From Paenibacillus sp. MBLB1832 (lineage in GTDB: Bacteria > Bacillota > Bacilli > Paenibacillales > NBRC-103111): a stretch of 64,000 bases of DNA. A program made the translations under genes and the position numbers. Within the stretch, counting starts at the first letter, position 1, and the number at the start of each line of letters is the position of its first letter. This document shows positions 1 to 64,000 of the stretch, in pieces. The stretch lies in the NCBI RefSeq assembly GCF_032271945.1, contig NZ_CP130319.1:1569001-1633000 (forward strand), in the 5' to 3' direction. A model generated the notes under the pieces. It saw nothing but the letters and a program-made list of their open reading frames with translations. It did not search any database and was not told the DNA's origin.

Positions 1-1
1 A

Positions 2-259
2 TCGTTGGGGCACAATGTGACGGATTGGCATAATCTCAAGGCTGGAGATCTCATGTTCTTTATGTCTTATAAAGGGACAGCACAATCGAATTACACGGGG
101 ATTAATAAGTCTGCTCAAACGATCACGCATGTCGCGATGTATCTGGGGAATGGACAGATCCTGTCCACGTATTCCAAAGAAAGCGGCGGTGTCCGTATTG
201 ATACGGTTGCAAACACTCATTGGGAGTATCGATTTCTTTTTGGCGGCAGCGCCCTATAA
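2..259 (+). CDS. NlpC/P60-family cell-wall hydrolase, C-terminal part (5' end outside window)
   Basis: Only the last ~85 residues are inside the window, and the reading frame is open to the left edge. The visible part has the two late landmarks of the NlpC/P60 papain-like fold: a GDLMFF strand and the ITHVAMYLGNGQ segment, whose His is the expected second member of the Cys-His catalytic dyad. The catalytic Cys and any SH3 or LysM targeting domains lie upstream and cannot be judged. The family cleaves D-Glu-diamino-acid bonds in peptidoglycan stem peptides, usually outside the cell. A strong hairpin terminator follows directly. Confidence 0.8.
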   Translation, partial: SLGHNVTDWHNLKAGDLMFFMSYKGTAQSNYTGINKSAQTITHVAMYLGNGQILSTYSKESGGVRIDTVANTHWEYRFLFGGSAL

Positions 260-270
260 AATGAACACCG

Positions 271-311
271 AAAAGAGCAGTAACGAGATCATCGTTGTCT
301 GCTCTTTTTTT
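271..311 (+). terminator. Rho-independent terminator after the NlpC/P60 gene
   Basis: The arms AAAAGAGCAG and CTGCTCTTTT enclose an ACGA/TCGT inner stem, followed by a run of T. The A-rich left arm means it can also stop the convergent Nudix transcript from the minus strand. Confidence 0.8.
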
Positions 312-316
312 AATAG

Positions 317-826
317 TTAGATTTGCAAGGGATCAAGCAAAGGGTTCCAATGAACGGTAGGATCGCCCGTTAGCTGATCCAGACCAGCCGATCCTACCCA
401 TGGATGCTCGGTATGACCTGCGGTGAAATAATGCTGAAGCAAACAGCGGAAAATATAAGGCATTGGTCGATTGAGCACATCCGCTCGCGGGATCCAATGA
501 AGCTCTCCCTCCGACGTTTCAATGCGCGGATCGACGGTTGTGGTACCGATATAGAAAAACTGCTGGCGTACCTCTTGGCCATTCAGCCGCAGCAGGACAT
601 ATTGCAAGCGGAGATCAGCGATTTCATTCTGTTCAATGCCTGTTTCTTCTCTAATCTCTCGCAGGCAGGCAACACGCGGCAGGCTGATTTCATGAGGCTC
701 CAAGTGCCCGCCGATCGCCGCCCATAAGCCTGGTGAAAGCGTACGGGTGAGCGCGCGTTTCATCATCAGGAGCTCGTCTTTTTCGTTCCATAGCAGTGCA
801 GTAGACATCATACGCAGTGTAATCAT
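317..826 (-). CDS. Nudix hydrolase
   Basis: A 169-residue single-domain Nudix protein. The Nudix box lies at about residues 40-64: GHLEPHE, then CLREIREETGI. Nine residues separate the first Glu from the REIREE core where the canonical box has seven; this two-residue extension is common in a Firmicutes subgroup and need not impair activity. The family hydrolyses nucleoside diphosphates linked to another moiety (oxidised dNTPs, NADH, ADP-sugars and others), with Mg2+ bound by the REXXEE glutamates. The substrate cannot be read from the sequence. The gene is monocistronic and convergent with the NlpC/P60 gene. Confidence 0.85.
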   Translation of the reverse strand: MITLRMMSTALLWNEKDELLMMKRALTRTLSPGLWAAIGGHLEPHEISLPRVACLREIREETGIEQNEIADLRLQYVLLRLNGQEVRQQFFYIGTTTVDPRIETSEGELHWIPRADVLNRPMPYIFRCLLQHYFTAGHTEHPWVGSAGLDQLTGDPTVHWNPLLDPLQI

Positions 827-916
827 GGAGAGTTCTCCCCTCAGTTAAATTCCGTCTCAGCTTACCATACCTGGCGAAGGCACTGCAAAGGCGATAGCTT
901 GTATGTATTTTGCCTA

Positions 917-945
917 TTGCTTCAAGTGGCATGATTCGATATAAT
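917..945 (+). promoter_or_regulatory. SigmaA-type promoter of the pheB-hom-thrB-pheA operon
   Basis: TTGCTT at 917-922 and a perfect TATAAT at 940-945 are separated by 17 bp. It lies about 45 bp upstream of the GTG start of pheB. Confidence 0.75.
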
Positions 946-992
946 GTCCTCTATAGGTAAACATTAGTCTTTTTGGAGAGGACGGTAGTAAG

Positions 993-1475
993 GTGCCGGA
1001 GAGCAAAGAATTTGTTCCAAGTATGAAGCACATCGGACCTGAACGGTACTACTTAGTCCGCGAGGATATTCTTCCAGAGGGTGTTCTGAAGACAGCTCAA
1101 GCGAAGGAGCTGCTTGCGCGGGGCGAAGTGAAGACGATTCATGAGGCCGTCGAGCAAGTTGGGCTAAGTCGCAGCGCTTTCTATAAGTATAAAGATGGCA
1201 TCCATCCGTTGAGTAAGTTAGAGCGCGAACGGATCATCACGATTTCGATGGATTTAGAGCATCGCTCGGGCATTCTATCCCGTGTACTTGCGCTCATCGC
1301 GAATTTGGAAGGCAACGTATTGACCATTCATCAGACCATTCCGCTTCAAGGCATGGCGAACGTCGTGATCTCTTTAGAAATTTCTTCGATGGGTGAGGAA
1401 ATTCGTGAGATCGTGGATCGCCTCGGTGCACAAGACGGAGTCAAGCGTGCCATGGTCATCGGCCAGGGCAGTTAA
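993..1475 (+). CDS. pheB: ACT domain-containing protein PheB (UPF0735)
   Basis: A 160-residue protein. It has an N-terminal region with a helix-turn-helix-like segment (about residues 47-72, with GLSRSAFYKYKDG) followed by one ACT domain (about 80-155, starting TISMDLEHRSGILSRV). ACT domains bind amino acids, and PheB homologues sit beside pheA or hom in Firmicutes. Its biochemical role is not established, but an amino-acid-sensing regulatory role in aromatic or aspartate-family synthesis is the usual inference. The start is GTG at 993, preceded by TTGGAGAGG. It is the first gene of a four-gene operon, 29 bp before hom. Confidence 0.88.
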   Translation: MPESKEFVPSMKHIGPERYYLVREDILPEGVLKTAQAKELLARGEVKTIHEAVEQVGLSRSAFYKYKDGIHPLSKLERERIITISMDLEHRSGILSRVLALIANLEGNVLTIHQTIPLQGMANVVISLEISSMGEEIREIVDRLGAQDGVKRAMVIGQGS

Positions 1476-1504
1476 AAAACGTAAATTATTCGGGAGGTAA
1501 TGAA

Positions 1505-2791
1505 ATGAAACCCATTAAGGTTGGTTTACTAGGTTTAGGGACAGTTGGAACAGGTGTTGTACGTATTGTTGAAGGTCATCAAGAGGATTTGCAGCGTCAA
1601 ACAGGATCTTCCATTGAAATTGCCAAAATCCTTGTACAAGATAAATCCAAGCAACGCAACATTTCTGTTGATGCGGATAAGCTGACTGAAAACGTCTGGG
1701 ACGTAATCGGCGACAGTGAGATCGATATCGTAGTGGAAGTAATGGGCGGCGTGGCTGCAACGAAAGACCACATTCTAACAGCGCTTGGCAACGGCAAGCA
1801 TATCATTACAGCGAATAAGGATCTTATGGCGATGCATGGCGCGGAAATTTTGGCCAAAGCTGCTGAGAATAACTGTGATGTCTTCTATGAAGCGAGCGTT
1901 GCAGGCGGTATCCCGATCATTCGTGCGCTGGTCGAAGGCTTCTCTTCGGATCGCATCACGAAAATTATGGGGATTGTGAACGGAACGACGAACTATATAT
2001 TGACCAAAATGAGCCAAGAAGGTGCAGCTTACGCCGATGTCCTTAAGGAAGCGCAAGAGCTGGGCTATGCGGAAGCAGATCCGACTTCGGATGTTGAAGG
2101 TCTAGACGCTGCTCGCAAAATGACGATTCTTTCAACGCTTGGATTCCATGCCAATGTAGCGTTAAGTGACGTTGAAGCAAAAGGGATCTCCAAGGTTACG
2201 AAGGAAGATATTCTGTACGGGAAGAAGCTTGGCTATGAAGTGAAACTACTTGGGATTGCTGAAAATCATGATGGGCACATTTCGGTTAGTGTTCAACCTA
2301 CAATGGTCAAAAATTCCCATCCGCTAGCCTCTGTCAATGGCGTGTTCAATGCGGTTTACGTCACAGGTGAAGCAGTTGGCGAAACGATGTTCTACGGAGC
2401 GGGTGCCGGCGAGCTTCCGACGGCAACTTCCGTTGTAGCTGACTTAGTCGCGGTTGTGCGTAATTTGAAGTTAGGGATCAATGGGCGTACGGTTCAAGCT
2501 CCTTATAAAGAGAAGAAACTCAAAACCGATGATCAAATCGCATCCAAAAACTTTATTTTGCTCCATGTTGAAGATAAAGCGGGTGTGCTTGCCCAAATTA
2601 CACAAATTTTCGCTGAACATGAAGTGAGTTTGGAATCGGTATTTCAACACCCGAACAAAACAAATCCGAAGGCTGAAATTATTATCATCACGCATGATGC
2701 GAATCAAGCAAGCATGAAAAATGTGTTGCAGCAATTCGAAACGATGGACGTGATTCACGCAATTAAGAGCGTGTACCGTGTTGAAGGATAA
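1505..2791 (+). CDS. hom: Homoserine dehydrogenase
   Basis: The 428-residue monofunctional enzyme reduces aspartate semialdehyde to homoserine, the branch point to threonine and methionine. The N-terminal Rossmann fold shows GLGTVGTG at residues 10-17. NGTTNYIL and the catalytic-domain run through YAEADPTSDVEG are the homoserine dehydrogenase signature region. A C-terminal ACT domain (about residues 350-428, FILLHVEDKAGVLAQI) is expected to give threonine feedback control. The length matches the B. subtilis type. The ribosome site GGGAGG precedes the ATG. It lies between pheB and thrB in one operon. Confidence 0.96.
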   Translation: MKPIKVGLLGLGTVGTGVVRIVEGHQEDLQRQTGSSIEIAKILVQDKSKQRNISVDADKLTENVWDVIGDSEIDIVVEVMGGVAATKDHILTALGNGKHIITANKDLMAMHGAEILAKAAENNCDVFYEASVAGGIPIIRALVEGFSSDRITKIMGIVNGTTNYILTKMSQEGAAYADVLKEAQELGYAEADPTSDVEGLDAARKMTILSTLGFHANVALSDVEAKGISKVTKEDILYGKKLGYEVKLLGIAENHDGHISVSVQPTMVKNSHPLASVNGVFNAVYVTGEAVGETMFYGAGAGELPTATSVVADLVAVVRNLKLGINGRTVQAPYKEKKLKTDDQIASKNFILLHVEDKAGVLAQITQIFAEHEVSLESVFQHPNKTNPKAEIIIITHDANQASMKNVLQQFETMDVIHAIKSVYRVEG

Positions 2792-2820
2792 ACAATAGTG
2801 AAGAGAGGCGTTAGTTTCGA

Positions 2821-3798
2821 ATGAGCTACAAGACAGTACAAAAGGTAAGGGTAAAAGTACCGGCTAGCACGGCTAATTTAGGACCCGGCTTTGACTCTTT
2901 GGGGATGGCCTTGAACTTATACGCTTGGATTGATATGGCGATTTCGGATCACACCTCGATTCATTTGATCGGGGATCAAATGAACGGCATTCCAACGGAT
3001 AAGTCGAACTTGATCTATAAGGTTGCTCAAATGGTGTTTGACAAGGCCGGTGTTTCACATCCAGAGCTTGAGATTAGCATGTACAGCGAGATCCCGCTCA
3101 CACGCGGACTCGGGAGCAGCGCTTCTGCGATCGTTGGTGCCCTTGCAGGCGCAAATGCGCTGATCGGGAATCGATTTACAACGTACGAGTTGTTCCAAAT
3201 CGCATCCAAATTAGAGAAGCACCCAGACAATGTCGGTGCTAGCCTATACGGCGGAATCATCGTGGCTTTCTGGGACGATGTGCAAGCCGAATCGATTCGT
3301 ATTGAGCCTGATCCCAATCTAGAGGTGCTCGTTGCCATTCCGGCATTCCAGCTATCGACGGAGAAGGCGAGAGGCATCATGCCGCAGCAAGTATCCATGA
3401 AAGATGCGGTATTCAACCTGAGCCACTCCTCACTGCTTGTTGCTGCGCTGAGCACAGGGAATCTTGGCATGATTCGATTTGCCATGAAAGATCGCTTACA
3501 CCAGCCGTATCGTGCCTCGCTTATTCCTGGGATGCAACTACTACTGGACGAAAGTGAGCATCATGGTGCGTTAGGCGTAGCGCTAAGCGGAGCAGGCCCG
3601 ACGATGCTTGCGCTCGTGGATGCGCGCAGCAAGCAGAAGGAAGAGCTACAAGCGTTCCTGCAAGGCACTTTGGCTAATGAAGGCATTCAAGCGCAGATGC
3701 TGTGGCTGAAGCCGAGCCAAGATGGTGTTGTCACCATTGAATTGCACAGTGGTGATGAATCACTGCTTTCATGGGTACAGAGAGAGGTGCTGGCATGA
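2821..3798 (+). CDS. thrB: Homoserine kinase
   Basis: A GHMP-family kinase of 325 residues that phosphorylates homoserine with ATP for threonine synthesis. The family marks are PASTANLGPGFDSLG near the N-terminus, the glycine-rich ATP loop PLTRGLGSSASA (about residues 90-102), and the C-terminal ALSGAGPTML motif. It follows hom by 29 bp, with AGAGAGG-like Shine-Dalgarno bases. The stop codon overlaps the start of pheA (ATGA, 3795-3798), which suggests translational coupling. The enzyme acts directly on the product of hom. Confidence 0.95.
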   Translation: MSYKTVQKVRVKVPASTANLGPGFDSLGMALNLYAWIDMAISDHTSIHLIGDQMNGIPTDKSNLIYKVAQMVFDKAGVSHPELEISMYSEIPLTRGLGSSASAIVGALAGANALIGNRFTTYELFQIASKLEKHPDNVGASLYGGIIVAFWDDVQAESIRIEPDPNLEVLVAIPAFQLSTEKARGIMPQQVSMKDAVFNLSHSSLLVAALSTGNLGMIRFAMKDRLHQPYRASLIPGMQLLLDESEHHGALGVALSGAGPTMLALVDARSKQKEELQAFLQGTLANEGIQAQMLWLKPSQDGVVTIELHSGDESLLSWVQREVLA

Positions 3799-4661
3799 AA
3801 CGAGTTGCCATCCTAGGACCGAGTACATTCTCTGAGGAAGCAACACGTCATTTTCTAGGCGACAGCTTCACGTATGTCTCGTATAAGCTGATCTCTGAGG
3901 TATTCAATGCAACCGCATCAGGTGAAACGGACCTTAGTGTCATTCCGATTGAGAACACCTTGGAAGGCTCCGTGCATCTCCATGTCGATTGGCTTGTCCA
4001 TGAAGTGGATTTGCCGATACGAGCAGAATGGGTGTTTCCGATTGATATGAATCTCATCGGTTATCCAAGCCCAGAGCCTGCGACGGATGCGGCTAATCCG
4101 TACCGCCATGTTCGTAAAGTGCTGTCTCATCAGGTCGTGCCTGCGCAATGCAATCAGTTCATGAAGCGCTACCTGCGCGATGCAGAGTTTGAGCAGGTGA
4201 GCTCAACAGCGGAAGGGGTACGTATTGTATCCACGTTGAATGACCCGACGGTTGTTGCCATCGGCACCGCCATTGCTTCGACGAATTATGGGGTTCCGAT
4301 GCTGGAACGTGAAATTCAGGATCATAAAGACAACATGACGCGATTCTTGCTAGTGGGCAAGGAAGCGCCAGAGTTGGCATCGTCAACGGATATGAAGACG
4401 ACGATTCTCGTTACATTGCCTGAGGATTATCCAGGCGCCTTGCACCAAGTGCTTTCTGCATTTGCGTGGCGGCGAATTAATCTTTCGAAGATTGAGTCGA
4501 AGCCGACGAAGAAAAAGTTAGGTAATTATTATTTCTATATTGATATTGTAGGCAATATGGATTCGGTTCTGCTGCCCTCAGCCATTCAAGAGATTGAGGC
4601 GATTGGCTGTCAGGTTCGGATTTTGGGCTGTTACCCAAGCTATTCCTACAACGGTTCATAA
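3795..4661 (+). CDS. pheA: Prephenate dehydratase
   Basis: The 288-residue enzyme converts prephenate to phenylpyruvate in phenylalanine synthesis. It begins MKRVAILGPSTF, typical of the family. The catalytic TRF motif is present at about residue 181 (NMTRFLLVG), and a C-terminal ACT domain (about 198-280) carries ESKP where the Phe-binding consensus is ESRP. I chose the ATG at 3795 because it overlaps the thrB stop as ATGA; an in-frame ATG at 3771 would overlap thrB more deeply without a better ribosome site. It is last in the operon, closed by a strong terminator. Confidence 0.95.
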   Translation: MKRVAILGPSTFSEEATRHFLGDSFTYVSYKLISEVFNATASGETDLSVIPIENTLEGSVHLHVDWLVHEVDLPIRAEWVFPIDMNLIGYPSPEPATDAANPYRHVRKVLSHQVVPAQCNQFMKRYLRDAEFEQVSSTAEGVRIVSTLNDPTVVAIGTAIASTNYGVPMLEREIQDHKDNMTRFLLVGKEAPELASSTDMKTTILVTLPEDYPGALHQVLSAFAWRRINLSKIESKPTKKKLGNYYFYIDIVGNMDSVLLPSAIQEIEAIGCQVRILGCYPSYSYNGS

Positions 4662-4664
4662 AGG

Positions 4665-4700
4665 AAATCCCTTGCGCTCTTGGCGTGAGGGATTTTTTTT
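4665..4700 (+). terminator. Terminator of the pheB-hom-thrB-pheA operon
   Basis: AAATCCCTTGCGC pairs imperfectly with GGCGTGAGGGATTT and is followed by eight T. It starts four bases after the pheA stop. Confidence 0.85.
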
Positions 4701-4845
4701 GTAAGAAAGGGGGCAAAAGCCTAGGAACGTGCATAAACTGTAATATCAAATTGTGAATAAGCGAATGCTTACGCGGCCAAGTTCAACATTATTGGGAGAG
4801 AAACGCGAAGAAGATGCTTACGAAAAACGCGAAGGAGGTATGGTT

Positions 4846-6057
4846 TTGAAAATCCATATTGTCAAAAAAGGCGATACCCTGTACGAACTCGCGAAAAAAT
4901 ACCAAACCACCCTGGATCAGATTATTGCCCTCAATCCTCACATTGCTGACCCAAACAAGATTGATATTGGGATGAAAGTGAAGATTCCATCGGGGCCGAA
5001 GCACGTAAATCCGCCAGCAATGGAGTATGTCTACAAACATGTTGTCCAACAAGGGGATAGTTTATGGAAACTCGGTAAAGCTTGGGATGTGCCGTTGCAA
5101 GCGATGATTGGGGCGAACGCGCATCTGAAGAATCCGAATGTACTTATGACTGGGGACATTGTCTTCGTTCCTAAGGCTCACCACGGTCACGGACATACGC
5201 ATGGCGGACACCCTCACAAACTTTCAACGGAGCCATTTGCTCCAGTGCCGATTGTAGAAGCAATGCCCCCAGTTGATATGCAGCAACCCATGATCCCTGC
5301 GCCAGCCATGCCAGAAGAGGTGCCTCCGCCGTTATCGCTTGGAGAAACGGTACCTGCCATCCCGCAGCCGATCGCACAGTCGCCTGCCCCTGTAACCGAT
5401 AACATCGGTCTTCATGAGCCTTATGGGCAAGCAGTGCATCCGTTCCTACAGTTTAATATTCAGGCTACAGAAGTTTCCGTATATCCTGAACAGCAGCCTG
5501 AGATGATCTATCCGACCTACCCAGCCTATCCAGATGATAATTGTGAACCACTGCCAACGATGGTGGCGCCAATTTCTGTTGTGGACGAAGGTTGCGGTTG
5601 TGGAGGTCCTGCCATGAACGAGCAGCCATGGTACAATAGCCCAACCCATTTCCCGAATATACCGATGGGGAATCCGTGGGATCACGTCTCGCACGAACAT
5701 CCAGGGTTCTATCCGCCACCAATGCCGTATGACGCACAGTATCCGTATGCCTATTCCCATGATCCCTATGGCGGCATTCCGTATGCAGGTGTACATGATG
5801 CTCCTCTGTATGAGACACCGATTTTACCTCAAGTGCATACGCATGAGCTGAGTAAAGTATCAGATACCTTAGAAGAGGTACAAATCGATATTCGTGATAA
5901 GCAAAAGGCGGCAAAGTCGAAATCGCAAGCCAATCGTTCCTCGCGCAAAGTAAAACCTTCTGGATCATCCGCTTTGAATTCGTTCCTCAGAGAGCAAGAA
6001 CGAGCCGTAGAGAGACGGGAGCCTAGCAGACCGAATACGCCATGGATTAATGTATAA
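4846..6057 (+). CDS. safA: Two-LysM spore morphogenetic protein, SafA-like
   Basis: Two LysM domains lie at about residues 2-47 (IHIVKKGDTLYELAKKY) and 62-108 (HVVQQGDSLWKLGKAW). A His-rich stretch (HHGHGHTHGGHPHK) and a long Pro/Tyr/Met-rich low-complexity tail follow, with a Cys cluster EGCGCGG near residue 248 and a basic C-terminus. In B. subtilis SafA uses LysM to reach the spore cortex and organises inner-coat proteins; the tails of such proteins diverge greatly. I chose TTG at 4846 because AAGGAGGT lies six bases upstream, whereas ATG at 4840 would abut it. CATAAACT at 4732-4739 resembles a sporulation sigma -10. The assignment to SafA itself rests on LysM position and composition. Confidence 0.72.
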   Translation: MKIHIVKKGDTLYELAKKYQTTLDQIIALNPHIADPNKIDIGMKVKIPSGPKHVNPPAMEYVYKHVVQQGDSLWKLGKAWDVPLQAMIGANAHLKNPNVLMTGDIVFVPKAHHGHGHTHGGHPHKLSTEPFAPVPIVEAMPPVDMQQPMIPAPAMPEEVPPPLSLGETVPAIPQPIAQSPAPVTDNIGLHEPYGQAVHPFLQFNIQATEVSVYPEQQPEMIYPTYPAYPDDNCEPLPTMVAPISVVDEGCGCGGPAMNEQPWYNSPTHFPNIPMGNPWDHVSHEHPGFYPPPMPYDAQYPYAYSHDPYGGIPYAGVHDAPLYETPILPQVHTHELSKVSDTLEEVQIDIRDKQKAAKSKSQANRSSRKVKPSGSSALNSFLREQERAVERREPSRPNTPWINV

Positions 6058-6065
6058 AACAAGTA

Positions 6066-6112
6066 AAAGAAGCCCTCACCGCATCTGTAAAGATGTCGTG
6101 AGGGCTTCTTTT
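6066..6112. terminator. Bidirectional terminator between safA-like gene and ECF sigma gene
   Basis: AAGAAGCCCTCAC pairs with GTGAGGGCTTCTT, with a GCATC/GATGT inner stem. T runs are present on both strands, so it can serve both convergent genes. Confidence 0.85.
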
Positions 6113-6130
6113 CTTGTGCTTACGTACCGT

Positions 6131-6742
6131 TTAGGCAATCATCCCGAGTGTGAAGAACGTCATTAATCCGATAACGAGATTCATGCCCCACTTTTTCCGC
6201 AGAAGCTCGCGGCCGCGGTGGAGTCTAGTTTTAACGGTCGTAATCGGCAAGTTCAAGCGCTCGCTAATTTCCTGGAGAGAGAGCTCTTCCAAATAGTAGA
6301 GCGTGATAATGCCTTTATATTTGTCAGCCAATTTATTTATGGAAGCATGCATATGTTCTTGAATTTCGGTTTGAAGCACAGCGTGCTCGGGGGATTGATC
6401 ATGACTTGCCAGCTTACTGTAGTAGCTGTAGTCGTCATCAACATCGTTCAGCTCGGCATCCAGCGACTGGACAGGTCTTTTCTTGCGAAGCAAGTCGATG
6501 GCTACATTTTTCCCGATCCGATAAATCCAAGTTGAGAAATTCTGACTTTCATCAAAGTGGTTTAGGTTCAAATAAACGCGGATAAAGGTTTCTTGGACAA
6601 TATCCTCCGAATCTGGACGGTTATGCAGCATACGGAAAGCAAGCTTTTGTATTTTGCTGCGATAGAGTTCGACTAACTCCACGAAAGCGTTGCGATCGCC
6701 TCGTCTGGATAATTGAATTAATTGAAGTTCTGCCACATTCAT
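6131..6742 (-). CDS. sigW: SigW-like ECF RNA polymerase sigma factor with hydrophobic tail
   Basis: A 203-residue sigma-70 family protein. Region 2 has DSEDIVQETFIRVYLNL and FSTWIYRIGKNVAIDLLR; region 4 has LSLQEISERLNLPITTVKTRLHRGRE, close to B. subtilis SigW. In that family the factor directs envelope-stress genes and is held by a membrane anti-sigma factor (RsiW). Here no anti-sigma gene adjoins. Instead the protein continues about 18 residues past the usual end as an uncharged stretch (GMNLVIGLMTFFTLGMIA) that could enter a membrane. AAGGAGGG lies upstream of the ATG. The SigW name rests on overall resemblance; another ECF group is possible. Confidence 0.8.
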   Translation of the reverse strand: MNVAELQLIQLSRRGDRNAFVELVELYRSKIQKLAFRMLHNRPDSEDIVQETFIRVYLNLNHFDESQNFSTWIYRIGKNVAIDLLRKKRPVQSLDAELNDVDDDYSYYSKLASHDQSPEHAVLQTEIQEHMHASINKLADKYKGIITLYYLEELSLQEISERLNLPITTVKTRLHRGRELLRKKWGMNLVIGLMTFFTLGMIA

Positions 6743-6931
6743 GATGTATCCCTCCTTAGAGTTGTCGTTAGGAAACCGCCGTTTAACTTTGTCTATCTTT
6801 GACTATATCATTTCTGTGGCTACAGTCAAATTCAATTGAGGACAAGTAATGGATTATAACCATTTGTTACCGAAATCGTGTAAGTTTCGTGACTATTTAT
6901 AGGGATCTTTGACTTCGTCAAAGTCTTTCTG

Positions 6932-7096
6932 CTAGGAATGAGGACTCGGTATGGAATGAGAAATGGATGTTGATTTTGTTCGAATGGCGTCAGGTCCGTT
7001 CTTATGAGCTTCATTCCATAATGCAACACTACCCCATAAGACAATGACGCCGATAATAAGGAGGGTTGTGCGTTTAATCGGTTTCCTACCATTCAT
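6932..7096 (-). CDS. Possible small single-pass membrane protein
   Basis: A 54-codon frame with basic N-terminus MNGRKPIKR, one likely membrane helix TLLIIGVIVLWGSVALW and a short polar tail. I chose the ATG at 7096, with GGTGA eight bases upstream; an in-frame GTG at 7132 gives 66 residues but has no ribosome site. It sits in the ~500 bp gap between the sigma gene and the bofC-like gene. I recognise no family. The codon order fits a short inner-membrane peptide, but the gene is not certain. Confidence 0.35.
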   Translation of the reverse strand: MNGRKPIKRTTLLIIGVIVLWGSVALWNEAHKNGPDAIRTKSTSISHSIPSPHS

Positions 7097-7238
7097 GGTT
7101 GCGTTCACCATCCGTCTAGATTGAAATTTCACTCTATATGAATTTCATTTCAGTTTCATTCATTACTCCTATGGTAAATGATGTATAGGGCAACTTGCAA
7201 ATGGTAACAATACGAAAAAACAAGAAGAAGGGGATCAC

Positions 7239-7928
7239 GTGAATGTACATCGGTTCTTGAAGCAATTAAAAAGAAGGCTACGCTGGAAGCGCAGTTGGTT
7301 AATGCCCTGGATTTTCATCCTAGTTGTGTTCGCTGCTTATTACATCTATACAATGAACGATGATCTAGGTGATCATAATCAGAAAGGCCCTAGAGGAGCC
7401 ATCCAAGCGACTTTAGCCAGAGTGGTACCGAAGGAAGACACGCATCTCCAGGAAGCTGTCAAGCTGCTGCAAACCATTTCTGATCGTAGAGAAAGCTATT
7501 TGCTCAAGTCCTATGTGTGCGGGGAAGAACGCAGTCCATTGGGATCGCTGACATCAAAGGAGTTGCTTGGGCTGCAGAAGCAGCATCCGGATTGGAAGTT
7601 AAGTATAGAACCGGCTGGGGCAGTTATTTTCACAGAACAAATTGATGATTTATCGCCAGACTGTAAGGAGCATGCCGTGTTCGGCATTGACGGAAGCAGC
7701 AATCTGTCGTTATTTAACGGGCTGCCAGCGAATAAACAGATTATACGAACTTTTTTTCAGCTCAATATTCAACAATTAGAAAGCAGTTTGCCAAGGGAAA
7801 CGATAGCGCAGCTTCATGAAGGAATTAAAGTCTCCGATATAGAGGAGTATAATAGCGTATTATCCACCTTCAGCGATTATGCCATTGAAGCAGTTGAAGG
7901 AGCCATATCTCGGTCGAAGTTACGATAA
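7239..7928 (+). CDS. bofC: BofC-family sporulation protein (bypass of forespore C)
   Basis: A 229-residue protein. It has a positively charged N-terminus, one membrane/signal segment (about residues 20-38, SWLMPWIFILVVFAAYY), a middle domain, and a C-terminal BofC-like domain around TEQIDDLSPDCKEHAVFGI and LSLFNGLP. In B. subtilis BofC is a forespore-made secreted protein that restrains SpoIVB and so pro-sigmaK processing, and bofC also lies near the ruv genes. This copy is longer than the ~170-residue B. subtilis protein. The start is GTG with GAAGAAGGGGA six bases upstream. It is monocistronic with its own terminator. Confidence 0.7.
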   Translation: MNVHRFLKQLKRRLRWKRSWLMPWIFILVVFAAYYIYTMNDDLGDHNQKGPRGAIQATLARVVPKEDTHLQEAVKLLQTISDRRESYLLKSYVCGEERSPLGSLTSKELLGLQKQHPDWKLSIEPAGAVIFTEQIDDLSPDCKEHAVFGIDGSSNLSLFNGLPANKQIIRTFFQLNIQQLESSLPRETIAQLHEGIKVSDIEEYNSVLSTFSDYAIEAVEGAISRSKLR

Positions 7929-7938
7929 AGATGCATGA

Positions 7939-7978
7939 AGAGATTGATTCGGGAGAATCCCGGACGATCTCTTTTTTT
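7939..7978 (+). terminator. Terminator after bofC
   Basis: AGAGAT...ATCTCT encloses an inner CGGGA/TCCCG stem and is followed by seven T. Confidence 0.85.
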
Positions 7979-8035
7979 GTTGAAAGGGAACCATTTTCTT
8001 CTAAAAAGGATGGCGTAGCCGATTATTTCGTTATC

Positions 8036-8044
8036 TGCTATAAT
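8036..8044 (+). promoter_or_regulatory. Extended -10 promoter of ruvCAB
   Basis: TGCTATAAT is a perfect extended -10 box. No good -35 hexamer is visible 17 bp upstream. The box overlaps an upstream in-frame ATG at 8043, which supports placing the ruvC start at 8091. Confidence 0.6.
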
Positions 8045-8090
8045 GGCAATGACTACATATGTTCGCTTTTTTATAATGGATAGGAGAGAA

Positions 8091-8600
8091 ATGACTTTGC
8101 GAATTCTAGGAATAGATCCAGGGATCGCGATTGTCGGCTTTGGCTTTATTGATAAAATCGGCAGTAAGCTAGTTCCTGTACAGTACGGTTCGATCCAAAC
8201 AGAAGCACATACGGATCCTGGCATTCGGTTGAAGGATGTCTATGACGCTACGGTGCAATTGATAGAGAAATATAAACCTGATGTGTTGTCGATTGAAAAA
8301 TTATTTTTTAATCGAAACGTCACGACGGCGTTCACGGTTGGCCAAGCCCGGGGCGTCATGATTCTTGCAGGCGTGCAGGCGGGTCTGCCAATCGCTGAAT
8401 ATACGCCGCTTCAAGTGAAGCAAGCCGTGGTTGGCTACGGCAATGCAGAGAAGAAGCAAGTGCAGGAGATGGTCAAGATCTTGCTGAAACTGTCGCAAGT
8501 ACCGAAGCCAGATGACGTAGCCGATGCGCTGGCTATTGCTATTTGTCATGCGCACTCTTCTTCGCTGCAATCTAGGATAAATGGAGTTGAGAGACGATGA
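8091..8600 (+). CDS. ruvC: Crossover junction endodeoxyribonuclease RuvC
   Basis: A 169-residue Holliday junction resolvase that nicks symmetric strands of junctions held by RuvAB. The RNase H-like fold shows LGIDPG with the first catalytic Asp, the SIEKLFF segment with the second acidic residue, and a C-terminal PKPDDVADALAIAICH carrying the remaining acidic residues. The ATG at 8091 follows TAGGAGAG. An upstream in-frame ATG at 8043 lies inside the promoter. The stop overlaps ruvA (ATGA). B. subtilis lacks RuvC and uses RecU, so this three-gene ruvCAB order is a lineage marker. Confidence 0.95.
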   Translation: MTLRILGIDPGIAIVGFGFIDKIGSKLVPVQYGSIQTEAHTDPGIRLKDVYDATVQLIEKYKPDVLSIEKLFFNRNVTTAFTVGQARGVMILAGVQAGLPIAEYTPLQVKQAVVGYGNAEKKQVQEMVKILLKLSQVPKPDDVADALAIAICHAHSSSLQSRINGVERR

Positions 8601-9226
8601 TAGATTTCTTGCGAGGCAAAGTCGCCCTGCGTGAAAGTGAATATGCCGTACTCGATGTGAATGGCGTAGGCTATCGGGTATTTTGTCCGAACCCTTATGC
8701 GCTGCCTCATCAAGAGAATGAAGATGTGACGATGTTCATCCACTATCATGTACGAGAGGATGCGCATTTGTTATTCGGTTTTATGACGCGCGATGAGCAG
8801 TCATTGTTCCGTCTATTGCTGGACGTAAGCGGAATTGGACCGAAAGTGGCACTTGGCATTCTAGCGGCTGGCGGCAGACCGGAGTCTGTCATTTTGGCGA
8901 TCTCCCAGGAGAATCTAGCATTTCTGACGAAGCTGCCAGGGATCGGGAAGAAAACAGCGCAGCGAATCATTCTGGATTTGAAAGATAAGTTGGGATCCGT
9001 GAGCTTCTCCAGTCCTGAGGCGGCAGTTGCTTTGAGCGTAGTTGGCTCGGCGCAATTAACCGAAGGTGGCTTACCTTGGAGCGAGGCGAAAGAAGCGCTG
9101 ATGACGCTCGGCTATACGGAGGCTGAGGTGGATCGCGCATGGCTGCAAGTGAAGCCGAAAGCGCAGCCGTCTGATTCGGTTGATGTACTCGTGAAACTTG
9201 CCCTGCAAGCGCTGTTCACGATGTAA
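8597..9226 (+). CDS. ruvA: Holliday junction branch migration protein RuvA
   Basis: A 209-residue junction-binding protein that loads the RuvB motor. The N-terminal OB-fold begins MIDFLRGKVA. The helix-hairpin-helix pair is visible as LLDVSGIGPKVALGIL and LTKLPGIGKKTAQRIIL. The C-terminal helical domain that contacts RuvB (about residues 155-205) is complete. It overlaps ruvC by four bases and precedes ruvB by 25 bp. Confidence 0.96.
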   Translation: MIDFLRGKVALRESEYAVLDVNGVGYRVFCPNPYALPHQENEDVTMFIHYHVREDAHLLFGFMTRDEQSLFRLLLDVSGIGPKVALGILAAGGRPESVILAISQENLAFLTKLPGIGKKTAQRIILDLKDKLGSVSFSSPEAAVALSVVGSAQLTEGGLPWSEAKEALMTLGYTEAEVDRAWLQVKPKAQPSDSVDVLVKLALQALFTM

Positions 9227-9251
9227 GTGATTAATTTTTAGGAGGGACACC

Positions 9252-10259
9252 ATGGACAACGACCGGATCATATCGGCTAACTTTATGATGGAGGACAATG
9301 TAGTCGAGTATAGTCTGCGTCCCCGTTTTTTGGCTGAATATATCGGCCAGAAGCAGGCGAAGGAAAACCTCAAGATCTATATTGAAGCTGCCAAACAAAG
9401 GAAAGAAGCCCTGGATCATGTGCTGTTGTATGGCCCGCCAGGTCTTGGGAAAACGACACTGTCAAATATCATCGCCAATGAGCTTGGCGTTAATATCCGC
9501 ACGACTTCAGGTCCTGCGATTGAACGACCTGGCGATCTTGCGGCCATCCTGACGAATTTGCAGGAAGGCGACGTCTTATTCATCGACGAGATCCACCGCC
9601 TCCACCGTACGGTGGAAGAGGTGTTATATCCGGCGATGGAGGATTTTGCCCTTGATATTATTATCGGCAAGGGGCCCAGCGCACGTTCGGTGCGACTCGA
9701 CCTGCCGCCGTTTACGCTGATCGGCGCCACGACGCGTGTAGGGCTGCTTTCAGCGCCTTTGCGCGACCGCTTCGGGGTCGTCAGCCGGTTGGAGTTTTAC
9801 ACAGTCGATGAGCTGAGCTACATCGTCAGTCGGACGGCCGACATTCTGCAAGTCGGCATCGTTGGTGACGCTGCGCGCGAAATCGGCATGCGCTCACGAG
9901 GGACGCCACGGATTGCGAACCGTTTGCTGAAGCGGGTGCGTGACTTCGCGCAGGTGCGAGGCGACGGTATCATCACCATGGAGCTCGCAAGAGAGTCCCT
10001 GCGGCTTCTGCAGGTGGATGATTTGGGTCTAGATGAAATTGACCACAAAATGCTGCGAGCGATCATACAGAGCTTCCAGGGAGGCCCTGTTGGGCTTGAA
10101 ACGATTGCGGCTACGATTGGTGAAGAGAGCCAGACGATCGAGGATGTTTATGAGCCATACCTGCTGCAAATTGGGTTTATGCAGCGCACGCCAAGAGGGC
10201 GAACGGTTACGCCCCAAGCCTATCATCACTTAGGCTTACCCATTCCTGAACAACGATAG
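9252..10259 (+). CDS. ruvB: Holliday junction branch migration ATPase RuvB
   Basis: A 335-residue AAA+ motor that drives branch migration. It has Walker [12 protein letters not shown], Walker B LFIDEIHR, sensor 1 GATTRVG, the arginine finger in LRDRFG, and a C-terminal winged helix ([16 protein letters not shown]). AGGAGGG precedes the ATG. The stretch at about 9540-9980 is visibly richer in G+C than the flanking parts of the same gene. A hairpin terminator follows. Confidence 0.97.
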
Positions 10260-10281
10260 CGTTCGAGATTAGCCCTATACG

Positions 10282-10328
10282 AAGCTTTTGCCTAGCTGCA
10301 AGGCAGGCAAGAGCTTTTATTTTGTCTT
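10282..10328 (+). terminator. Probable terminator of ruvCAB
   Basis: AGCTTTTGCCT pairs imperfectly with AGGCAAGAGCT around a short loop and is followed by TTTTATTTTG. The stem is imperfect. Confidence 0.55.
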
Positions 10329-10413
10329 TTTTTCTATGAATCTACAAAACTTCTACTTCCTTCGCGCGTCTACATGATTAGAAGAATGAAGTGTGAAAGG
10401 AAACGATACAACT

Positions 10414-12606
10414 ATGAGTGGCCGAACTATTCTGTTGCATCCGAAACGATTGGCTGTTGTCGTGTCTGCCGTCTTAGCCATTGGGGCTAGTACTAGCGTA
10501 TGGAGTCAGCAAGCTCATGCGGTTGGAACCAAACATTTGGACAGCATTCGTGTTGCTTTGCTAATTAATGCTTCAACCTACAAAAAGATAGAGCCGCTAG
10601 TTTCCTTATCGTCCCCCGGCGGCTTTGATGTGGCTGTTCGCAGCACAGCGAGTTCGGAAGCAAAGCCATGGACATCATTAGCCGACACGAACATTCGCAT
10701 GTCATTAGATCAATACAGTGTCATGATGCTGGAGACATCTGATTTCGCTGCTGCAAAGGCCTTATATACGAAGCTGAACGGTATGGCGGAAGAAAGCTAT
10801 GTGTTAAGCCGCAACCGTTCAGGCAAAACGGTCTACCAAGTGTATTATGGCAACTTGCCTACGAAGGCAGAGGCTGATTCAGCGGCTGCTGCGGCGATAA
10901 AGGATGCAACTGTCGCGACGCTAACCAAGTCGTCTGTGCCAGTCATCAATGGTCCGCTCCATTGGAGTGCGGGCGTTTATGCAACGGAAGCGGCTGCGCA
11001 GCAGCAAGCTGCTGTATATGCACAGGCTGGACTTAACGCAGACCTCGTCTTGCAAGCTGATCAAGCCGGCAAATTGAGCTACTATGTGTGGGTTGGCAGT
11101 GAATCCACCGATGTGAAGTTGGCGGCTGTGAAGGATGCGGCGCTGAAAGCGGCACCCAATATACCGCTCCAGCCAGCTAATATAGCTTCTCCCTATCTGA
11201 TTCGCAGATCAGATGTATCTACTGCTGCCGCACCGACAGCTGCTGTCACCCATTATGCGGCTGGGACTGGGGAGCAGAGAACAATATTCAAGCCCAAGCA
11301 GCAAACGATTGCCGTCAAAGAGAAGCTGGATCGCAGCTATCGCGGCGCGATGGAGATCAGTGCATTTCACGATCGGTTAGCGCTTGTTAACGAAATTCCC
11401 ATGGAGCAGTATTTATACGGTGTCGTTGGTGCGGAGTTAAACGCCCAGTGGCCACTGGAAGCGCTCAAAGCGCAGGCTGTAGCCGCGCGCACGTATGCGA
11501 TTTATCAAGGCAATAAATATGAAATTGCCAATGTCACGGACACGACGCTAGATCAGGCTTACTACGGTGTGGAGAAGGAATTTGCCACAGGCATCCAAGC
11601 GGTGGATGCCACACAGGATGAAGTCATTTCGGATAAACGAGGGAATCTGATTTCCCCTGTCTTTGCTTCCAATGCTGGTGGTCAGACGGCTGATCCTATA
11701 GAGGTATGGGGGAATGCGGTTGATTATTTGCGCAGCGTCGCAAGTCCTGATCAAGGTGCAGAACAAGGGAAAGCGATCTGGTATCAAATCCAGCTGACCG
11801 ACGGTCGCACTGGCTTCGTGCATAGCATGTATCTGAAGGATACAGGGCAGAAGGACAAGTCAGGCAAGGCCATTTTCGAATCAACCGAGCAAGATGTTAA
11901 CGTTCGCTTGGCACCCTATGTGGATAATACGGCTAACCCCGCTATCGCGAAGCTAGCTCTCAAAGAGAAGGTTACTGTGCAAGGGCAAGAGAAGGAATCG
12001 AACGCGTATTCATGGATAAGAGGGCCTTATACATTAAGTGATATTAAGAGTAAATTGACAGCAGCGAAAATTACAATTAACGGTGAACTAACGTCGCTCG
12101 AGATTACCAAACGAGGCCCATCCGGCCGTGTGATCGAGATGAAAGCGAACGGCGTCGTTGTGAATGTGAAAAATCCAGACGCACTGCGCACAGCATTAGG
12201 CGGCTTACCGAGTACCCTGTTTGAAATAGAGGGAGCGGGCAGTTATACTGGTACTAGTTCGAATGCACCAACACTTGCCATGTTGAGCAAAAACGGCATC
12301 GTGTCGAGCGCTGCGACGTCAGATTCAGTCTATGTCTTATCGGGGAAGCAGATGCAGCCAACGGCTGTAAAAATTGCGGATCTGATGACGATACGCAGTA
12401 CAGGCATCTCCAAGCCTTCAAAGTCCGTTGGACCGACGAATGGTTCCTCAACGATTCAAGGCAATCCCATCATGTTCCGAGGCAAAGGCTTTGGTCATGG
12501 TTTGGGAATGTCCCAATGGGGAGCGAAAGGTTTTGCCGAGCAAGGTTACGATTATAAGAAAATACTTCAGACCTACTACGCTGGAGTGACTATAACGAAG
12601 GAATGA
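10414..12606 (+). CDS. SpoIID/LytB-domain protein with SPOR repeats
   Basis: A 730-residue secreted protein. It has a signal peptide (RLAVVVSAVLAIGAS, then an AHA cleavage site), two SPOR-like repeats (about residues 115-165 and 180-245) and a SpoIID domain. The catalytic-type motif WPLEALKAQAVAARTYA contains the Glu used by SpoIID to cut stripped glycan strands; SNAGGQT and GKGFGHGLGMSQWGAKG are family signatures. In B. subtilis SpoIID acts in engulfment with SpoIIP and SpoIIM. This one is far longer and lies between ruvB and queA, so it is a paralogue rather than spoIID proper. The start is uncertain: ATG 10414 gives a standard signal peptide, and GTG 10393 is in frame. Confidence 0.85.
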   Translation: MSGRTILLHPKRLAVVVSAVLAIGASTSVWSQQAHAVGTKHLDSIRVALLINASTYKKIEPLVSLSSPGGFDVAVRSTASSEAKPWTSLADTNIRMSLDQYSVMMLETSDFAAAKALYTKLNGMAEESYVLSRNRSGKTVYQVYYGNLPTKAEADSAAAAAIKDATVATLTKSSVPVINGPLHWSAGVYATEAAAQQQAAVYAQAGLNADLVLQADQAGKLSYYVWVGSESTDVKLAAVKDAALKAAPNIPLQPANIASPYLIRRSDVSTAAAPTAAVTHYAAGTGEQRTIFKPKQQTIAVKEKLDRSYRGAMEISAFHDRLALVNEIPMEQYLYGVVGAELNAQWPLEALKAQAVAARTYAIYQGNKYEIANVTDTTLDQAYYGVEKEFATGIQAVDATQDEVISDKRGNLISPVFASNAGGQTADPIEVWGNAVDYLRSVASPDQGAEQGKAIWYQIQLTDGRTGFVHSMYLKDTGQKDKSGKAIFESTEQDVNVRLAPYVDNTANPAIAKLALKEKVTVQGQEKESNAYSWIRGPYTLSDIKSKLTAAKITINGELTSLEITKRGPSGRVIEMKANGVVVNVKNPDALRTALGGLPSTLFEIEGAGSYTGTSSNAPTLAMLSKNGIVSSAATSDSVYVLSGKQMQPTAVKIADLMTIRSTGISKPSKSVGPTNGSSTIQGNPIMFRGKGFGHGLGMSQWGAKGFAEQGYDYKKILQTYYAGVTITKE

Positions 12607-12615
12607 ACAGACTAG

Positions 12616-13692
12616 ATGGACGTACAAGCTTTTGATTTTGAATTGCCTGAAACGTTGATTGCTCAGACGCCGCTGCTTAACCGTACGGCGTCTAGATTGC
12701 TGACGTTGAATAAAGCGACAGGCGAGATTGCGCATCGCACCTTTGAGAATTTGATTGACTATGTGGAAGCCGGGGATTTGCTCGTGATGAACGATACACG
12801 TGTCATTCCAGCGCGGCTTTTTGGCATGAAGAAGGATACAGGAGCCAAGGTGGAATTGCTTCTTCTGAAGCCGCTCGGCGAGGATCGATGGGAAGCATTG
12901 GTGAAGCCCGGCAAACGGATGCAGCTAGGAGCTGTGGCCGTATTCGGAACCACGCAAGGGGATGATGATCCGCTTCTAACCGCTGAAGTTGTGGAAGTAG
13001 GCGAAATGGGAGCACGTATCCTGCAGTTCCGGTATAAGGGGATTTTCAACGAAATTCTCGATCAGTTGGGCGAGATGCCACTGCCACCGTATATTAAAGA
13101 GCAGCTTTCTGAACGGGAACGGTATCAAACCGTCTATGCGAAGCATGAAGGTTCCGCGGCCGCACCTACAGCGGGGTTGCATTTTACAGAGGACTACCTG
13201 GCTAAGCTACAAGCCAAAGGTGTACGGTTAGCGTTCGTCACGCTGCACGTTGGACTTGGAACATTCCGTCCCGTATCTGTCGACAAGATCGAAGATCATC
13301 AAATGCACGCGGAATATTATATCCTCTCCGAAGAAACAGCCGCGCTTATCAATGAAACCAAGTCAGCGGGGAAACGCGTCATTGCCGTTGGTACAACATC
13401 CGCTCGCACCTTGGAAACGGCAGCAGGTCTAAGCCGAGAGGCGCAAGCGTCTACAGATGGCGAACCGCTGCACATTCAACCCTCACAAGGTTGGACATCG
13501 ATTTTCATCTATCCAGGCTATAAGTTCGGTGTGGTGGACGCGTTGTTAACGAATTTCCATCTTCCGAAGTCCACATTGTTGATGCTGATCAGCGCATTAG
13601 CTGGTAAAGATCACATTATGCAGGCATATGAGGAAGCTGTGAAAGCGGAGTATCGTTTTTTCAGCTTTGGCGATGCCATGTTGATTTATTGA
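12616..13692 (+). CDS. queA: S-adenosylmethionine:tRNA ribosyltransferase-isomerase
   Basis: The 358-residue enzyme transfers and isomerises the ribosyl group of S-adenosylmethionine onto preQ1-tRNA, giving epoxyqueuosine at wobble position 34. Landmarks are [14 protein letters not shown] at the start, [31 protein letters not shown] and [15 protein letters not shown]. It starts nine bases after the SpoIID-like stop. It precedes tgt, the preceding enzyme of the same pathway, as in B. subtilis. Confidence 0.96.
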
Positions 13693-13743
13693 TTCGTACA
13701 GTGAGCAAGCGTGCAAGCTACAAGTGAAGCAAGACTAGAATAG

Positions 13744-14895
<1,152 letters not shown>

Positions 14896-14910
14896 GAGAG
14901 GAGGATACCT

Positions 14911-15225
14911 ATGTTTCTATTAGCTGATGATGCTGCAAGCACGGGCGCAGTAGGATATTTGTATACATATGGGCCGTTAGTGCTCATGTTCGTCGTATTA
15001 TATTTCTTACTTATTCGTCCACAGCAAAAAAGACAAAAAACACGTTCTCAAATGTTAGGTGGCTTGAAAAAAGGGGATAAGGTTGTTACGATCGGCGGCC
15101 TTCATGGAACGATTATGGAGATCACAGATGACATTTGTGTGCTTCGTGTCAACGATGCAACGAAATTGACGTTCGACCGCTCGGCAGTAAATGCCGTCTC
15201 ACAATCGGTTGCTACTAAAGAATAG
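14911..15225 (+). CDS. yajC: Preprotein translocase subunit YajC
   Basis: A 104-residue protein with one N-terminal membrane helix (about residues 16-38, YGPLVLMFVVLYFLLI) followed by RPQQKRQK and the cytosolic GLKKGDKVVTIGGLHGTI domain that defines the family. YajC associates with SecDF-YidC. Here it lies downstream of tgt, as in B. subtilis (yrbF), while secD and secF are 6 kb further on. GAGAGGAGG precedes the start. A terminator follows. Confidence 0.93.
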   Translation: MFLLADDAASTGAVGYLYTYGPLVLMFVVLYFLLIRPQQKRQKTRSQMLGGLKKGDKVVTIGGLHGTIMEITDDICVLRVNDATKLTFDRSAVNAVSQSVATKE

Positions 15226-15228
15226 ACA

Positions 15229-15265
15229 AAAAAAGCGAGTGCCTTTGCGGCTCTCGCTTTTTCTT
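15229..15265. terminator. Bidirectional terminator between yajC and the PAP2 gene
   Basis: AAAAAGCGAG pairs with CTCGCTTTTT. T-rich tails are present on both strands, serving the two convergent genes. Confidence 0.85.
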
Positions 15266-15286
15266 TGCTCAATTTCCATCTAAAAA

Positions 15287-16126
15287 TTAATATTCGTTGT
15301 TTTTAAGTCGGCGTTTGATCAACGCTCTTTCACCAAGTACAAGGCGTCCTTCTGCAATACGAAGCGCCATACGAGCCGCAACAACGCCAAGGATGAGTCC
15401 TGCACACATATCCGATAACCAGTGGATGCCGAGATAGAAGATTGTGAAAATAATGAATGCCGCGGTACATGGCACGAAAACTTTCCAGAACTTGCTGCGG
15501 CTTCTCACGGCGATCACGGCCATGGAGACGGAAATCGACGTATGCAAGCTTGGGAAACAGTTATCTAGACCTGACAGCGGACGATAGTCTTGCTCAAAGG
15601 TTGGGAATACGTCTACAATAAGTAAATGAACATTGGGATGGAATGACCACACTTCATTCACTGGGAAGAAGAGATAGAAGGGTATGGCGACCATATAATT
15701 AAACATTAAGGCATAGCATACGGCGTAGAATAGCTTATAATTCTTCTGATACGTATAAAGTGCGATAGATGTAATCATGACAGATGGAAAAATAATGACA
15801 TAGAAGTAACTGGATACATAAGTAAGGATGTCATTATGGAAAAGATTTTGAATCAGCGAGACGAAGTCGCCTTCGATGCTGTAAATGGAACCAGTAAAAT
15901 CGGTGCGATGCTTCATTCCTTTTTCAATCTGCATCTCCATCTTATTGAAGAATAGGATCAGCAGCACGCCTGCAAAGTGAAACAAATATTTCTTAGAAGT
16001 AAAAATTTCTTGTACGAAACTAGCGGCAATGGTGTGTGGGCTCTTTTTCGTGGCGATGATTACAAATACAAAAATAGTAAGTACAATATAAACTGTCGCA
16101 TACGTCATAGAATGAAAAGGGCTCAT
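15287..16126 (-). CDS. PAP2-family membrane phosphatase/phosphotransferase (AUR1-like)
   Basis: A 279-residue integral membrane protein with about six hydrophobic segments. The C-terminal half carries the PAP2 catalytic motifs in the AUR1-like form: YRPLSGLDNCFPSLHTS (second motif, with SLH in place of SGH) and GIHWLSDMCAG (third motif, His and Asp). Such enzymes hydrolyse or transfer phosphoryl-linked head groups of lipids. The substrate is unknown. I chose ATG at 16126, with a G-rich ribosome site six bases upstream; an in-frame start at 16186 has none. It is transcribed alone. Confidence 0.8.
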   Translation of the reverse strand: MSPFHSMTYATVYIVLTIFVFVIIATKKSPHTIAASFVQEIFTSKKYLFHFAGVLLILFFNKMEMQIEKGMKHRTDFTGSIYSIEGDFVSLIQNLFHNDILTYVSSYFYVIIFPSVMITSIALYTYQKNYKLFYAVCYALMFNYMVAIPFYLFFPVNEVWSFHPNVHLLIVDVFPTFEQDYRPLSGLDNCFPSLHTSISVSMAVIAVRSRSKFWKVFVPCTAAFIIFTIFYLGIHWLSDMCAGLILGVVAARMALRIAEGRLVLGERALIKRRLKNNEY

Positions 16127-16222
16127 GTTGTTCCCCCCTATATTTTGGAAGTTTTGTGCGGCAATAACTATGACATTATACCACAATCAAAGGGGGGGAA
16201 GTGCAAACTTCACCGAAAAGAC

Positions 16223-16621
16223 TTATTTTTGTGTATTTACACCAAGTATGCCGCCAAGCGCCCCAGAAGCGAATAAAATGCCAAGCAATTGAAGGGATTG
16301 AAGATTCAATCCTGCGTCAAACGCCAGAAAGCCAACGAGAAAAATAAGCAGGAAATAGAAGACCCCTACGATGCCCCCATGATACCAGCCGCGGCTTCCG
16401 GCTCTTTTGCCTGAAACCCAGCCTCCGATAAATAAAGCAACGGCATGAATGATGGTGGTTAGTGTGTGCAAGGAGCTTTCTTGCGTGCTTGTTAGAAGCA
16501 GAAAGAGGGATGTCAAGACAGTTCCAATGGTCATCATGCTGAATGAATAGAGAAGACCTGAAAATAAAGGTGATGTTATTCGAATGGGACTGACCGTTTT
16601 CATAGGGTTCACAGGCATCAT
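16223..16621 (-). CDS. TIGR04086-family four-helix membrane protein (YrzE-like)
   Basis: A 132-residue protein with four hydrophobic segments. Its charged loop GGWVSGKRAGSRGWYHGGIVG is typical of the TIGR04086/YrzE family. In B. subtilis yrzE sits between yajC (yrbF) and yrbG, matching this position between yajC and the DUF421 gene. The function is unknown. A divergent SLC13-like gene starts about 210 bp away, across a repeat element. Confidence 0.75.
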   Translation of the reverse strand: MMPVNPMKTVSPIRITSPLFSGLLYSFSMMTIGTVLTSLFLLLTSTQESSLHTLTTIIHAVALFIGGWVSGKRAGSRGWYHGGIVGVFYFLLIFLVGFLAFDAGLNLQSLQLLGILFASGALGGILGVNTQK

Positions 16622-16649
16622 TCCTTTCCTAAATTCGAACGCTTCATTT

Positions 16650-16762
16650 CCACATAGGAAAGTATAAGTTTTCGGATGCCGAGAACTGTTTTCCTATTGG
16701 CGATAAAACCTACCTCTAAACGCGGTCGCTCATCATTGAACTGCCTCGATAAAGGTTTTCTC
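16650..16762. repeat. Dispersed structured element, copy A
   Basis: About 113 bp, repeated with high identity at 33079-33192. The left part is a long hairpin: ATAGGAAA (16654-16661) pairs with TTTCCTAT (16690-16697), and AGTTTTC (16667-16673) pairs with GAGAACT (16681-16687). The right part contains GGCGATAAAACC, TCTAAACGCGGTC and a terminal AAGGTTTT that can pair with AAAACCT. The stem sequences differ from copy B yet still pair, so structure seems to be kept. It lies between two divergent membrane-protein genes. I do not recognise a named family. A mobile miniature element or a structured RNA are both possible. Confidence 0.7.
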
Positions 16763-16828
16763 ATCATCATTGTATGGCCAAGCACATAAAATTAGTACAA
16801 ACTATTGACTGAGGGAGTGTGATAATTT

Positions 16829-18157
16829 ATGACGGAATACTCACAGGGTCCGGTGTTGTGGCAAGCCATTGCAGCGCTCCTCATATTCGCGGCAGCTTAT
16901 GTTTTCATTTTGATTGAAAAATGGGATCGTACATATACAGCTCTCGGCGGAGCCGTTCTTATGCTGCTCTTGGGCATCTTGCCAATCTCAAAAGCACTCA
17001 CGAACTATGCGAATTGGCCTATTCTGCTCTTTCTTGTAAGCTTATTCATCATTTCAAGCCTTTTTCAGAAAACGGGCATTACGTCGTACATCGTCAGTGC
17101 AGTCTTACGGAAGTATCGTATGCGCGCCGTAACGCTAATCCTTATTTTTTCGCTGCTTGGTGCTGTGATATCGGCTTTGGTGGATAGCCTATTGGCCGTT
17201 GTTATTATTGTGCCTTTCATTATCATGGCTTCTCGAAAAATGAAACTTCAACCTGCTCCATTTCTCATCACTTTGCTGTTATCGGTCCATATTGGCGGAG
17301 CCGCAACAATTATGGGCAATATCACGAGCCGCATGCTTGCTGCATCGGGCAGAATTACGGCAGGGCAACAATTTATTCGAATCTTCCCTCTGATCTGCCT
17401 CTTGCTTGCTGTTGTTTATCTCATCATGTGGCTGCTGTATCGCAAACGGTTAGTGGCAGCGGAAGCACATATGCGTGAGCTGCTGAGCTTGCGGCCAGAT
17501 TCTTATCTTTCGCAGGATCGCCTATATGTCGTAGGCAGCAGTGTGATTACAGGATTGACCCTCGTTCTGCTAAGCATTCAAGGCGTGTTGGGTTGGAATC
17601 CTGCCTACATTGCGGCGAGTGGAGCTGTCCTAATGCTAGGCATGAACTACAAGGATGTCCTTTTCATCATCAAGGAGAAAGATTACGGCGCTGTATGGCA
17701 CCAGGTTAGAGAAACGCAATGGTTATTCTTCTTGGGCTTGTTTATCATGGTGGGCGGGCTTACCTACGCAGGTATTTCGGGTTTCGTGGCGGTAAGAGGG
17801 CTGGAGTTAAGTCAAGGCAGCCTTCCCTTCCTGACGAACTTGCTCTTATGGATCAACAGCTTTGGCGCTGCGATGATGGATAATGTGCCTTTTCTAGCAG
17901 CGATGCTTCCAATTGTTGATCATATCGAAGAAGAATTGGCAGCAACTGCACAGCCGTTATGGTGGTCTTTAATCATCGGTAGTGCTATCGGAAGCGGAGT
18001 AACCTTGCTTAGCTCTCTAGCTGGTTTGTATACGGCGTCCCTGACAGATCAAGATGGGGTCAAAATGAAACAAAGTGAATATGTGACGGTAGCAGCGCCG
18101 ATTTGCTTCGTTTTGCTGGTGATTTCCACGGTTTATTTCAAATTATTCTTGCTGTAA
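16829..18157 (+). CDS. SLC13/ArsB-type anion permease
   Basis: A 442-residue permease with about eleven membrane segments. The ion-transporter superfamily marks are YTALGGAVLMLLLGILP near the N-terminus, a repeated half with GWNPAYIAASGAVLMLG, and the re-entrant MMDNVPFLAAMLPIVD. The usual substrates are dicarboxylates, arsenite, sulfate or Na+/H+ exchange in NhaD relatives; the sequence does not decide. A GAGGGAG ribosome site precedes the ATG. Its upstream region contains repeat copy A. It is absent from this place in B. subtilis and appears to be an insertion in the conserved order. Confidence 0.72.
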   Translation: MTEYSQGPVLWQAIAALLIFAAAYVFILIEKWDRTYTALGGAVLMLLLGILPISKALTNYANWPILLFLVSLFIISSLFQKTGITSYIVSAVLRKYRMRAVTLILIFSLLGAVISALVDSLLAVVIIVPFIIMASRKMKLQPAPFLITLLLSVHIGGAATIMGNITSRMLAASGRITAGQQFIRIFPLICLLLAVVYLIMWLLYRKRLVAAEAHMRELLSLRPDSYLSQDRLYVVGSSVITGLTLVLLSIQGVLGWNPAYIAASGAVLMLGMNYKDVLFIIKEKDYGAVWHQVRETQWLFFLGLFIMVGGLTYAGISGFVAVRGLELSQGSLPFLTNLLLWINSFGAAMMDNVPFLAAMLPIVDHIEEELAATAQPLWWSLIIGSAIGSGVTLLSSLAGLYTASLTDQDGVKMKQSEYVTVAAPICFVLLVISTVYFKLFLL

Positions 18158-18261
18158 TTGCCAACTATTGAACACGCCAGACCTGCATGATGAGGTGCAT
18201 GAGCGGTCAGAATACCAGTGAACTCCGAGAACGAGCGAGGGCTTAGATCAGGGAGGTAGCG

Positions 18262-18942
18262 ATGGATATTCTGACTATTTTTTTGCGTACGGTGCTCATT
18301 TATTTTGTTGTTTTCTTGATGCTCCGTATCATGGGGAAACGTGAAATAGGCAAGCTCTCACTGTTTGATCTCGTGATTTCCATCATGATTGCGGAAATTG
18401 CCGTTTTCGTTTTAGAGGACTCTGCGAAACCGCTCATGAGTGGACTTGTCCCCATGGCAACGCTTGTGCTGATCCAAGTCGTTATCGCGTATATTACGTT
18501 GAAAAGCCGAGCGGTCCGTTTGCTTTTCGATGGAAAGCCAAGTGTCTTAATCAACAAGGGTATGATTGATCGCGAGGAAATGAAGAAGCATCGCTATAAT
18601 TTGGATGATTTGATGCTGCAGCTTAGACAAAATAAAATTATGAATGTGGCTGACGTGGAATTTGCCATCCTGGAGCCTTCGGGGAAATTGAGCGTTGTGG
18701 AGAAGGAAGTCAAAGAGACAACGAATGCAAATCTGAAACCGAATGGGGCCATTCGGTATGAAGGACTGCCGCTGCCTCTCATCATGGATGGGAAAGTACA
18801 GGACGAGAATTTGGAGAAAATCGGTCAAACTCGCTTCTGGTTAAAGAACCAACTTCAGGATAGGGGAGCAAAGGATTTTAAAGAAATATTCTATTGTTCC
18901 ATTGACCATAGAGGGCGAATGTTTCTGGATCGTAAGCGCTGA
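18262..18942 (+). CDS. DUF421/YetF-type membrane protein (YrbG-like)
   Basis: A 226-residue protein with three N-terminal membrane helices (about residues 5-25, 35-52 and 58-80) and a soluble C-terminal part containing GKPSVLINKGMID, YNLDDLMLQLRQ and VEFAILEPSGKLSV, all family landmarks. YetF relatives accompany spore germination and lipid functions, but the biochemical role is unknown. It occupies the place of yrbG next to spoVB in B. subtilis. GGGAGG precedes the ATG. It is convergent with spoVB, with 29 bp between stops. Confidence 0.85.
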   Translation: MDILTIFLRTVLIYFVVFLMLRIMGKREIGKLSLFDLVISIMIAEIAVFVLEDSAKPLMSGLVPMATLVLIQVVIAYITLKSRAVRLLFDGKPSVLINKGMIDREEMKKHRYNLDDLMLQLRQNKIMNVADVEFAILEPSGKLSVVEKEVKETTNANLKPNGAIRYEGLPLPLIMDGKVQDENLEKIGQTRFWLKNQLQDRGAKDFKEIFYCSIDHRGRMFLDRKR

Positions 18943-18971
18943 ATGTCAGAATGGCAGCTTATGCAGAGATG

Positions 18972-20543
18972 TTAGCGGATAATTTTCTTACCCATGTTCA
19001 GTAATCGGCTGATATCTTTGAGACTTATCAATTTGAACGTTGTTATAAAAAATATGTAGGATGCAATGCCAGCGAGCACGGAGGAAAGGAAGCGTACCCA
19101 GGTTAGTGAGATCCAAGGCGTATACATGAAGCAATAACTGACAAAGCCTGAGAGTATCATGGCTGCGCCAATTTTGCCGAAGGAGCTGCCCTCCATACGG
19201 AATTTTAGCAATCGAACAACACTGTTCCAATGAAGGAGAGTCACCAGCACGATATTGATATTAATCGCGAAGACAGCGCCATGAATGCCCAGTTCAGGCT
19301 TGCTGGCTAACCAGTAGATGAGAGCAAGCTTAACGGTTGACCCAATCAGCGTGTTAATTAGCGCGGCTCCTGGCTTATTCAAAGCCTGCAAGGCGGATTG
19401 CAATGGAGCTTGAAAATAAATGAAAATGGCGACGGGTGCCATCATTTTAAGCATAGCGCCGACATCAGGCTGGTTGTACATATAGGTGCAAATGGGTTCG
19501 GCAAGTACGAACATGAGGACAGCGAACGGAGCGCCTGTGACTAAAGCCAGCTTTAGCGATTGGTGGAGTCGATTGTGAATCGTTTTGATGTCTTTGCGCG
19601 CAGCCGCTTCACTCAATGAAGGGATCAGGCTTACTGAAAGCGACATAGTGAGTGCGCTGGGCAATAAAATGATGGGGATAATCATCCCCTGTAAAGCGCC
19701 GTACTGCGCTGTGGCGAGTGAGGTAGAGATGCCAGCTATAGCTAAGCTTTGCGCGATTAAAATGGATTCCAGCAAGTAAGAGCCTGCTCCGATTAGCTTG
19801 CTTCCTGTGATCGGGATCGAAATCCGCATGATTTTACGAAAATTTGATAGTCGTCCCATCCTTTTCGTTGTACCAATTTGCGCTGAAGGCAGACGCGGTG
19901 CTGATTTCTTGTCCCATTTGAAATGAATCGCCAGCACGGCAAGTCCACCGATTTCTCCAGCTAAAACACCAATCATCGCGCCTGCAGCGGCATACTCAAT
20001 GCCGTAAGGTACCATCATGTAGGAACACACTAATACCATGACAATCCGAATGAGTGTCTCGGTCGTTTGCGATGTAGCGGTAGGGATCATATTTTGCCGG
20101 CCTTGAAAATAGCCGCGATATACGGCGGAAACGCCTATAATGGGAATCATCGGACTCATGCATAGGAAGGTGTAGTAGACTCTGGAGTCAGTCAGAAGGT
20201 GACTAGTGATCCAAGATGCGCCCAAAAGGCAGACGGCTGTGAACACTAGGCTCAGTGAAGTCGTGACGGCTAAAGAAATGCGGAGAATACTCCGAATACG
20301 AGACTGGTTATTCTCAGCTTCTGCTTCGGCAATCAGTTTAGCAATGGCTACTGGAATCCCGCCTGTAATAATGGTGAGAATAACAGATAAGAAGGGCCAG
20401 CCCATATGATAAAGACCGATGCCTTCGGCTCCTATGACGCGCGGTAAAGTTATTCGGGGAATGAAGCCGAGAATCCGATTCAGAATACCGGCGGCTAGTA
20501 AGATCATGGTACCTCTAATAAACGACTGCTTGGTCACTGCCAT
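18972..20543 (-). CDS. spoVB: Stage V sporulation protein B, MOP-superfamily flippase
   Basis: A 523-residue polytopic protein with about fourteen membrane segments, typical of the MOP exporter superfamily. The N-terminus (SFIRGTMILLAAGILNRILGFIPRITLPR) and the GAEGIGLYHM segment are characteristic of SpoVB/YtgP-type flippases. SpoVB is needed for spore cortex synthesis and is thought to flip lipid-linked peptidoglycan precursors. Gene order (DUF421, spoVB, comN, secD) matches B. subtilis, which supports the orthology. It is divergent from comN. Confidence 0.88.
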   Translation of the reverse strand: MAVTKQSFIRGTMILLAAGILNRILGFIPRITLPRVIGAEGIGLYHMGWPFLSVILTIITGGIPVAIAKLIAEAEAENNQSRIRSILRISLAVTTSLSLVFTAVCLLGASWITSHLLTDSRVYYTFLCMSPMIPIIGVSAVYRGYFQGRQNMIPTATSQTTETLIRIVMVLVCSYMMVPYGIEYAAAGAMIGVLAGEIGGLAVLAIHFKWDKKSAPRLPSAQIGTTKRMGRLSNFRKIMRISIPITGSKLIGAGSYLLESILIAQSLAIAGISTSLATAQYGALQGMIIPIILLPSALTMSLSVSLIPSLSEAAARKDIKTIHNRLHQSLKLALVTGAPFAVLMFVLAEPICTYMYNQPDVGAMLKMMAPVAIFIYFQAPLQSALQALNKPGAALINTLIGSTVKLALIYWLASKPELGIHGAVFAININIVLVTLLHWNSVVRLLKFRMEGSSFGKIGAAMILSGFVSYCFMYTPWISLTWVRFLSSVLAGIASYIFFITTFKLISLKDISRLLNMGKKIIR

Positions 20544-20688
20544 ACCCTCTTCCGCTAACTGTCATATCTATGACTATGCGAGTGCGGGCCAAGCTCATGC
20601 TAAGATTTTGCGGACAAGATCAAGTTTGGCAGGAAAATACATAAGGGCTCACGAAATATTATATATTCGGCTTTTAGGAGGATCCCCC

Positions 20689-20973
20689 ATGAACGGCGAA
20701 CAGGATAAGAGGAGCGAAGAGGAGATTCCAGGTCTTTCGGATCATGAGCTTAACGAAGTCATCAAAAACTTGTGTTTAAGCAAAGTGGAGGAATTCATAC
20801 TTCTTGGTTACGATCATGTAACTGGCAAGGACATATGGGACTGCGTCAGTGAGAAGTATCGCAAAACAGGGATGCCCTCTCTCCACCAAGTTGTAAATGA
20901 CATCTTGTCGCTGAAATCAACACAGTTTATGAACTGGATGACGATAAGCATGTACAAAGGAGCCCAATTCTAA
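20689..20973 (+). CDS. comN: Post-transcriptional regulator, ComN/YrzD family
   Basis: A 94-residue soluble protein. The core reads NEVIKNLCLSKVEEFILLGY, then KDIWDCVSEKYRKTGMP and LHQVVNDILSLKSTQFMNWM, as in the ComN family. In B. subtilis ComN promotes expression of the comE operon and binds DivIVA. The ATG at 20689 has AGGAGG eight bases upstream. The frame is open well upstream, but that stretch lacks a ribosome site and covers the divergent spoVB promoter region. The terminator hairpin begins inside the last codons. Confidence 0.82.
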   Translation: MNGEQDKRSEEEIPGLSDHELNEVIKNLCLSKVEEFILLGYDHVTGKDIWDCVSEKYRKTGMPSLHQVVNDILSLKSTQFMNWMTISMYKGAQF

Positions 20974-20990
20974 GAATTGGGCTTTATTTT
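20961..20990 (+). terminator. Terminator overlapping the comN stop codon
   Basis: AGCCCAATTC and GAATTGGGCT form a perfect 10-bp stem whose three-base loop is exactly the TAA stop codon of comN. TTTATTTTA follows. Confidence 0.85.
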
Positions 20991-21009
20991 ACGTGCCATT
21001 TTAGTTAAA

Positions 21010-21038
21010 TTGACTCGTTTTTCAGACCTGGGTATAAT
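21010..21038 (+). promoter_or_regulatory. SigmaA promoter of secD
   Basis: TTGACT at 21010-21015 and TATAAT at 21033-21038 are separated by 17 bp. It lies 36 bp before the secD start and just after the comN terminator. Confidence 0.85.
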
Positions 21039-21073
21039 AGGCATATTGAGGATTGAAGGGAGACTAGCAAGAG

Positions 21074-22309
21074 ATGCTGGATTGGAAAAGAATTTCGTTC
21101 TTTTTTCTAACGGTAATCATAGTTCTTGGCGCTGTTGGTGTGACAAGCCCAAGTCTTGTTGACCGGATTAAGCTTGGATTGGATTTAAAAGGCGGGTTTG
21201 AGATTTTGTACACCGCAGAGCCTTTGACGGCTGGACAGCCGCTTACGAAGGAAACGCTTACGGAAGCAGCGGAGAGTCTTGCGAAACGTGCGGATACCCT
21301 GGGTGTTGCTGAACCAGAAGTATATCCTGAAGGATCAGACCGCATTCGTGTACGTCTGGCAGGTGTTGAGAACGAAGAGGAAGTTCGTACGCTGATGTCC
21401 AAGCCTTCTGTATTGACGTTCAGAGGTCCAGATGGCACTGTGTACATGAATGGAACAGATTTTGTTGAGAACGCAGCGAAATTAAGCTACGATCCCAACA
21501 CGAAGCAACCGATTGTTGAAATTAAAATGAAGAGCAGAGAGAAGTTCAAAGAAGTTACAACTAAACTTACGGGAAGCACACTTTCCATTTATTTGGATGA
21601 CGATTTGAAATCCACGGCGTCTGTTAATTTCCCAATCGACAGCGATTCCGCGATCATTACACAAACAAGTGTGACAGAAGCAACAAAAGTAGCGAAAATG
21701 ATTAACTTAGGTGCAATGCCGTTGAAATTAACGGAAAAGTACATCCAACGTGTCGACGCTACATTAGGGAAAGCTTCCTTACAAGAAACAGCTAGAGCGG
21801 GATTAATTGCTTCGGTATTAATTTTCCTATTCATGGTTCTATACTACCGAGTGCCTGGTCTTGTTGCTGCGTTTACGCTAATTACATATGTATGGGTATT
21901 GCTAGCGATATTTGACTTTATGAATGCGACATTGACGCTTCCTGGTATTGCGGCCCTCGTCTTGGGCGCAGGGATGGCTGTCGATGCGAATATTATTACG
22001 TACGAACGGATTCGTGAAGAAATTCGTGCAGGCAAAAGCATTTTGTCTTCCTTGAAAGCTGGGACGAAGCATTCCTTCCGTACGATCATGGATGCGAATG
22101 TCACGAACTTAATTGCGGGTATCGTGCTTTACTATGTCGGTAACGGCGCCATTCGCGGGTTCGCGGTTATCACCATGATGAGTATTATTATCTCTATCGC
22201 AACGAACGTTCTGTTCTCCAGATGGCTGTTGCATCTCATTATCCGAGGTAATTTGCTGAAGAAGCCAAGTTATTTCGGTGTGAAGGAGGCAGACATCCGT
22301 GAACTCTAA
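21074..22309 (+). CDS. secD: Protein translocase subunit SecD
   Basis: A 411-residue RND-type membrane protein that uses the proton gradient to aid late steps of Sec export. It has an N-terminal helix, the LGLDLKGGFEILY motif, a periplasm-equivalent P1 domain, and five C-terminal helices with MAVDANIITYERIREE (the D-motif region). Unlike B. subtilis, where SecDF is one polypeptide, SecD and SecF are separate here. secF starts 11 bases before the secD stop, giving coupled translation. Confidence 0.95.
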   Translation: MLDWKRISFFFLTVIIVLGAVGVTSPSLVDRIKLGLDLKGGFEILYTAEPLTAGQPLTKETLTEAAESLAKRADTLGVAEPEVYPEGSDRIRVRLAGVENEEEVRTLMSKPSVLTFRGPDGTVYMNGTDFVENAAKLSYDPNTKQPIVEIKMKSREKFKEVTTKLTGSTLSIYLDDDLKSTASVNFPIDSDSAIITQTSVTEATKVAKMINLGAMPLKLTEKYIQRVDATLGKASLQETARAGLIASVLIFLFMVLYYRVPGLVAAFTLITYVWVLLAIFDFMNATLTLPGIAALVLGAGMAVDANIITYERIREEIRAGKSILSSLKAGTKHSFRTIMDANVTNLIAGIVLYYVGNGAIRGFAVITMMSIIISIATNVLFSRWLLHLIIRGNLLKKPSYFGVKEADIREL

Positions 22310-23225
22310 GAAACGTTTTGATTTTGTTAAAAATCGTAATAAATTTTTCATCGTATCTGCCATTCTCCTGATTGTGGGCTTGGTGATGATCTTAACTTCA
22401 GGAATGAATTTTGGTGTTGATTTCAAGGCGGGAACAAACATTGATCTCGTCGTAGGCAAGAAATTGGATACTGTGAAGGTCGAAGAGATACTTCAGGGTC
22501 TTAACACCAGCGGTGATGTGAAATCCAAATATGCCGATCCGACCATTGGCGGCAATAATAGTGACCGCGTCTCCATTCGTTTCGATGATGTTTTGGACGA
22601 TGCGACTGTGGACAAGATTCAGAAAGCTTTTGCAACGGCTTATAGTGCAGAAGTTTCGAAGGAAGTTAATACGGTTGACCCGCAGCTTGCCAAAGAATTA
22701 TTAATGAAAGCTGTGTATGCCGTTGCGATTTCAAGCGTATTGATTTGCTTATACGTGAGCATTCGTTTCGAATGGCGGTTCGCGTTTGCCGCGATTATTG
22801 CCATCCTGCATGATGCCTTTATGGTTATCGCTGTGTTCGCGATCTTCCGCTTGGAAGTCAACCTTCCGTTCCTTGCGGCGGTATTGACGACAATCGGTTA
22901 CTCCATCAATGATAAAATCGTTATTTTTGACCGTATTCGTGAGAATTTACGATTTGCGAAGCTTAAGACGGATGAAGATCTGGTTGCGCTCGTAAACGAT
23001 AGTATTTGGCAAACGATGGCGCGTAACATCAATACGGTTCTCGTTGTATTGATAGCGGCAGGCTGCTTATACATTTTCGGAAGCGAGTCGATTAAGCTGT
23101 TCGCCTTGGCGAAGTTGATTGGTTTGACGAGCGGTGCATACTCCTCGATCTTTATTGCATGTTCGCTTTGGTATTTATTCAAAAGAAGATCACTTGCTAG
23201 TTCTAAAAAGAAAGCTGCAGCGTAA
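22299..23225 (+). CDS. secF: Protein translocase subunit SecF
   Basis: A 308-residue partner of SecD. It starts with KKRFDFVKNRNKFF and helix 1, has MNFGVDFKAGTNID before the extracytoplasmic loop, and ends with helices carrying TTIGYSINDKIVIFDRIREN, the SecF counterpart of the SecD D-motif. The GTG start at 22299 overlaps secD and has AAGGAGG upstream. The C-terminus is short and basic. Confidence 0.95.
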   Translation: MNSKKRFDFVKNRNKFFIVSAILLIVGLVMILTSGMNFGVDFKAGTNIDLVVGKKLDTVKVEEILQGLNTSGDVKSKYADPTIGGNNSDRVSIRFDDVLDDATVDKIQKAFATAYSAEVSKEVNTVDPQLAKELLMKAVYAVAISSVLICLYVSIRFEWRFAFAAIIAILHDAFMVIAVFAIFRLEVNLPFLAAVLTTIGYSINDKIVIFDRIRENLRFAKLKTDEDLVALVNDSIWQTMARNINTVLVVLIAAGCLYIFGSESIKLFALAKLIGLTSGAYSSIFIACSLWYLFKRRSLASSKKKAAA

Positions 23226-23290
23226 TAACCATAATAATCGGCCGCGTGATTGTTGCGCGGCCTTTGTATCCGTTCGGGGGGAATGTCCGC

Positions 23291-24244
23291 ATGAAAGACG
23301 AGGGTCTGCACAAAATTGAAGCCACACTTTGGGTGGGCCTTTTCCTCCTCATCATAGTGGTGTGTCTGAATGGAGCTTTTGGCTACCAGGCAGCTAGTCA
23401 TGCCATGCTCGCGTTTTCAGCACAAACGGCTTCGGGTGCATGTTTGTTAGCAGTTGTTATCATGAGGATGAGAACAATGAAAGTATCAGTTTCAGCCTCC
23501 GTTGTTCGTGAGTTGAATCGGAAAGTATCCTTGGGCACGATTCTGTTAGCTGTGACCATCATGGTGATCGGCGCCGAGATGGGGCTGACTTCGATCAAGT
23601 CATTTTTCCACCTAGGTGAAGCAGAACGCTCCTTAAATACAGTAATTGTTCTACTATTGTCCATTCTGACAAGGAAATTGCTTTATCATAATTTAGAGAA
23701 ATTTGGAAAACGATTTGGGACACAGGCATTCATTTCCAATATACGAAGTCCGCGATTCAATATATACTCATCTTTTGTGGCTTTGCTCGCGCTTATGATT
23801 GCAGTGGCAGGGGAGCATGTAGGGGTTTTAGCTTTAGGGTATGCGGACCCCATCGCTGCACTAATTATTGCATGTTTTATCATAATCAAAGGGTACAATT
23901 TAGTAAGAAAAACGTTGACTGCACTAGCAGATACGACGCTGAACGCGGAAGATATCGCTGACTTCCTTGAGGTCGTTCAGAGGATACACGGCGTAATCAC
24001 CGTGGATGATTTGAGCGCAAGAGAGCACGGCCATTACGTGGTCATTGAAATGACGATCAGCGTTAATCCGAGGCTATCCGTCTGGGAAGGCCAAGAGGTT
24101 TCGAAGAAGATCAAACAACAACTGATGAAGCAATATCAGCATGTATCGGACGTGTTCATCCATGTGAATCCTTACGATGCAGGCTATCCGTACAAACAAC
24201 ATGCAGATACGGAATTGACCGAGCTTCCATCTGTTTTACATTAA
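23291..24244 (+). CDS. CDF-like membrane protein lacking canonical metal ligands
   Basis: A 317-residue protein with the layout of a cation diffusion facilitator: six membrane segments and a C-terminal cytosolic domain (about residues 225-300) with IHGVITVDDLSAREHG and SDVFIHVNP. The four acidic or His residues of transport site A are not where expected. Helix 2 reads MLAFSAQTASG where family members have D/H-x3-D, and helix 5 reads FNIYSS where they have H-x3-D. It may transport by another route or act only as a sensor. The ATG at 23291 follows a G-rich ribosome site; it is 65 bp after secF and 26 bp before recJ, so probably cotranscribed. Confidence 0.7.
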   Translation: MKDEGLHKIEATLWVGLFLLIIVVCLNGAFGYQAASHAMLAFSAQTASGACLLAVVIMRMRTMKVSVSASVVRELNRKVSLGTILLAVTIMVIGAEMGLTSIKSFFHLGEAERSLNTVIVLLLSILTRKLLYHNLEKFGKRFGTQAFISNIRSPRFNIYSSFVALLALMIAVAGEHVGVLALGYADPIAALIIACFIIIKGYNLVRKTLTALADTTLNAEDIADFLEVVQRIHGVITVDDLSAREHGHYVVIEMTISVNPRLSVWEGQEVSKKIKQQLMKQYQHVSDVFIHVNPYDAGYPYKQHADTELTELPSVLH

Positions 24245-24270
24245 AGTTACCGCTGAGGAGGACACATTAC

Positions 24271-26685
24271 GTGTTAGCACCGAAAGCAAGATGGAGCGCC
24301 CCACATGTCGATGAAGAACTTGTTGAGTCTCTCGTCCGAGAGCTCCAAATTGACCCGCTCGTAGCTCGTATTCTCGTGCTTCGAGATATCCGCAGCGTGC
24401 CGGAAGCCAAACAATTTATGCAAGGCGGGATCGAGGATTTCCATGATCCCTTTTTACTTGACGGGATGTTTCCTGCGATTGAACGAATTCGCACAGCACT
24501 GCAAAAGAACGAATTGATTCGCATTTACGGTGACTATGACGCAGATGGGGTCAGCTCTACGTCCTTAATGGCACATTTGCTGCGAGGGTTAGGGGCACAC
24601 TTTGATACATACATCCCTCACCGTATACGGGAAGGCTATGGATTAAATCGTGGAGCTCTTACATTGGCGAAGGAACAAGGCGTTGGGCTGATCATCACAG
24701 TTGACACGGGGATTAGCGCAGCACAGGAAATTGCCTATGCGCATGAGCTTGGCTTAGATGTGATCGTGACGGATCATCATGAGCCGCCTGAGATATTGCC
24801 GGATTGCTTAGCGGTTATTAATCCGAAAAAGCCAAGCTGCAACTACCCCTACAAGCTATTAGCGGGTGTAGGCGTTGCTTTTAAGCTCGCACATGCGTTG
24901 CTGGGGCGCTTTCCAGAAGAGTTGCTTGAATTTGCAGCATTAGGAACGGTCGCTGATTTAATGCCACTAACGGGTGAGAATCGGTTAATTGTCAAAATGG
25001 GGCTAGCCCGGATGCAGAATTCCGAATACGTTGGCTTCCGCTCACTGATCGCTGTCTCTGGCATCGATAAGAAAGAAGTGACTGCGGGGCATATCGGTTT
25101 CTCGCTCGCGCCCAAAATCAATGCAAGCGGTCGACTCGAAGCGGCGGACATTGCGGTCAAGCTGCTAACCACCTCAGATGCCAAGGAAGCGGAGCAAATC
25201 GCCTTCGAATTGGATATGTTGAATAGAGAGCGTCAACAAATCGTAGAGGATATGGTGCAAGAAGCTTTCGCGATGGCAGATGCCCAGAGAGAGAAAGGCT
25301 TGGATAAAGTAATCCTCGTTGCAAAGGAACAGTGGAACGTGGGCGTAGTTGGCATTGTCGCCTCCAAAATCGTAGAGAAATACTATCGTCCCGCTCTAGT
25401 TCTAAGCATTGATCCAGAGAAAGGCATGGCCAAAGGCTCAGCTCGTTCCATTGCCGGCTTTGATTTGCATAAAGCGTTAACCTCATGCCACGAGTTGCTC
25501 GACCACTATGGCGGTCACCAAGCGGCTGCCGGGATGAGCTTAAATAGCGCTAACCTTGAGAATTTCGCGATTAGATTGAACGAGCTTGCAGCGGCAAGCT
25601 TAACCGAGCAAGATTACATTCCTATTTTGCGTGTCGATAATGCATGTTCTTTAGCGGATGTTCCGATTAAAAGCATTGAAGGGCTGGAGCAACTTGCTCC
25701 ATTTGGCATGGGAAATCCATCACCCAAATTTATGTTTACGGAACTAGAGTTATCCGACATTCGCACAATGGGTAAGGAAAAGCAGCATCTAAAGCTCGGA
25801 CTTTCTCAGACACAGGATGAAATCAGTTGCTCCGTAGAAGCTGTTGCGTTCGGGAAAGGGAATCTAGCTTCGCTCATTGCGCCATCGGCAAAAGTGGATG
25901 TGCTGGGCGAACTCTCGATCAACGAATGGAATGGTGTTCGGAAGCCGCAAATCATTATGCAGGATTTACGAATTCCGCATAAACAAGTGTTTGATTGGCG
26001 GGGAACGGGGCAACTACATCTGAAGCTGGCTTCGCTTGAAGCGAACCTTCAGGGGGGCGCCTTCCAGCAGAGTTCTACAGGGATCGTCCTCTTCGATGAG
26101 GCGGATGAAGTCCTATTCCAGTCAACTGCTGAGCAAATTGGCGATCATATCCCTTATTGGATTGTCCAGGATACGGAGCAAGTGAAGCCTGGCAATCATG
26201 CGGCGAGTACGATGGTTCTGGGCGAGATACAAGATCTTATCTTGTATACGCTGCCTCGTCAACTAGACAGTCTGAGGGCGGTATTGCGGCAAGCGACAGG
26301 TATGATGCGCTGTTATCCCGTTTTTGCAGAGCTGGGCCAAGACCTTGGCAACACGCTGCCTTCACGAGAAATGTTCAAAATGATTTACGCCATCTTGCAG
26401 AAAGAGAAATCACTAGAACTGCAAGATACCCGCATCATGAGCTCACTCAGTAAGCGGTCTGGCCTATCACCTGCTATGATTCATTTTATTATTGCTGTCT
26501 TTGAAGAGTTAGAATTTGTTGTCAAACATGATAATATGGTTACGATGAGCACTTCGCCAGCTAAGCGAGATTTATCGACATCCCGGTTGTACCAGCATCG
26601 ATTGCATCGACAAGAAGTTGAAGCCATTGTTATGTATTCTTCAGCAAAAGAGCTGGAGCAATGGATCGCTGATCACATAAAATAA
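24271..26685 (+). CDS. recJ: Single-stranded-DNA-specific exonuclease RecJ
   Basis: An 804-residue 5'-3' exonuclease acting in recombination and mismatch repair. DHH-family motifs are visible: IYGDYDADGVSSTSLM (about residues 87-100), TVDTGISA, VTDHHEPP (about 168), and the DHHA1 motif GGHQAAAGMS (about 413). An OB-like middle domain follows, then a ~200-residue C-terminal extension common in Bacillales RecJ. The start is GTG with GAGGAGG upstream. apt begins 26 bases after the stop. Confidence 0.95.
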   Translation: MLAPKARWSAPHVDEELVESLVRELQIDPLVARILVLRDIRSVPEAKQFMQGGIEDFHDPFLLDGMFPAIERIRTALQKNELIRIYGDYDADGVSSTSLMAHLLRGLGAHFDTYIPHRIREGYGLNRGALTLAKEQGVGLIITVDTGISAAQEIAYAHELGLDVIVTDHHEPPEILPDCLAVINPKKPSCNYPYKLLAGVGVAFKLAHALLGRFPEELLEFAALGTVADLMPLTGENRLIVKMGLARMQNSEYVGFRSLIAVSGIDKKEVTAGHIGFSLAPKINASGRLEAADIAVKLLTTSDAKEAEQIAFELDMLNRERQQIVEDMVQEAFAMADAQREKGLDKVILVAKEQWNVGVVGIVASKIVEKYYRPALVLSIDPEKGMAKGSARSIAGFDLHKALTSCHELLDHYGGHQAAAGMSLNSANLENFAIRLNELAAASLTEQDYIPILRVDNACSLADVPIKSIEGLEQLAPFGMGNPSPKFMFTELELSDIRTMGKEKQHLKLGLSQTQDEISCSVEAVAFGKGNLASLIAPSAKVDVLGELSINEWNGVRKPQIIMQDLRIPHKQVFDWRGTGQLHLKLASLEANLQGGAFQQSSTGIVLFDEADEVLFQSTAEQIGDHIPYWIVQDTEQVKPGNHAASTMVLGEIQDLILYTLPRQLDSLRAVLRQATGMMRCYPVFAELGQDLGNTLPSREMFKMIYAILQKEKSLELQDTRIMSSLSKRSGLSPAMIHFIIAVFEELEFVVKHDNMVTMSTSPAKRDLSTSRLYQHRLHRQEVEAIVMYSSAKELEQWIADHIK

Positions 26686-26711
26686 TGATTATTTACATTG
26701 GAGGAAATCAA

Positions 26712-27224
26712 ATGAATTTCAAAGAGTATATCCGCGTTATCCCGGACTTCCCACAGCCAGGCATCCGTTTCAAAGACATCACGACCCTATTGCAAAATGG
26801 GCCTGTCTACAAAGAAGCGATTGAACAATTGAGACAATTAGTGAAAGACAAGGAAATCGACGTGATCGCGGGTCCGGAAGCACGCGGATTCGTCATTGGT
26901 GCGCCACTTGCTTGTGCGCTAGGGGTTGGCTTTATTCCAATTCGTAAAAGCGGCAAATTGCCTGGAGAAACGATTGAAGCAGACTACGCGCTTGAGTATG
27001 GCAAGGATAAGCTTGCTATGCACAAAGATGCGATTAAGCCTGGTCAAAAAGTACTGATCGCTGACGATTTACTAGCAACTGGTGGTACAATTCAGACGTC
27101 CATTGATTTAATTAAACAACTAGGCGGCGAAATTGTGGGAGCGGCTTTCTTAATTGAGCTTTCCTATTTGGACGGTCGTAGTAAATTTGATGGTTTGGAT
27201 GTTGTATCTTTGGTTCAATACTAA
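26712..27224 (+). CDS. apt: Adenine phosphoribosyltransferase
   Basis: The 170-residue enzyme salvages adenine with PRPP to form AMP. It starts MNFKEYIRVIPDFPQPGI; the PRPP-binding motif VLIADDLLATGGT is intact, and GPEARGFVIGAPLA is the family loop. The ATG at 26712 has TTGGAGG upstream. An earlier in-frame ATG at 26685 overlaps the recJ stop and lacks a site. In B. subtilis recJ-apt-relA are likewise adjacent. Its own terminator separates it from relA. Confidence 0.96.
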   Translation: MNFKEYIRVIPDFPQPGIRFKDITTLLQNGPVYKEAIEQLRQLVKDKEIDVIAGPEARGFVIGAPLACALGVGFIPIRKSGKLPGETIEADYALEYGKDKLAMHKDAIKPGQKVLIADDLLATGGTIQTSIDLIKQLGGEIVGAAFLIELSYLDGRSKFDGLDVVSLVQY

Positions 27225-27234
27225 GAGAGCGTTG

Positions 27235-27269
27235 GAGAATCGAATGTTCGTTATTCGATTCTCTTTTTC
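27235..27269 (+). terminator. Terminator after apt
   Basis: GAGAATCGAAT pairs with ATTCGATTCTC and is followed by TTTTTC. Confidence 0.85.
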
Positions 27270-27386
27270 ATAGCAATTCGGCTAGGGATGATGCAATTTG
27301 TCGAAAGCAAGTACGTGAATAGTTGACGAGGGGCCTGACTTGCAGGCATAATGGATAAAAATCGACTAAAGGGAATGGGTAGATGC

Positions 27387-29573
27387 ATGGGTATAGAGCT
27401 GCTGCTGGAAAAGGCCGCCACCTATCTGAAAGAGAATGATTTGCAGAGGATTCGGGAGGCCTATGAATTCGCGGACGAAGCCCATCATGGCCAAGTGCGC
27501 AAATCAGGCGAGCCTTATATTTTGCATCCGCTCGCTGTTGCAGATATTTTGGTGAACATGCAGATGGATGTCACTTCGGTGATCGCAGCCCTTCTGCATG
27601 ATGTTGTTGAAGATACGACTGTTTCGCTTGAAACAGTTCTAGATAAATTCGGTAAAACGTGTGCGATGCTCGTTGATGGTTTGACGAAGTTGGAACGGAT
27701 TAAGTTCAAATCCAAGGAAGAGCAGCAGAACGAGAATTATCGTAAAATGTTCGTCGCCATGGCGCAGGACATAAGGGTTATTCTCATTAAGCTTGCCGAC
27801 CGTTTGCATAACATGCGCACGTTGAAATACCAATCGGAAGAAAGCCAACGCCGCATTGCGGAAGAAACGTTGGAAATTTTCTGTCCGATCGCGCATCGAT
27901 TAGGGATTTCTACGATCAAATGGGAAATGGAGGATATTGCCCTCCGCTATTTGAATCCGCAGCAATATTACCGAATCGTGAATTTGATGCAGAAGAAGCG
28001 GACAGAACGCGAGCAATACATCGAAGATGTCATTCATAGCATCAAAGAGAAATTAGATGAGATGGGCATTCAAGGGGATATTTCAGGGCGTCCGAAGCAT
28101 CTCTACAGTATATATAAGAAAATGAGCTCCCGCGGCAAGCAATTCAATGAGATTTATGATTTGATGGCATTGCGTGTGATCGTCGATGGCATTAAAGATT
28201 GCTATGCTTCTTTGGGTATCATTCATACGTTGTGGAAGCCGATGCCTGGCCGATTCAAGGACTACATTGCGATGCCGAAGCCGAACATGTATCAGTCGTT
28301 GCATACGACCGTGATCGGTCCTAAGGGTGAACCGCTTGAAGTTCAGATTCGGACGTGGGAAATGCACCGTACCTCCGAATTCGGGATTGCGGCGCACTGG
28401 GCATACAAAGAAGGCGGTACCATCGTGCCTTCGGGCACATTTGAAGACAAGATGAGCTGGTTCCGGGAAATTCTGGAGTTACAGCATGAAACTAGCGATG
28501 CTTCGGAGTTCATGGAATCCATGAAGATGGATTTCTTCTCTGATTTGGTATTCGTCTTTACGCCAAAAGGGGAAGTGATTGAGCTTCCAGCAGGCGCGGT
28601 TCCGTTGGATTTTGCTTATCGGATTCATACAGAAATCGGTAATCGTACCATCGGTGCCAAAGTAAATTCACGTATCGTTCCGCTTGATCATAAGCTCAAA
28701 ACGGGCGATATTATTGAAATTTTGACATCCAAGCATTCCTATGGACCAAGTCAGGACTGGATCAAAATTGCACAGTCCTCGCATGCTCGCAGTAAAATCA
28801 AGCAGTGGTTCAAGAAGGAAAAACGCGAAGAGAACGTTGAAAAAGGCAAGGATATGATTGAGCGCGAGTTGAAGCGCTTAGCCATTGATCCGCCAACTTT
28901 AATGAGCGATGATAAATTGCTCGAAGCAGCGAAAAAATACAATTTCAGCGATATTGAAGACATGCTGTCTGCCGTTGGTTTTGGCGGGATTACAGCGGCT
29001 CAGATCTGTACGAAACTGACGGAGAAGCTGCGCAAGGAAGCGGAAGAAGCTCAGGTTATTAAGCTGAGCAGCGAAGTGAAAGAGGTTAAAGCACCGCAAG
29101 CGACTGAACGGAAGAGCCGTCCAACGAATGGCGTACGTGTCAAAGGCGTCGACAACCTGCTTGTCCGTTTCGCGCGCTGCTGTAATCCAGTGCCAGGGGA
29201 TTTGATTATTGGCTATATTACGCGCGGGCGCGGTGTGTCTGTGCATCGTGCAGATTGCACGAACATTCCAACGACCATGGGTGAAGAAGATCGAGTCATT
29301 GAAGTGGATTGGGCGGAGGCCGTGGAATCGAATTTCAATGTGGAAATTGAGATTACTGGTCATGATCGCCGAGGTTTCTTGAATGAAGTGCTGCAAGCCG
29401 TTTCCGAGAGCAAGACGATGATTTCAGCAGTTTCAGGCCGTTCCGATAAGAACAAAATGGCGACGATTCATATGACCATTTTAATCAAAAATATCGATCA
29501 TCTGCAGTCTGTTGTTGAAAAAATCAAACGTGTCAAAGATGTGTATTCCGTGCAGCGGATTATGCAGAGCTAG
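27387..29573 (+). CDS. relA: Bifunctional (p)ppGpp synthetase/hydrolase
   Basis: A 728-residue long RelA/SpoT homologue. The hydrolase HD domain is intact (HDVVEDT near residue 71), as is the synthetase domain ([20 protein letters not shown] near 290), so it should both make and degrade (p)ppGpp. TGS, helical, zinc-finger (RCCNPVPGD) and C-terminal ACT domains follow. The start is uncertain: ATG 27387 begins MGIELLLEK, and in-frame ATGs at 27375 and 27351 exist, none with a strong ribosome site. It is followed by dtd after 26 bp, as in B. subtilis. Confidence 0.95.
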
Positions 29574-29599
29574 CAAGAGGCAAGGAGATTCCGAAGATA

Positions 29600-30040
29600 A
29601 TGCGAGTAGTTGTTCAACGTTGTAAACGTGCTGAAGTGACTGTTGGTGGAGAGATCATTGGTCAGATCGGTCACGGACTTATGCTGCTAGTCGGCATTAC
29701 ACATGAAGATACAGAGCAGGATGCCAAGTACGTTGCGGATAAAGTCGCAGGATTGCGCATTTTTGAAGATGAGAGCGGCAAGATGAATCTCTCGGTTATG
29801 GAGACTGGCGGGAGCATTTTATCCGTGTCACAGTTCACCTTATACGGAGATTGCCGCAAAGGGAAACGCCCGAATTTCATGGCCGCCGCAAGGCCAGAAC
29901 TGGCAGAGCAGCTGTACAACCAATTCAACGAGCTGCTTAGAGCGCAGGGGTTGCATGTGGAGACAGGTGCTTTTGGCGAGATGATGGACGTTTCACTGAC
30001 GAATTGGGGACCTGTTACGCTCATTATCGACAGCAAATAA
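29600..30040 (+). CDS. dtd: D-aminoacyl-tRNA deacylase
   Basis: A 146-residue chirality proofreader that removes D-amino acids (and glycine) mischarged on tRNA. The two active-site motifs are intact: SQFTLYGD and the C-terminal NWGPVT, which contains the cross-subunit Gly-Pro pair. It is downstream of relA in a likely operon. Confidence 0.96.
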
Positions 30041-30114
30041 GCTGGGACGGGATAGTTACACCAACCACTGGTTATACTGAAAAGGTAGAATCTAGCGGTT
30101 AGGAGCATGTAGCT

Positions 30115-30288
30115 ATGCGTCAATCGATCAAGAACAAAGCCATGACAGCTCCGATGCAGCAATTGTTGCACAACTCGCTTGCCGAACGGATGAGTGGGAT
30201 CTCGCCATTTACTGATGTGGAGATCAGTGCAGAATTTACGTCGGATCAAGAGAAAATGCGGAGCATCCCCAAGAAATCGTATCGGTAG
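30115..30288 (+). CDS. Small hypothetical protein, 57 residues
   Basis: The frame begins MRQSIKNKAMTAPMQQ, ends RSIPKKSYR, and is basic and hydrophilic overall, with no membrane segment. TAGGAG lies ten bases before the ATG, and TATACT at 30073-30078 could be a -10 box. It fills most of the 400-bp gap between dtd and the FAD oxidoreductase gene. I recognise no family. The ribosome site and full use of the gap favour a real gene. Confidence 0.45.
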   Translation: MRQSIKNKAMTAPMQQLLHNSLAERMSGISPFTDVEISAEFTSDQEKMRSIPKKSYR

Positions 30289-30439
30289 TTCATAGAGCCA
30301 TGCAGGAGCGTCACGACGAGCCTGTGTGGTTTTATTTGTATATGCGTCATAATTTCCTCTACACGGGCAAATTGTGGTAAACTAGCCTATGGCATTATTG
30401 CTGGACAAGCAAGAGATAAGGTGGGTGCGTAGGAACGTC

Positions 30440-32383
30440 ATGGTAAAATCAAATCGTAATAACACTACATCCAAGGGTTGGCTTTGGCTAATGGTGACAT
30501 TGATTGTACTTACACTGTTGGCTGCAACGGCTGCGATGGTGTTCCAATACAATCATCACAAGAGCAAAGGACTTTCGGCGCATCAAGCGTTGGAGGAAGT
30601 CAAGTCTGTGAAAAAAATGAAGGACACCTATGACGTTATCGTTGTGGGGACCGATCCAGAAGGGATCGCAGCGGCTGTGTCCGCGGCACGAAATGGCTTA
30701 AGCACGTTGCTCGTCGACGGACGCAATCGTGAAATCTTCGGCGGATTAATGACGCTGGGTTGGATTAATTCTTTGGATATGAACTATTCGACTTCCAAGA
30801 ATTTATTAGGCAAAGACGATGTTTGGAACAAAGGCTATTTTTCGGAATGGTATGCGAAGCTCGAAGGGGATTCCTTCGATGTGAATACGGCAGCCAATGC
30901 CTTCTACGATTCCGTGAAAAATGAAAAAAATATTGATGTGATGATGAAAACGAAAAAAGTCGATCCTTTGCTCTCGAAGGATTTGAAAACCGTGCAAGGC
31001 GCTACGATCACACTAGAAGATGGCAGCACACAAGTCGTCAAAGCCGTATCGGTGATCGATGCGACACAAGATGGCGATTTCGCAGCGGCAGCAGGGGTGC
31101 CTTTTACAATGGGGCGTGAAGACCTCGGAGATCCGAACTCCAAAATGGCGGTGACTCTAGCGTTCCGACTGAAAAATTTCACACCCGAAGTGTGGAGTTT
31201 GATGGCGCAGCGTCTGAATGGGGATAACAACCCTGACACAGGTGTCAATGAGGTTAGCGTGTTTGGTTACGGAGAAATGAGTGCCTATCCGGCTATTAAT
31301 AAAGAACGGGCGAAGATGCGCGGCTTCAATATGGGCAGGCAAAATGATAACACGGTCCTCATCAATGCGCTGCAAATTTTCGGCGTAGATACATTTAATC
31401 CGAAGTCGGTACAAGAGGCTTTTGATATTGGGAAAAAAGAATTACCGAACATTGTCGCTTACATGAAAAAGACATTCCCTGAGTTTGCAACTGTTGAGCT
31501 GGATGGCTCTGCGCCTGAGCTTTACGTAAGGGAAACCCGTCACATGCAGGGCGAGTACCGCCTGAACATCGTGGATGTATGTTCCAACGCAGACCAATGG
31601 GATCGTATTGGATTCGGTTCCTATGCCGTGGATATTCAGCGGGTTTCGCCTACGGATTCAGGCAATGTGGTGTGCAAGCCTAAACAATATGCGATTCCGT
31701 TCCGCAGCCTCGTTCCACAGCAAATTGACGGTCTTCTGGTCGTTGGAAGAGCGGCAAGCTATGATACACTGCCTCACGGTAGCGCTCGCGTTATGCCGAC
31801 TGGCATGGCGGAGGGAGAAGCAGCAGGGGCTGCTGCGAGCTTAGCGAAATCCGAGAATAAGACATTCCGTCAGCTGTCCGCATCCAAAGAAAGTATAGCC
31901 AAGCTGCAGGCGCAGCTGAATAAGCAGGGCATGGAAATTCAGCCGATCACCGTTAAGGCGCAGCCATTTATGGAACATAAGGCGTATGAAGGCTTGAAAA
32001 CAGCATTAATGCTGGGCTTGGCCTCTGGTGCTTATACGAACAATTTTAAGTTAGATGAGGCAGCGAATCCGAAGCGGATGGTTAACCTCGTTGGCGGTGC
32101 GAAGAAGATGAAGCCGTCTGCCTTCCCAGGAGATGCGAATCAAGCGATCGTAAATATGACCGATTCGGACAAGAATGCACTGACCCTTGACCAAGCTAGC
32201 TACACGCTGGCGCAAGCGTTAGGCTACAAAGTTACAGCTGCCGAGGCACAAGCGAAGCTTATCGAGAGCAAGCTGTTAACGGCTGCAACAGTGAGCAGCA
32301 TAGCAGATAAACAGAAGTTAACGAACGGCGACACGTTCATGCTGCTCAGTGATGTGAAGATGGGGTTAACAGGGAAGCCGTAA
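30440..32383 (+). CDS. Membrane-anchored FAD-dependent oxidoreductase
   Basis: A 647-residue protein. It has an N-terminal membrane anchor (about residues 14-36, WLWLMVTLIVLTLLAA) followed by an FAD_oxidored-type flavoprotein domain starting YDVIVVGTDPEGIAAAVSAA. The dinucleotide loop reads G-T-D-P-E-G where the consensus is G-x-G-x-x-G, so the middle Gly is Asp. LYVRETRHMQGEYRL and GRAASYDTLPHGSARVMP are later family landmarks. The substrate is unknown, and the anchor places the domain outside the cytoplasm if the topology is N-in. The ATG at 30440 has GTAGGAACG upstream; an in-frame ATG at 30389 has no site. Confidence 0.75.
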   Translation: MVKSNRNNTTSKGWLWLMVTLIVLTLLAATAAMVFQYNHHKSKGLSAHQALEEVKSVKKMKDTYDVIVVGTDPEGIAAAVSAARNGLSTLLVDGRNREIFGGLMTLGWINSLDMNYSTSKNLLGKDDVWNKGYFSEWYAKLEGDSFDVNTAANAFYDSVKNEKNIDVMMKTKKVDPLLSKDLKTVQGATITLEDGSTQVVKAVSVIDATQDGDFAAAAGVPFTMGREDLGDPNSKMAVTLAFRLKNFTPEVWSLMAQRLNGDNNPDTGVNEVSVFGYGEMSAYPAINKERAKMRGFNMGRQNDNTVLINALQIFGVDTFNPKSVQEAFDIGKKELPNIVAYMKKTFPEFATVELDGSAPELYVRETRHMQGEYRLNIVDVCSNADQWDRIGFGSYAVDIQRVSPTDSGNVVCKPKQYAIPFRSLVPQQIDGLLVVGRAASYDTLPHGSARVMPTGMAEGEAAGAAASLAKSENKTFRQLSASKESIAKLQAQLNKQGMEIQPITVKAQPFMEHKAYEGLKTALMLGLASGAYTNNFKLDEAANPKRMVNLVGGAKKMKPSAFPGDANQAIVNMTDSDKNALTLDQASYTLAQALGYKVTAAEAQAKLIESKLLTAATVSSIADKQKLTNGDTFMLLSDVKMGLTGKP

Positions 32384-32392
32384 ACGCAATAG

Positions 32393-32440
32393 AGAGCCTT
32401 ATTGCCGCATAGGATGTGGCTGTAAGGCTCTTAGTTTGTT
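32393..32440 (+). terminator. Probable terminator after the FAD oxidoreductase
   Basis: AGAGCCTTA pairs with TAAGGCTCT around a loop with a GCCGCAT/GTGGC inner stem. The tail TTAGTTTGTT is only moderately T-rich. Confidence 0.6.
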
Positions 32441-32478
32441 GTTGGCAATGAGAGCGGGGATGATTGCGTTTACAAATC

Positions 32479-32784
32479 TTAGTCTTCGTCTGCTGGAGCC
32501 TCATCGGCGTCTTCGGCGTCGACTTCCTCAGCTTCGTCTTCTACGGCATCCGCATCGGCTTCTTCTTCTGCGGACTCTTCGCTTGCTTCCGCATCCTCAT
32601 CATCTTCCGCTTCGACATCGTCTTCATCAGCTGCTTCTTCTTCCGCTTCTTCAGCAGCGTCCGATTCTTCAATGGCCTCTTCTTCGGCTGCGTCTTCAGC
32701 TACTTCTTCTTGTTCTTCGGCTTCTTCAGAGAAAAGCACCACGAGATCTTGTCGTTCCTCTTGAAACTCGTTTTGTAGTGTCAT
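32479..32784 (-). CDS. Extremely acidic low-complexity protein
   Basis: A 101-residue frame. After about 20 ordinary residues (MTLQNEFQEERQDLVVLFSE) it consists almost entirely of Glu, Asp and Ala, with a few Ser and Val and no Lys. There is one Arg in the whole protein. TGGAGG lies eight bases before the ATG, which supports translation on this strand. The opposite strand is open as a Leu/Arg/Phe-rich frame, but that is a by-product of the GAA/GAC codons. No family is recognisable. Acidic proteins of this kind may bind cations or mimic nucleic acid, but nothing here shows which. Confidence 0.6.
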   Translation of the reverse strand: MTLQNEFQEERQDLVVLFSEEAEEQEEVAEDAAEEEAIEESDAAEEAEEEAADEDDVEAEDDEDAEASEESAEEEADADAVEDEAEEVDAEDADEAPADED

Positions 32785-32915
32785 TGTTACAGCCTCCAGA
32801 TGGGATATTCAAGGCCATTCGCCTTGTTGTACATGTATATGTGAAAACAACATGAATATACGAATGAAACCAAATGAAAATACGTGAAAATGAACGGAAA
32901 TCACATGTAATAAAC

Positions 32916-33029
32916 TTGTAATAAGGCGTTCATCTTCCTTTAATCTAAATGGGCTATACTAATAGTCGACCCCCTTTAAAATATAAACCTTTGAAAGCCT
33001 GCAGCTCTGTGCTGCAGGCTATTTTCTTT
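32916..33029 (+). ncRNA. Candidate short transcript with own promoter and terminator
   Basis: TTGTAA (32916-32921) and TTTAAT (32939-32944) are 17 bp apart. A perfect hairpin, AGCCTGCAG (32996-33004) with CTGCAGGCT (33012-33020), is followed by ATTTTCTTT. No reading frame of note lies between, so a ~80-nt RNA is possible. The neighbouring stretch 32785-32915 is A-rich, with TGAAA repeated at about 10-11 bp intervals (for example 32836-32900), and holds nothing else recognisable. Confidence 0.3.
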
Positions 33030-33033
33030 CCAA

Positions 33034-33067
33034 AGAAAAACCGCCGCAGCCGTGTGACTGGGCGGTT
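33034..33067 (-). terminator. Terminator downstream of doxX (minus strand)
   Basis: On the minus strand AACCGCC (33067-33061) pairs with GGCGGTT (33045-33039), followed by TTTCTTT. It lies beyond repeat copy B, so that copy would be in the doxX 3' untranslated region. Confidence 0.65.
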
Positions 33068-33078
33068 CTTGTAACTTA

Positions 33079-33192
33079 CCACAATAGTAAGTATAAGTTT
33101 TCAAAATTCCCGAAAACTTCTTACTATTTGGCGATAAAACCTATCTCTAAACGCGGTCACTCATCACTGAATGGCTTCGATAGAGGTTTTCA
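33079..33192. repeat. Dispersed structured element, copy B
   Basis: Second copy of the element at 16650-16762. Here AATAGTAAG (33083-33091) pairs with CTTACTATT (33120-33128), and AGTTTTC (33096-33102) pairs with GAAAACT (33112-33118). Compared with copy A both arms of the outer stem have changed together. The conserved block GGCGATAAAACCTAT through CGATAGAGGTTTTC follows. The right end runs into the doxX stop codon (33190-33192), so the element supplies the end of that gene in this strain. Confidence 0.7.
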
Positions 33193-33582
33193 TAAAAGCG
33201 CGTCGATGGAGTAGTCGCCAGCGCCGATCAGAGCAACACCCAGCGCGACGATTAGCAAGGCCGCATTGTATTCATACCCGTTGGAAGTCACCCAATAGCC
33301 GTTTTTGCCGTGAACTTTCACAATGGCAATCAACATGGTAAGAATAATTAGCGCTGCGCCAACCTCCGTCCAAAGGCCAGCTGCGAACAACAAACCGCCA
33401 GCAACCTCGCTCAATCCTGCCGCCACTGCCATGAATACACCTGGTTTAATCCCAATTGATTCGAAGAAACCTCCAGTTCCTTTAGGGCCGTAACCCCCGA
33501 ACCAGCCAAATAGCTTCTGTGTGCCATGTGCTGCCATTGTTAACCCAATCACCAAACGAATAATCAGAAGTCCTAAAGCCAT
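33190..33582 (-). CDS. DoxX-family membrane protein
   Basis: A 130-residue protein with four membrane helices. It begins MALGLLIIRLVIGLTMAAHGTQKLFGWFGG, with the HGTQKLF signature of DoxX/CatD proteins. B. subtilis CatD is part of a catechol/quinone stress response controlled by YodB and CatR. Here the divergent HxlR-type regulator next door suggests an analogous regulated pair. GAGGAG lies eight bases before the ATG. Its stop codon falls at the edge of repeat copy B. Confidence 0.85.
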   Translation of the reverse strand: MALGLLIIRLVIGLTMAAHGTQKLFGWFGGYGPKGTGGFFESIGIKPGVFMAVAAGLSEVAGGLLFAAGLWTEVGAALIILTMLIAIVKVHGKNGYWVTSNGYEYNAALLIVALGVALIGAGDYSIDALL

Positions 33583-33618
33583 ACTAACATCTCCTCTTTA
33601 AATGATTTTTGTTTAACA

Positions 33619-33681
33619 ACTTACTTTATGTTAGTATATTATTACGAGTCACTTACTTTTGTCAAGCGACTATGCTAAAAT
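33619..33681. promoter_or_regulatory. Divergent doxX/hxlR control region with paired ACTTACTTT sites
   Basis: ACTTACTTT occurs at 33619-33627 and 33651-33659, 32 bp apart (about three helical turns). TTAGTATA lies between. The second copy overlaps TTACTT (33653-33658), which with the extended -10 TGCTAAAAT (33673-33681) forms a plausible promoter for the HxlR gene. Binding by the HxlR protein itself is an inference from position. Confidence 0.5.
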
Positions 33682-33738
33682 AGTTTTTGCAGAAGTGTCT
33701 GAACCAATCGTTCAAGCAAGAACTCGAAGGAGATGATT

Positions 33739-34053
33739 ATGATGGAAAACAACTACCAACTATGTCCCAAATTCGAGCATGCCTTCGAACTTCTCGGAAA
33801 GCGTTGGACAGGGCTAATCATTCATGTACTGTTAACGGGGCCCAAGCGGTTTAAAGATATTTCCGTATTAATTCCAAGTATGAGCGACCGCATGTTGTCC
33901 GAAAGGTTTAAAGAATTAGAGGCTGCCGATATTATCATTCGACATGTTTACCCTGAAACGCCCGTTCGCATTGAATATGAGTTAACGCCTAAGGGCAAAG
34001 GACTCCAATCTGTGATGGATGAAGTGCAGAAGTGGGCCGATTCCAACACCTAG
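33739..34053 (+). CDS. HxlR-family transcriptional regulator
   Basis: A 104-residue winged-helix repressor. The N-terminal Cys of this family is present in YQLCPKFEHAFELLGKRW. LIPSMSDRMLSERFKELEAADII is the recognition region and RIEYELTPKG the wing. YodB, CatR and HypR of this family sense quinones or disulfide stress through that Cys. It is divergent from doxX, its likely target. ATG 33739 is six bases after GAAGGAG; ATG 33733 would abut it and ATG 33742 is also possible. Confidence 0.88.
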   Translation: MMENNYQLCPKFEHAFELLGKRWTGLIIHVLLTGPKRFKDISVLIPSMSDRMLSERFKELEAADIIIRHVYPETPVRIEYELTPKGKGLQSVMDEVQKWADSNT

Positions 34054-34094
34054 CAGGAATAAATAAATTAACAGGATGAGTGGACGTCTATCTC

Positions 34095-34123
34095 TTGACT
34101 TTGCTCTTACCAATGTTTACAAT
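34095..34123 (+). promoter_or_regulatory. SigmaA promoter of the hisS-aspS T-box leader
   Basis: TTGACT (34095-34100) and TACAAT (34118-34123) are 17 bp apart. Confidence 0.85.
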
Positions 34124-34129
34124 AACCAT

Positions 34130-34445
34130 ATTGTATTGGATACGATGGTGATCCGTTGAAGGGACACAGTAATTCACCCCCACATCTACAGAGAAGGAAG
34201 TCCAGGCTGCAAGCTTCCTATGATGAGCGAATGAACAGACCTCCCCGAGGACAGGCTGGGAACGGTATATGCGAGTATACTTAGTAGCAGTTATGCGAGT
34301 AGCGGGCGTTAACCGCAAAGTGCAGAATGATGTGACTTGCTAGTTAAGTGTGCATGCCGTTCTGAATGTGGGTGGTACCACGGGTGAATTGATTAATTCA
34401 AATCTCTCGTCCCTGACGTTAGTCGGGGATGGGGGATTTTTTGCT
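34130..34445 (+). promoter_or_regulatory. T-box riboswitch of hisS-aspS
   Basis: A T-box leader of about 315 nt. AGTA (S-turn) is near 34168, the Stem I terminal loop GGCTGCAAG is at about 34205-34213, the T-box sequence GGGTGGTACCACGG lies at 34370-34383, and a terminator (CGTCCCTGAC...GTCGGGGATG, then TTTTTT) at about 34402-34443. By hand folding, GGGA/TCCC and TTCA/TGAA helices flank an internal loop whose 3' side reads CAGACC. The best specifier there is GAC (34238-34240), an Asp codon. Uncharged tRNA binding would favour antitermination and expression of both synthetases. Confidence 0.85.
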
Positions 34446-34478
34446 TTTTATTTTAGAAACAAAGGGAGGTTGCCTTAG

Positions 34479-35744
34479 ATGAGTATTCAAAAGCCAAAAG
34501 GGACACAGGATCTGCTTCCTGGCGAAGTGGAGAAATGGCAGTACTTGGAGAGTAAAGCAAGAGATTTATGCGCGCGGTTTAACTACAAGGAAATTCGTTC
34601 GCCAATTTTCGAAAGCACGGAGCTATTTTCGCGCGGCGTTGGGGAAACGACGGACATTGTCGAGAAAGAAATGTACACATTTCTAGATAAAGGTGACCGC
34701 AGCATGACGCTTCGCCCTGAAGGGACAGCGGGTGTTGTTCGGGCTTACGTAGAGAATAAGCTGTATGGGATTCCAGATTTGACGAAACTGTTCTATGTCG
34801 GACCGATGTTCCGTTATGAACAGCCGCAGGCTGGCCGTTACCGTCAGTTTCACCAGTTCGGGATTGAAGCTTTTGGATCCGTAGATCCGAGTATAGATGC
34901 GGAAGTCATCGCGCTGGGCTTTACGTTTTACAAAGAAATTGGACTCAAAGATGTTACGGTTGAAGTGAACTCGGTGGGTACACCTGCTGTTCGTACCGCT
35001 TACCGCGAGCAATTGCAAGCGTTCTTTGCACCTGTGAAAGATCAGCTTTGCAAGGACTGTCAATCTCGTTATGACCGCAACCCAATGAGGATCCTCGATT
35101 GCAAAATCGATCAAAAACACGGTGTCGGCGCGCCTGATATCTTGGAATTCCTGGATGAGGAGTGCAGTACGCACTTTGCTCAGGTCCAAGAGCACCTAAC
35201 AGCCATGGAAATTCCATATCGCATTAATCCGCGTCTTGTGCGCGGTCTAGATTACTACACGCACACCGCGTTTGAGTATAAAGCTGCAGGCATCGGTGCC
35301 ATCGACACGATCGGCGGCGGCGGACGTTACAACGGTCTTGTGGAGCAAATCGGCGGTCATGGGACAGATCAGCCAGGTGTAGGCTTGGGTCTTGGGCTGG
35401 AGCGCGTTCTGCTCGTCTTGCAAGCACAAGGTGTTGAGATTCCGAAGCCAGAGCCGCTGGATGTGTATTTGATTGGGCTTGGCGAAGCAGCAGAGAAAGA
35501 AGTGACGAAACTCCTTCACCAGTTGCGCGTACAAGGCTTGAAAGCGGAAAAAGACTACCAAGGCCGCAAAATGAAAGCTCAGATGAAGTCAGCGGATCGC
35601 TTCCAAGCGACGTTCGTCGCTATTCTAGGGGATTACGAGCTGGAACGCGGCGAAATCACCTTGAAGAAGATGGATACGGGTCACCAAATCACTGTAAGCC
35701 TAGTGGACCTTGCCTCACAAGCAGCAAAAACACTATTCCAATAG
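34479..35744 (+). CDS. hisS: Histidyl-tRNA synthetase
   Basis: The 421-residue class IIa synthetase charges tRNA-His. Motif 2 is [18 protein letters not shown], the His-specific loops [14 protein letters not shown] and [10 protein letters not shown] are present, and a C-terminal anticodon-binding domain follows (about residues 325-421). GGGAGG precedes the ATG. It is cotranscribed with aspS, 44 bp apart, behind a T-box. Confidence 0.97.
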
Positions 35745-35788
35745 ATAGTCCTACGTTTACTAACATTTTGAAGGAGGCAATAATTATT

Positions 35789-37570
35789 ATGATGCTCAAA
35801 ACACATCATTGTGGACAGCTTACGAAAGCGCACGTTGGGGAAACGGTAATTCTGAATGGATGGGTTCAAGTAAGACGAGACTTTGGCGGAATTCTTTTCA
35901 TCGATCTACGTGATCGCAGTGGCATAATACAAACCGTATTTAATCCAGAATTCTCAGGGGAAGCTTTGGCCATTGCGGATCGTGCTCGTAACGAGTACGT
36001 ACTTGCCGTGAAAGGGAAAGTTGTTGAGCGTGATGCTGAGACTGTCAATCCAAATATCCCAACAGGCGAGATCGAAGTTCAAGTGACTGAAATCGAAATC
36101 ATGAACGCGGCGAAAACACCTCCTTTCTTCATCGAAGACGGCGTAGAAGTGGATGAAGCGGTTCGTTTGAAATATCGTTATCTTGACCTGCGTCGCCCTG
36201 AAATGCAACGTACGTTGATGCTTCGTTCCAAGGCGTCCAACGTGTTCCGTAACTTCTTGGATTCCCAAGGCTTTATCGATGTGGAAACACCGATTTTGAC
36301 GAAAAGCACGCCAGAAGGCGCACGTGATTACTTAGTGCCGAGCCGCGTACATCCAGGTGAGTTCTTTGCACTTCCACAATCACCACAAATTTTCAAACAA
36401 TTATTGATGGTTAGTGGTTTGGAGCGGTACTACCAAATCGCGCGCTGCTTCCGCGACGAAGATCTTCGTGCAGACCGTCAACCAGAATTCACACAAGTGG
36501 ACATCGAGACATCGTTCCTTTCCCAAGATCAGCTTCTTGATCTGTTAGAGGAGCTTGTGGTGAAGTTGATGCAAGAGACAGCGAATGTAGAGATTCCACG
36601 TCCATTCCAACGCATCACGTATGCGGATGCAATGGCGAAATACGGTTCCGATAAGCCGGATCTTCGTTTCGGACTTGAGCTCGAAGACGTGTCCGATATC
36701 GTTTCGACATCAGGTGTACAAGTATTTGCGAACGTGGTTAAAGGCGGAGGCCAAGTCAAAGCGCTTAACGCGAAAGGTTGCGGCACATGGAGCCGTAAAG
36801 AGATCGATGACTTGCTTCCTTTCGCAGCACGCTATGGTGCCAAAGGTCTTGCTTGGATCCAAGTGAAGGACGGCGAGTTCAAAGGACCAATCGTGAAATT
36901 CTTCAACGAGGCAGAAATCGTGGCATTGACTGAGCGCCTTGGTGCAGAAGAAGGAGATCTACTTCTATTCTCCGCAGATAAAAAGAAAGTCGTTGCCGAT
37001 GTACTGGGTAATCTCCGTTTGAAAATCGGTCGCCAACTAGGTCTGATCGATGATTCAAAATTTAAATATGCTTGGGTTGTGGATTTCCCACTTCTTGGCT
37101 ACGACGAAGAAGCGAAACGTTATGTAGCTGAGCACCATCCGTTCACACGTCCGAACGAAGATGACATTCACTTCTTTGATACAGATCCAGGCCAAATCCG
37201 TGCCCAAGCGTATGACCTTGTCTTGAATGGCTACGAAGTAGGTGGCGGCTCCATGCGGATTTACCAACGTGACGTTCAAGAGAAAATGTTCGCCGCGTTA
37301 GGTTTCTCTAAAGAAGAAGCGGTAGAGAAATTCGGCTTCTTGTTGGAAGCATTTGAATACGGAACGCCGCCACATGGTGGATTTGCATTCGGGTTCGACC
37401 GTTTGGTGATGCTCATTACCGGCCGCACGAACTTGAGAGAAACGATTGCATTCCCGAAAACAGCAAGTGCAACAGACTTGTTGACGGATGCGCCAGGTAC
37501 AGTGGATGAGAAACAACTAGAACAACTATCGATTCGCTTAGCGCTTAAACAGCCAGCTGCCAAAGCCTAA
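35789..37570 (+). CDS. aspS: Aspartyl-tRNA synthetase
   Basis: A 593-residue bacterial-type class IIb synthetase. It has an N-terminal OB anticodon domain ([21 protein letters not shown]), motif 2 with [18 protein letters not shown], a GAD insertion domain in the middle, and motif 3 [19 protein letters not shown] lies about 12 bases before the ATG at 35789; ATG 35792 and TTG 35768 are alternatives. It is second in the hisS-aspS operon and followed by tcdA. Confidence 0.97.
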
Positions 37571-37598
37571 GAACTTTGAAGAGGAAGTGTTCCCAGCT

Positions 37599-38360
37599 AT
37601 GCTTCACCAATTTTCACGTACGGAGTTAGCCATCGGCCCAGAGGGTCTTGATATTATGAAAAAGAGTACAGTCGTCGTGCTCGGAATTGGCGGGGTCGGC
37701 TCGATTGCAGCCGAAGCCCTGGCCCGTTCCGGGGTGGGACGCCTGATTCTCATCGACAAAGATGTTGTCGATATCACGAACATTAACCGTCAGATTCACG
37801 CGTTAACGACGACGGTCGGTCAGCCTAAGGCTGATCTGATGCGCGACCGCATCAAATTGATTAACCCCGAGTGCGATGTCATCTCGCTTCGCATGTTTTA
37901 CACAGAAGAAACGTATGAGCAAGTCTTCTCTTACCCGATCGACTATGTCTTGGACGCAAGCGATACAATCGAGTACAAAATCCATTTGATCAAACAATGT
38001 TTAGCGCGTAAAATCCCGATGATTTCTTGTATGGGTGCTGCGAATAAAATGGATCCAACGCAATTTAGAATAACGGATATTTCTAAAACAAGCATGGATC
38101 CTATCGCACGTGTCATTCGCCAAAGATTGCGCAAGGAAGGCATCAAGAAGGGCGTTAAGGTTGTCTTCTCCATGGAAGAGCCGATGAAGCCGCGGGAAGA
38201 TGTTACGGAACAAATTGTGCCAGCGGATGCACCTGACAGACGTAAGGCGCAGCAACCGCCAGCGAGCAACTCGTTCGTTCCTCCAGTTGCAGGGCTGATC
38301 ATGGTGAGTGCGGCGATTAAAGATCTGCTTGAGATTGGTTTGGGCAAAAGTAACAAATAA
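37599..38360 (+). CDS. tcdA: tRNA threonylcarbamoyladenosine dehydratase
   Basis: A 253-residue E1-like (ThiF/MoeB superfamily) enzyme that cyclises t6A37 of tRNA to ct6A using ATP. It has the nucleotide loop VLGIGGVGSIAAEALARSG and the DKDVVDITNINRQ segment. The C-terminus carries ANSFVPPVAG-like family residues. It matches B. subtilis yrvM by position after aspS. The start is ATG 37599 with GAGGAAG about 11 bases upstream; GTG 37587 lies inside that site. Confidence 0.9.
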   Translation: MLHQFSRTELAIGPEGLDIMKKSTVVVLGIGGVGSIAAEALARSGVGRLILIDKDVVDITNINRQIHALTTTVGQPKADLMRDRIKLINPECDVISLRMFYTEETYEQVFSYPIDYVLDASDTIEYKIHLIKQCLARKIPMISCMGAANKMDPTQFRITDISKTSMDPIARVIRQRLRKEGIKKGVKVVFSMEEPMKPREDVTEQIVPADAPDRRKAQQPPASNSFVPPVAGLIMVSAAIKDLLEIGLGKSNK

Positions 38361-38366
38361 GGTGCA

Positions 38367-38505
38367 GGACTGTTTTGAGGGAACGTAGATACGTTGATGC
38401 TCGATTTGCGCGGTGTTGGACTGCTTTTCGGAAGAATAAGGCATTGACGTTCCGCTAAAGCTGAAAATTTGCTGATTTCGGCTGCATAGAGCACTGACTT
38501 TCCGC
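38367..38505. repeat. Degenerate tandem repeat between tcdA and rarA
   Basis: GGACTG recurs at 38367 and 38418 and GGCTGC at 38480. A 15-mer, GCATTGACGTTCCGC (38441-38455), recurs as GCACTGACTTTCCGC (38491-38505), 50 bp away. The whole 38361-38545 gap has no reading frame of note. The pattern looks like two to three worn copies of a 50-60 bp unit. Confidence 0.5.
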
Positions 38506-38545
38506 CTACAAGCGAATTCCGAACTTTGTCACCAAAGTCTAGATG

Positions 38546-38593
38546 AAAAAAGCTCTCCAATGCGTTTAATTCGCGCGCTGGGGAGCTTTTTTT
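38546..38593. terminator. Strong hairpin terminator before rarA
   Basis: AAAAAAGCTCTCCA pairs with TGGGGAGCTTTTTT. T runs lie on both strands. It ends the tcdA-side transcript. Confidence 0.8.
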
Positions 38594-38605
38594 GCTCGCT
38601 CCGAC

Positions 38606-38634
38606 ATGACATGCTCTTGCTTGAGAGGTATAAT
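38606..38634 (+). promoter_or_regulatory. SigmaA promoter of rarA
   Basis: ATGACA (38606-38611) and TATAAT (38629-38634) are 17 bp apart, 47 bp before the rarA start. Confidence 0.75.
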
Positions 38635-38680
38635 GAAACAGATCAAATTAAGAATGAATAAAGGATAAAGGAAACCAATC

Positions 38681-40000
38681 ATGGATTTGTTTACATATGC
38701 ATCATCCCAAGACCCCGTAGGCAAGTTGTTGGCAGATCGGATGCGCCCAACCACGTTAGACGAATATATTGGCCAGGAGCAAATTGTAGGCAAAGGCAAG
38801 CTGCTGCGTCGCGCGATTGAGGCCGATCAGGTGACTTCAATTCTCCTTTATGGGCCGCCAGGGACAGGGAAGACCACGCTCGCGAACATCATCGCGAATC
38901 GTACGCAGGGGGAGTTTATCAAGCTTAACGCGGTTGATGCTTCTGTGAAAGACGTCCGCGAGGTGATTGAGCTCGCGAAGAGCACGAAAGCGATGTATGG
39001 TCGGAAGACGACCCTCTTCCTGGACGAAGTCCATCGCTTCAACACGTCGCGCCAGGATGCGCTGCTCCCTGCCGTCGAGCAGGGCATCCTCATCTTCATC
39101 GGTGCGACCACCGAGAACCCGTTCCACCATGTGAACGGGGCTCTCCTGTCGCGCTCGACGCTGTTCCAGCTCGAGCCCCTCACGGCGGAGCATGCGCTCA
39201 TCGCCATGCGCAGAGCGATCGCTGACCCTGTCAAGGGGCTCGGCTTCATGCGCCTCCGCGTGGACGAGGAGGCGCTCATCCACATCGCGCAGATGGCCGT
39301 TGGCGACATCCGCCGATCCCTGAACGCGCTGGAGCTGGCAGCGCTGACGACTTCGCCTGAACCGGACGGCACGGTTCATATTACACGCGAGGTGGCGGAA
39401 GAGTCGATCCGCCGCCCCATCGTGAAAGCGGACGAGTCGACGCAGTATGACGTCTTGTCCGCCTTTCACAAGAGTGTGCGCGGCTCCAGCGACGCCGCGC
39501 TGTTCTGGTTCCTCTATGCCGTCGAGAAGCTCGGCATGGATCCCATGACCTTCCTGCGGCGGCTGATCGTCGCCTGCAGCGAAGACATCGGCCTCGCGAA
39601 TCCGCAGGCGATGGTGCAGTCCGTCACAGCCATGGACGCCTATCATAAGATTGGCTGGCCAGAATCGAAGTACATCATTTCCCAGGCAATTTTATTCGCT
39701 GTGGAGAGTCCGAAATCCAACTCCATCCCGATCGCGCTCATGCGAGCAGAGCAATTAATGGAGCGAGTGAAGTCCGCCGAAGTGCCGCTGCACTTGCGAG
39801 ATACGCATTACAAAGGTGCGGAGAAGTTAGGACATAAAGGCTATCAGTATCCGCATGATTACCCTGGTCACTTCGTTCAGCAGCAGTACTTGCCTGACGA
39901 AATCCGGCATGAAGTTATTTTTGCTGCCAGCAATCAGGGAACGGAAGAGAAGATGAAGCAGAATCAGCTCAAAAGAAGAGGGACTCCAACAGATTCATAG
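38681..40000 (+). CDS. rarA: Replication-associated recombination protein RarA (MgsA)
   Basis: A 439-residue AAA+ ATPase of the RarA/Mgs1/WRNIP1 family acting at stalled forks. It has Walker A YGPPGTGKTTLAN, Walker B FLDEVHRFN, sensor 1 FIGATTENPFH, and the C-terminal tetramerisation region with HYKGAEKLGHKGYQYPHD. The middle of the gene (about 38940-39640) is clearly richer in G+C than both ends, and the same stretch opens long antisense frames. It corresponds to B. subtilis yrvN. Confidence 0.95.
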   Translation: MDLFTYASSQDPVGKLLADRMRPTTLDEYIGQEQIVGKGKLLRRAIEADQVTSILLYGPPGTGKTTLANIIANRTQGEFIKLNAVDASVKDVREVIELAKSTKAMYGRKTTLFLDEVHRFNTSRQDALLPAVEQGILIFIGATTENPFHHVNGALLSRSTLFQLEPLTAEHALIAMRRAIADPVKGLGFMRLRVDEEALIHIAQMAVGDIRRSLNALELAALTTSPEPDGTVHITREVAEESIRRPIVKADESTQYDVLSAFHKSVRGSSDAALFWFLYAVEKLGMDPMTFLRRLIVACSEDIGLANPQAMVQSVTAMDAYHKIGWPESKYIISQAILFAVESPKSNSIPIALMRAEQLMERVKSAEVPLHLRDTHYKGAEKLGHKGYQYPHDYPGHFVQQQYLPDEIRHEVIFAASNQGTEEKMKQNQLKRRGTPTDS

Positions 40001-40381
40001 AATCCGCAGAGTCCCTCTCGGTTTTTCTTGTTCCATAAGTATCGTAAATACTTTCTCAGTTACGGGATCGTATCGGATCGAAACGATTAACGGAAATTCA
40101 ACCCCGTTTTTACGAACCCAGAATCGGAATTGCTGCTGTACAACGCCTGGTGCCACGTTGGATTTGCCGATGTATTGGTAATCTAACAGCGTATACACTT
40201 TGCCTGCCTCGTGAAAAGCAAGACGGCTCCACTTCGCATAGGAAGGATCATAGACTGGATTTTTGACCGTCATAATGTGATTCTCGGATGGCTTTGCTGC
40301 AGCGATGACATCCGAGGATTCTCCATAGCTAAGTCCGAGCATAAGGAATACAGCGATGATTGTAAGCAGTTGCGCTCCCAC
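39995..40381 (-). CDS. Secreted DUF3889-domain protein
   Basis: A 128-residue protein with a signal peptide (LLTIIAVFLMLGLSYG) and a mature part matching DUF3889: YAKWSRLAFHEAGKVY, DYQYIGKSNV and QQFRFWVRKNGVEFPLI. The function is unknown, though the family is common in spore formers. The start is GTG at 40381; an in-frame stop a few codons upstream rules out extension. It is convergent with rarA, with stops overlapping by six bases. Confidence 0.75.
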   Translation of the reverse strand: MGAQLLTIIAVFLMLGLSYGESSDVIAAAKPSENHIMTVKNPVYDPSYAKWSRLAFHEAGKVYTLLDYQYIGKSNVAPGVVQQQFRFWVRKNGVEFPLIVSIRYDPVTEKVFTILMEQEKPRGTLRIL

Positions 40382-40458
40382 CCTTCCCTTGTAGCCTGCA
40401 CGTCAGAGAGGGAGGGCATTCGTAACAGAGTAAAGGTAAATATCAGCAAAAATGCTTA

Positions 40459-41142
40459 TTATAATTTAAAAATTTTCGATAAATACACGCGAGCGCTCTC
40501 GCTATACTTCGTCTGAAGATGTGCGCGCAGTTCAGCTTTTGCTTCTGGCGTCGGCAGCGTATTCTTCGCATGCCCATGAAGCTCCAGCCAATGCGAAGCG
40601 GTCATATAGCAAGTGGAGTTCCAGCCATTTTTTGTACCATTGGCATTTAATCGCTCGCTGATTCCCGCAATCACAATATCCGCTTTACTTTGCAAATCAA
40701 TCAAGGCACGATCGAATTCATTTTTGGATTCCTTGGCTTTCAGATTTGTTGCCGCGCGCAATGCTTTGACATCAATACCTTCATTAGCTTCAATCGCATG
40801 GTACACATCGACAGCTGCTTTGGACAACTCACCATCGGCATAACGTTCATCCACGGTGTAGGGATCATCTAGCAAGTTTTTCAACAAAGGGAAGAGATTA
40901 GAAGCGATCAATAAAGGCTTTTTCGCAAAAAATCGCCCATAAGCCGCAAGTCCCTCCCCAGGTAGGCGATCACGCCATAGCCATGGATCTGTTTCCAAGC
41001 CCGTATGCCACTGTTCAGAGGTAGTCAGAGATTCAAGAGAAGGATGATCAGGGATGAACGAAGAGAGCGGGAGAATTCCGATCTTCTTCACAAGCTTCTT
41101 CACATCCTCGTATGTTTCAGCTTTCACGTTAACTTCGATCAT
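40459..41142 (-). CDS. Uncharacterised protein, possibly AlkZ-related
   Basis: A 227-residue soluble protein. DPWLWRDRLPGEGLAAYGRFF and TASHWLELHG are its most distinctive segments, and the C-terminal half is helical and charged. It recalls the short AlkZ-related proteins of Paenibacillaceae, distant relatives of winged-helix DNA glycosylases, but the typical AlkZ catalytic segment is not recognisable. It follows mnmA by 27 bp on the same strand and is probably cotranscribed with it. GAAGGAG lies about 11 bases before the ATG. Confidence 0.5.
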   Translation of the reverse strand: MIEVNVKAETYEDVKKLVKKIGILPLSSFIPDHPSLESLTTSEQWHTGLETDPWLWRDRLPGEGLAAYGRFFAKKPLLIASNLFPLLKNLLDDPYTVDERYADGELSKAAVDVYHAIEANEGIDVKALRAATNLKAKESKNEFDRALIDLQSKADIVIAGISERLNANGTKNGWNSTCYMTASHWLELHGHAKNTLPTPEAKAELRAHLQTKYSESARVYLSKIFKL

Positions 41143-41169
41143 ACTCGATCATGCTCCTTCGCTCACAAA

Positions 41170-42288
<1,119 letters not shown>

Positions 42289-42368
42289 TTAATTTGAACT
42301 TTCACTATTATACATCCCGTGCGATGAAAATTAAAATATTTCATGAGAATGTCATTGTTTTCCCCCAC

Positions 42369-42563
42369 TTGGCAAGGGTTTTGTGATAACATAGATACGA
42401 TATACGGATGTTTTGGAATGTTTTTGCGAAAAATGGAAACGCTGTTTACCTAGATAGGGACGACCCTGGTGTACGCGTGGGTAGCAAGTTTGGTAAGCAA
42501 CTTAAGTTTTTGCGATATATACAGACTCCTTGAAGGCATATCATGTTGAATGAGGTGTTCATT
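42369..42563 (+). promoter_or_regulatory. cymR promoter and long structured leader
   Basis: TTGGCA (42369-42374) and TAGATA (42392-42397) are 17 bp apart. About 160 nt of leader follow with short hairpins (AGGGacgaCCCT near 42456; AAGTTtggtaagcAACTT near 42488). No T-box, S-box or other riboswitch consensus was recognised. The stretch 42258-42368 holds the divergent mnmA upstream region. Confidence 0.5.
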
Positions 42564-42986
42564 TTGAAAATCTCCACGAAAGGTCGTTATGGATTAACGA
42601 TCATGATGGAACTAGCTAACCGAATGGGTGAAGGACCGACTTCACTGAAAAGCATCGCAGAAAGACATCAACTCTCCGAACATTATTTAGAGCAGCTTGT
42701 CGCTCCATTGCGGAACGCAGGTTTGGTCAAAAGTATACGCGGAGCATACGGTGGCTATATTCTTTCTAAATCTCCCGAGCAGGTGACTGCAGGTGAAGTG
42801 ATTCGTGTGCTTGAAGGCCCGATTTCGCCCGTTGATTTTACAGAAGAAGACGATCCAGCGAAGCGTGACTTGTGGATACGTATTCGTGACAGCATTGCGG
42901 ATGTACTCGATTCTACGACGCTAGCGAATCTCATTTCTTTTGAAGATAAAGGCAGCAAAAACGATAATTACATGTTTTACATTTAG
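42564..42986 (+). CDS. cymR: Cysteine metabolism repressor CymR (Rrf2 family)
   Basis: A 140-residue Rrf2-family winged helix protein. It begins KISTKGRYGLTIMMELA, has the recognition helix LSEHYLEQLVAPLRNAGLV and wing SIRGAYGGYIL, and ends with DSTTLANLISFEDKG...YMFYI, all very close to B. subtilis CymR. With CysK it represses cysteine and sulfur uptake genes. It lacks the three Cys of the Fe-S members IscR and NsrR. TTG at 42564 has GAGGTG eight bases upstream and matches the conserved N-terminus; ATG 42543 is in frame. It is followed by yrvO after 7 bp. Confidence 0.92.
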   Translation: MKISTKGRYGLTIMMELANRMGEGPTSLKSIAERHQLSEHYLEQLVAPLRNAGLVKSIRGAYGGYILSKSPEQVTAGEVIRVLEGPISPVDFTEEDDPAKRDLWIRIRDSIADVLDSTTLANLISFEDKGSKNDNYMFYI

Positions 42987-42993
42987 GTGAATT

Positions 42994-44142
42994 ATGGAGC
43001 CCATTTATCTTGATCATGCAGCAACGACGCCCGTGCATCCCGATGTATGGGAAGCTATGCTGCCTTTCTATACCGCAAATTATGGAAATCCTTCTAGCAC
43101 GCATAGCTTTGGTCGGGCGGCAAGAACCGCACTGAACCGGTTTCGTGACGGAATGGCAAGAGCATTAGGCTGCTTGCCGTCTGAGCTTGTTTTTACGAGC
43201 GGCGGAACGGAAAGTAATAACATGGCGATCTTTGGCATCATGGATGGCAGACAGCCTGGGAAGAAGCATGTCATTACAACGATGATTGAACATCATGCCG
43301 TGCTGCATCCGTGCGAACACTTGGAAAGCTTAGGATTCGAAGTGACTTACCTGCCTGTAGGACCATCAGGACTCGTCCAAGTAAATGATGTAGAAGCAGC
43401 TATTCGTCCCGAAACGGCTCTCATCTCTATGATGTATGTGAATAACGAGGTAGGCACGATTCAACCGATCGAGCAAGTGGGTCGTCTCGCAAGAAAGCAT
43501 GGCATTCCTTTCCATGTCGATGCGGTGCAAGCTTTAGGCAAGCTGCCATTAGATTTAGCTCAATTACCAGTAGATGTCATGAGCCTTTCTGCTCACAAAA
43601 TATATGGACCCAAAGGTGCTGGAGCCTTATATGTCTCCAAGCATACGCGATTACTCCCCCACGTGTTCGGTGGTTCACAGGAGCGCAAGCGCCGTGCAGG
43701 AACCGAGAATGTCGCCGCCATTGCAGGCTTTGCTAGAGCGGTTGAACGGATCCTTCCACTTCGAGAAGAATCCTACAAACACGCAAGCGAGCTTCGCCAT
43801 CTAATGATAGCCACCTTAGAGAAGCAATTGGGATCTGATGCCATTGTCATCAATGGAGATCAGGAACAATGTGTCCCGCATATTTTGAACATCTCCTTTC
43901 CCGGTATCTCAACAGAAACGCTTTTAATGAATTTGGATCTTGCAGATGTAGCTGCTGCCAGCGGTTCCGCCTGCACGTCAGGTTCGCTTGAAGTGTCTCA
44001 TGTTTTGCGCGCCATGCAGCTTCCAGAAAATGTTACACACTCCGCTGTGCGATTTAGTTTTGGAATGGGGAATTCTAGAGAACAAATCGAAACGGCTGCC
44101 CACAAAGTTGCAACGATTATTCAGCGTTTGCGTACTAAGTAG
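42994..44142 (+). CDS. yrvO: Cysteine desulfurase (YrvO/IscS-type)
   Basis: A 382-residue PLP-dependent class V aminotransferase-fold enzyme that takes sulfur from cysteine. The Schiff-base lysine is in SLSAHKIYGPKG (Lys202), and the persulfide Cys is in GSACTSGSLEVSHVL (Cys327). The N-terminus YLDHAATTPVHPDV is standard. In B. subtilis YrvO passes sulfur to MnmA and is encoded beside it. Here mnmA is just across the divergent cymR promoter. Confidence 0.94.
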   Translation: MEPIYLDHAATTPVHPDVWEAMLPFYTANYGNPSSTHSFGRAARTALNRFRDGMARALGCLPSELVFTSGGTESNNMAIFGIMDGRQPGKKHVITTMIEHHAVLHPCEHLESLGFEVTYLPVGPSGLVQVNDVEAAIRPETALISMMYVNNEVGTIQPIEQVGRLARKHGIPFHVDAVQALGKLPLDLAQLPVDVMSLSAHKIYGPKGAGALYVSKHTRLLPHVFGGSQERKRRAGTENVAAIAGFARAVERILPLREESYKHASELRHLMIATLEKQLGSDAIVINGDQEQCVPHILNISFPGISTETLLMNLDLADVAAASGSACTSGSLEVSHVLRAMQLPENVTHSAVRFSFGMGNSREQIETAAHKVATIIQRLRTK

Positions 44143-44170
44143 TACTGGGTGGTTCTAGGAGGCAAACCCA

Positions 44171-44692
44171 TTGCACAGCTTGCATGAATGGATTGGACGT
44201 CCCGTCATTACCACAGAATCTGGTAAGCAAGTCGGCGAAGTCAAAGAAGTATTGATTGACCCCACATGGAACATCAGCGGCATTATACTCGAAGCTAAAC
44301 ATTGGTTCTCTTCTCTACGATACGTATCGTGGGAGGGAATTACGGCAGTCGGAGAGGATGCTATAACCATACCGAACGATAGTGTCATTTGCGAATTTGG
44401 GCAGAGGAATGAGTGTCACCCTTTTCTTGACGGCAGCGGCAAGGTGAAGGGGCTCCCGATTATGACGGTGGGAGGGCTCGAATTAGGCGTGGTCCAAGAT
44501 GTTTATTTAGACCAAAATTGGGGAAAACAAATAGTAGGTTATGAATTGTCCGAAGGGTTTATTTCTGATTTAAAAGAAGGGCGAAAGTGGCTTCCCCTGC
44601 CAGAGAAGGCAACGATCGGGGAAGATGCAATCATCGTGCCTGGACATTGCGCTCAGGAAGTAGAAGAACTCTTCGTATCTAAAGAAGAATAG
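44171..44692 (+). CDS. yrrD: PRC-barrel domain protein (YrrD-like)
   Basis: A 173-residue protein of two PRC-barrel repeats. The first is about residues 4-75 (WIGRPVITTESGKQVGEVKEVLID), the second about 93-165 (GLPIMTVGGLELGVVQDVYLD). PRC barrels often bind RNA or anchor regulators, but the role here is unknown. The start is TTG at 44171 with AGGAGG eight bases upstream. It corresponds in place to B. subtilis yrrD near yrvO. The next gene starts ten bases after the stop. Confidence 0.82.
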   Translation: MHSLHEWIGRPVITTESGKQVGEVKEVLIDPTWNISGIILEAKHWFSSLRYVSWEGITAVGEDAITIPNDSVICEFGQRNECHPFLDGSGKVKGLPIMTVGGLELGVVQDVYLDQNWGKQIVGYELSEGFISDLKEGRKWLPLPEKATIGEDAIIVPGHCAQEVEELFVSKEE

Positions 44693-44702
44693 GGTGAGCA
44701 AG

Positions 44703-44903
44703 ATGCGTTGTCCAAACTGTAATTCCAAAGATATTGGAAAGATCGGTTCCCATCAATTTTACTGCTGGGGTTGCTTTATCGAACTCAGCGTAAACGGAGA
44801 CAAAATGTCTGTCTATCAAGTGGAAGAAGACGGTACGTTAAGTTCTCTGGATGATTTGTTTTTTGAGGAAGAAGTTTCTCATATTCACGAGCACGTGAAC
44901 TAA
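44703..44903 (+). CDS. Small zinc-ribbon-like protein
   Basis: A 66-residue protein. Two CxxC-type pairs (CPNC near the start and CWGC about 18 residues later) should bind one zinc. A short beta segment and an acidic tail (SLDDLFFEEE) follow. ATG 44703 begins MRCPNC with AGGGTGA upstream; GTG 44694 is in frame. It is cotranscribed with the PRC-barrel gene. The function is unknown. Confidence 0.7.
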   Translation: MRCPNCNSKDIGKIGSHQFYCWGCFIELSVNGDKMSVYQVEEDGTLSSLDDLFFEEEVSHIHEHVN

Positions 44904-44916
44904 TAGGGTCATCATC

Positions 44917-44964
44917 AAACGTTATTTTCTTAGCGGGATTCCGCGGGAGAATAACGTTTTTTTC
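44917..44964 (+). terminator. Terminator after the zinc-ribbon gene
   Basis: AAACGTTATTTTCT pairs with AGAATAACGTTT, with a GCGGGA/TCCGC inner helix, followed by seven T. Confidence 0.85.
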
Positions 44965-45045
44965 CGTTTACGGGTTAATTTGGGCGTGTTGTACACATAC
45001 TGAATGAGCGCAAGTTCGAAGTCACATGACAGAGGTGGAGGCAGC

Positions 45046-46125
45046 ATGGAACGATTATGGAACAATAAATGGTTTGTAGGACTCATCTACGCGTTATTCA
45101 TCTTAATTGGTCTTTATTTGCTAATCCTGATCAAACCAATTCTCAGTTATGTGTTTACATTTATCAAAGCGATTGCAATGCCATTTTTTATTGCGATCAT
45201 TATCTCCTATATATTGAATCCGGTCGTAAACATTCTGAATAAGCGCAAAATGCCAAGAACGATTGCGGTGCTGCTGATATACAGCGTGTTCATTACATCC
45301 ATTACGGTTATTATCATGAATATGACACCGATGTTTGTGCAGCAAGCTGCTGAGCTAAATGAACATATGCCGGAGATGGCAATGAAGGCACAATCCTTCG
45401 TCGATGGGTTCAATCAAAATCAAATGCTGCCAGACAGCGTACGGAACGGGTTTAACCATTCGCTTAACAAACTAGAATCCCGTATCTCGATGACTATTGC
45501 GAACTATATGAATCAGATTGGCGCAACGATTAATATGCTGTTTATTGCGTTTATCGTACCGTTTCTTGCTTTTTATATTTTAAAAGATTTTCAAATTATT
45601 GAGAAAACCGCGCTGGCCATCGTACCGCGAGAACATCGCAAAAAAACCGTCTCTCTGCTCATGGATATCGACACGGCGCTAGGTAACTATATCCGAGGAC
45701 AGCTCCTCGTTTGTGTCATTATCGGTGTCCTTGCCTACGTTGGCTACTGGCTAATTGGTATGCCTTATCCGCTGCTGCTCGCAAGCGTTGTCGCGATTTT
45801 CAATATCATCCCGTATATGGGTCCGTTTTTTGGCGCGGCGCCGGCAATTTTAATGGCTTCAACTGTCTCTTTGAAAATGGTGGTGCTCGTCGCGCTAATC
45901 AATTTGGCCGTGCAAATTTTGGAGGGCAATGTCATTTCTCCGCAGGTGGTGGGGAGAACACTGCATATGCATCCGTTATTTATCATTTTTGCGTTACTGG
46001 TGGGTGGAGAAGTTGCTGGCGTCGTGGGTTTGATCTTGGCAGTGCCTTTCTTTGCCGTGCTGAAGGTCATCATTCAGCATGTGTTTATTCATTTTGTTCA
46101 TAAGACAACGGCTGAGCCCAATTGA
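45046..46125 (+). CDS. AI-2E family transporter (YrrI-like)
   Basis: A 359-residue membrane protein with about eight helices. It has the family landmarks IISYILNPVVNILNKRKMPR, VPFLAFYILKDF, GYWLIGMPYPLLLA and IPYMGPFFGAAPA. Members export the AI-2 signal or act as Na+/H+ antiporters; the substrate cannot be read here. B. subtilis yrrI lies immediately before alaS, as here. ATG 45046 follows GGAGG by five bases; an in-frame ATG at 45004 has no site. Confidence 0.88.
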   Translation: MERLWNNKWFVGLIYALFILIGLYLLILIKPILSYVFTFIKAIAMPFFIAIIISYILNPVVNILNKRKMPRTIAVLLIYSVFITSITVIIMNMTPMFVQQAAELNEHMPEMAMKAQSFVDGFNQNQMLPDSVRNGFNHSLNKLESRISMTIANYMNQIGATINMLFIAFIVPFLAFYILKDFQIIEKTALAIVPREHRKKTVSLLMDIDTALGNYIRGQLLVCVIIGVLAYVGYWLIGMPYPLLLASVVAIFNIIPYMGPFFGAAPAILMASTVSLKMVVLVALINLAVQILEGNVISPQVVGRTLHMHPLFIIFALLVGGEVAGVVGLILAVPFFAVLKVIIQHVFIHFVHKTTAEPN

Positions 46126-46138
46126 CAGGCAGACGCAC

Positions 46139-46186
46139 AAAACCCCTTCGAACCATGACTTGCGGGATCATGGATCAAGGGGTTTT
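46139..46186. terminator. Bidirectional hairpin between the AI-2E gene and the Fur-box promoter
   Basis: AAAACCCCTT pairs with AAGGGGTTTT, enclosing a CATGA/TCATG inner stem. Each strand ends in four T, so it can stop the AI-2E transcript and the opposing minus-strand transcript. Confidence 0.75.
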
Positions 46187-46299
46187 GCACGAGGGTTGAG
46201 GAGTTTGAAAGGTTGTGGCCCATACGTAAACCAATCATGGACTACGGAATAAGTGATTAAATAACAAGCTGTCCATTTAAGTTCGATAATGAAAATCAT
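46168..46299 (-). CDS. Possible small protein in a Fur-controlled transcript
   Basis: A 43-codon frame beginning MIFIIELKWTACYLITYSVV and rich in Trp, Tyr and Pro. Its stop is inside the bidirectional hairpin. The ATG is only about seven bases after the predicted transcription start and has no ribosome site, so translation would have to be leaderless or start elsewhere; an in-frame ATG upstream would add 12 residues but precedes the predicted start. I recognise no family. The transcript could equally be a non-coding RNA. Confidence 0.3.
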   Translation of the reverse strand: MIFIIELKWTACYLITYSVVHDWFTYGPQPFKLLNPRAKPLDP

Positions 46300-46341
46300 T
46301 ATCAATAATTTGAGTATACTTATGTTGAGAATCATTGTCAA
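46285..46341 (-). promoter_or_regulatory. Minus-strand promoter with two Fur-box-like operators
   Basis: Reading the minus strand, TTGACA (46341-46336) and TATACT (46318-46313) are exactly 17 bp apart. A near-perfect Fur box, GATAATGAAAATCATTATC, lies at 46285-46303 (one mismatch to the 19-bp consensus), just past the predicted start. A second, weaker match (about 14 of 19) at 46321-46339 fills the spacer and overlaps the -35. This is the arrangement of an iron-repressed promoter. No iron gene lies downstream. Confidence 0.65.
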
Positions 46342-46363
46342 CTATTAATTCCAGACCCTCATA

Positions 46364-46392
46364 TTGACACACAACTCCCATATAGTTATAAT
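46364..46392 (+). promoter_or_regulatory. Consensus sigmaA promoter of the alaS leader
   Basis: TTGACA (46364-46369) and TATAAT (46387-46392) are perfect hexamers 17 bp apart. Confidence 0.9.
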
Positions 46393-46398
46393 TTGCCT

Positions 46399-46693
46399 TA
46401 TCTATAGCTGAATGAATGAAAGCGTTGATGAAACTTAGTAAGCCATAACCCATCGTCAGAGAGAAGGTTCCGCTTGGCAGCAAAGTGCTGTGAGGATCGG
46501 CTGGAAGAACCTTTCGGTGTTAGGATGGCCCAAAGCTCGTTTCGGAGTGTGGATGAACTCCACCGGTTGGACCCGTTACAGATCCGCACAAGGAGATTGG
46601 ATTCGCCCTAAGCTGACCGCTGGGGAGTACGAATGCAATAACCAGGGTGGTACCGCGATGATTCGTCCCTGTTCAATACAGGGGCGTTTTTTG
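46399..46693 (+). promoter_or_regulatory. T-box riboswitch of alaS
   Basis: A T-box leader. AGTA is near 46438, the terminal loop GGCTGGAAG at 46499-46507, the T-box sequence AGGGTGGTACCGCG at 46644-46657, and a terminator (CGTCCCTG...CAGGGGCG, then six T) at 46664-46692. A CCATC/GATGG helix leaves an internal loop with CCCAAAGCTC, so the specifier is probably GCT (46535-46537), an Ala codon, fitting alaS. Confidence 0.88.
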
Positions 46694-46738
46694 TTTGTTT
46701 ATGAACACAACCTAATCTAAAGATGGAGGCTCACGGAG

Positions 46739-49366
46739 ATGAAAGCAAGTGAAATTCGCTCAAAATGGTTGCAGTTTTTTGCCAGTAAAGGACATAAAGT
46801 TGAGCCCAGCTCTTCCTTAGTTCCTCATAATGATCCTTCCCTGTTGTGGATTAATGCGGGGATCGCGCCACTGAAGCCTTATTTGGATGGCCGTGAAATT
46901 CCTGAGAATCCGCGTATTACTAACGCGCAGAAGTGTATTCGTACGAATGATATCGAGAATGTAGGCAAAACGCGCAGACATCATACGTTCTTTGAAATGC
47001 TAGGCAATTTCTCCATCGGCGATTACTTCAAGAAAGAAGTTATCCCGTGGGCGTGGGAGTTTCTTACCGATCCGCAATGGATTGGATTTGATCCGAATCG
47101 AATTTCCGTTACCGTTCACGAGGATGACGAGGAAGCTTTCGACATTTGGAACAAGCAAATCGGGATTCCCGAAGAGCGCATCTATAAGTTGAAAGAAGAT
47201 AACTTTTGGGATATCGGCGAAGGTCCGTGCGGCCCATGTACAGAAATTTTCTATGATCGCGGCGACAAATACGGAGACTTGTCCGATCCAGAATGCTGGC
47301 CTGGCGGAGAGAATGAGCGCTTCCTCGAAGTGTGGAACTTGGTTTTCACACAGTTCAACCACAACTCGGATGGCAGCTACACACCGCTTCCGAACAAGAA
47401 CATTGATACAGGCGCGGGTCTAGAGCGCTTCGCATCCATTCTTCAAGATGTGGATTCCAACTTTGACACGGATCTGTTCAAGCCGATTATCGACAAAACG
47501 TGTGAGTTAACAGGTGTTACTTACCACGCGAACGAGGATCATGATGTTGCACTGAAGGTTATCGCTGACCATATTCGTACCGTTGCTTTCTCTGTTGGCG
47601 ATGGTGTTCTGCCGTCTAATGAAGGCCGGGGCTACGTCATTCGTCGCTTGCTGCGCCGTGCGGTGCGTTACGGGAAAGTGTTGGGTATGGATAAACCGTT
47701 CCTGTTCAAGCTTGTGCCGACCGTAGGAGAAATCATGGGCGTTTATTATACGGAAGTTGTCGATAAGCGTGAGTTTATTGAGAAAGTGATTCGTACCGAA
47801 GAAGAACGTTTCCATGAGACGTTAAGCGACGGTTTAATTATTCTTGGTGAGATGGTTCAGAAGACACAGCAAGCGGGTACGAATCAAATTAGCGGACCTG
47901 ACGCATTCAAGCTGTATGATACGTATGGTTTCCCATTCGACTTAACAGAAGATTTTGCAGCTGAAAAAGGGTTGACTGTTGATCGTAAAGGTTTCGATGC
48001 AGCTATGCAAGAGCAGCGCGATCGTGCGCGTGCCGCTAGCAGCAAGGAAGGCGGGATGAAGGTTCAAGGCGGACCGCTGTCGGAATTAACGGTTAAATCC
48101 GAATTTGTTGGATATAATGAGTTGGTAGTAAGTAGCAATATTGTTGCCATCGTGCATGAGAATGAGCTTGTCGATCTTGTTGGTGTTGGCGAGTCCTGCC
48201 AAGTGATTTTGGATCGGACGCCTTTCTATGCGGAGAGCGGCGGTCAAGTTGGTGATCAGGGGACAATCCGGGGCGACCAAGTGACGTTGAAAGTCATTGA
48301 TGTAGTCAAAGCTCCTCACGGTCAGCCTATTCACAAAGTGATTGTAGAGTCTGGTGTTCTACGCCAAGGCGATGCAGTAGAGGCAGCTGTCTCATCCTCT
48401 GAGCGCAACGATATCATCAAGAACCATACAGCGACACATTTGCTTCACAAAGCGCTCAAAGAAGTGTTGGGGACACATGTTAATCAGGCGGGTTCCCTTG
48501 TGGAACCAGATCGTCTGCGTTTCGACTTCTCCCACTTTGGCAGTATTACGGCTGAAGAATTGCAAGATGTTGAACAACGTGTGAATCGTCAAATTTGGAA
48601 TAGCACGAACGTGGATATCTCCTTGAAAGACATCAATGATGCGAAAGCGATGGGGGCTATGGCGTTGTTTGGTGAGAAGTACGGTGATATCGTACGAGTC
48701 GTTCAAGTTGGCGACTACTCCTTGGAGCTTTGTGGAGGCTGTCACGTGCAGAATACAGGCCAAATCGGTTTGTTCAAAATCGTAAGCGAATCAGGGATTG
48801 GCTCCGGCGTACGTCGGATTGAGGCTGTTTCTGGACGCAGCGCTTATGAATACCTGGATGGTCAATTGCAATTGCTGAAGGAAGCTGCTGGCATGCTCAA
48901 ATCGAACATTCTTGATGTTCCTAAACGTGTTGATGCGACATTGCAGCAATTGAAAGAGTTATCCCGAGAAAATGAGTCGCTTCGCGGTAAATTAGGCCGC
49001 ATTGAAGCGGGTTCCTTAACGGATCAAGTGAAGCAAGCTGCAGGAGTATCCGTTCTGGCTGCTCAAGTGAATGCGGCCGATATGGATTCCCTTCGTAACA
49101 TCGTGGATGAAATGAAAGTCAAATTAGGCTCCGCTGTTATCGTGCTTGGCGCAGCGACGGAGGACAAAGTGAATCTCGTTGCAGCTGTCACGCCTGATCT
49201 TGTTTCCAAGGGATTCCATGCGGGTAAAATCATTAAAGAGGTTGCTGCGGCTGTTGGCGGCAGCGGCGGCGGACGTCCTGATATGGCGCAAGCTGGCGGT
49301 AAAGATGCTTCTAAGCTGCAAGCTGCATTAGCCAGTGTAGAGGGACTCCTGTCTCAATTTGTATAA
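46739..49366 (+). CDS. alaS: Alanyl-tRNA synthetase
   Basis: An 875-residue synthetase with editing. The class II core starts [20 protein letters not shown] and has [17 protein letters not shown]. The editing domain has [11 protein letters not shown], and CGGCHVQ completes the zinc/editing site. The C-terminal DHHA1-type domain ends with [15 protein letters not shown]. It is controlled by the T-box upstream. ireB follows after about 110 bp. Confidence 0.97.
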
Positions 49367-49478
49367 TTATTTTTTTGGTGGACAGGAATTTTTGAAACCA
49401 TAGAGAATATATCACTTGTATGACAGGAACAATTTTCGAATATTTTACAAAAGGTCACAAGGAAGTGGGGTGCTCCTG

Positions 49479-49742
49479 ATGAGTTCCATGGACAAAACGA
49501 TGAAGTTCAATGTGAAGGCGGAAGAAATTGAAACTTCGCCGAAGGATGTATTATTGGCGGTATATGATGCTCTTCAGGAAAAAGGGTATAATCCGATTAA
49601 CCAGATTGTCGGTTATTTGCTTTCGGGAGATCCTGCCTACATTCCGCGTCACAATAATGCGAGAAGCCTCATTCGGAAACGGGAACGGGATGAACTGATT
49701 GAAGAATTAGTTCGTGCCTATCTGGGTCAACACAAATCGTAG
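49479..49742 (+). CDS. ireB: IreB-family regulatory phosphoprotein (YrzL)
   Basis: An 87-residue protein matching the IreB/DUF965 family: [42 protein letters not shown] and [20 protein letters not shown]. In Enterococcus IreB is phosphorylated by the PASTA kinase IreK and restrains cephalosporin resistance. The alaS-yrzL-yrrK order is the same in B. subtilis. The ATG at 49479 follows a G-rich site; the frame is open further upstream without a good start. Confidence 0.93.
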
Positions 49743-49755
49743 AAAAGAGATCGAC

Positions 49756-50172
49756 ATGCGCTGGATGGGTTTAGATTATGGGGATAAAACGATTGGTGTT
49801 GCCATGAGCGATGAGCTGGGATGGACGGCTCAAGGGCTTGAAGTGATTCGTCGTGAAAAGCCGGGTGCCGATATGGAGCGGCTGCTCCAATTAATTAGTG
49901 AATATGGTGTATCGCAAGTCATTATCGGGTTACCCAAGAATATGAATAATACGATTGGACCTCGCGGTGAGATTGCGATCGCATTTTCAGAAGAACTAAA
50001 ACAAAAGATAAGTGTTCCTGTACACCTTTGGGATGAGCGATTGACGACCGTTGCCGCCACGCGTACGCTTCTTGAAGCCGATGTGAGTCGGAAGAAACGG
50101 AAGCAGGTTATTGATAAAATGGCTGCTCAGCTTATTCTGCAAGGCTACATGGATGCCAATATGAAGAGGTGA
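49756..50172 (+). CDS. ruvX: RuvX/YqgF-family nuclease (YrrK)
   Basis: A 138-residue RNase H-like protein with GLDYGDKTIGVAMSD, VIIGLPKNMNNTIGPRG and DERLTTVAATRTLLEADVSRKKRK, the family signatures. YqgF has been linked to Holliday junction resolution and, in E. coli, to 16S rRNA 5'-end processing. The ATG at 49756 is 13 bases after the ireB stop; the frame is open upstream inside ireB. It is present in addition to the RuvC encoded at 8.1 kb. Confidence 0.93.
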   Translation: MRWMGLDYGDKTIGVAMSDELGWTAQGLEVIRREKPGADMERLLQLISEYGVSQVIIGLPKNMNNTIGPRGEIAIAFSEELKQKISVPVHLWDERLTTVAATRTLLEADVSRKKRKQVIDKMAAQLILQGYMDANMKR

Positions 50173-50178
50173 ATGAAC

Positions 50179-50484
50179 ATGTCCAAAGAAGAATTGCGTG
50201 AAGAAGAACCAGAAATCATTTACATTCCGGACGATGAAGGCAACGAAGAAGAGTTCGAGGTTATCATGAAATTCGAAGTGGACGGTTCAGATAAGAAATA
50301 CATGATGGTTGTGCCTACTGACGGCGGAGACGAAGAATCCGATGAAGTGTACGCATTCCGTTACGAAGAAGACGACGATGGCGAGGATTTGAAGCTGTTC
50401 ACCATCGATGATGAAGAAGAATGGAATATCGTTGAAGAAACATTTAATACATTAATGGCCGAGTTCGAAGAGGACGAAGCATGA
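50179..50484 (+). CDS. yrzB: DUF1292 protein, first of two (YrzB-like)
   Basis: A 101-residue acidic protein. EIIYIPDDEGNEEEFEVIMKF, the MMVVPTDG strand and LFTIDDEEEWNIVEETFNTL define DUF1292. The function is unknown; the family is conserved downstream of yrrK in Firmicutes. ATG 50179 has AGAGGTG nine bases upstream; ATG 50173 is in frame but closer. Its stop overlaps the second DUF1292 gene (ATGA). Confidence 0.88.
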   Translation: MSKEELREEEPEIIYIPDDEGNEEEFEVIMKFEVDGSDKKYMMVVPTDGGDEESDEVYAFRYEEDDDGEDLKLFTIDDEEEWNIVEETFNTLMAEFEEDEA

Positions 50485-50777
50485 GTACGACGCCTTCAGA
50501 TGTATTGCGTAAAACTTACGGGGATGATATCCTGTTGTCTGATGATCAAAGTGAGCAGACGGTTTATCATCTTCTGAAAGAATTCGTTTATGAGAACCAG
50601 ACGTATGCAGTTATGCAATCGGATGAACTGAAAAAGGACGACGAAGTTGCCCTTTTTCGAGTAGTCACTAGCGCTGACGGCGAATACGAATTAGTTACGA
50701 TTGACGACGACGATGAGTGGGAAACGGTTTCTGAATTATATGACGAGATGATGTTTCCTGAGCAGGACGACTTGTAA
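50481..50777 (+). CDS. DUF1292 protein, second of two
   Basis: A 98-residue paralogue of the preceding gene. It shares the pattern FVYENQTYAVMQSDE, ALFRVV and LVTIDDDDEWETVSELYDEM. It overlaps the first copy by four bases, so the pair is translationally coupled. The two have diverged strongly, keeping mainly the acidic IDDxxEW block. B. subtilis has a single yrzB here. Confidence 0.85.
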   Translation: MSTTPSDVLRKTYGDDILLSDDQSEQTVYHLLKEFVYENQTYAVMQSDELKKDDEVALFRVVTSADGEYELVTIDDDDEWETVSELYDEMMFPEQDDL

Positions 50778-50783
50778 GAAGAT

Positions 50784-50816
50784 AACCGAGCGGATAGCAT
50801 CCGCTCGGTTTTGTTG
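50784..50816 (+). terminator. Terminator after the DUF1292 pair
   Basis: AACCGAGCGGAT and ATCCGCTCGGTT form a perfect 12-bp stem with a three-base loop, followed by TTTTG. Confidence 0.85.
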
Positions 50817-50906
50817 TGCATATGGTTATGGATCGAATGGCAGTCTATAGTAAATATGGAAGAGACGAGTACTACTCATAGGGGGTCTAGATGCGTTGTG
50901 AACACC

Positions 50907-52001
50907 ATGCAGGAGCAAGAAGAATCAGAAAAGCCAAGGCGAAGTAAGCTGAAATGGATTCTCCTCATCATTAGCATCGTTCTGCTGCTTGCCATCGGGA
51001 CTGTTGCTGGGCTTGGATTATTCATCGCGAGCGCGTTACAGCCCGTAGAAGCCTCTGATCAAGAGGTACGTGTATCCATCCCGCAAGGATCAAGCTCCAA
51101 TCAAATTGCCGAAGAGTTGAAAACAAAGGGACTTATAAAGAATTCATCCATTTTCATGTACTACTTAAAATACAAAAAACAAGGCTCTAAGTTCCAAGCT
51201 GGGGAGTATGCGATGAAACCAGGTATGACCTTCGTTCAAATGATTGATAAGCTGAATGAGGGGGATGTCATCAAGGAAGAAATGATTCGCATCACGATTC
51301 CTGAGGGCTACACCATTGAACAAATAGCTGCGAAAATTGGCGAGCAAACCGCTTGGAAAAAAGATGCTTTCTTGAAGCTGGTGGATGATTCCACTCGATT
51401 TAAAAATGACATGACGGCTTCCATACCCGATAATAAGAATGTAAGGCATCGCTTAGAAGGCTATATATTCCCAGAAACCTATGAGTTTAAAAAAGGCTCG
51501 ACCGAGCAGGAATTCATCGAGCGTTCCTTGCAAGAGCTGGATAAGAAGCTGGTTTCATTGCCTTTCGACTGGAAAGACAAGCTGAAAGCAAGAGGTTTAT
51601 CGATTCATCAAATGCTGACAATTGCTTCCCTAATTGAACGTGAGGTTGTCGTTGATGAGGAGCGTGCACTTGTCTCAGGGGTGATCGTGAATCGCTTGAA
51701 GATGAACATGCCGCTTCAAATTGACGCAACGATCCAGTATTTATTCGATAAGCCCAAAGAGCGATTGCTGGAGAAGGATCTCCAGATCCAAAGTCCTTAT
51801 AATACGTATTTGAATACGGGATTGCCTCCTGGTCCTATTGCTAGCCCCAGTCTTGCCTCGATGAAGGCGGCGATTTACCCAGAAGAGACGAATTACGTGT
51901 TCTATGTGACCAAAAAGGATGGAACGAAAGGCCATTTATTCGCCGAAACGTTTGAAGAGCATAAGAAGAATATTGCCAATAGTAATAAAGCATCGAAATA
52001 G
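50907..52001 (+). CDS. mltG: Endolytic murein transglycosylase MltG (YrrL)
   Basis: A 364-residue protein that cleaves nascent glycan strands and sets their length. It has a basic N-terminus, one membrane helix (WILLIISIVLLLAIGTVAGL), a LysM-like region (YTIEQIAAKIG), and the YceG catalytic domain with ASLIEREVVVDEE containing the active Glu. NTGLPPGPIASPSLASMKAA is the C-terminal signature. The start is uncertain: ATG 50907 or GTG 50898, both after a G-rich site. It is next to the U32 pair, as in B. subtilis, but without trmR between. Confidence 0.92.
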   Translation: MQEQEESEKPRRSKLKWILLIISIVLLLAIGTVAGLGLFIASALQPVEASDQEVRVSIPQGSSSNQIAEELKTKGLIKNSSIFMYYLKYKKQGSKFQAGEYAMKPGMTFVQMIDKLNEGDVIKEEMIRITIPEGYTIEQIAAKIGEQTAWKKDAFLKLVDDSTRFKNDMTASIPDNKNVRHRLEGYIFPETYEFKKGSTEQEFIERSLQELDKKLVSLPFDWKDKLKARGLSIHQMLTIASLIEREVVVDEERALVSGVIVNRLKMNMPLQIDATIQYLFDKPKERLLEKDLQIQSPYNTYLNTGLPPGPIASPSLASMKAAIYPEETNYVFYVTKKDGTKGHLFAETFEEHKKNIANSNKASK

Positions 52002-52045
52002 GCGGAATTGATTGATTAAGTTAATAGAAGGTGGGTAAGCAGAAA

Positions 52046-52972
52046 GTGAATAAACCAGAACTAGTCATCTCCTGCGGTACGGTAGAAGATATGAAACGCA
52101 TGATTCTCGCTGGCGCAGACGCCGTCATTATCGGGGAAGAACGATACGGGCTGCGGCTTCCAGGGAATATCTTCTTGGATGAAATGCAAGAGGCGATTGC
52201 TTGGGCACATGAACATGAGTCAAAAGTCTACGTGGCGGTCAATAATATTTTAGATAACAAATCCCTGCATAGTCTTCCTTCTTATTTAACGGCGATCCAG
52301 TCATATGGCGCAGATGCGATCCTGTTTGGGGATCCTGCTGTGCTAATCGCAGTTCGTCAGTTGGAAAAAGTGATTGGGCTCCATTGGAATGCCGAGATGA
52401 CCTCGACGAACTATGCGACAGCCAACTATTGGGGCAAGCAGGGAGCAGTTCGCGTTGTATTAGCGCGTGAGTTAAATATGGAACAGGTCTTGGCGTTCAA
52501 AGAGAAATCGGAGATTGCCGTAGAAGTGCAAGTGCACGGAATCACCAATATTTATCATTCGAAGAGAGCTCTAGTCAAAAATTATATGGAGCATCAGGGC
52601 AAGCAAGCTGAGGAAGACCGATCGAAGGAGCGGGGATTGTTCCTCATTGAGCACGAGCGCCGCGATCAGCGATATCCAATTTATGAAGATCGTAATGGCA
52701 CGCATATTATGAGTTCGGAGGATTTCTGTATGCTGGAAAATTTGCCTGAGCTGATCGATGGTAAGATCGATAGTTTGAAAATTGAAGGCTTGTTGAAATC
52801 CGCTTTGTATAACGAAACGACAGTGAAAAGCTACCGAGCGGCGATAGACGCTTATATAGCGAATCCAGATACTTACGAGTTCAAGCAAGAATGGCTCGAT
52901 GCGATCACGGAGCTTCAAGATCCAGATCGTGAGTTAACGTATGGCTTTTTCTACAAAGAACAAGTTTATTGA
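52046..52972 (+). CDS. yrrN: U32-family protein, YrrN-type (tRNA hydroxylation partner)
   Basis: A 308-residue member of the U32 family. The TIM-barrel start PELVISCGTVEDMKRMI and GADAVIIGEERYGLR are typical. The Cys-rich Fe-S/active segment of the full-length U32 proteins is missing, with VHGITNIYHSKRALV in its place. The B. subtilis pair YrrN/YrrO (TrhP1/TrhP2) is needed for prephenate-dependent 5-hydroxylation of U34 in tRNA. GTG 52046 has GAAGGTGG upstream; GTG 52031 lies within that site. The next gene is its Cys-containing partner. Confidence 0.85.
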   Translation: MNKPELVISCGTVEDMKRMILAGADAVIIGEERYGLRLPGNIFLDEMQEAIAWAHEHESKVYVAVNNILDNKSLHSLPSYLTAIQSYGADAILFGDPAVLIAVRQLEKVIGLHWNAEMTSTNYATANYWGKQGAVRVVLARELNMEQVLAFKEKSEIAVEVQVHGITNIYHSKRALVKNYMEHQGKQAEEDRSKERGLFLIEHERRDQRYPIYEDRNGTHIMSSEDFCMLENLPELIDGKIDSLKIEGLLKSALYNETTVKSYRAAIDAYIANPDTYEFKQEWLDAITELQDPDRELTYGFFYKEQVY

Positions 52973-53016
52973 TTGATGATTGAACTGATTGAACATGAAA
53001 GAAGGTGCACACCCAG

Positions 53017-54300
53017 ATGTCCACAGCTGTACAAGAACGAGGAAGAGGTAAGCGTGTAAGGCTCGATAAGCCAGAGCTATTAGCTCCTGCAGGTAATTTA
53101 GAAAAACTGAAATTCGCGATCCATTATGGTGCAGATGCTGTCTATATTGGCGGACAGAAGTATGGTTTGCGTTCTAATGCTGACAATTTCTCCAAAGAGG
53201 AAATGCGTGAGGGCGTCGAGTTTGCTAAACAATATGGAGCCAAAGTATTCGTGGCCACGAATATTTACGCACATAATGAAGACATAGATGGCTTAGAAGA
53301 CTATCTCCGGGGATTACAAGAAGTGGGTATCTCGGCTATTATCGCAGCTGATCCCATTATTATGGAAACCTGCCGACGCGTCGCACCAGAGCTAGAGGTT
53401 CATGTGAGTACCCAGCAATCGGTAATGAACTGGCAAACGGTCCAATTTTGGAAAGAGCAAGGCATTGAGCGTGTCGTATTAGCGCGCGAAGTGAGTATGC
53501 AAGAAATTGATGAGATTAAAGCACATGTGGACGTTGAAATTGAGGCGTTCATCCATGGTGCCATGTGCAGCTCGTATTCCGGGCGGTGCGTTCTCTCCAA
53601 TCATTTCACAGATCGCGATTCCAATCGCGGCGGCTGTTCCCAATCGTGCCGGTGGAAGTACGATTTATTTACCAAAGACCAGCCGGAAGGCGCACCATTG
53701 GCAACGGATTTCCCGATGTTTGCGGAGGACGATGATGCGTTCACGATGGGCTCCAAGGATCTGAGTATGATCGATCATATCGCGGATATGATTGAATCAG
53801 GGGTAGACAGCTTCAAAATTGAAGGCCGTATGAAAAGTATTCATTACGTGGCAACTGTTGTAAATGCGTATCGACAAGCGATTGATGCGTATTTCGAGGA
53901 CCCAGATCATTTTGTGCTGAATCCGGTATGGCGGGAAGAAATTTATAAAGCGGCGAATCGCCCTGTGAACGATGGCTTTTTCTATGAGGCGCCAGGGCAT
54001 GAGGATCATATTTTTGAGCCTGAGGACAAGGTGGTAGGCTTTGATTTCGTAGGCCTTGTGATGGAATATGATGAAGCGACGGGGATGGCCCTCATTCAAC
54101 AAAGAAATCATTTCAAATCAGGACAAGAGATTGAGTTTTTCGGTCCTAATGGCACTCACTTCAAGCAAGTCGTGGGTCGCATCGAAGATGAATCAGGGCA
54201 AGAGTTGACGGCCGCGAGACACCCTCTGCAGCTGATCAGGCTTCAAACGGAAATGCCAGTAAAGAAATGGGATATGATGCGTAAGAAAACAGGAAAATAG
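53017..54300 (+). CDS. yrrO: U32-family protein, YrrO-type (tRNA hydroxylation, TrhP2)
   Basis: A 427-residue U32 protein with LDKPELLAPAGNLEKLKFA, GADAVYIGGQKYGLR and the signature FIHGAMCSSYSGRCVLS followed by NRGGCSQSCRWKYDL. These four Cys match the Fe-S-binding set in TrhP. A C-terminal barrel-like domain ends the protein. It is expected to act with YrrN on tRNA U34. ATG 53017 has AAGAAGGTG nine bases upstream. The operon ends here with a strong terminator. Confidence 0.92.
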   Translation: MSTAVQERGRGKRVRLDKPELLAPAGNLEKLKFAIHYGADAVYIGGQKYGLRSNADNFSKEEMREGVEFAKQYGAKVFVATNIYAHNEDIDGLEDYLRGLQEVGISAIIAADPIIMETCRRVAPELEVHVSTQQSVMNWQTVQFWKEQGIERVVLAREVSMQEIDEIKAHVDVEIEAFIHGAMCSSYSGRCVLSNHFTDRDSNRGGCSQSCRWKYDLFTKDQPEGAPLATDFPMFAEDDDAFTMGSKDLSMIDHIADMIESGVDSFKIEGRMKSIHYVATVVNAYRQAIDAYFEDPDHFVLNPVWREEIYKAANRPVNDGFFYEAPGHEDHIFEPEDKVVGFDFVGLVMEYDEATGMALIQQRNHFKSGQEIEFFGPNGTHFKQVVGRIEDESGQELTAARHPLQLIRLQTEMPVKKWDMMRKKTGK

Positions 54301-54307
54301 TACCATG

Positions 54308-54356
54308 GAAGCTTTCACCAGTGTGCGTTATATTGGTGAAGGCTTCGTTTTTTTTT
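54308..54356 (+). terminator. Terminator after yrrO
   Basis: GAAGCTTTCACCA pairs with TTGGTGAAGGCTTC and is followed by GTTTTTTTTT. Confidence 0.9.
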
Positions 54357-54488
54357 ATTATTTTAGATCACATTTTAAAGGATATTGGAAATGAATGTCG
54401 AAACATGAGTATAACAAGTCATGTAAACCTTTTCATCGAAATTGCAACAGGAATCAAGTATGAATTAGAATGATTGGTGGTGAACGAA

Positions 54489-56651
54489 ATGACAAAAAAA
54501 CTTCAAGGTATTCGCTCCATGGTTAACAAAGTAGTTCAGGCAGCTGGACAAGTTCGAAGGGGTCGACAAGTCGCCGCAACTGGCAGTTCAGGTACATACG
54601 CGGTTAAGGGTGCAAGCAACATTAAGCTGGAGAATCCAGTGAAATCTGTAGGTATGAAGCTGTTTCTGATGTTTTTCGTAAGTATTTTGTTTTTCGTTCT
54701 GACAGTAGGTATTATTTCTTATTCCGTGTCCAAAAACGTGATCAAGAACAAAGTATCCGATTCAAGCTTGCAAACGGTCACACAGGCAGGTCAGAAATTA
54801 GATTTTCTGTATCAAACGTTTGATGACATTTCGTTGCAAATTATGCTCAACAAGGATTTACAGGAATTGTTGGACAAGATTCCGAAATTGGAAGCGTCCT
54901 CCTATGAAGCACTTGATGTTACGCGTCAATTGACAGAGAAATTGAACGTGGTTACCTTCTCGAACAAATCGATTAAAACGCTTCATCTTTATCGCCCAGA
55001 TGGTAAGTTGATTGTTATCACGGGGTCTGGCGGTTCTTCCTTATCGGAAAACTTATCAAAGGAAGAATGGTTTAAGAAAACGATTGATAATGCAGGGAAA
55101 GTCACCTGGTTAGACAGCAAGGTTAAGGGGTATTCAAGCTCCTCTTCGAATACATTTGCGATTAGCCGTTTGATGCGTAATACACTAACGAATTCATCTA
55201 GCGGCGTGTTAGTCTTAGAACTTAGCACGGACACACTTGTTAAAGAATTAAGCGGTATTTCATTGGGGGATGACAGTAAAGTCATTATCTCGAATGCGGA
55301 TAACAAAAATATCGCCCTCAAAGAAATTGCTGAGATCGATAAGCCTGCCACAATTGAGTTAACAAAGGAACAGATGGAAGAAGAAACTGGCTCCTTTATT
55401 TCAAAGGATGACCACTTGGTTGCTTTTTACAAATCAAAAGTGTCTGGCTGGAACTTGGTTGGTGACATTCCTGTTAGTTCACTTGTTAAAGATGCGAAGA
55501 AAATTTTCAACTACACGATCATTATTGCGTTGGTTGCAGCTGTTGCGGCGATCCTAATCGGTATCTTCGTAGCTAGAATGATTGGCAGTCCGCTCATTAA
55601 CCTGCGTAACCTTATGCAACAAGGTGCGAAGGGGAAGCTTACCGTTCGTGCTAATTTCAAGTCGCAAGACGAGATTGGCCAATTGGGTAACAGCTTCGAC
55701 GTGATGATGCAGCAAATTACAACCCTCGTACAGCAGACGAGCACGTCAGCTCAGGCGGTTTTTGAAACGGCTCAGGAATTGACGCACTCCTCTCAAGTAA
55801 CGGCAACTGCAGCTAGAGAGATCGCTGTCGCAACAGACGAAATTTCCAATGGTGCTGGTGGTCTTGCAACAGAATCCGAGAAGGGGAATGAACTTACCCA
55901 CCACATCGGCATTCAGATGAAACAAGTAATTGAGGCCAACCTGGAGATGGGAACAGCAGCAGCTGATGTTCAGACATCCTCTGAATTAGGTACGAAGTAC
56001 ATGTCAGAGCTCATTTCTAAAACGAATTTGACGGAAGAAATGATCCGTTCAATGGTTGAGAAAGTCGACCGTTTGAAGGATAGCACGCGTTCCATCCGTA
56101 AGATTCTCGATGTTTTGAACAATATGACGAAGCAAACGAATATTCTTTCCTTGAATGCGACGATTGAAGCCGCGCGTGCAGGCGCTGCCGGTAAAGGATT
56201 CATGGTTGTTGCGGATGAGATTCGTAAGCTAGCTGATCAATCGAAACAATCCATTGACGTTGTTGGCCAAATTACGGAGACAATTCAACGCGAGATTGAT
56301 GAGACCGTTAAGGTGCTGTCTACAGCGACACCTATTTTCCAAGAGCAAATCTTGGCTGTTAAAGAAGCAGACACGATTTTCAAACAAGTGACGAATCATA
56401 TGGGGGGCTTCATTGTTCAATTGAGCACGGTAAGTGATTCCATCTCGACACTTGAACAATCGCAAGTTGTGCTATCCGATGCGATGACGAATGTCAGTGC
56501 AGTAGCTGAAGAGTCGCTTGCAACTTCCGAGGAAGTAGCGTCCCTAAGTTCAGAACAGCTGAGCATCAGTGATGGTTTGGTAAAATTGTCAGACAAGCTG
56601 GATTTGCTGTCCAAATCACTTACGGATACGTTATCCAAGTTCGAAGTATAA
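54489..56651 (+). CDS. Methyl-accepting chemotaxis protein with double-Cache sensor
   Basis: A 720-residue receptor. A ~50-residue cytosolic lead precedes TM1 ([19 protein letters not shown]). An extracellular Cache-type sensor of about 260 residues, TM2 ([21 protein letters not shown]), HAMP and the signalling domain with tip [22 protein letters not shown] follow. The ligand is unknown. The unusually long cytosolic N-terminus is uncommon for chemoreceptors. No che genes adjoin. ATG 54489 follows GGTGGTG by eight bases. Confidence 0.9.
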
Positions 56652-56662
56652 GCGATATCGAG

Positions 56663-56696
56663 ATCCACTCTCCCTCAGGGAGGGTGGATTTTTTTT
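56663..56696 (+). terminator. Terminator after the chemoreceptor gene
   Basis: ATCCACTCTCC pairs with GGGAGGGTGGAT (one mismatch) and is followed by seven T. Confidence 0.85.
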
Positions 56697-56788
56697 GATT
56701 TTCAACGCAAAATAGCGGTTTGCATCGCATAGAGAATGCCGATAATGGAGACAAAGCAAGTATTCGAACGTAATAGGGGTTAGGGCCT

Positions 56789-58609
56789 ATGAAAGTGAAT
56801 CAATTGTCTTCCGTAGAAAAACGGCGTATTTTTCTCATGCTGCTCCTGATCGTGCTTCTATTTCTTGGCATTGTCGTAAAGCTCTTCTGGATTCAGATTG
56901 CGACCTCAGAGAGCTATTCCTCTCATGATATTAATCTTGTTAAAAATTCGGTCATTCAACGACAACGTGCGCTTGTGCTTGAGAGTGGGAGAGGGGAGAT
57001 TGTTGATCGTCATCTGCAGCCGCTGACAGGGCAAATTGTAAAAGCCGTTATCGCGTTCCCGATTAATCAGGAGTACGGATTGAAACAGCAAGAGGTCACA
57101 CAGCTGGTCCGTATTCTCCAAATTAATAAAGATCAATGGGCCTCATTTTCACGCGGATTGAAGGAGCCTCAGATATGGGGGACACAGGACGGTGGAAAAC
57201 CGATTCAACTGAGTGCGCAGCAGTCGAAAGCGATTGAAGGTCTCGCATTGCCGAATGTAAAAGTTGTAGAGATTGAGGATCGGTATCCGATTGGCATGAC
57301 GGCGCGGCAGTTAATTGGCTTTATCGGACAAAACCCTGATCGTGTGATGCAGCTCTACAGCAGTGATGTAGAGAAAGGTAAGCTGGAATTGACGACGAAA
57401 ATCGGAGGCGCAGGCCTTGAGAAGTCGTTTGATAAATGGCTGCGCGGCGTAGGCGAGACGTCCATTTCCTATTTCACTGACGCGGGCAAACGGCCGCTAG
57501 CAGGCTTAGATGCGCGAATGATCGCGCCTGGCAATTCCTTTTATCCTGTTAAATTAATCACGACATTGGATCGACAAGTGCAGCGGCAAATCGAGGCGCT
57601 AATGGATAAACTGGGTATCCGCGAAGGTGCAGCTGTTGTACAAGAGTCAACACATGGGGATGTCATTGCCATGGCGAGCAGGCCGAATTACAACCCGTCC
57701 CAAGTGGATTTAGCGAGTAACAGTTGGAGCAATTATGCGTTGAAATCGACGGCGCCTGGGTCCATTTTCAAAACCGTTGTGGCAGCAGCGGCATTGGATG
57801 AGAAAGTAGTTTCGCCGACAGAAACATTTGATTGCAAGGGAGCCATGGGGAAATATGGGTTCACTTGTTGGCGCAAAGATGGCCATGGTCCCCTTACCTT
57901 GGAAGAAGGCTATGCGCAGTCATGCAATATCGTATTTGCGGGCGTAATGAAACGTCTGTCTCCAGCCCTGCTCGAGAAATATGCCAATAAGCTAGGCGTC
58001 CTGAATGAGGTAGGGTGGACAGGAAAAACCGATACGAAAGATGCATTTGCACAATTTGATTCTGAGGATGCTGGGCAATTGTTCGCCGCGCATACCCCTG
58101 AGAATGACGAAGGCGTCTTGATGCAAACGGCAATCGGGCAAAGGGATGTGCGAATGACCCCGTTACAAGCTTCGAACATGGTCGTAACGTTACTGAATGG
58201 CGGAAAGGCCTTCTCGCCGAGAGTCGTCCAAGAGATTCAATATCAGACTGGCAGAGAAATGGAGCAATTCCCCGTTAAGAGCTTGGATGTTGAGGCAGGC
58301 AAAATTTCAGCGGCGACGAGTCGCACACTCCTTAATTGGATGAGAGAGGTCGTAACAGAGGGAACAGGGCAAGGATTGCTAGGCGCAAAATGGAAGCTGG
58401 CGGGTAAATCAGGCACAGCGCAAATTCAAAATGGGAAAGCTCAGAAAGTGAATCAATGGTTCATCGGCTACGGACCTGTGGATACCCCGAAATATGCGGT
58501 GTCGGTCGTAATCAAAAATATGGACCCAACGGAAAGCAATAAAGCCATTCCTTTATTCAAAGGGATCATGGATATCCTGGCTAATCAGGCTCCCGCCGCT
58601 GCAAACTAA
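56789..58609 (+). CDS. pbpI: Class B penicillin-binding protein, PbpI/PBP4b-like
   Basis: A 606-residue transpeptidase anchored by one N-terminal helix (IFLMLLLIVLLFLGIVVKLF). A pedestal domain containing ESGRGEIVDRHLQPL precedes the penicillin-binding domain. All three active-site motifs are present: SIFK (Ser325, Lys328), SCN (Ser378) and KSGT (Lys540). B. subtilis pbpI (yrrR), a sporulation-linked PBP, lies in the same neighbourhood after yrrO, which suggests the name. A vegetative PBP2-type role cannot be excluded. Confidence 0.82.
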   Translation: MKVNQLSSVEKRRIFLMLLLIVLLFLGIVVKLFWIQIATSESYSSHDINLVKNSVIQRQRALVLESGRGEIVDRHLQPLTGQIVKAVIAFPINQEYGLKQQEVTQLVRILQINKDQWASFSRGLKEPQIWGTQDGGKPIQLSAQQSKAIEGLALPNVKVVEIEDRYPIGMTARQLIGFIGQNPDRVMQLYSSDVEKGKLELTTKIGGAGLEKSFDKWLRGVGETSISYFTDAGKRPLAGLDARMIAPGNSFYPVKLITTLDRQVQRQIEALMDKLGIREGAAVVQESTHGDVIAMASRPNYNPSQVDLASNSWSNYALKSTAPGSIFKTVVAAAALDEKVVSPTETFDCKGAMGKYGFTCWRKDGHGPLTLEEGYAQSCNIVFAGVMKRLSPALLEKYANKLGVLNEVGWTGKTDTKDAFAQFDSEDAGQLFAAHTPENDEGVLMQTAIGQRDVRMTPLQASNMVVTLLNGGKAFSPRVVQEIQYQTGREMEQFPVKSLDVEAGKISAATSRTLLNWMREVVTEGTGQGLLGAKWKLAGKSGTAQIQNGKAQKVNQWFIGYGPVDTPKYAVSVVIKNMDPTESNKAIPLFKGIMDILANQAPAAAN

Positions 58610-58690
58610 ATTTTTTGGTGTTTTTTATTTGAATTTGGCTTACAATGCGGAGGGTACGACTACAACGTTCATTCAGGAGAACTTCATTTT

Positions 58691-59515
58691 ATGTTTAATC
58701 AAATAGGGCTGCCAGCCACGCTTCGGATTCTGGATCGTTCGAATGATCATGATTCCGACTCTGTTTTATATGCTTTTGCTTTAGAGGAGCTGCTCTGCCG
58801 AGCGATCGGGAAATCGGTGCTGCCTCTCTTACATATTTGGCGGCATCCTAGAGCGTTTGTAATGGGACTTAGGGATAGTAGACTTCCTCAGGCTTCTCAA
58901 GCGAATGCATGGCTGCAAAGCCAGGGCTTTGATACCGCTGTACGCAATTCGGGCGGAGCTGCTGTACCGTTAGATTTAGGCGTCGTTAATATTTCTCTGT
59001 TGCTTCCCAAAGAAGCGGGGGATATGGAGCATCGCAAAGATTTTGATGGAATGGTAAGTCTGATCCGCGATGTTATGATCTCGATAACAGATCAGATTGA
59101 TCAAGGAGAAGTCATCGGTTCCTTTTGCCCAGGAGAGTTCGATCTTAGCATTGGGGGGCGGAAGTTTTGTGGCATTGCGCAGCGGAGACAACAACTCGCT
59201 ATTTCCGTACAAGCCTTTCTAATTGTCGAGGGTGAAGGAGAAGAGAAGGCTGCGTGGGCGCGCGGCTTCTATGAACGTGCTGCAGGGACAGCATCTGAAC
59301 GGGATTATCCAGTCGTGGAAAGGGATAGTATGGCAAGCCTTGCGGAATGCTTGCAGGCGCCTTTAACAGCGGAGCATTTTGTAAGACAACTGCATGAAGT
59401 GCTAAGTGCAAGAGGTGTTCAGGTTGTGGGTGCTGAGGAGATCGAAGGGTATCCTATGCCATCACAGATACATGACATGATCGCGCTAATGAGGGAGCGT
59501 TATGCGATTAAGTAG
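58691..59515 (+). CDS. lipL: Octanoyl/lipoyl amidotransferase LipL-like
   Basis: A 274-residue LplA/LipB-superfamily protein. HPRAFVMGLRDSRLP, RNSGGAAVPLD and GGRKFCGIAQRRQ match LipL, with the catalytic Cys at residue 160 (LipL of B. subtilis uses Cys150). LipL moves octanoyl or lipoyl groups from GcvH to E2 subunits. The pyruvate dehydrogenase operon, whose E2 needs lipoate, starts 1 kb downstream. It is a single gene with a weak ribosome site (CAGGAG) upstream. Confidence 0.85.
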   Translation: MFNQIGLPATLRILDRSNDHDSDSVLYAFALEELLCRAIGKSVLPLLHIWRHPRAFVMGLRDSRLPQASQANAWLQSQGFDTAVRNSGGAAVPLDLGVVNISLLLPKEAGDMEHRKDFDGMVSLIRDVMISITDQIDQGEVIGSFCPGEFDLSIGGRKFCGIAQRRQQLAISVQAFLIVEGEGEEKAAWARGFYERAAGTASERDYPVVERDSMASLAECLQAPLTAEHFVRQLHEVLSARGVQVVGAEEIEGYPMPSQIHDMIALMRERYAIK

Positions 59516-59530
59516 CGCCCCCCATCGGAG

Positions 59531-60262
59531 CTAACCAAGAAAATAGTGCAGGGTCGCAGGCAACTCTAGTTGCCAGAACCCCCAAATATGTTTGCCGGGC
59601 TTCTCGATATAGTGGAGCGCGGCATTTTTGTCTTGCAGAAGCGTCTGGGTTAATCTGTTTTCTCTAACGAAATCAAACGTGCCGCGCTCCGTTGTGACGT
59701 CGGTTTCATCAAGTCCGATCAACATGTAGAGTTCAAGCCAAGACAAGTCATCGACGCTTTTAATTCTTTCGCGGGTAATGTCGAAAAATGCACCAGACAA
59801 GGATATAACCCGGCAAAAAAGGCTAGGATAATCTAAGGCGAGATGCAAGGAAACTGTTCCGCCAAGGGAATCGCCCGCAAGGATGCGTTCGGTACGCTCC
59901 TGACGCACAGGATAGCGATTCTCAATGTACGGAAGAAGCTCTTCCGCGAAAAATTGGCAGTACAGATCGTGACGCTCACCTTCTGGTGCATATTCGGATG
60001 TTCGATTTGCAATGTTGACATCGACGCCTACAACAATGGCTGGCTCTAAGTCTTCATCCAGAATCAAGCGCGTAAGCGTTGTAGCGATTCGGCCAAAATT
60101 AAAGAATTGTTCCCCATCTTGACAGTAAATAACTGGATAGGAGAGCAGCTCATTATAGCCAGGGGGGAGATAGATCCTCAAGGGGCGTGTTTCCCCGAGA
60201 AGGACTGAGGTGACTTCATCTTTGACAATCGTGCGCTTGTATAATCGGGAATCATCGGACAT
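59531..60262 (-). CDS. Esterase-D-type alpha/beta hydrolase
   Basis: A 243-residue single-domain esterase of the PF00756 family. The oxyanion/strand region LPPGYNELLSYPVIYCQDG, nucleophile elbow GDSLGG and catalytic His in GKHIWGFW are intact. Relatives include the ferri-bacillibactin esterase BesA and YbbA, but no siderophore genes are near, so the substrate is open. There is no signal peptide. It is convergent with lipL (15 bp between stops) and divergent from pdhA. Confidence 0.8.
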   Translation of the reverse strand: MSDDSRLYKRTIVKDEVTSVLLGETRPLRIYLPPGYNELLSYPVIYCQDGEQFFNFGRIATTLTRLILDEDLEPAIVVGVDVNIANRTSEYAPEGERHDLYCQFFAEELLPYIENRYPVRQERTERILAGDSLGGTVSLHLALDYPSLFCRVISLSGAFFDITRERIKSVDDLSWLELYMLIGLDETDVTTERGTFDFVRENRLTQTLLQDKNAALHYIEKPGKHIWGFWQLELPATLHYFLG

Positions 60263-60369
60263 GGAAAATCTCCTTCAAAGTAAGGTTAGGTGTATTATAG
60301 CAGTTGTCGGTTCCTTGTAAACTGTATTATATATTTTCGGGAACTGTACTATTCATCAGATGTAAAAAA

Positions 60370-60422
60370 GGTGAGATACCACGCCGTTGCTGGTGTACAA
60401 TTCACCAAAACAGGATTATAAT
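60370..60422 (+). promoter_or_regulatory. pdhA upstream region: inverted repeat and -10 box
   Basis: GGTGA (60370-60374) and TTCACC (60401-60406) bound an imperfect inverted repeat containing TACCAC and GGTGTA. TATAAT lies at 60417-60422, with only a weak -35 (TGTACA, 60394-60399) 17 bp upstream. The repeat would overlap the -35, as an operator might. The protein is unknown. The rest of 60263-60480 shows nothing else. Confidence 0.35.
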
Positions 60423-60474
60423 AATACTATAACAGAAGTTCAGATAGTAGGCACCAAAATCATATACGAGGTGA

Positions 60475-61563
<1,089 letters not shown>

Positions 61564-61632
61564 AAAGAACAACAAAGCTGATGCGTACGACGTCAGTTTT
61601 TCAGACGAAAAACTTTAGGAGGCACTATAGTC

Positions 61633-62610
61633 ATGGCACAAATGACAATGATTCAAGCGATTAAAGATGCAATGCGTGTAGAACTAGAGAGAGATCCTGA
61701 CGTTATTTTGTTCGGTGAAGACGTTGGTCATGTTGGCGGCGTGTTCCGTGCAACAGAAGGCTTGCAAAAAGAATTCGGCGAAGAGCGTGTATTTGATACG
61801 CCGCTGGCTGAGTCTGCAATCGGGGGACTTGCGGTAGGTCTTGGGGTACAAGGCTTCCGCCCAATCGCGGAAATTCAATTCGTTGGTTTCATCTACGAAG
61901 CACTTGACCAAATCTGTGTGCAAGCAGCTCGTATGCGTTACCGTTCTGGCGGTCGTTATAACTCCCCAATCGTATTCCGTACACCTTTCGGCGGCGGCGT
62001 AAAAGCTGCTGAGCTTCACACGGATGCGCTTGAAGGCTTGCTCGTTCAAACACCTGGAATTAAAGTTGTCGTTCCTTCTAATCCGTACGATGCAAAAGGA
62101 CTGCTTATCGCTGCAATTCGTGATAATGACCCTGTCTTCTTCATGGAGCATTTGAACTTATACCGCGCATTCCGCGGCGAAGTACCTGAAGGTGAATATA
62201 CCGTTGAGCTTGGTAAGGCGAACGTAGTTCGTGAAGGCTCTGATGTTACGATTATTACGTATGGAGCTATGGTGCATACATCGATGAAGGCCGCTGAAGA
62301 GTTGGAGAAAGAAGGCGTGAAAGTCGAAGTAATCGACCTTCGTACTTTGCTTCCGCTTGATATCGATACGATTGTTGCATCCATCAAGAAAACGAACCGT
62401 GCGATTATCGTTCAAGAAGCGCAAAAAACATCTGGTGTAGCAGCAGAAGTTATTGCTCAAATTAATGAGAAAGCGATTCTTCATCTGGAAGCACCGGTAT
62501 TGCGTGTTGCTCCGCCAGATACTGTGTATCCTTTCGCACAAATCGAAGACGCTTGGTTGCCAAGCCCTGCAAGTGTTATTGCTGGCGTTAAGAAAGTACT
62601 CGAATTCTAA
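61633..62610 (+). CDS. pdhB: Pyruvate dehydrogenase E1 component, beta subunit
   Basis: A 325-residue transketolase-like beta subunit. It begins [19 protein letters not shown], has [32 protein letters not shown] and the C-terminal transketolase domain ([15 protein letters not shown]). It forms the alpha2beta2 E1 with PdhA. TTAGGAGG precedes the ATG. Confidence 0.96.
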
Positions 62611-62642
62611 TACACAGTCGAAGGTAACAGGAGGTCGTACAC

Positions 62643-63971
62643 GTGGCATTGTTTGAATACAAGTTCCCAGAGCTTGGTGAAGGTATACATGAAGGTGAAA
62701 TCGTTAAGCTGTTAGTGAAAGCTGGCGACACCGTAACAGATGAAACCATTCTGATGGAAGTACAGAATGATAAAGCAGTTGTAGAAGTACCTTGTCCAGT
62801 TGAAGGCAAAGTCGTGAGCGTTGCCGTCAAAGACGGACAAGTGTGCACAATCGGCGAGCTTGTAATGACGATCGAAGTGACTGGCGAGATGCCAGCAGCG
62901 TCGATGCATCACGGTTCCAGCCACGCGGCGACAGCCGTGGCTGCGCCTCCAGCTGCAGCGCCTGCGCCGGCAGCAGTTGCAGTGGCAGCAGCGCCGGTGG
63001 CCGCTGCAGCACCAGCACCAGCCGCGGCGCCTAGCGCAGGCCGCGAAGTGCTTGCGACGCCTAGCGTGCGCAAGCTGGCAAGAGAGAAAGGCATCACACT
63101 CGCAGAGGTGACGCCTACAGGGAAGCACGGCCGCGTGACACGCGAGGACGTGCTTGGCTTTACAGGAGCAGGCAGCGTGAGCGCTCCTGCAGCGACAGAC
63201 GCTGCAGCGGTAGCAGCAGCTGAATCAGGGGCACCTGCTCCGGCACCTCAGCAGGTTGTCGTTGGCGATCGCGTAGAAGAGCGGATTCCGTTCAAGGGTA
63301 TCCGCAAAATCATCGCGAACGCGATGGTCAAATCCGTGTACACGGCTCCGCACGTGACATTGATGGATGAGATCGACGTGACAGCACTCGTCGCTCTACG
63401 CGAGCGTACAAAGCCGCTCGCAGAGAAAAAAGGCGTGAAATTGACGTACCTTCCTTTCATCGTGAAAGCATTGGTGGCAGCATGCCGTCAATTCCCAGTG
63501 ATGAATGCGATGATCGACGAAGAGAAGCAAGAAATCGTCTACAAAAAGTACTACAACATCGGGATCGCAACAGATACAGACAACGGCTTGCTCGTGCCTG
63601 TTATCCATGATGCTGATCGTAAAAACGTATGGTCGATCGCTTCTTCAATCAAAGATTTGGCTGTTCGCGGACGTGAAGGTAAATTGTCTCCGAATGAGCT
63701 AAAAGGCAGCACGATTTCCATCACGAACATTGGTTCCGTTGGCGGTATGTTCTTCACACCGGTTATCAACTTCCCTGAAGTTGCTATTCTAGGTGCAGGC
63801 CGAATTACAGAGAAGCCAGTTGTGAAAAACGGTCAAATCGTAGCAGCTTCAGTAATGGCGCTTTCCTTGAGTTTCGATCACCGTATCGTAGACGGAGCGA
63901 CAGCACAAAGCTTCTTGAACTACATCAAACAGCTTCTGGCTGATCCAGAGCTTCTCGTCTTGGAGGTGTAA
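62643..63971 (+). CDS. pdhC: Dihydrolipoamide acetyltransferase (E2) of pyruvate dehydrogenase
   Basis: A 442-residue E2. One lipoyl domain (residues 2-78) has the lipoylated Lys44 in VQNDKAVVEV. An Ala/Pro-rich swinging linker is followed by a peripheral-subunit-binding domain (LATPSVRKLAREKGI, about 137-172), a second Ala-rich linker, and a catalytic acyltransferase domain ending in SFDHRIVDGATAQSF with the active His and Asp. The linkers are much richer in G+C than the flanks because of their Ala and Pro codons. It forms the complex core; pdhD begins four bases after the stop. Confidence 0.95.
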   Translation: MALFEYKFPELGEGIHEGEIVKLLVKAGDTVTDETILMEVQNDKAVVEVPCPVEGKVVSVAVKDGQVCTIGELVMTIEVTGEMPAASMHHGSSHAATAVAAPPAAAPAPAAVAVAAAPVAAAAPAPAAAPSAGREVLATPSVRKLAREKGITLAEVTPTGKHGRVTREDVLGFTGAGSVSAPAATDAAAVAAAESGAPAPAPQQVVVGDRVEERIPFKGIRKIIANAMVKSVYTAPHVTLMDEIDVTALVALRERTKPLAEKKGVKLTYLPFIVKALVAACRQFPVMNAMIDEEKQEIVYKKYYNIGIATDTDNGLLVPVIHDADRKNVWSIASSIKDLAVRGREGKLSPNELKGSTISITNIGSVGGMFFTPVINFPEVAILGAGRITEKPVVKNGQIVAASVMALSLSFDHRIVDGATAQSFLNYIKQLLADPELLVLEV

Positions 63972-63975
63972 CAGC

Positions 63976-64000
63976 ATGGTCGTAGGAGATGCTTCTTTAG
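63976..64000 (+). CDS. pdhD: Dihydrolipoamide dehydrogenase (E3), first codons only
   Basis: Only eight codons are in the window, reading MVVGDASL. TTGGAGG lies upstream. Position directly after pdhC and the MVVGDAS opening common in Bacillales E3 support the call. The rest is beyond the edge. Confidence 0.7.

Follow-up and report, generated by a model that had tools for sequence, protein, structure and literature searches.

The intergenic region between alaS and an AI-2E family permease gene of Paenibacillus sp. MBLB1832 likely harbors a conserved, previously uncatalogued Fur-repressed gene for a trans-acting small RNA (sRNA) that would pair with ribosome-binding sites and spare iron. Positions below refer to the window, the 64,000-nucleotide stretch that was analyzed. 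Conservation, covariation and shortened relatives in four other genera strongly support a Fur-controlled, noncoding minus-strand sRNA with C-rich single-stranded stretches, and this RNA probably silences selected mRNAs upon iron shortage, by analogy with FsrA in Bacillus subtilis. In the mechanism that we propose, Fur-Fe2+ would occupy two boxes over the -35 and the start site when iron is ample and keep the promoter off. When iron is short, the cell would produce an RNA of ~170 nt. Pairing of its exposed C-rich stretch (core CCUCAA-CCUC) with ribosome-binding sites rich in G would then block the translation of particular mRNAs and thus spare iron.

Promoter, Fur boxes and neighboring genes

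A promoter scan located TTGACA-17-TATACT on the minus strand (46341-46313), with 11 of 12 hexamer matches, as claimed in the preliminary description of this locus. The -35 hexamer TTGACA (46336-46341) is kept in 30 of 30 genus genomes, the -10 hexamer TATACT (46313-46318) reads TATACT or TATAAT in nearly all relatives, and the promoter ranks second in the region, the best one being that of alaS. Two Fur boxes accompany it. Box 1 (GATAATGAAAATCATTATCA, 46285-46304) lies at the predicted transcription start; the near-perfect match described there (46285-46303) indeed has a single mismatch to the classical 19-mer GATAATGATAATCATTATC, and this is the sole place within the 64 kb with such a match (chance 0.01). 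The weaker box described over the spacer and the -35 was also recovered, and we place it at 46326-46340 as a 7-1-7 motif, TGAGAATCATTGTCA, that spans the -35 together with a portion of the spacer and differs by one base from TGAGAATNATTCTCA.

At the scale of the genome (5.85 Mb), TGANAATNATTNTCA occurs at nine places, two of them at the sRNA promoter, compared to none for a reversed control pattern. The assignable sites elsewhere are mostly beside iron-uptake genes; the neighbors are a divergent FecCD permease/siderophore-binding protein pair and genes for an FTR1 iron permease, a PepSY_TM protein and a DUF1450 protein. Since these sites are few and, where assignable, mostly beside iron genes, this motif most likely serves as the operator for Fur in this Paenibacillus, the genome of which encodes three Fur-family regulators. 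Taken together, sequence and conservation designate the sRNA promoter as putatively Fur-controlled. Three further exact boxes (L233, L234 and L236) have no evident adjoining iron gene, one of them preceding a LacI-type regulator, and could conceal more small genes.

The predicted RNA is flanked by two plus-strand features: the convergent AI-2E family permease gene (45004-46125) and, on the divergent side, the T-box leader of alaS (46416-46673; Rfam model). The leader scores 68 bits, under the Rfam gathering score of 93, and was therefore missed by the default window scan. The -35 of the divergent alaS promoter (46364) is only 22 bp from that of the sRNA (46341), and Fur on box 2 might touch alaS too in this species. 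Such proximity could suggest that the alaS promoter is the main object of Fur control and that the minus-strand RNA is incidental. We consider this very unlikely, since many relatives have a gene for a small membrane protein in between, yet the boxes and the RNA remain together. This gene (about 60-70 codons, ...SRYNPFDYITGQTRVEFQEQKEQKEE...; for example in L014 and L019) lies between alaS and the RNA and seems to have been lost from upstream of the sRNA promoter in the window genome.

Structure, conservation and strand of the RNA

The predicted RNA of about 170-177 nt extends over 46130-46306 on the minus strand, its start being set 7 nt past the -10 and its end just beyond the 3' hairpin. 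Its computed folding energy is -54.5 kcal/mol (z -5.5). In the predicted transcript, the sequence of Fur box 1 forms a 5' hairpin, followed by an internal hairpin, CGUAG-UCCAU..UUGGU-UUACG (46225-46246, minus strand), conserved according to the consensus fold of RNAalifold and the covariation test. The C-rich stretches previously claimed for this RNA are also present: GGGCCACAACCUUUCAAACUCCUCAACCCUC (46191-46221, minus strand), the presumed mRNA-pairing site, is predicted to be single-stranded and includes UCCUCAACCCUCG, nearly invariant across the genus. Folding, consensus fold and covariation all indicate a 3' hairpin (46135-46190, minus strand) with an invariant loop, UCCCGCAA, and a covarying stem. 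The hairpin described about 170 nt downstream of the promoter is thus confirmed at this position, without the T-rich ends attributed to it, as its 3' side in the window genome, GGGGUUUUGUGCGUCU, is U-poor. Within the genus the hairpin ends in GGGGUUUUGUGCG or GGGGUUCUGUGCG, likewise poor in U, and because of this 3' side it is a mediocre terminator there. It is probably a two-way terminator that serves the AI-2E gene as well. No variation of the loop UCCCGCAA was seen across the 30 genomes, in which the stem covaries, and the loop is absent from the other genera; it may be an additional C-rich site for pairing or a site bound by a protein.

The conservation and covariation that the preliminary description had proposed to look for in related Paenibacillus genomes were both observed. 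A block comprising the promoter, both Fur boxes and ~130 nt of RNA was found in 30 of the 30 genus genomes searched (including P. alginolyticus, P. chondroitinus, P. alba, P. ferrarius and P. pectinilyticus); the same 30 genomes came up in a search with a covariance model for the body of the RNA. Along their alignment, the -35, the -10, both Fur boxes and the hairpin are maintained; inside the transcript, little or no variation affects UCCUCAACCCUCG, the base of the stem and the hairpin loop, and ~75 nt upstream of the 3' hairpin are also conserved. In L006, L010 and L013, Fur box 1 is followed immediately by a shared insert of ~115 bp, which seems to hold its own inverted repeat and would bring the predicted RNA to ~290 nt. 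The RNAalifold consensus consists of the internal hairpin and the long 3' hairpin. When the stems were submitted to a covariation test, 98.5% of stem cells were paired, compared to 25-53% when slid; 22 stem cells had changed on both sides, and none of 500 shuffles reached the observed pairing.

Read as the minus strand, the covarying stems contain 115 G-U cells versus 7 A-C cells. As a G-U pair on one strand is an A-C mismatch on the other, selection acted on the minus-strand RNA, which identifies the minus strand as the RNA strand from the alignment. This count also bears on whether the conserved block could be merely a two-way terminator of the AI-2E gene together with a chance Fur-like sequence. 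The hairpin does lie at the 3' end of that gene, is nearly symmetric and is detected on both strands by the covariance model. However, G-U pairing favors the minus strand, the conservation extends upstream of the hairpin, and two of the nine exact Fur boxes of the genome are found here, with a promoter, in a context kept in 30 genomes; we therefore judge this explanation highly improbable.

The preliminary description had left the choice between a new iron-sparing sRNA and a small-protein gene. Short frames of 13-46 codons do exist in the window RNA, as a Fur-regulated small-protein gene would have, but across the 30 genus genomes neither a reading frame nor its start nor a ribosome site is kept. 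Moreover, the changes in the stems are compensatory, and no common frame was seen among the relatives of other genera, which measure about 75-150 nt. The small-protein alternative thus has very little in its favor, and of the earlier proposal it is the Fur-controlled, noncoding minus-strand sRNA that was retained, on the basis of conservation, covariation and relatives.

Shortened relatives in other genera

With strict filters, the covariance model gave one match beyond the genus (G048, from another genus) and no match in the other 399 sampled genomes of the class. All 105 genomes of the family carry the AI-2E permease gene, and in most other genera nothing resembling the sRNA was found beside it. 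Five genomes of other genera (G051, G044, G045, G073 and G048) carry a Fur-boxed RNA between alaS and the AI-2E gene on the same strand. Among 20 neighborhoods of ~16 kb each, Fur boxes were present only in those five, always between these two genes. The promoter layout of these relatives matches, with TTGACAATGATTCTCA over the -35, a -10 at 17 nt and two boxes, of which the second follows the first by 36-40 nt; the second box is missing from G048 and the first from G051. The RNA bodies read CCCUCAAACCUCAGCAAAAACC in G073, AAUCCCUCAAACCUCAUAAAACCUCAAAC in G045, CCAACCUCAAAACCUCAAG in G044 and AUCCUCAAUCGGUCCUCAGUCCUCAAAAUCCC in G051. They are followed by hairpins with U-tracts in G044, G045 and G051, and by a hairpin with UUUUUGCUUU in G073. 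These compact relatives, identified by position, promoter and short motifs rather than by alignment statistics, combine one or two Fur boxes with CCUC in two or three copies and a hairpin of the terminator type. They suggest that the RNA is at its core a vehicle, repressed by iron, for these CCUC units, CCUC being complementary to the GAGG of Shine-Dalgarno sequences. Two exact-pattern matches, in a Hyphomicrobium and in a Betaproteobacteria MAG, look like chance and do not match the model.

Candidate targets and comparison with known iron-sparing RNAs

We analyzed the duplexes of the sRNA with the gene starts of sdhC, sdhA and aconitase (acnA) in the genus, in comparison with 364 gene starts over 28 genomes. 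The sdhA start region reached a median rank in the top 3%, sdhC 14% and acnA 37%. Dinucleotide-shuffled RNAs matched the real RNA on sdhA in 7-10% of cases. For sdhC and acnA, pairing was no better than with shuffles, which did as well in more than 40% of cases, and these two starts gave no support for a role as targets. The sdhA leader and site are nearly invariant in the genus, so the 28 genomes are not independent. When 365 gene starts from the window and 20 sampled genome stretches were ranked, with the top matches judged by their first residues, no iron-protein cluster was evident apart from sdhA. The best candidate mRNA for pairing is that of succinate dehydrogenase (sdhCAB), at the start of sdhA; given the frequency of equivalent shuffles and a leader that hardly varies, it is a candidate only, and we still infer iron sparing, which is plausible by analogy.

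The same RNA could be Fur-repressed and have targets other than iron-sparing ones (siderophore, stress or envelope mRNAs), or act as a sponge for another RNA. The promoter evidence tells only when the RNA would be made, and iron proteins were not singled out by the target tests. In contrast, the characterized Gram-positive Fur-repressed C-rich sRNAs, FsrA and IsrR, act on iron-protein mRNAs, their C-rich stretches pairing at ribosome-binding sites (PMC9410917, PMC12871923), and we consider the alternative rather unlikely compared to an iron-sparing sRNA.

No Rfam family matched the RNA or two of its relatives at gathering or lax thresholds, the lax-threshold matches being chance eukaryotic or viral models. 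A literature search of incomplete coverage retrieved no report of this RNA, and an iron-responsive small RNA of Paenibacillus was found neither in the literature searched nor in Rfam. Among the transcripts described for P. riograndensis are 27 small RNAs from intergenic regions, the function of most of them being unknown (PMC5670726).

FsrA of B. subtilis is Fur-repressed and noncoding, and pairs through a C-rich single-stranded stretch with Shine-Dalgarno sequences of targets including sdhC and citB (PMC12871923, PMC9410917). The Paenibacillus RNA has likewise a Fur box at its promoter and a C-rich region predicted to be single-stranded. However, the FsrA model (RF02273) matched neither the genome, the RNA nor two relatives, while the B. 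subtilis control was positive; FsrA measures 84 nt and the RNA of this genus is twice as long; FsrA works with FbpA/FbpB/FbpC, whereas a search of this genome gave no member of the FbpB helper family (control positive); and the locus, between alaS and the AI-2E gene, is different. From these sequence comparisons, the sRNA resembles FsrA in design, not in sequence. With IsrR of Staphylococcus, it shares two Fur boxes at the promoter, genus-wide conservation and several C-rich regions (PMC9410917), and IsrR works without an FbpB helper; its published architecture, compared by description, differs in having three stem-loops and a terminator. RyhB and PrrF are also Fur-repressed iron-sparing RNAs, but they are Hfq-dependent and proteobacterial, and the Paenibacillus RNA has no Rfam match. 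If our inference is right, the sRNA would work like FsrA and IsrR.

Overall, as a concrete conserved gene, this locus gives a handle on whether these bacteria spare iron in response to its shortage, and it bears on the question of whether RNAs of this type evolve again and again as simple units made of a Fur box, CCUC and a terminator. It is reasonably probable that it represents a new sRNA family at the alaS/AI-2E locus of the Paenibacillus-related family (at least five genera), in which a promoter with two Fur boxes is combined with two or three CCUC units of anti-Shine-Dalgarno type and a terminator, and to which one genus has added further conserved hairpins with the fixed UCCCGCAA loop. 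It would then add to FsrA and IsrR another iron-sparing RNA of Gram-positive bacteria, FbpB-independent and of independent evolutionary origin.
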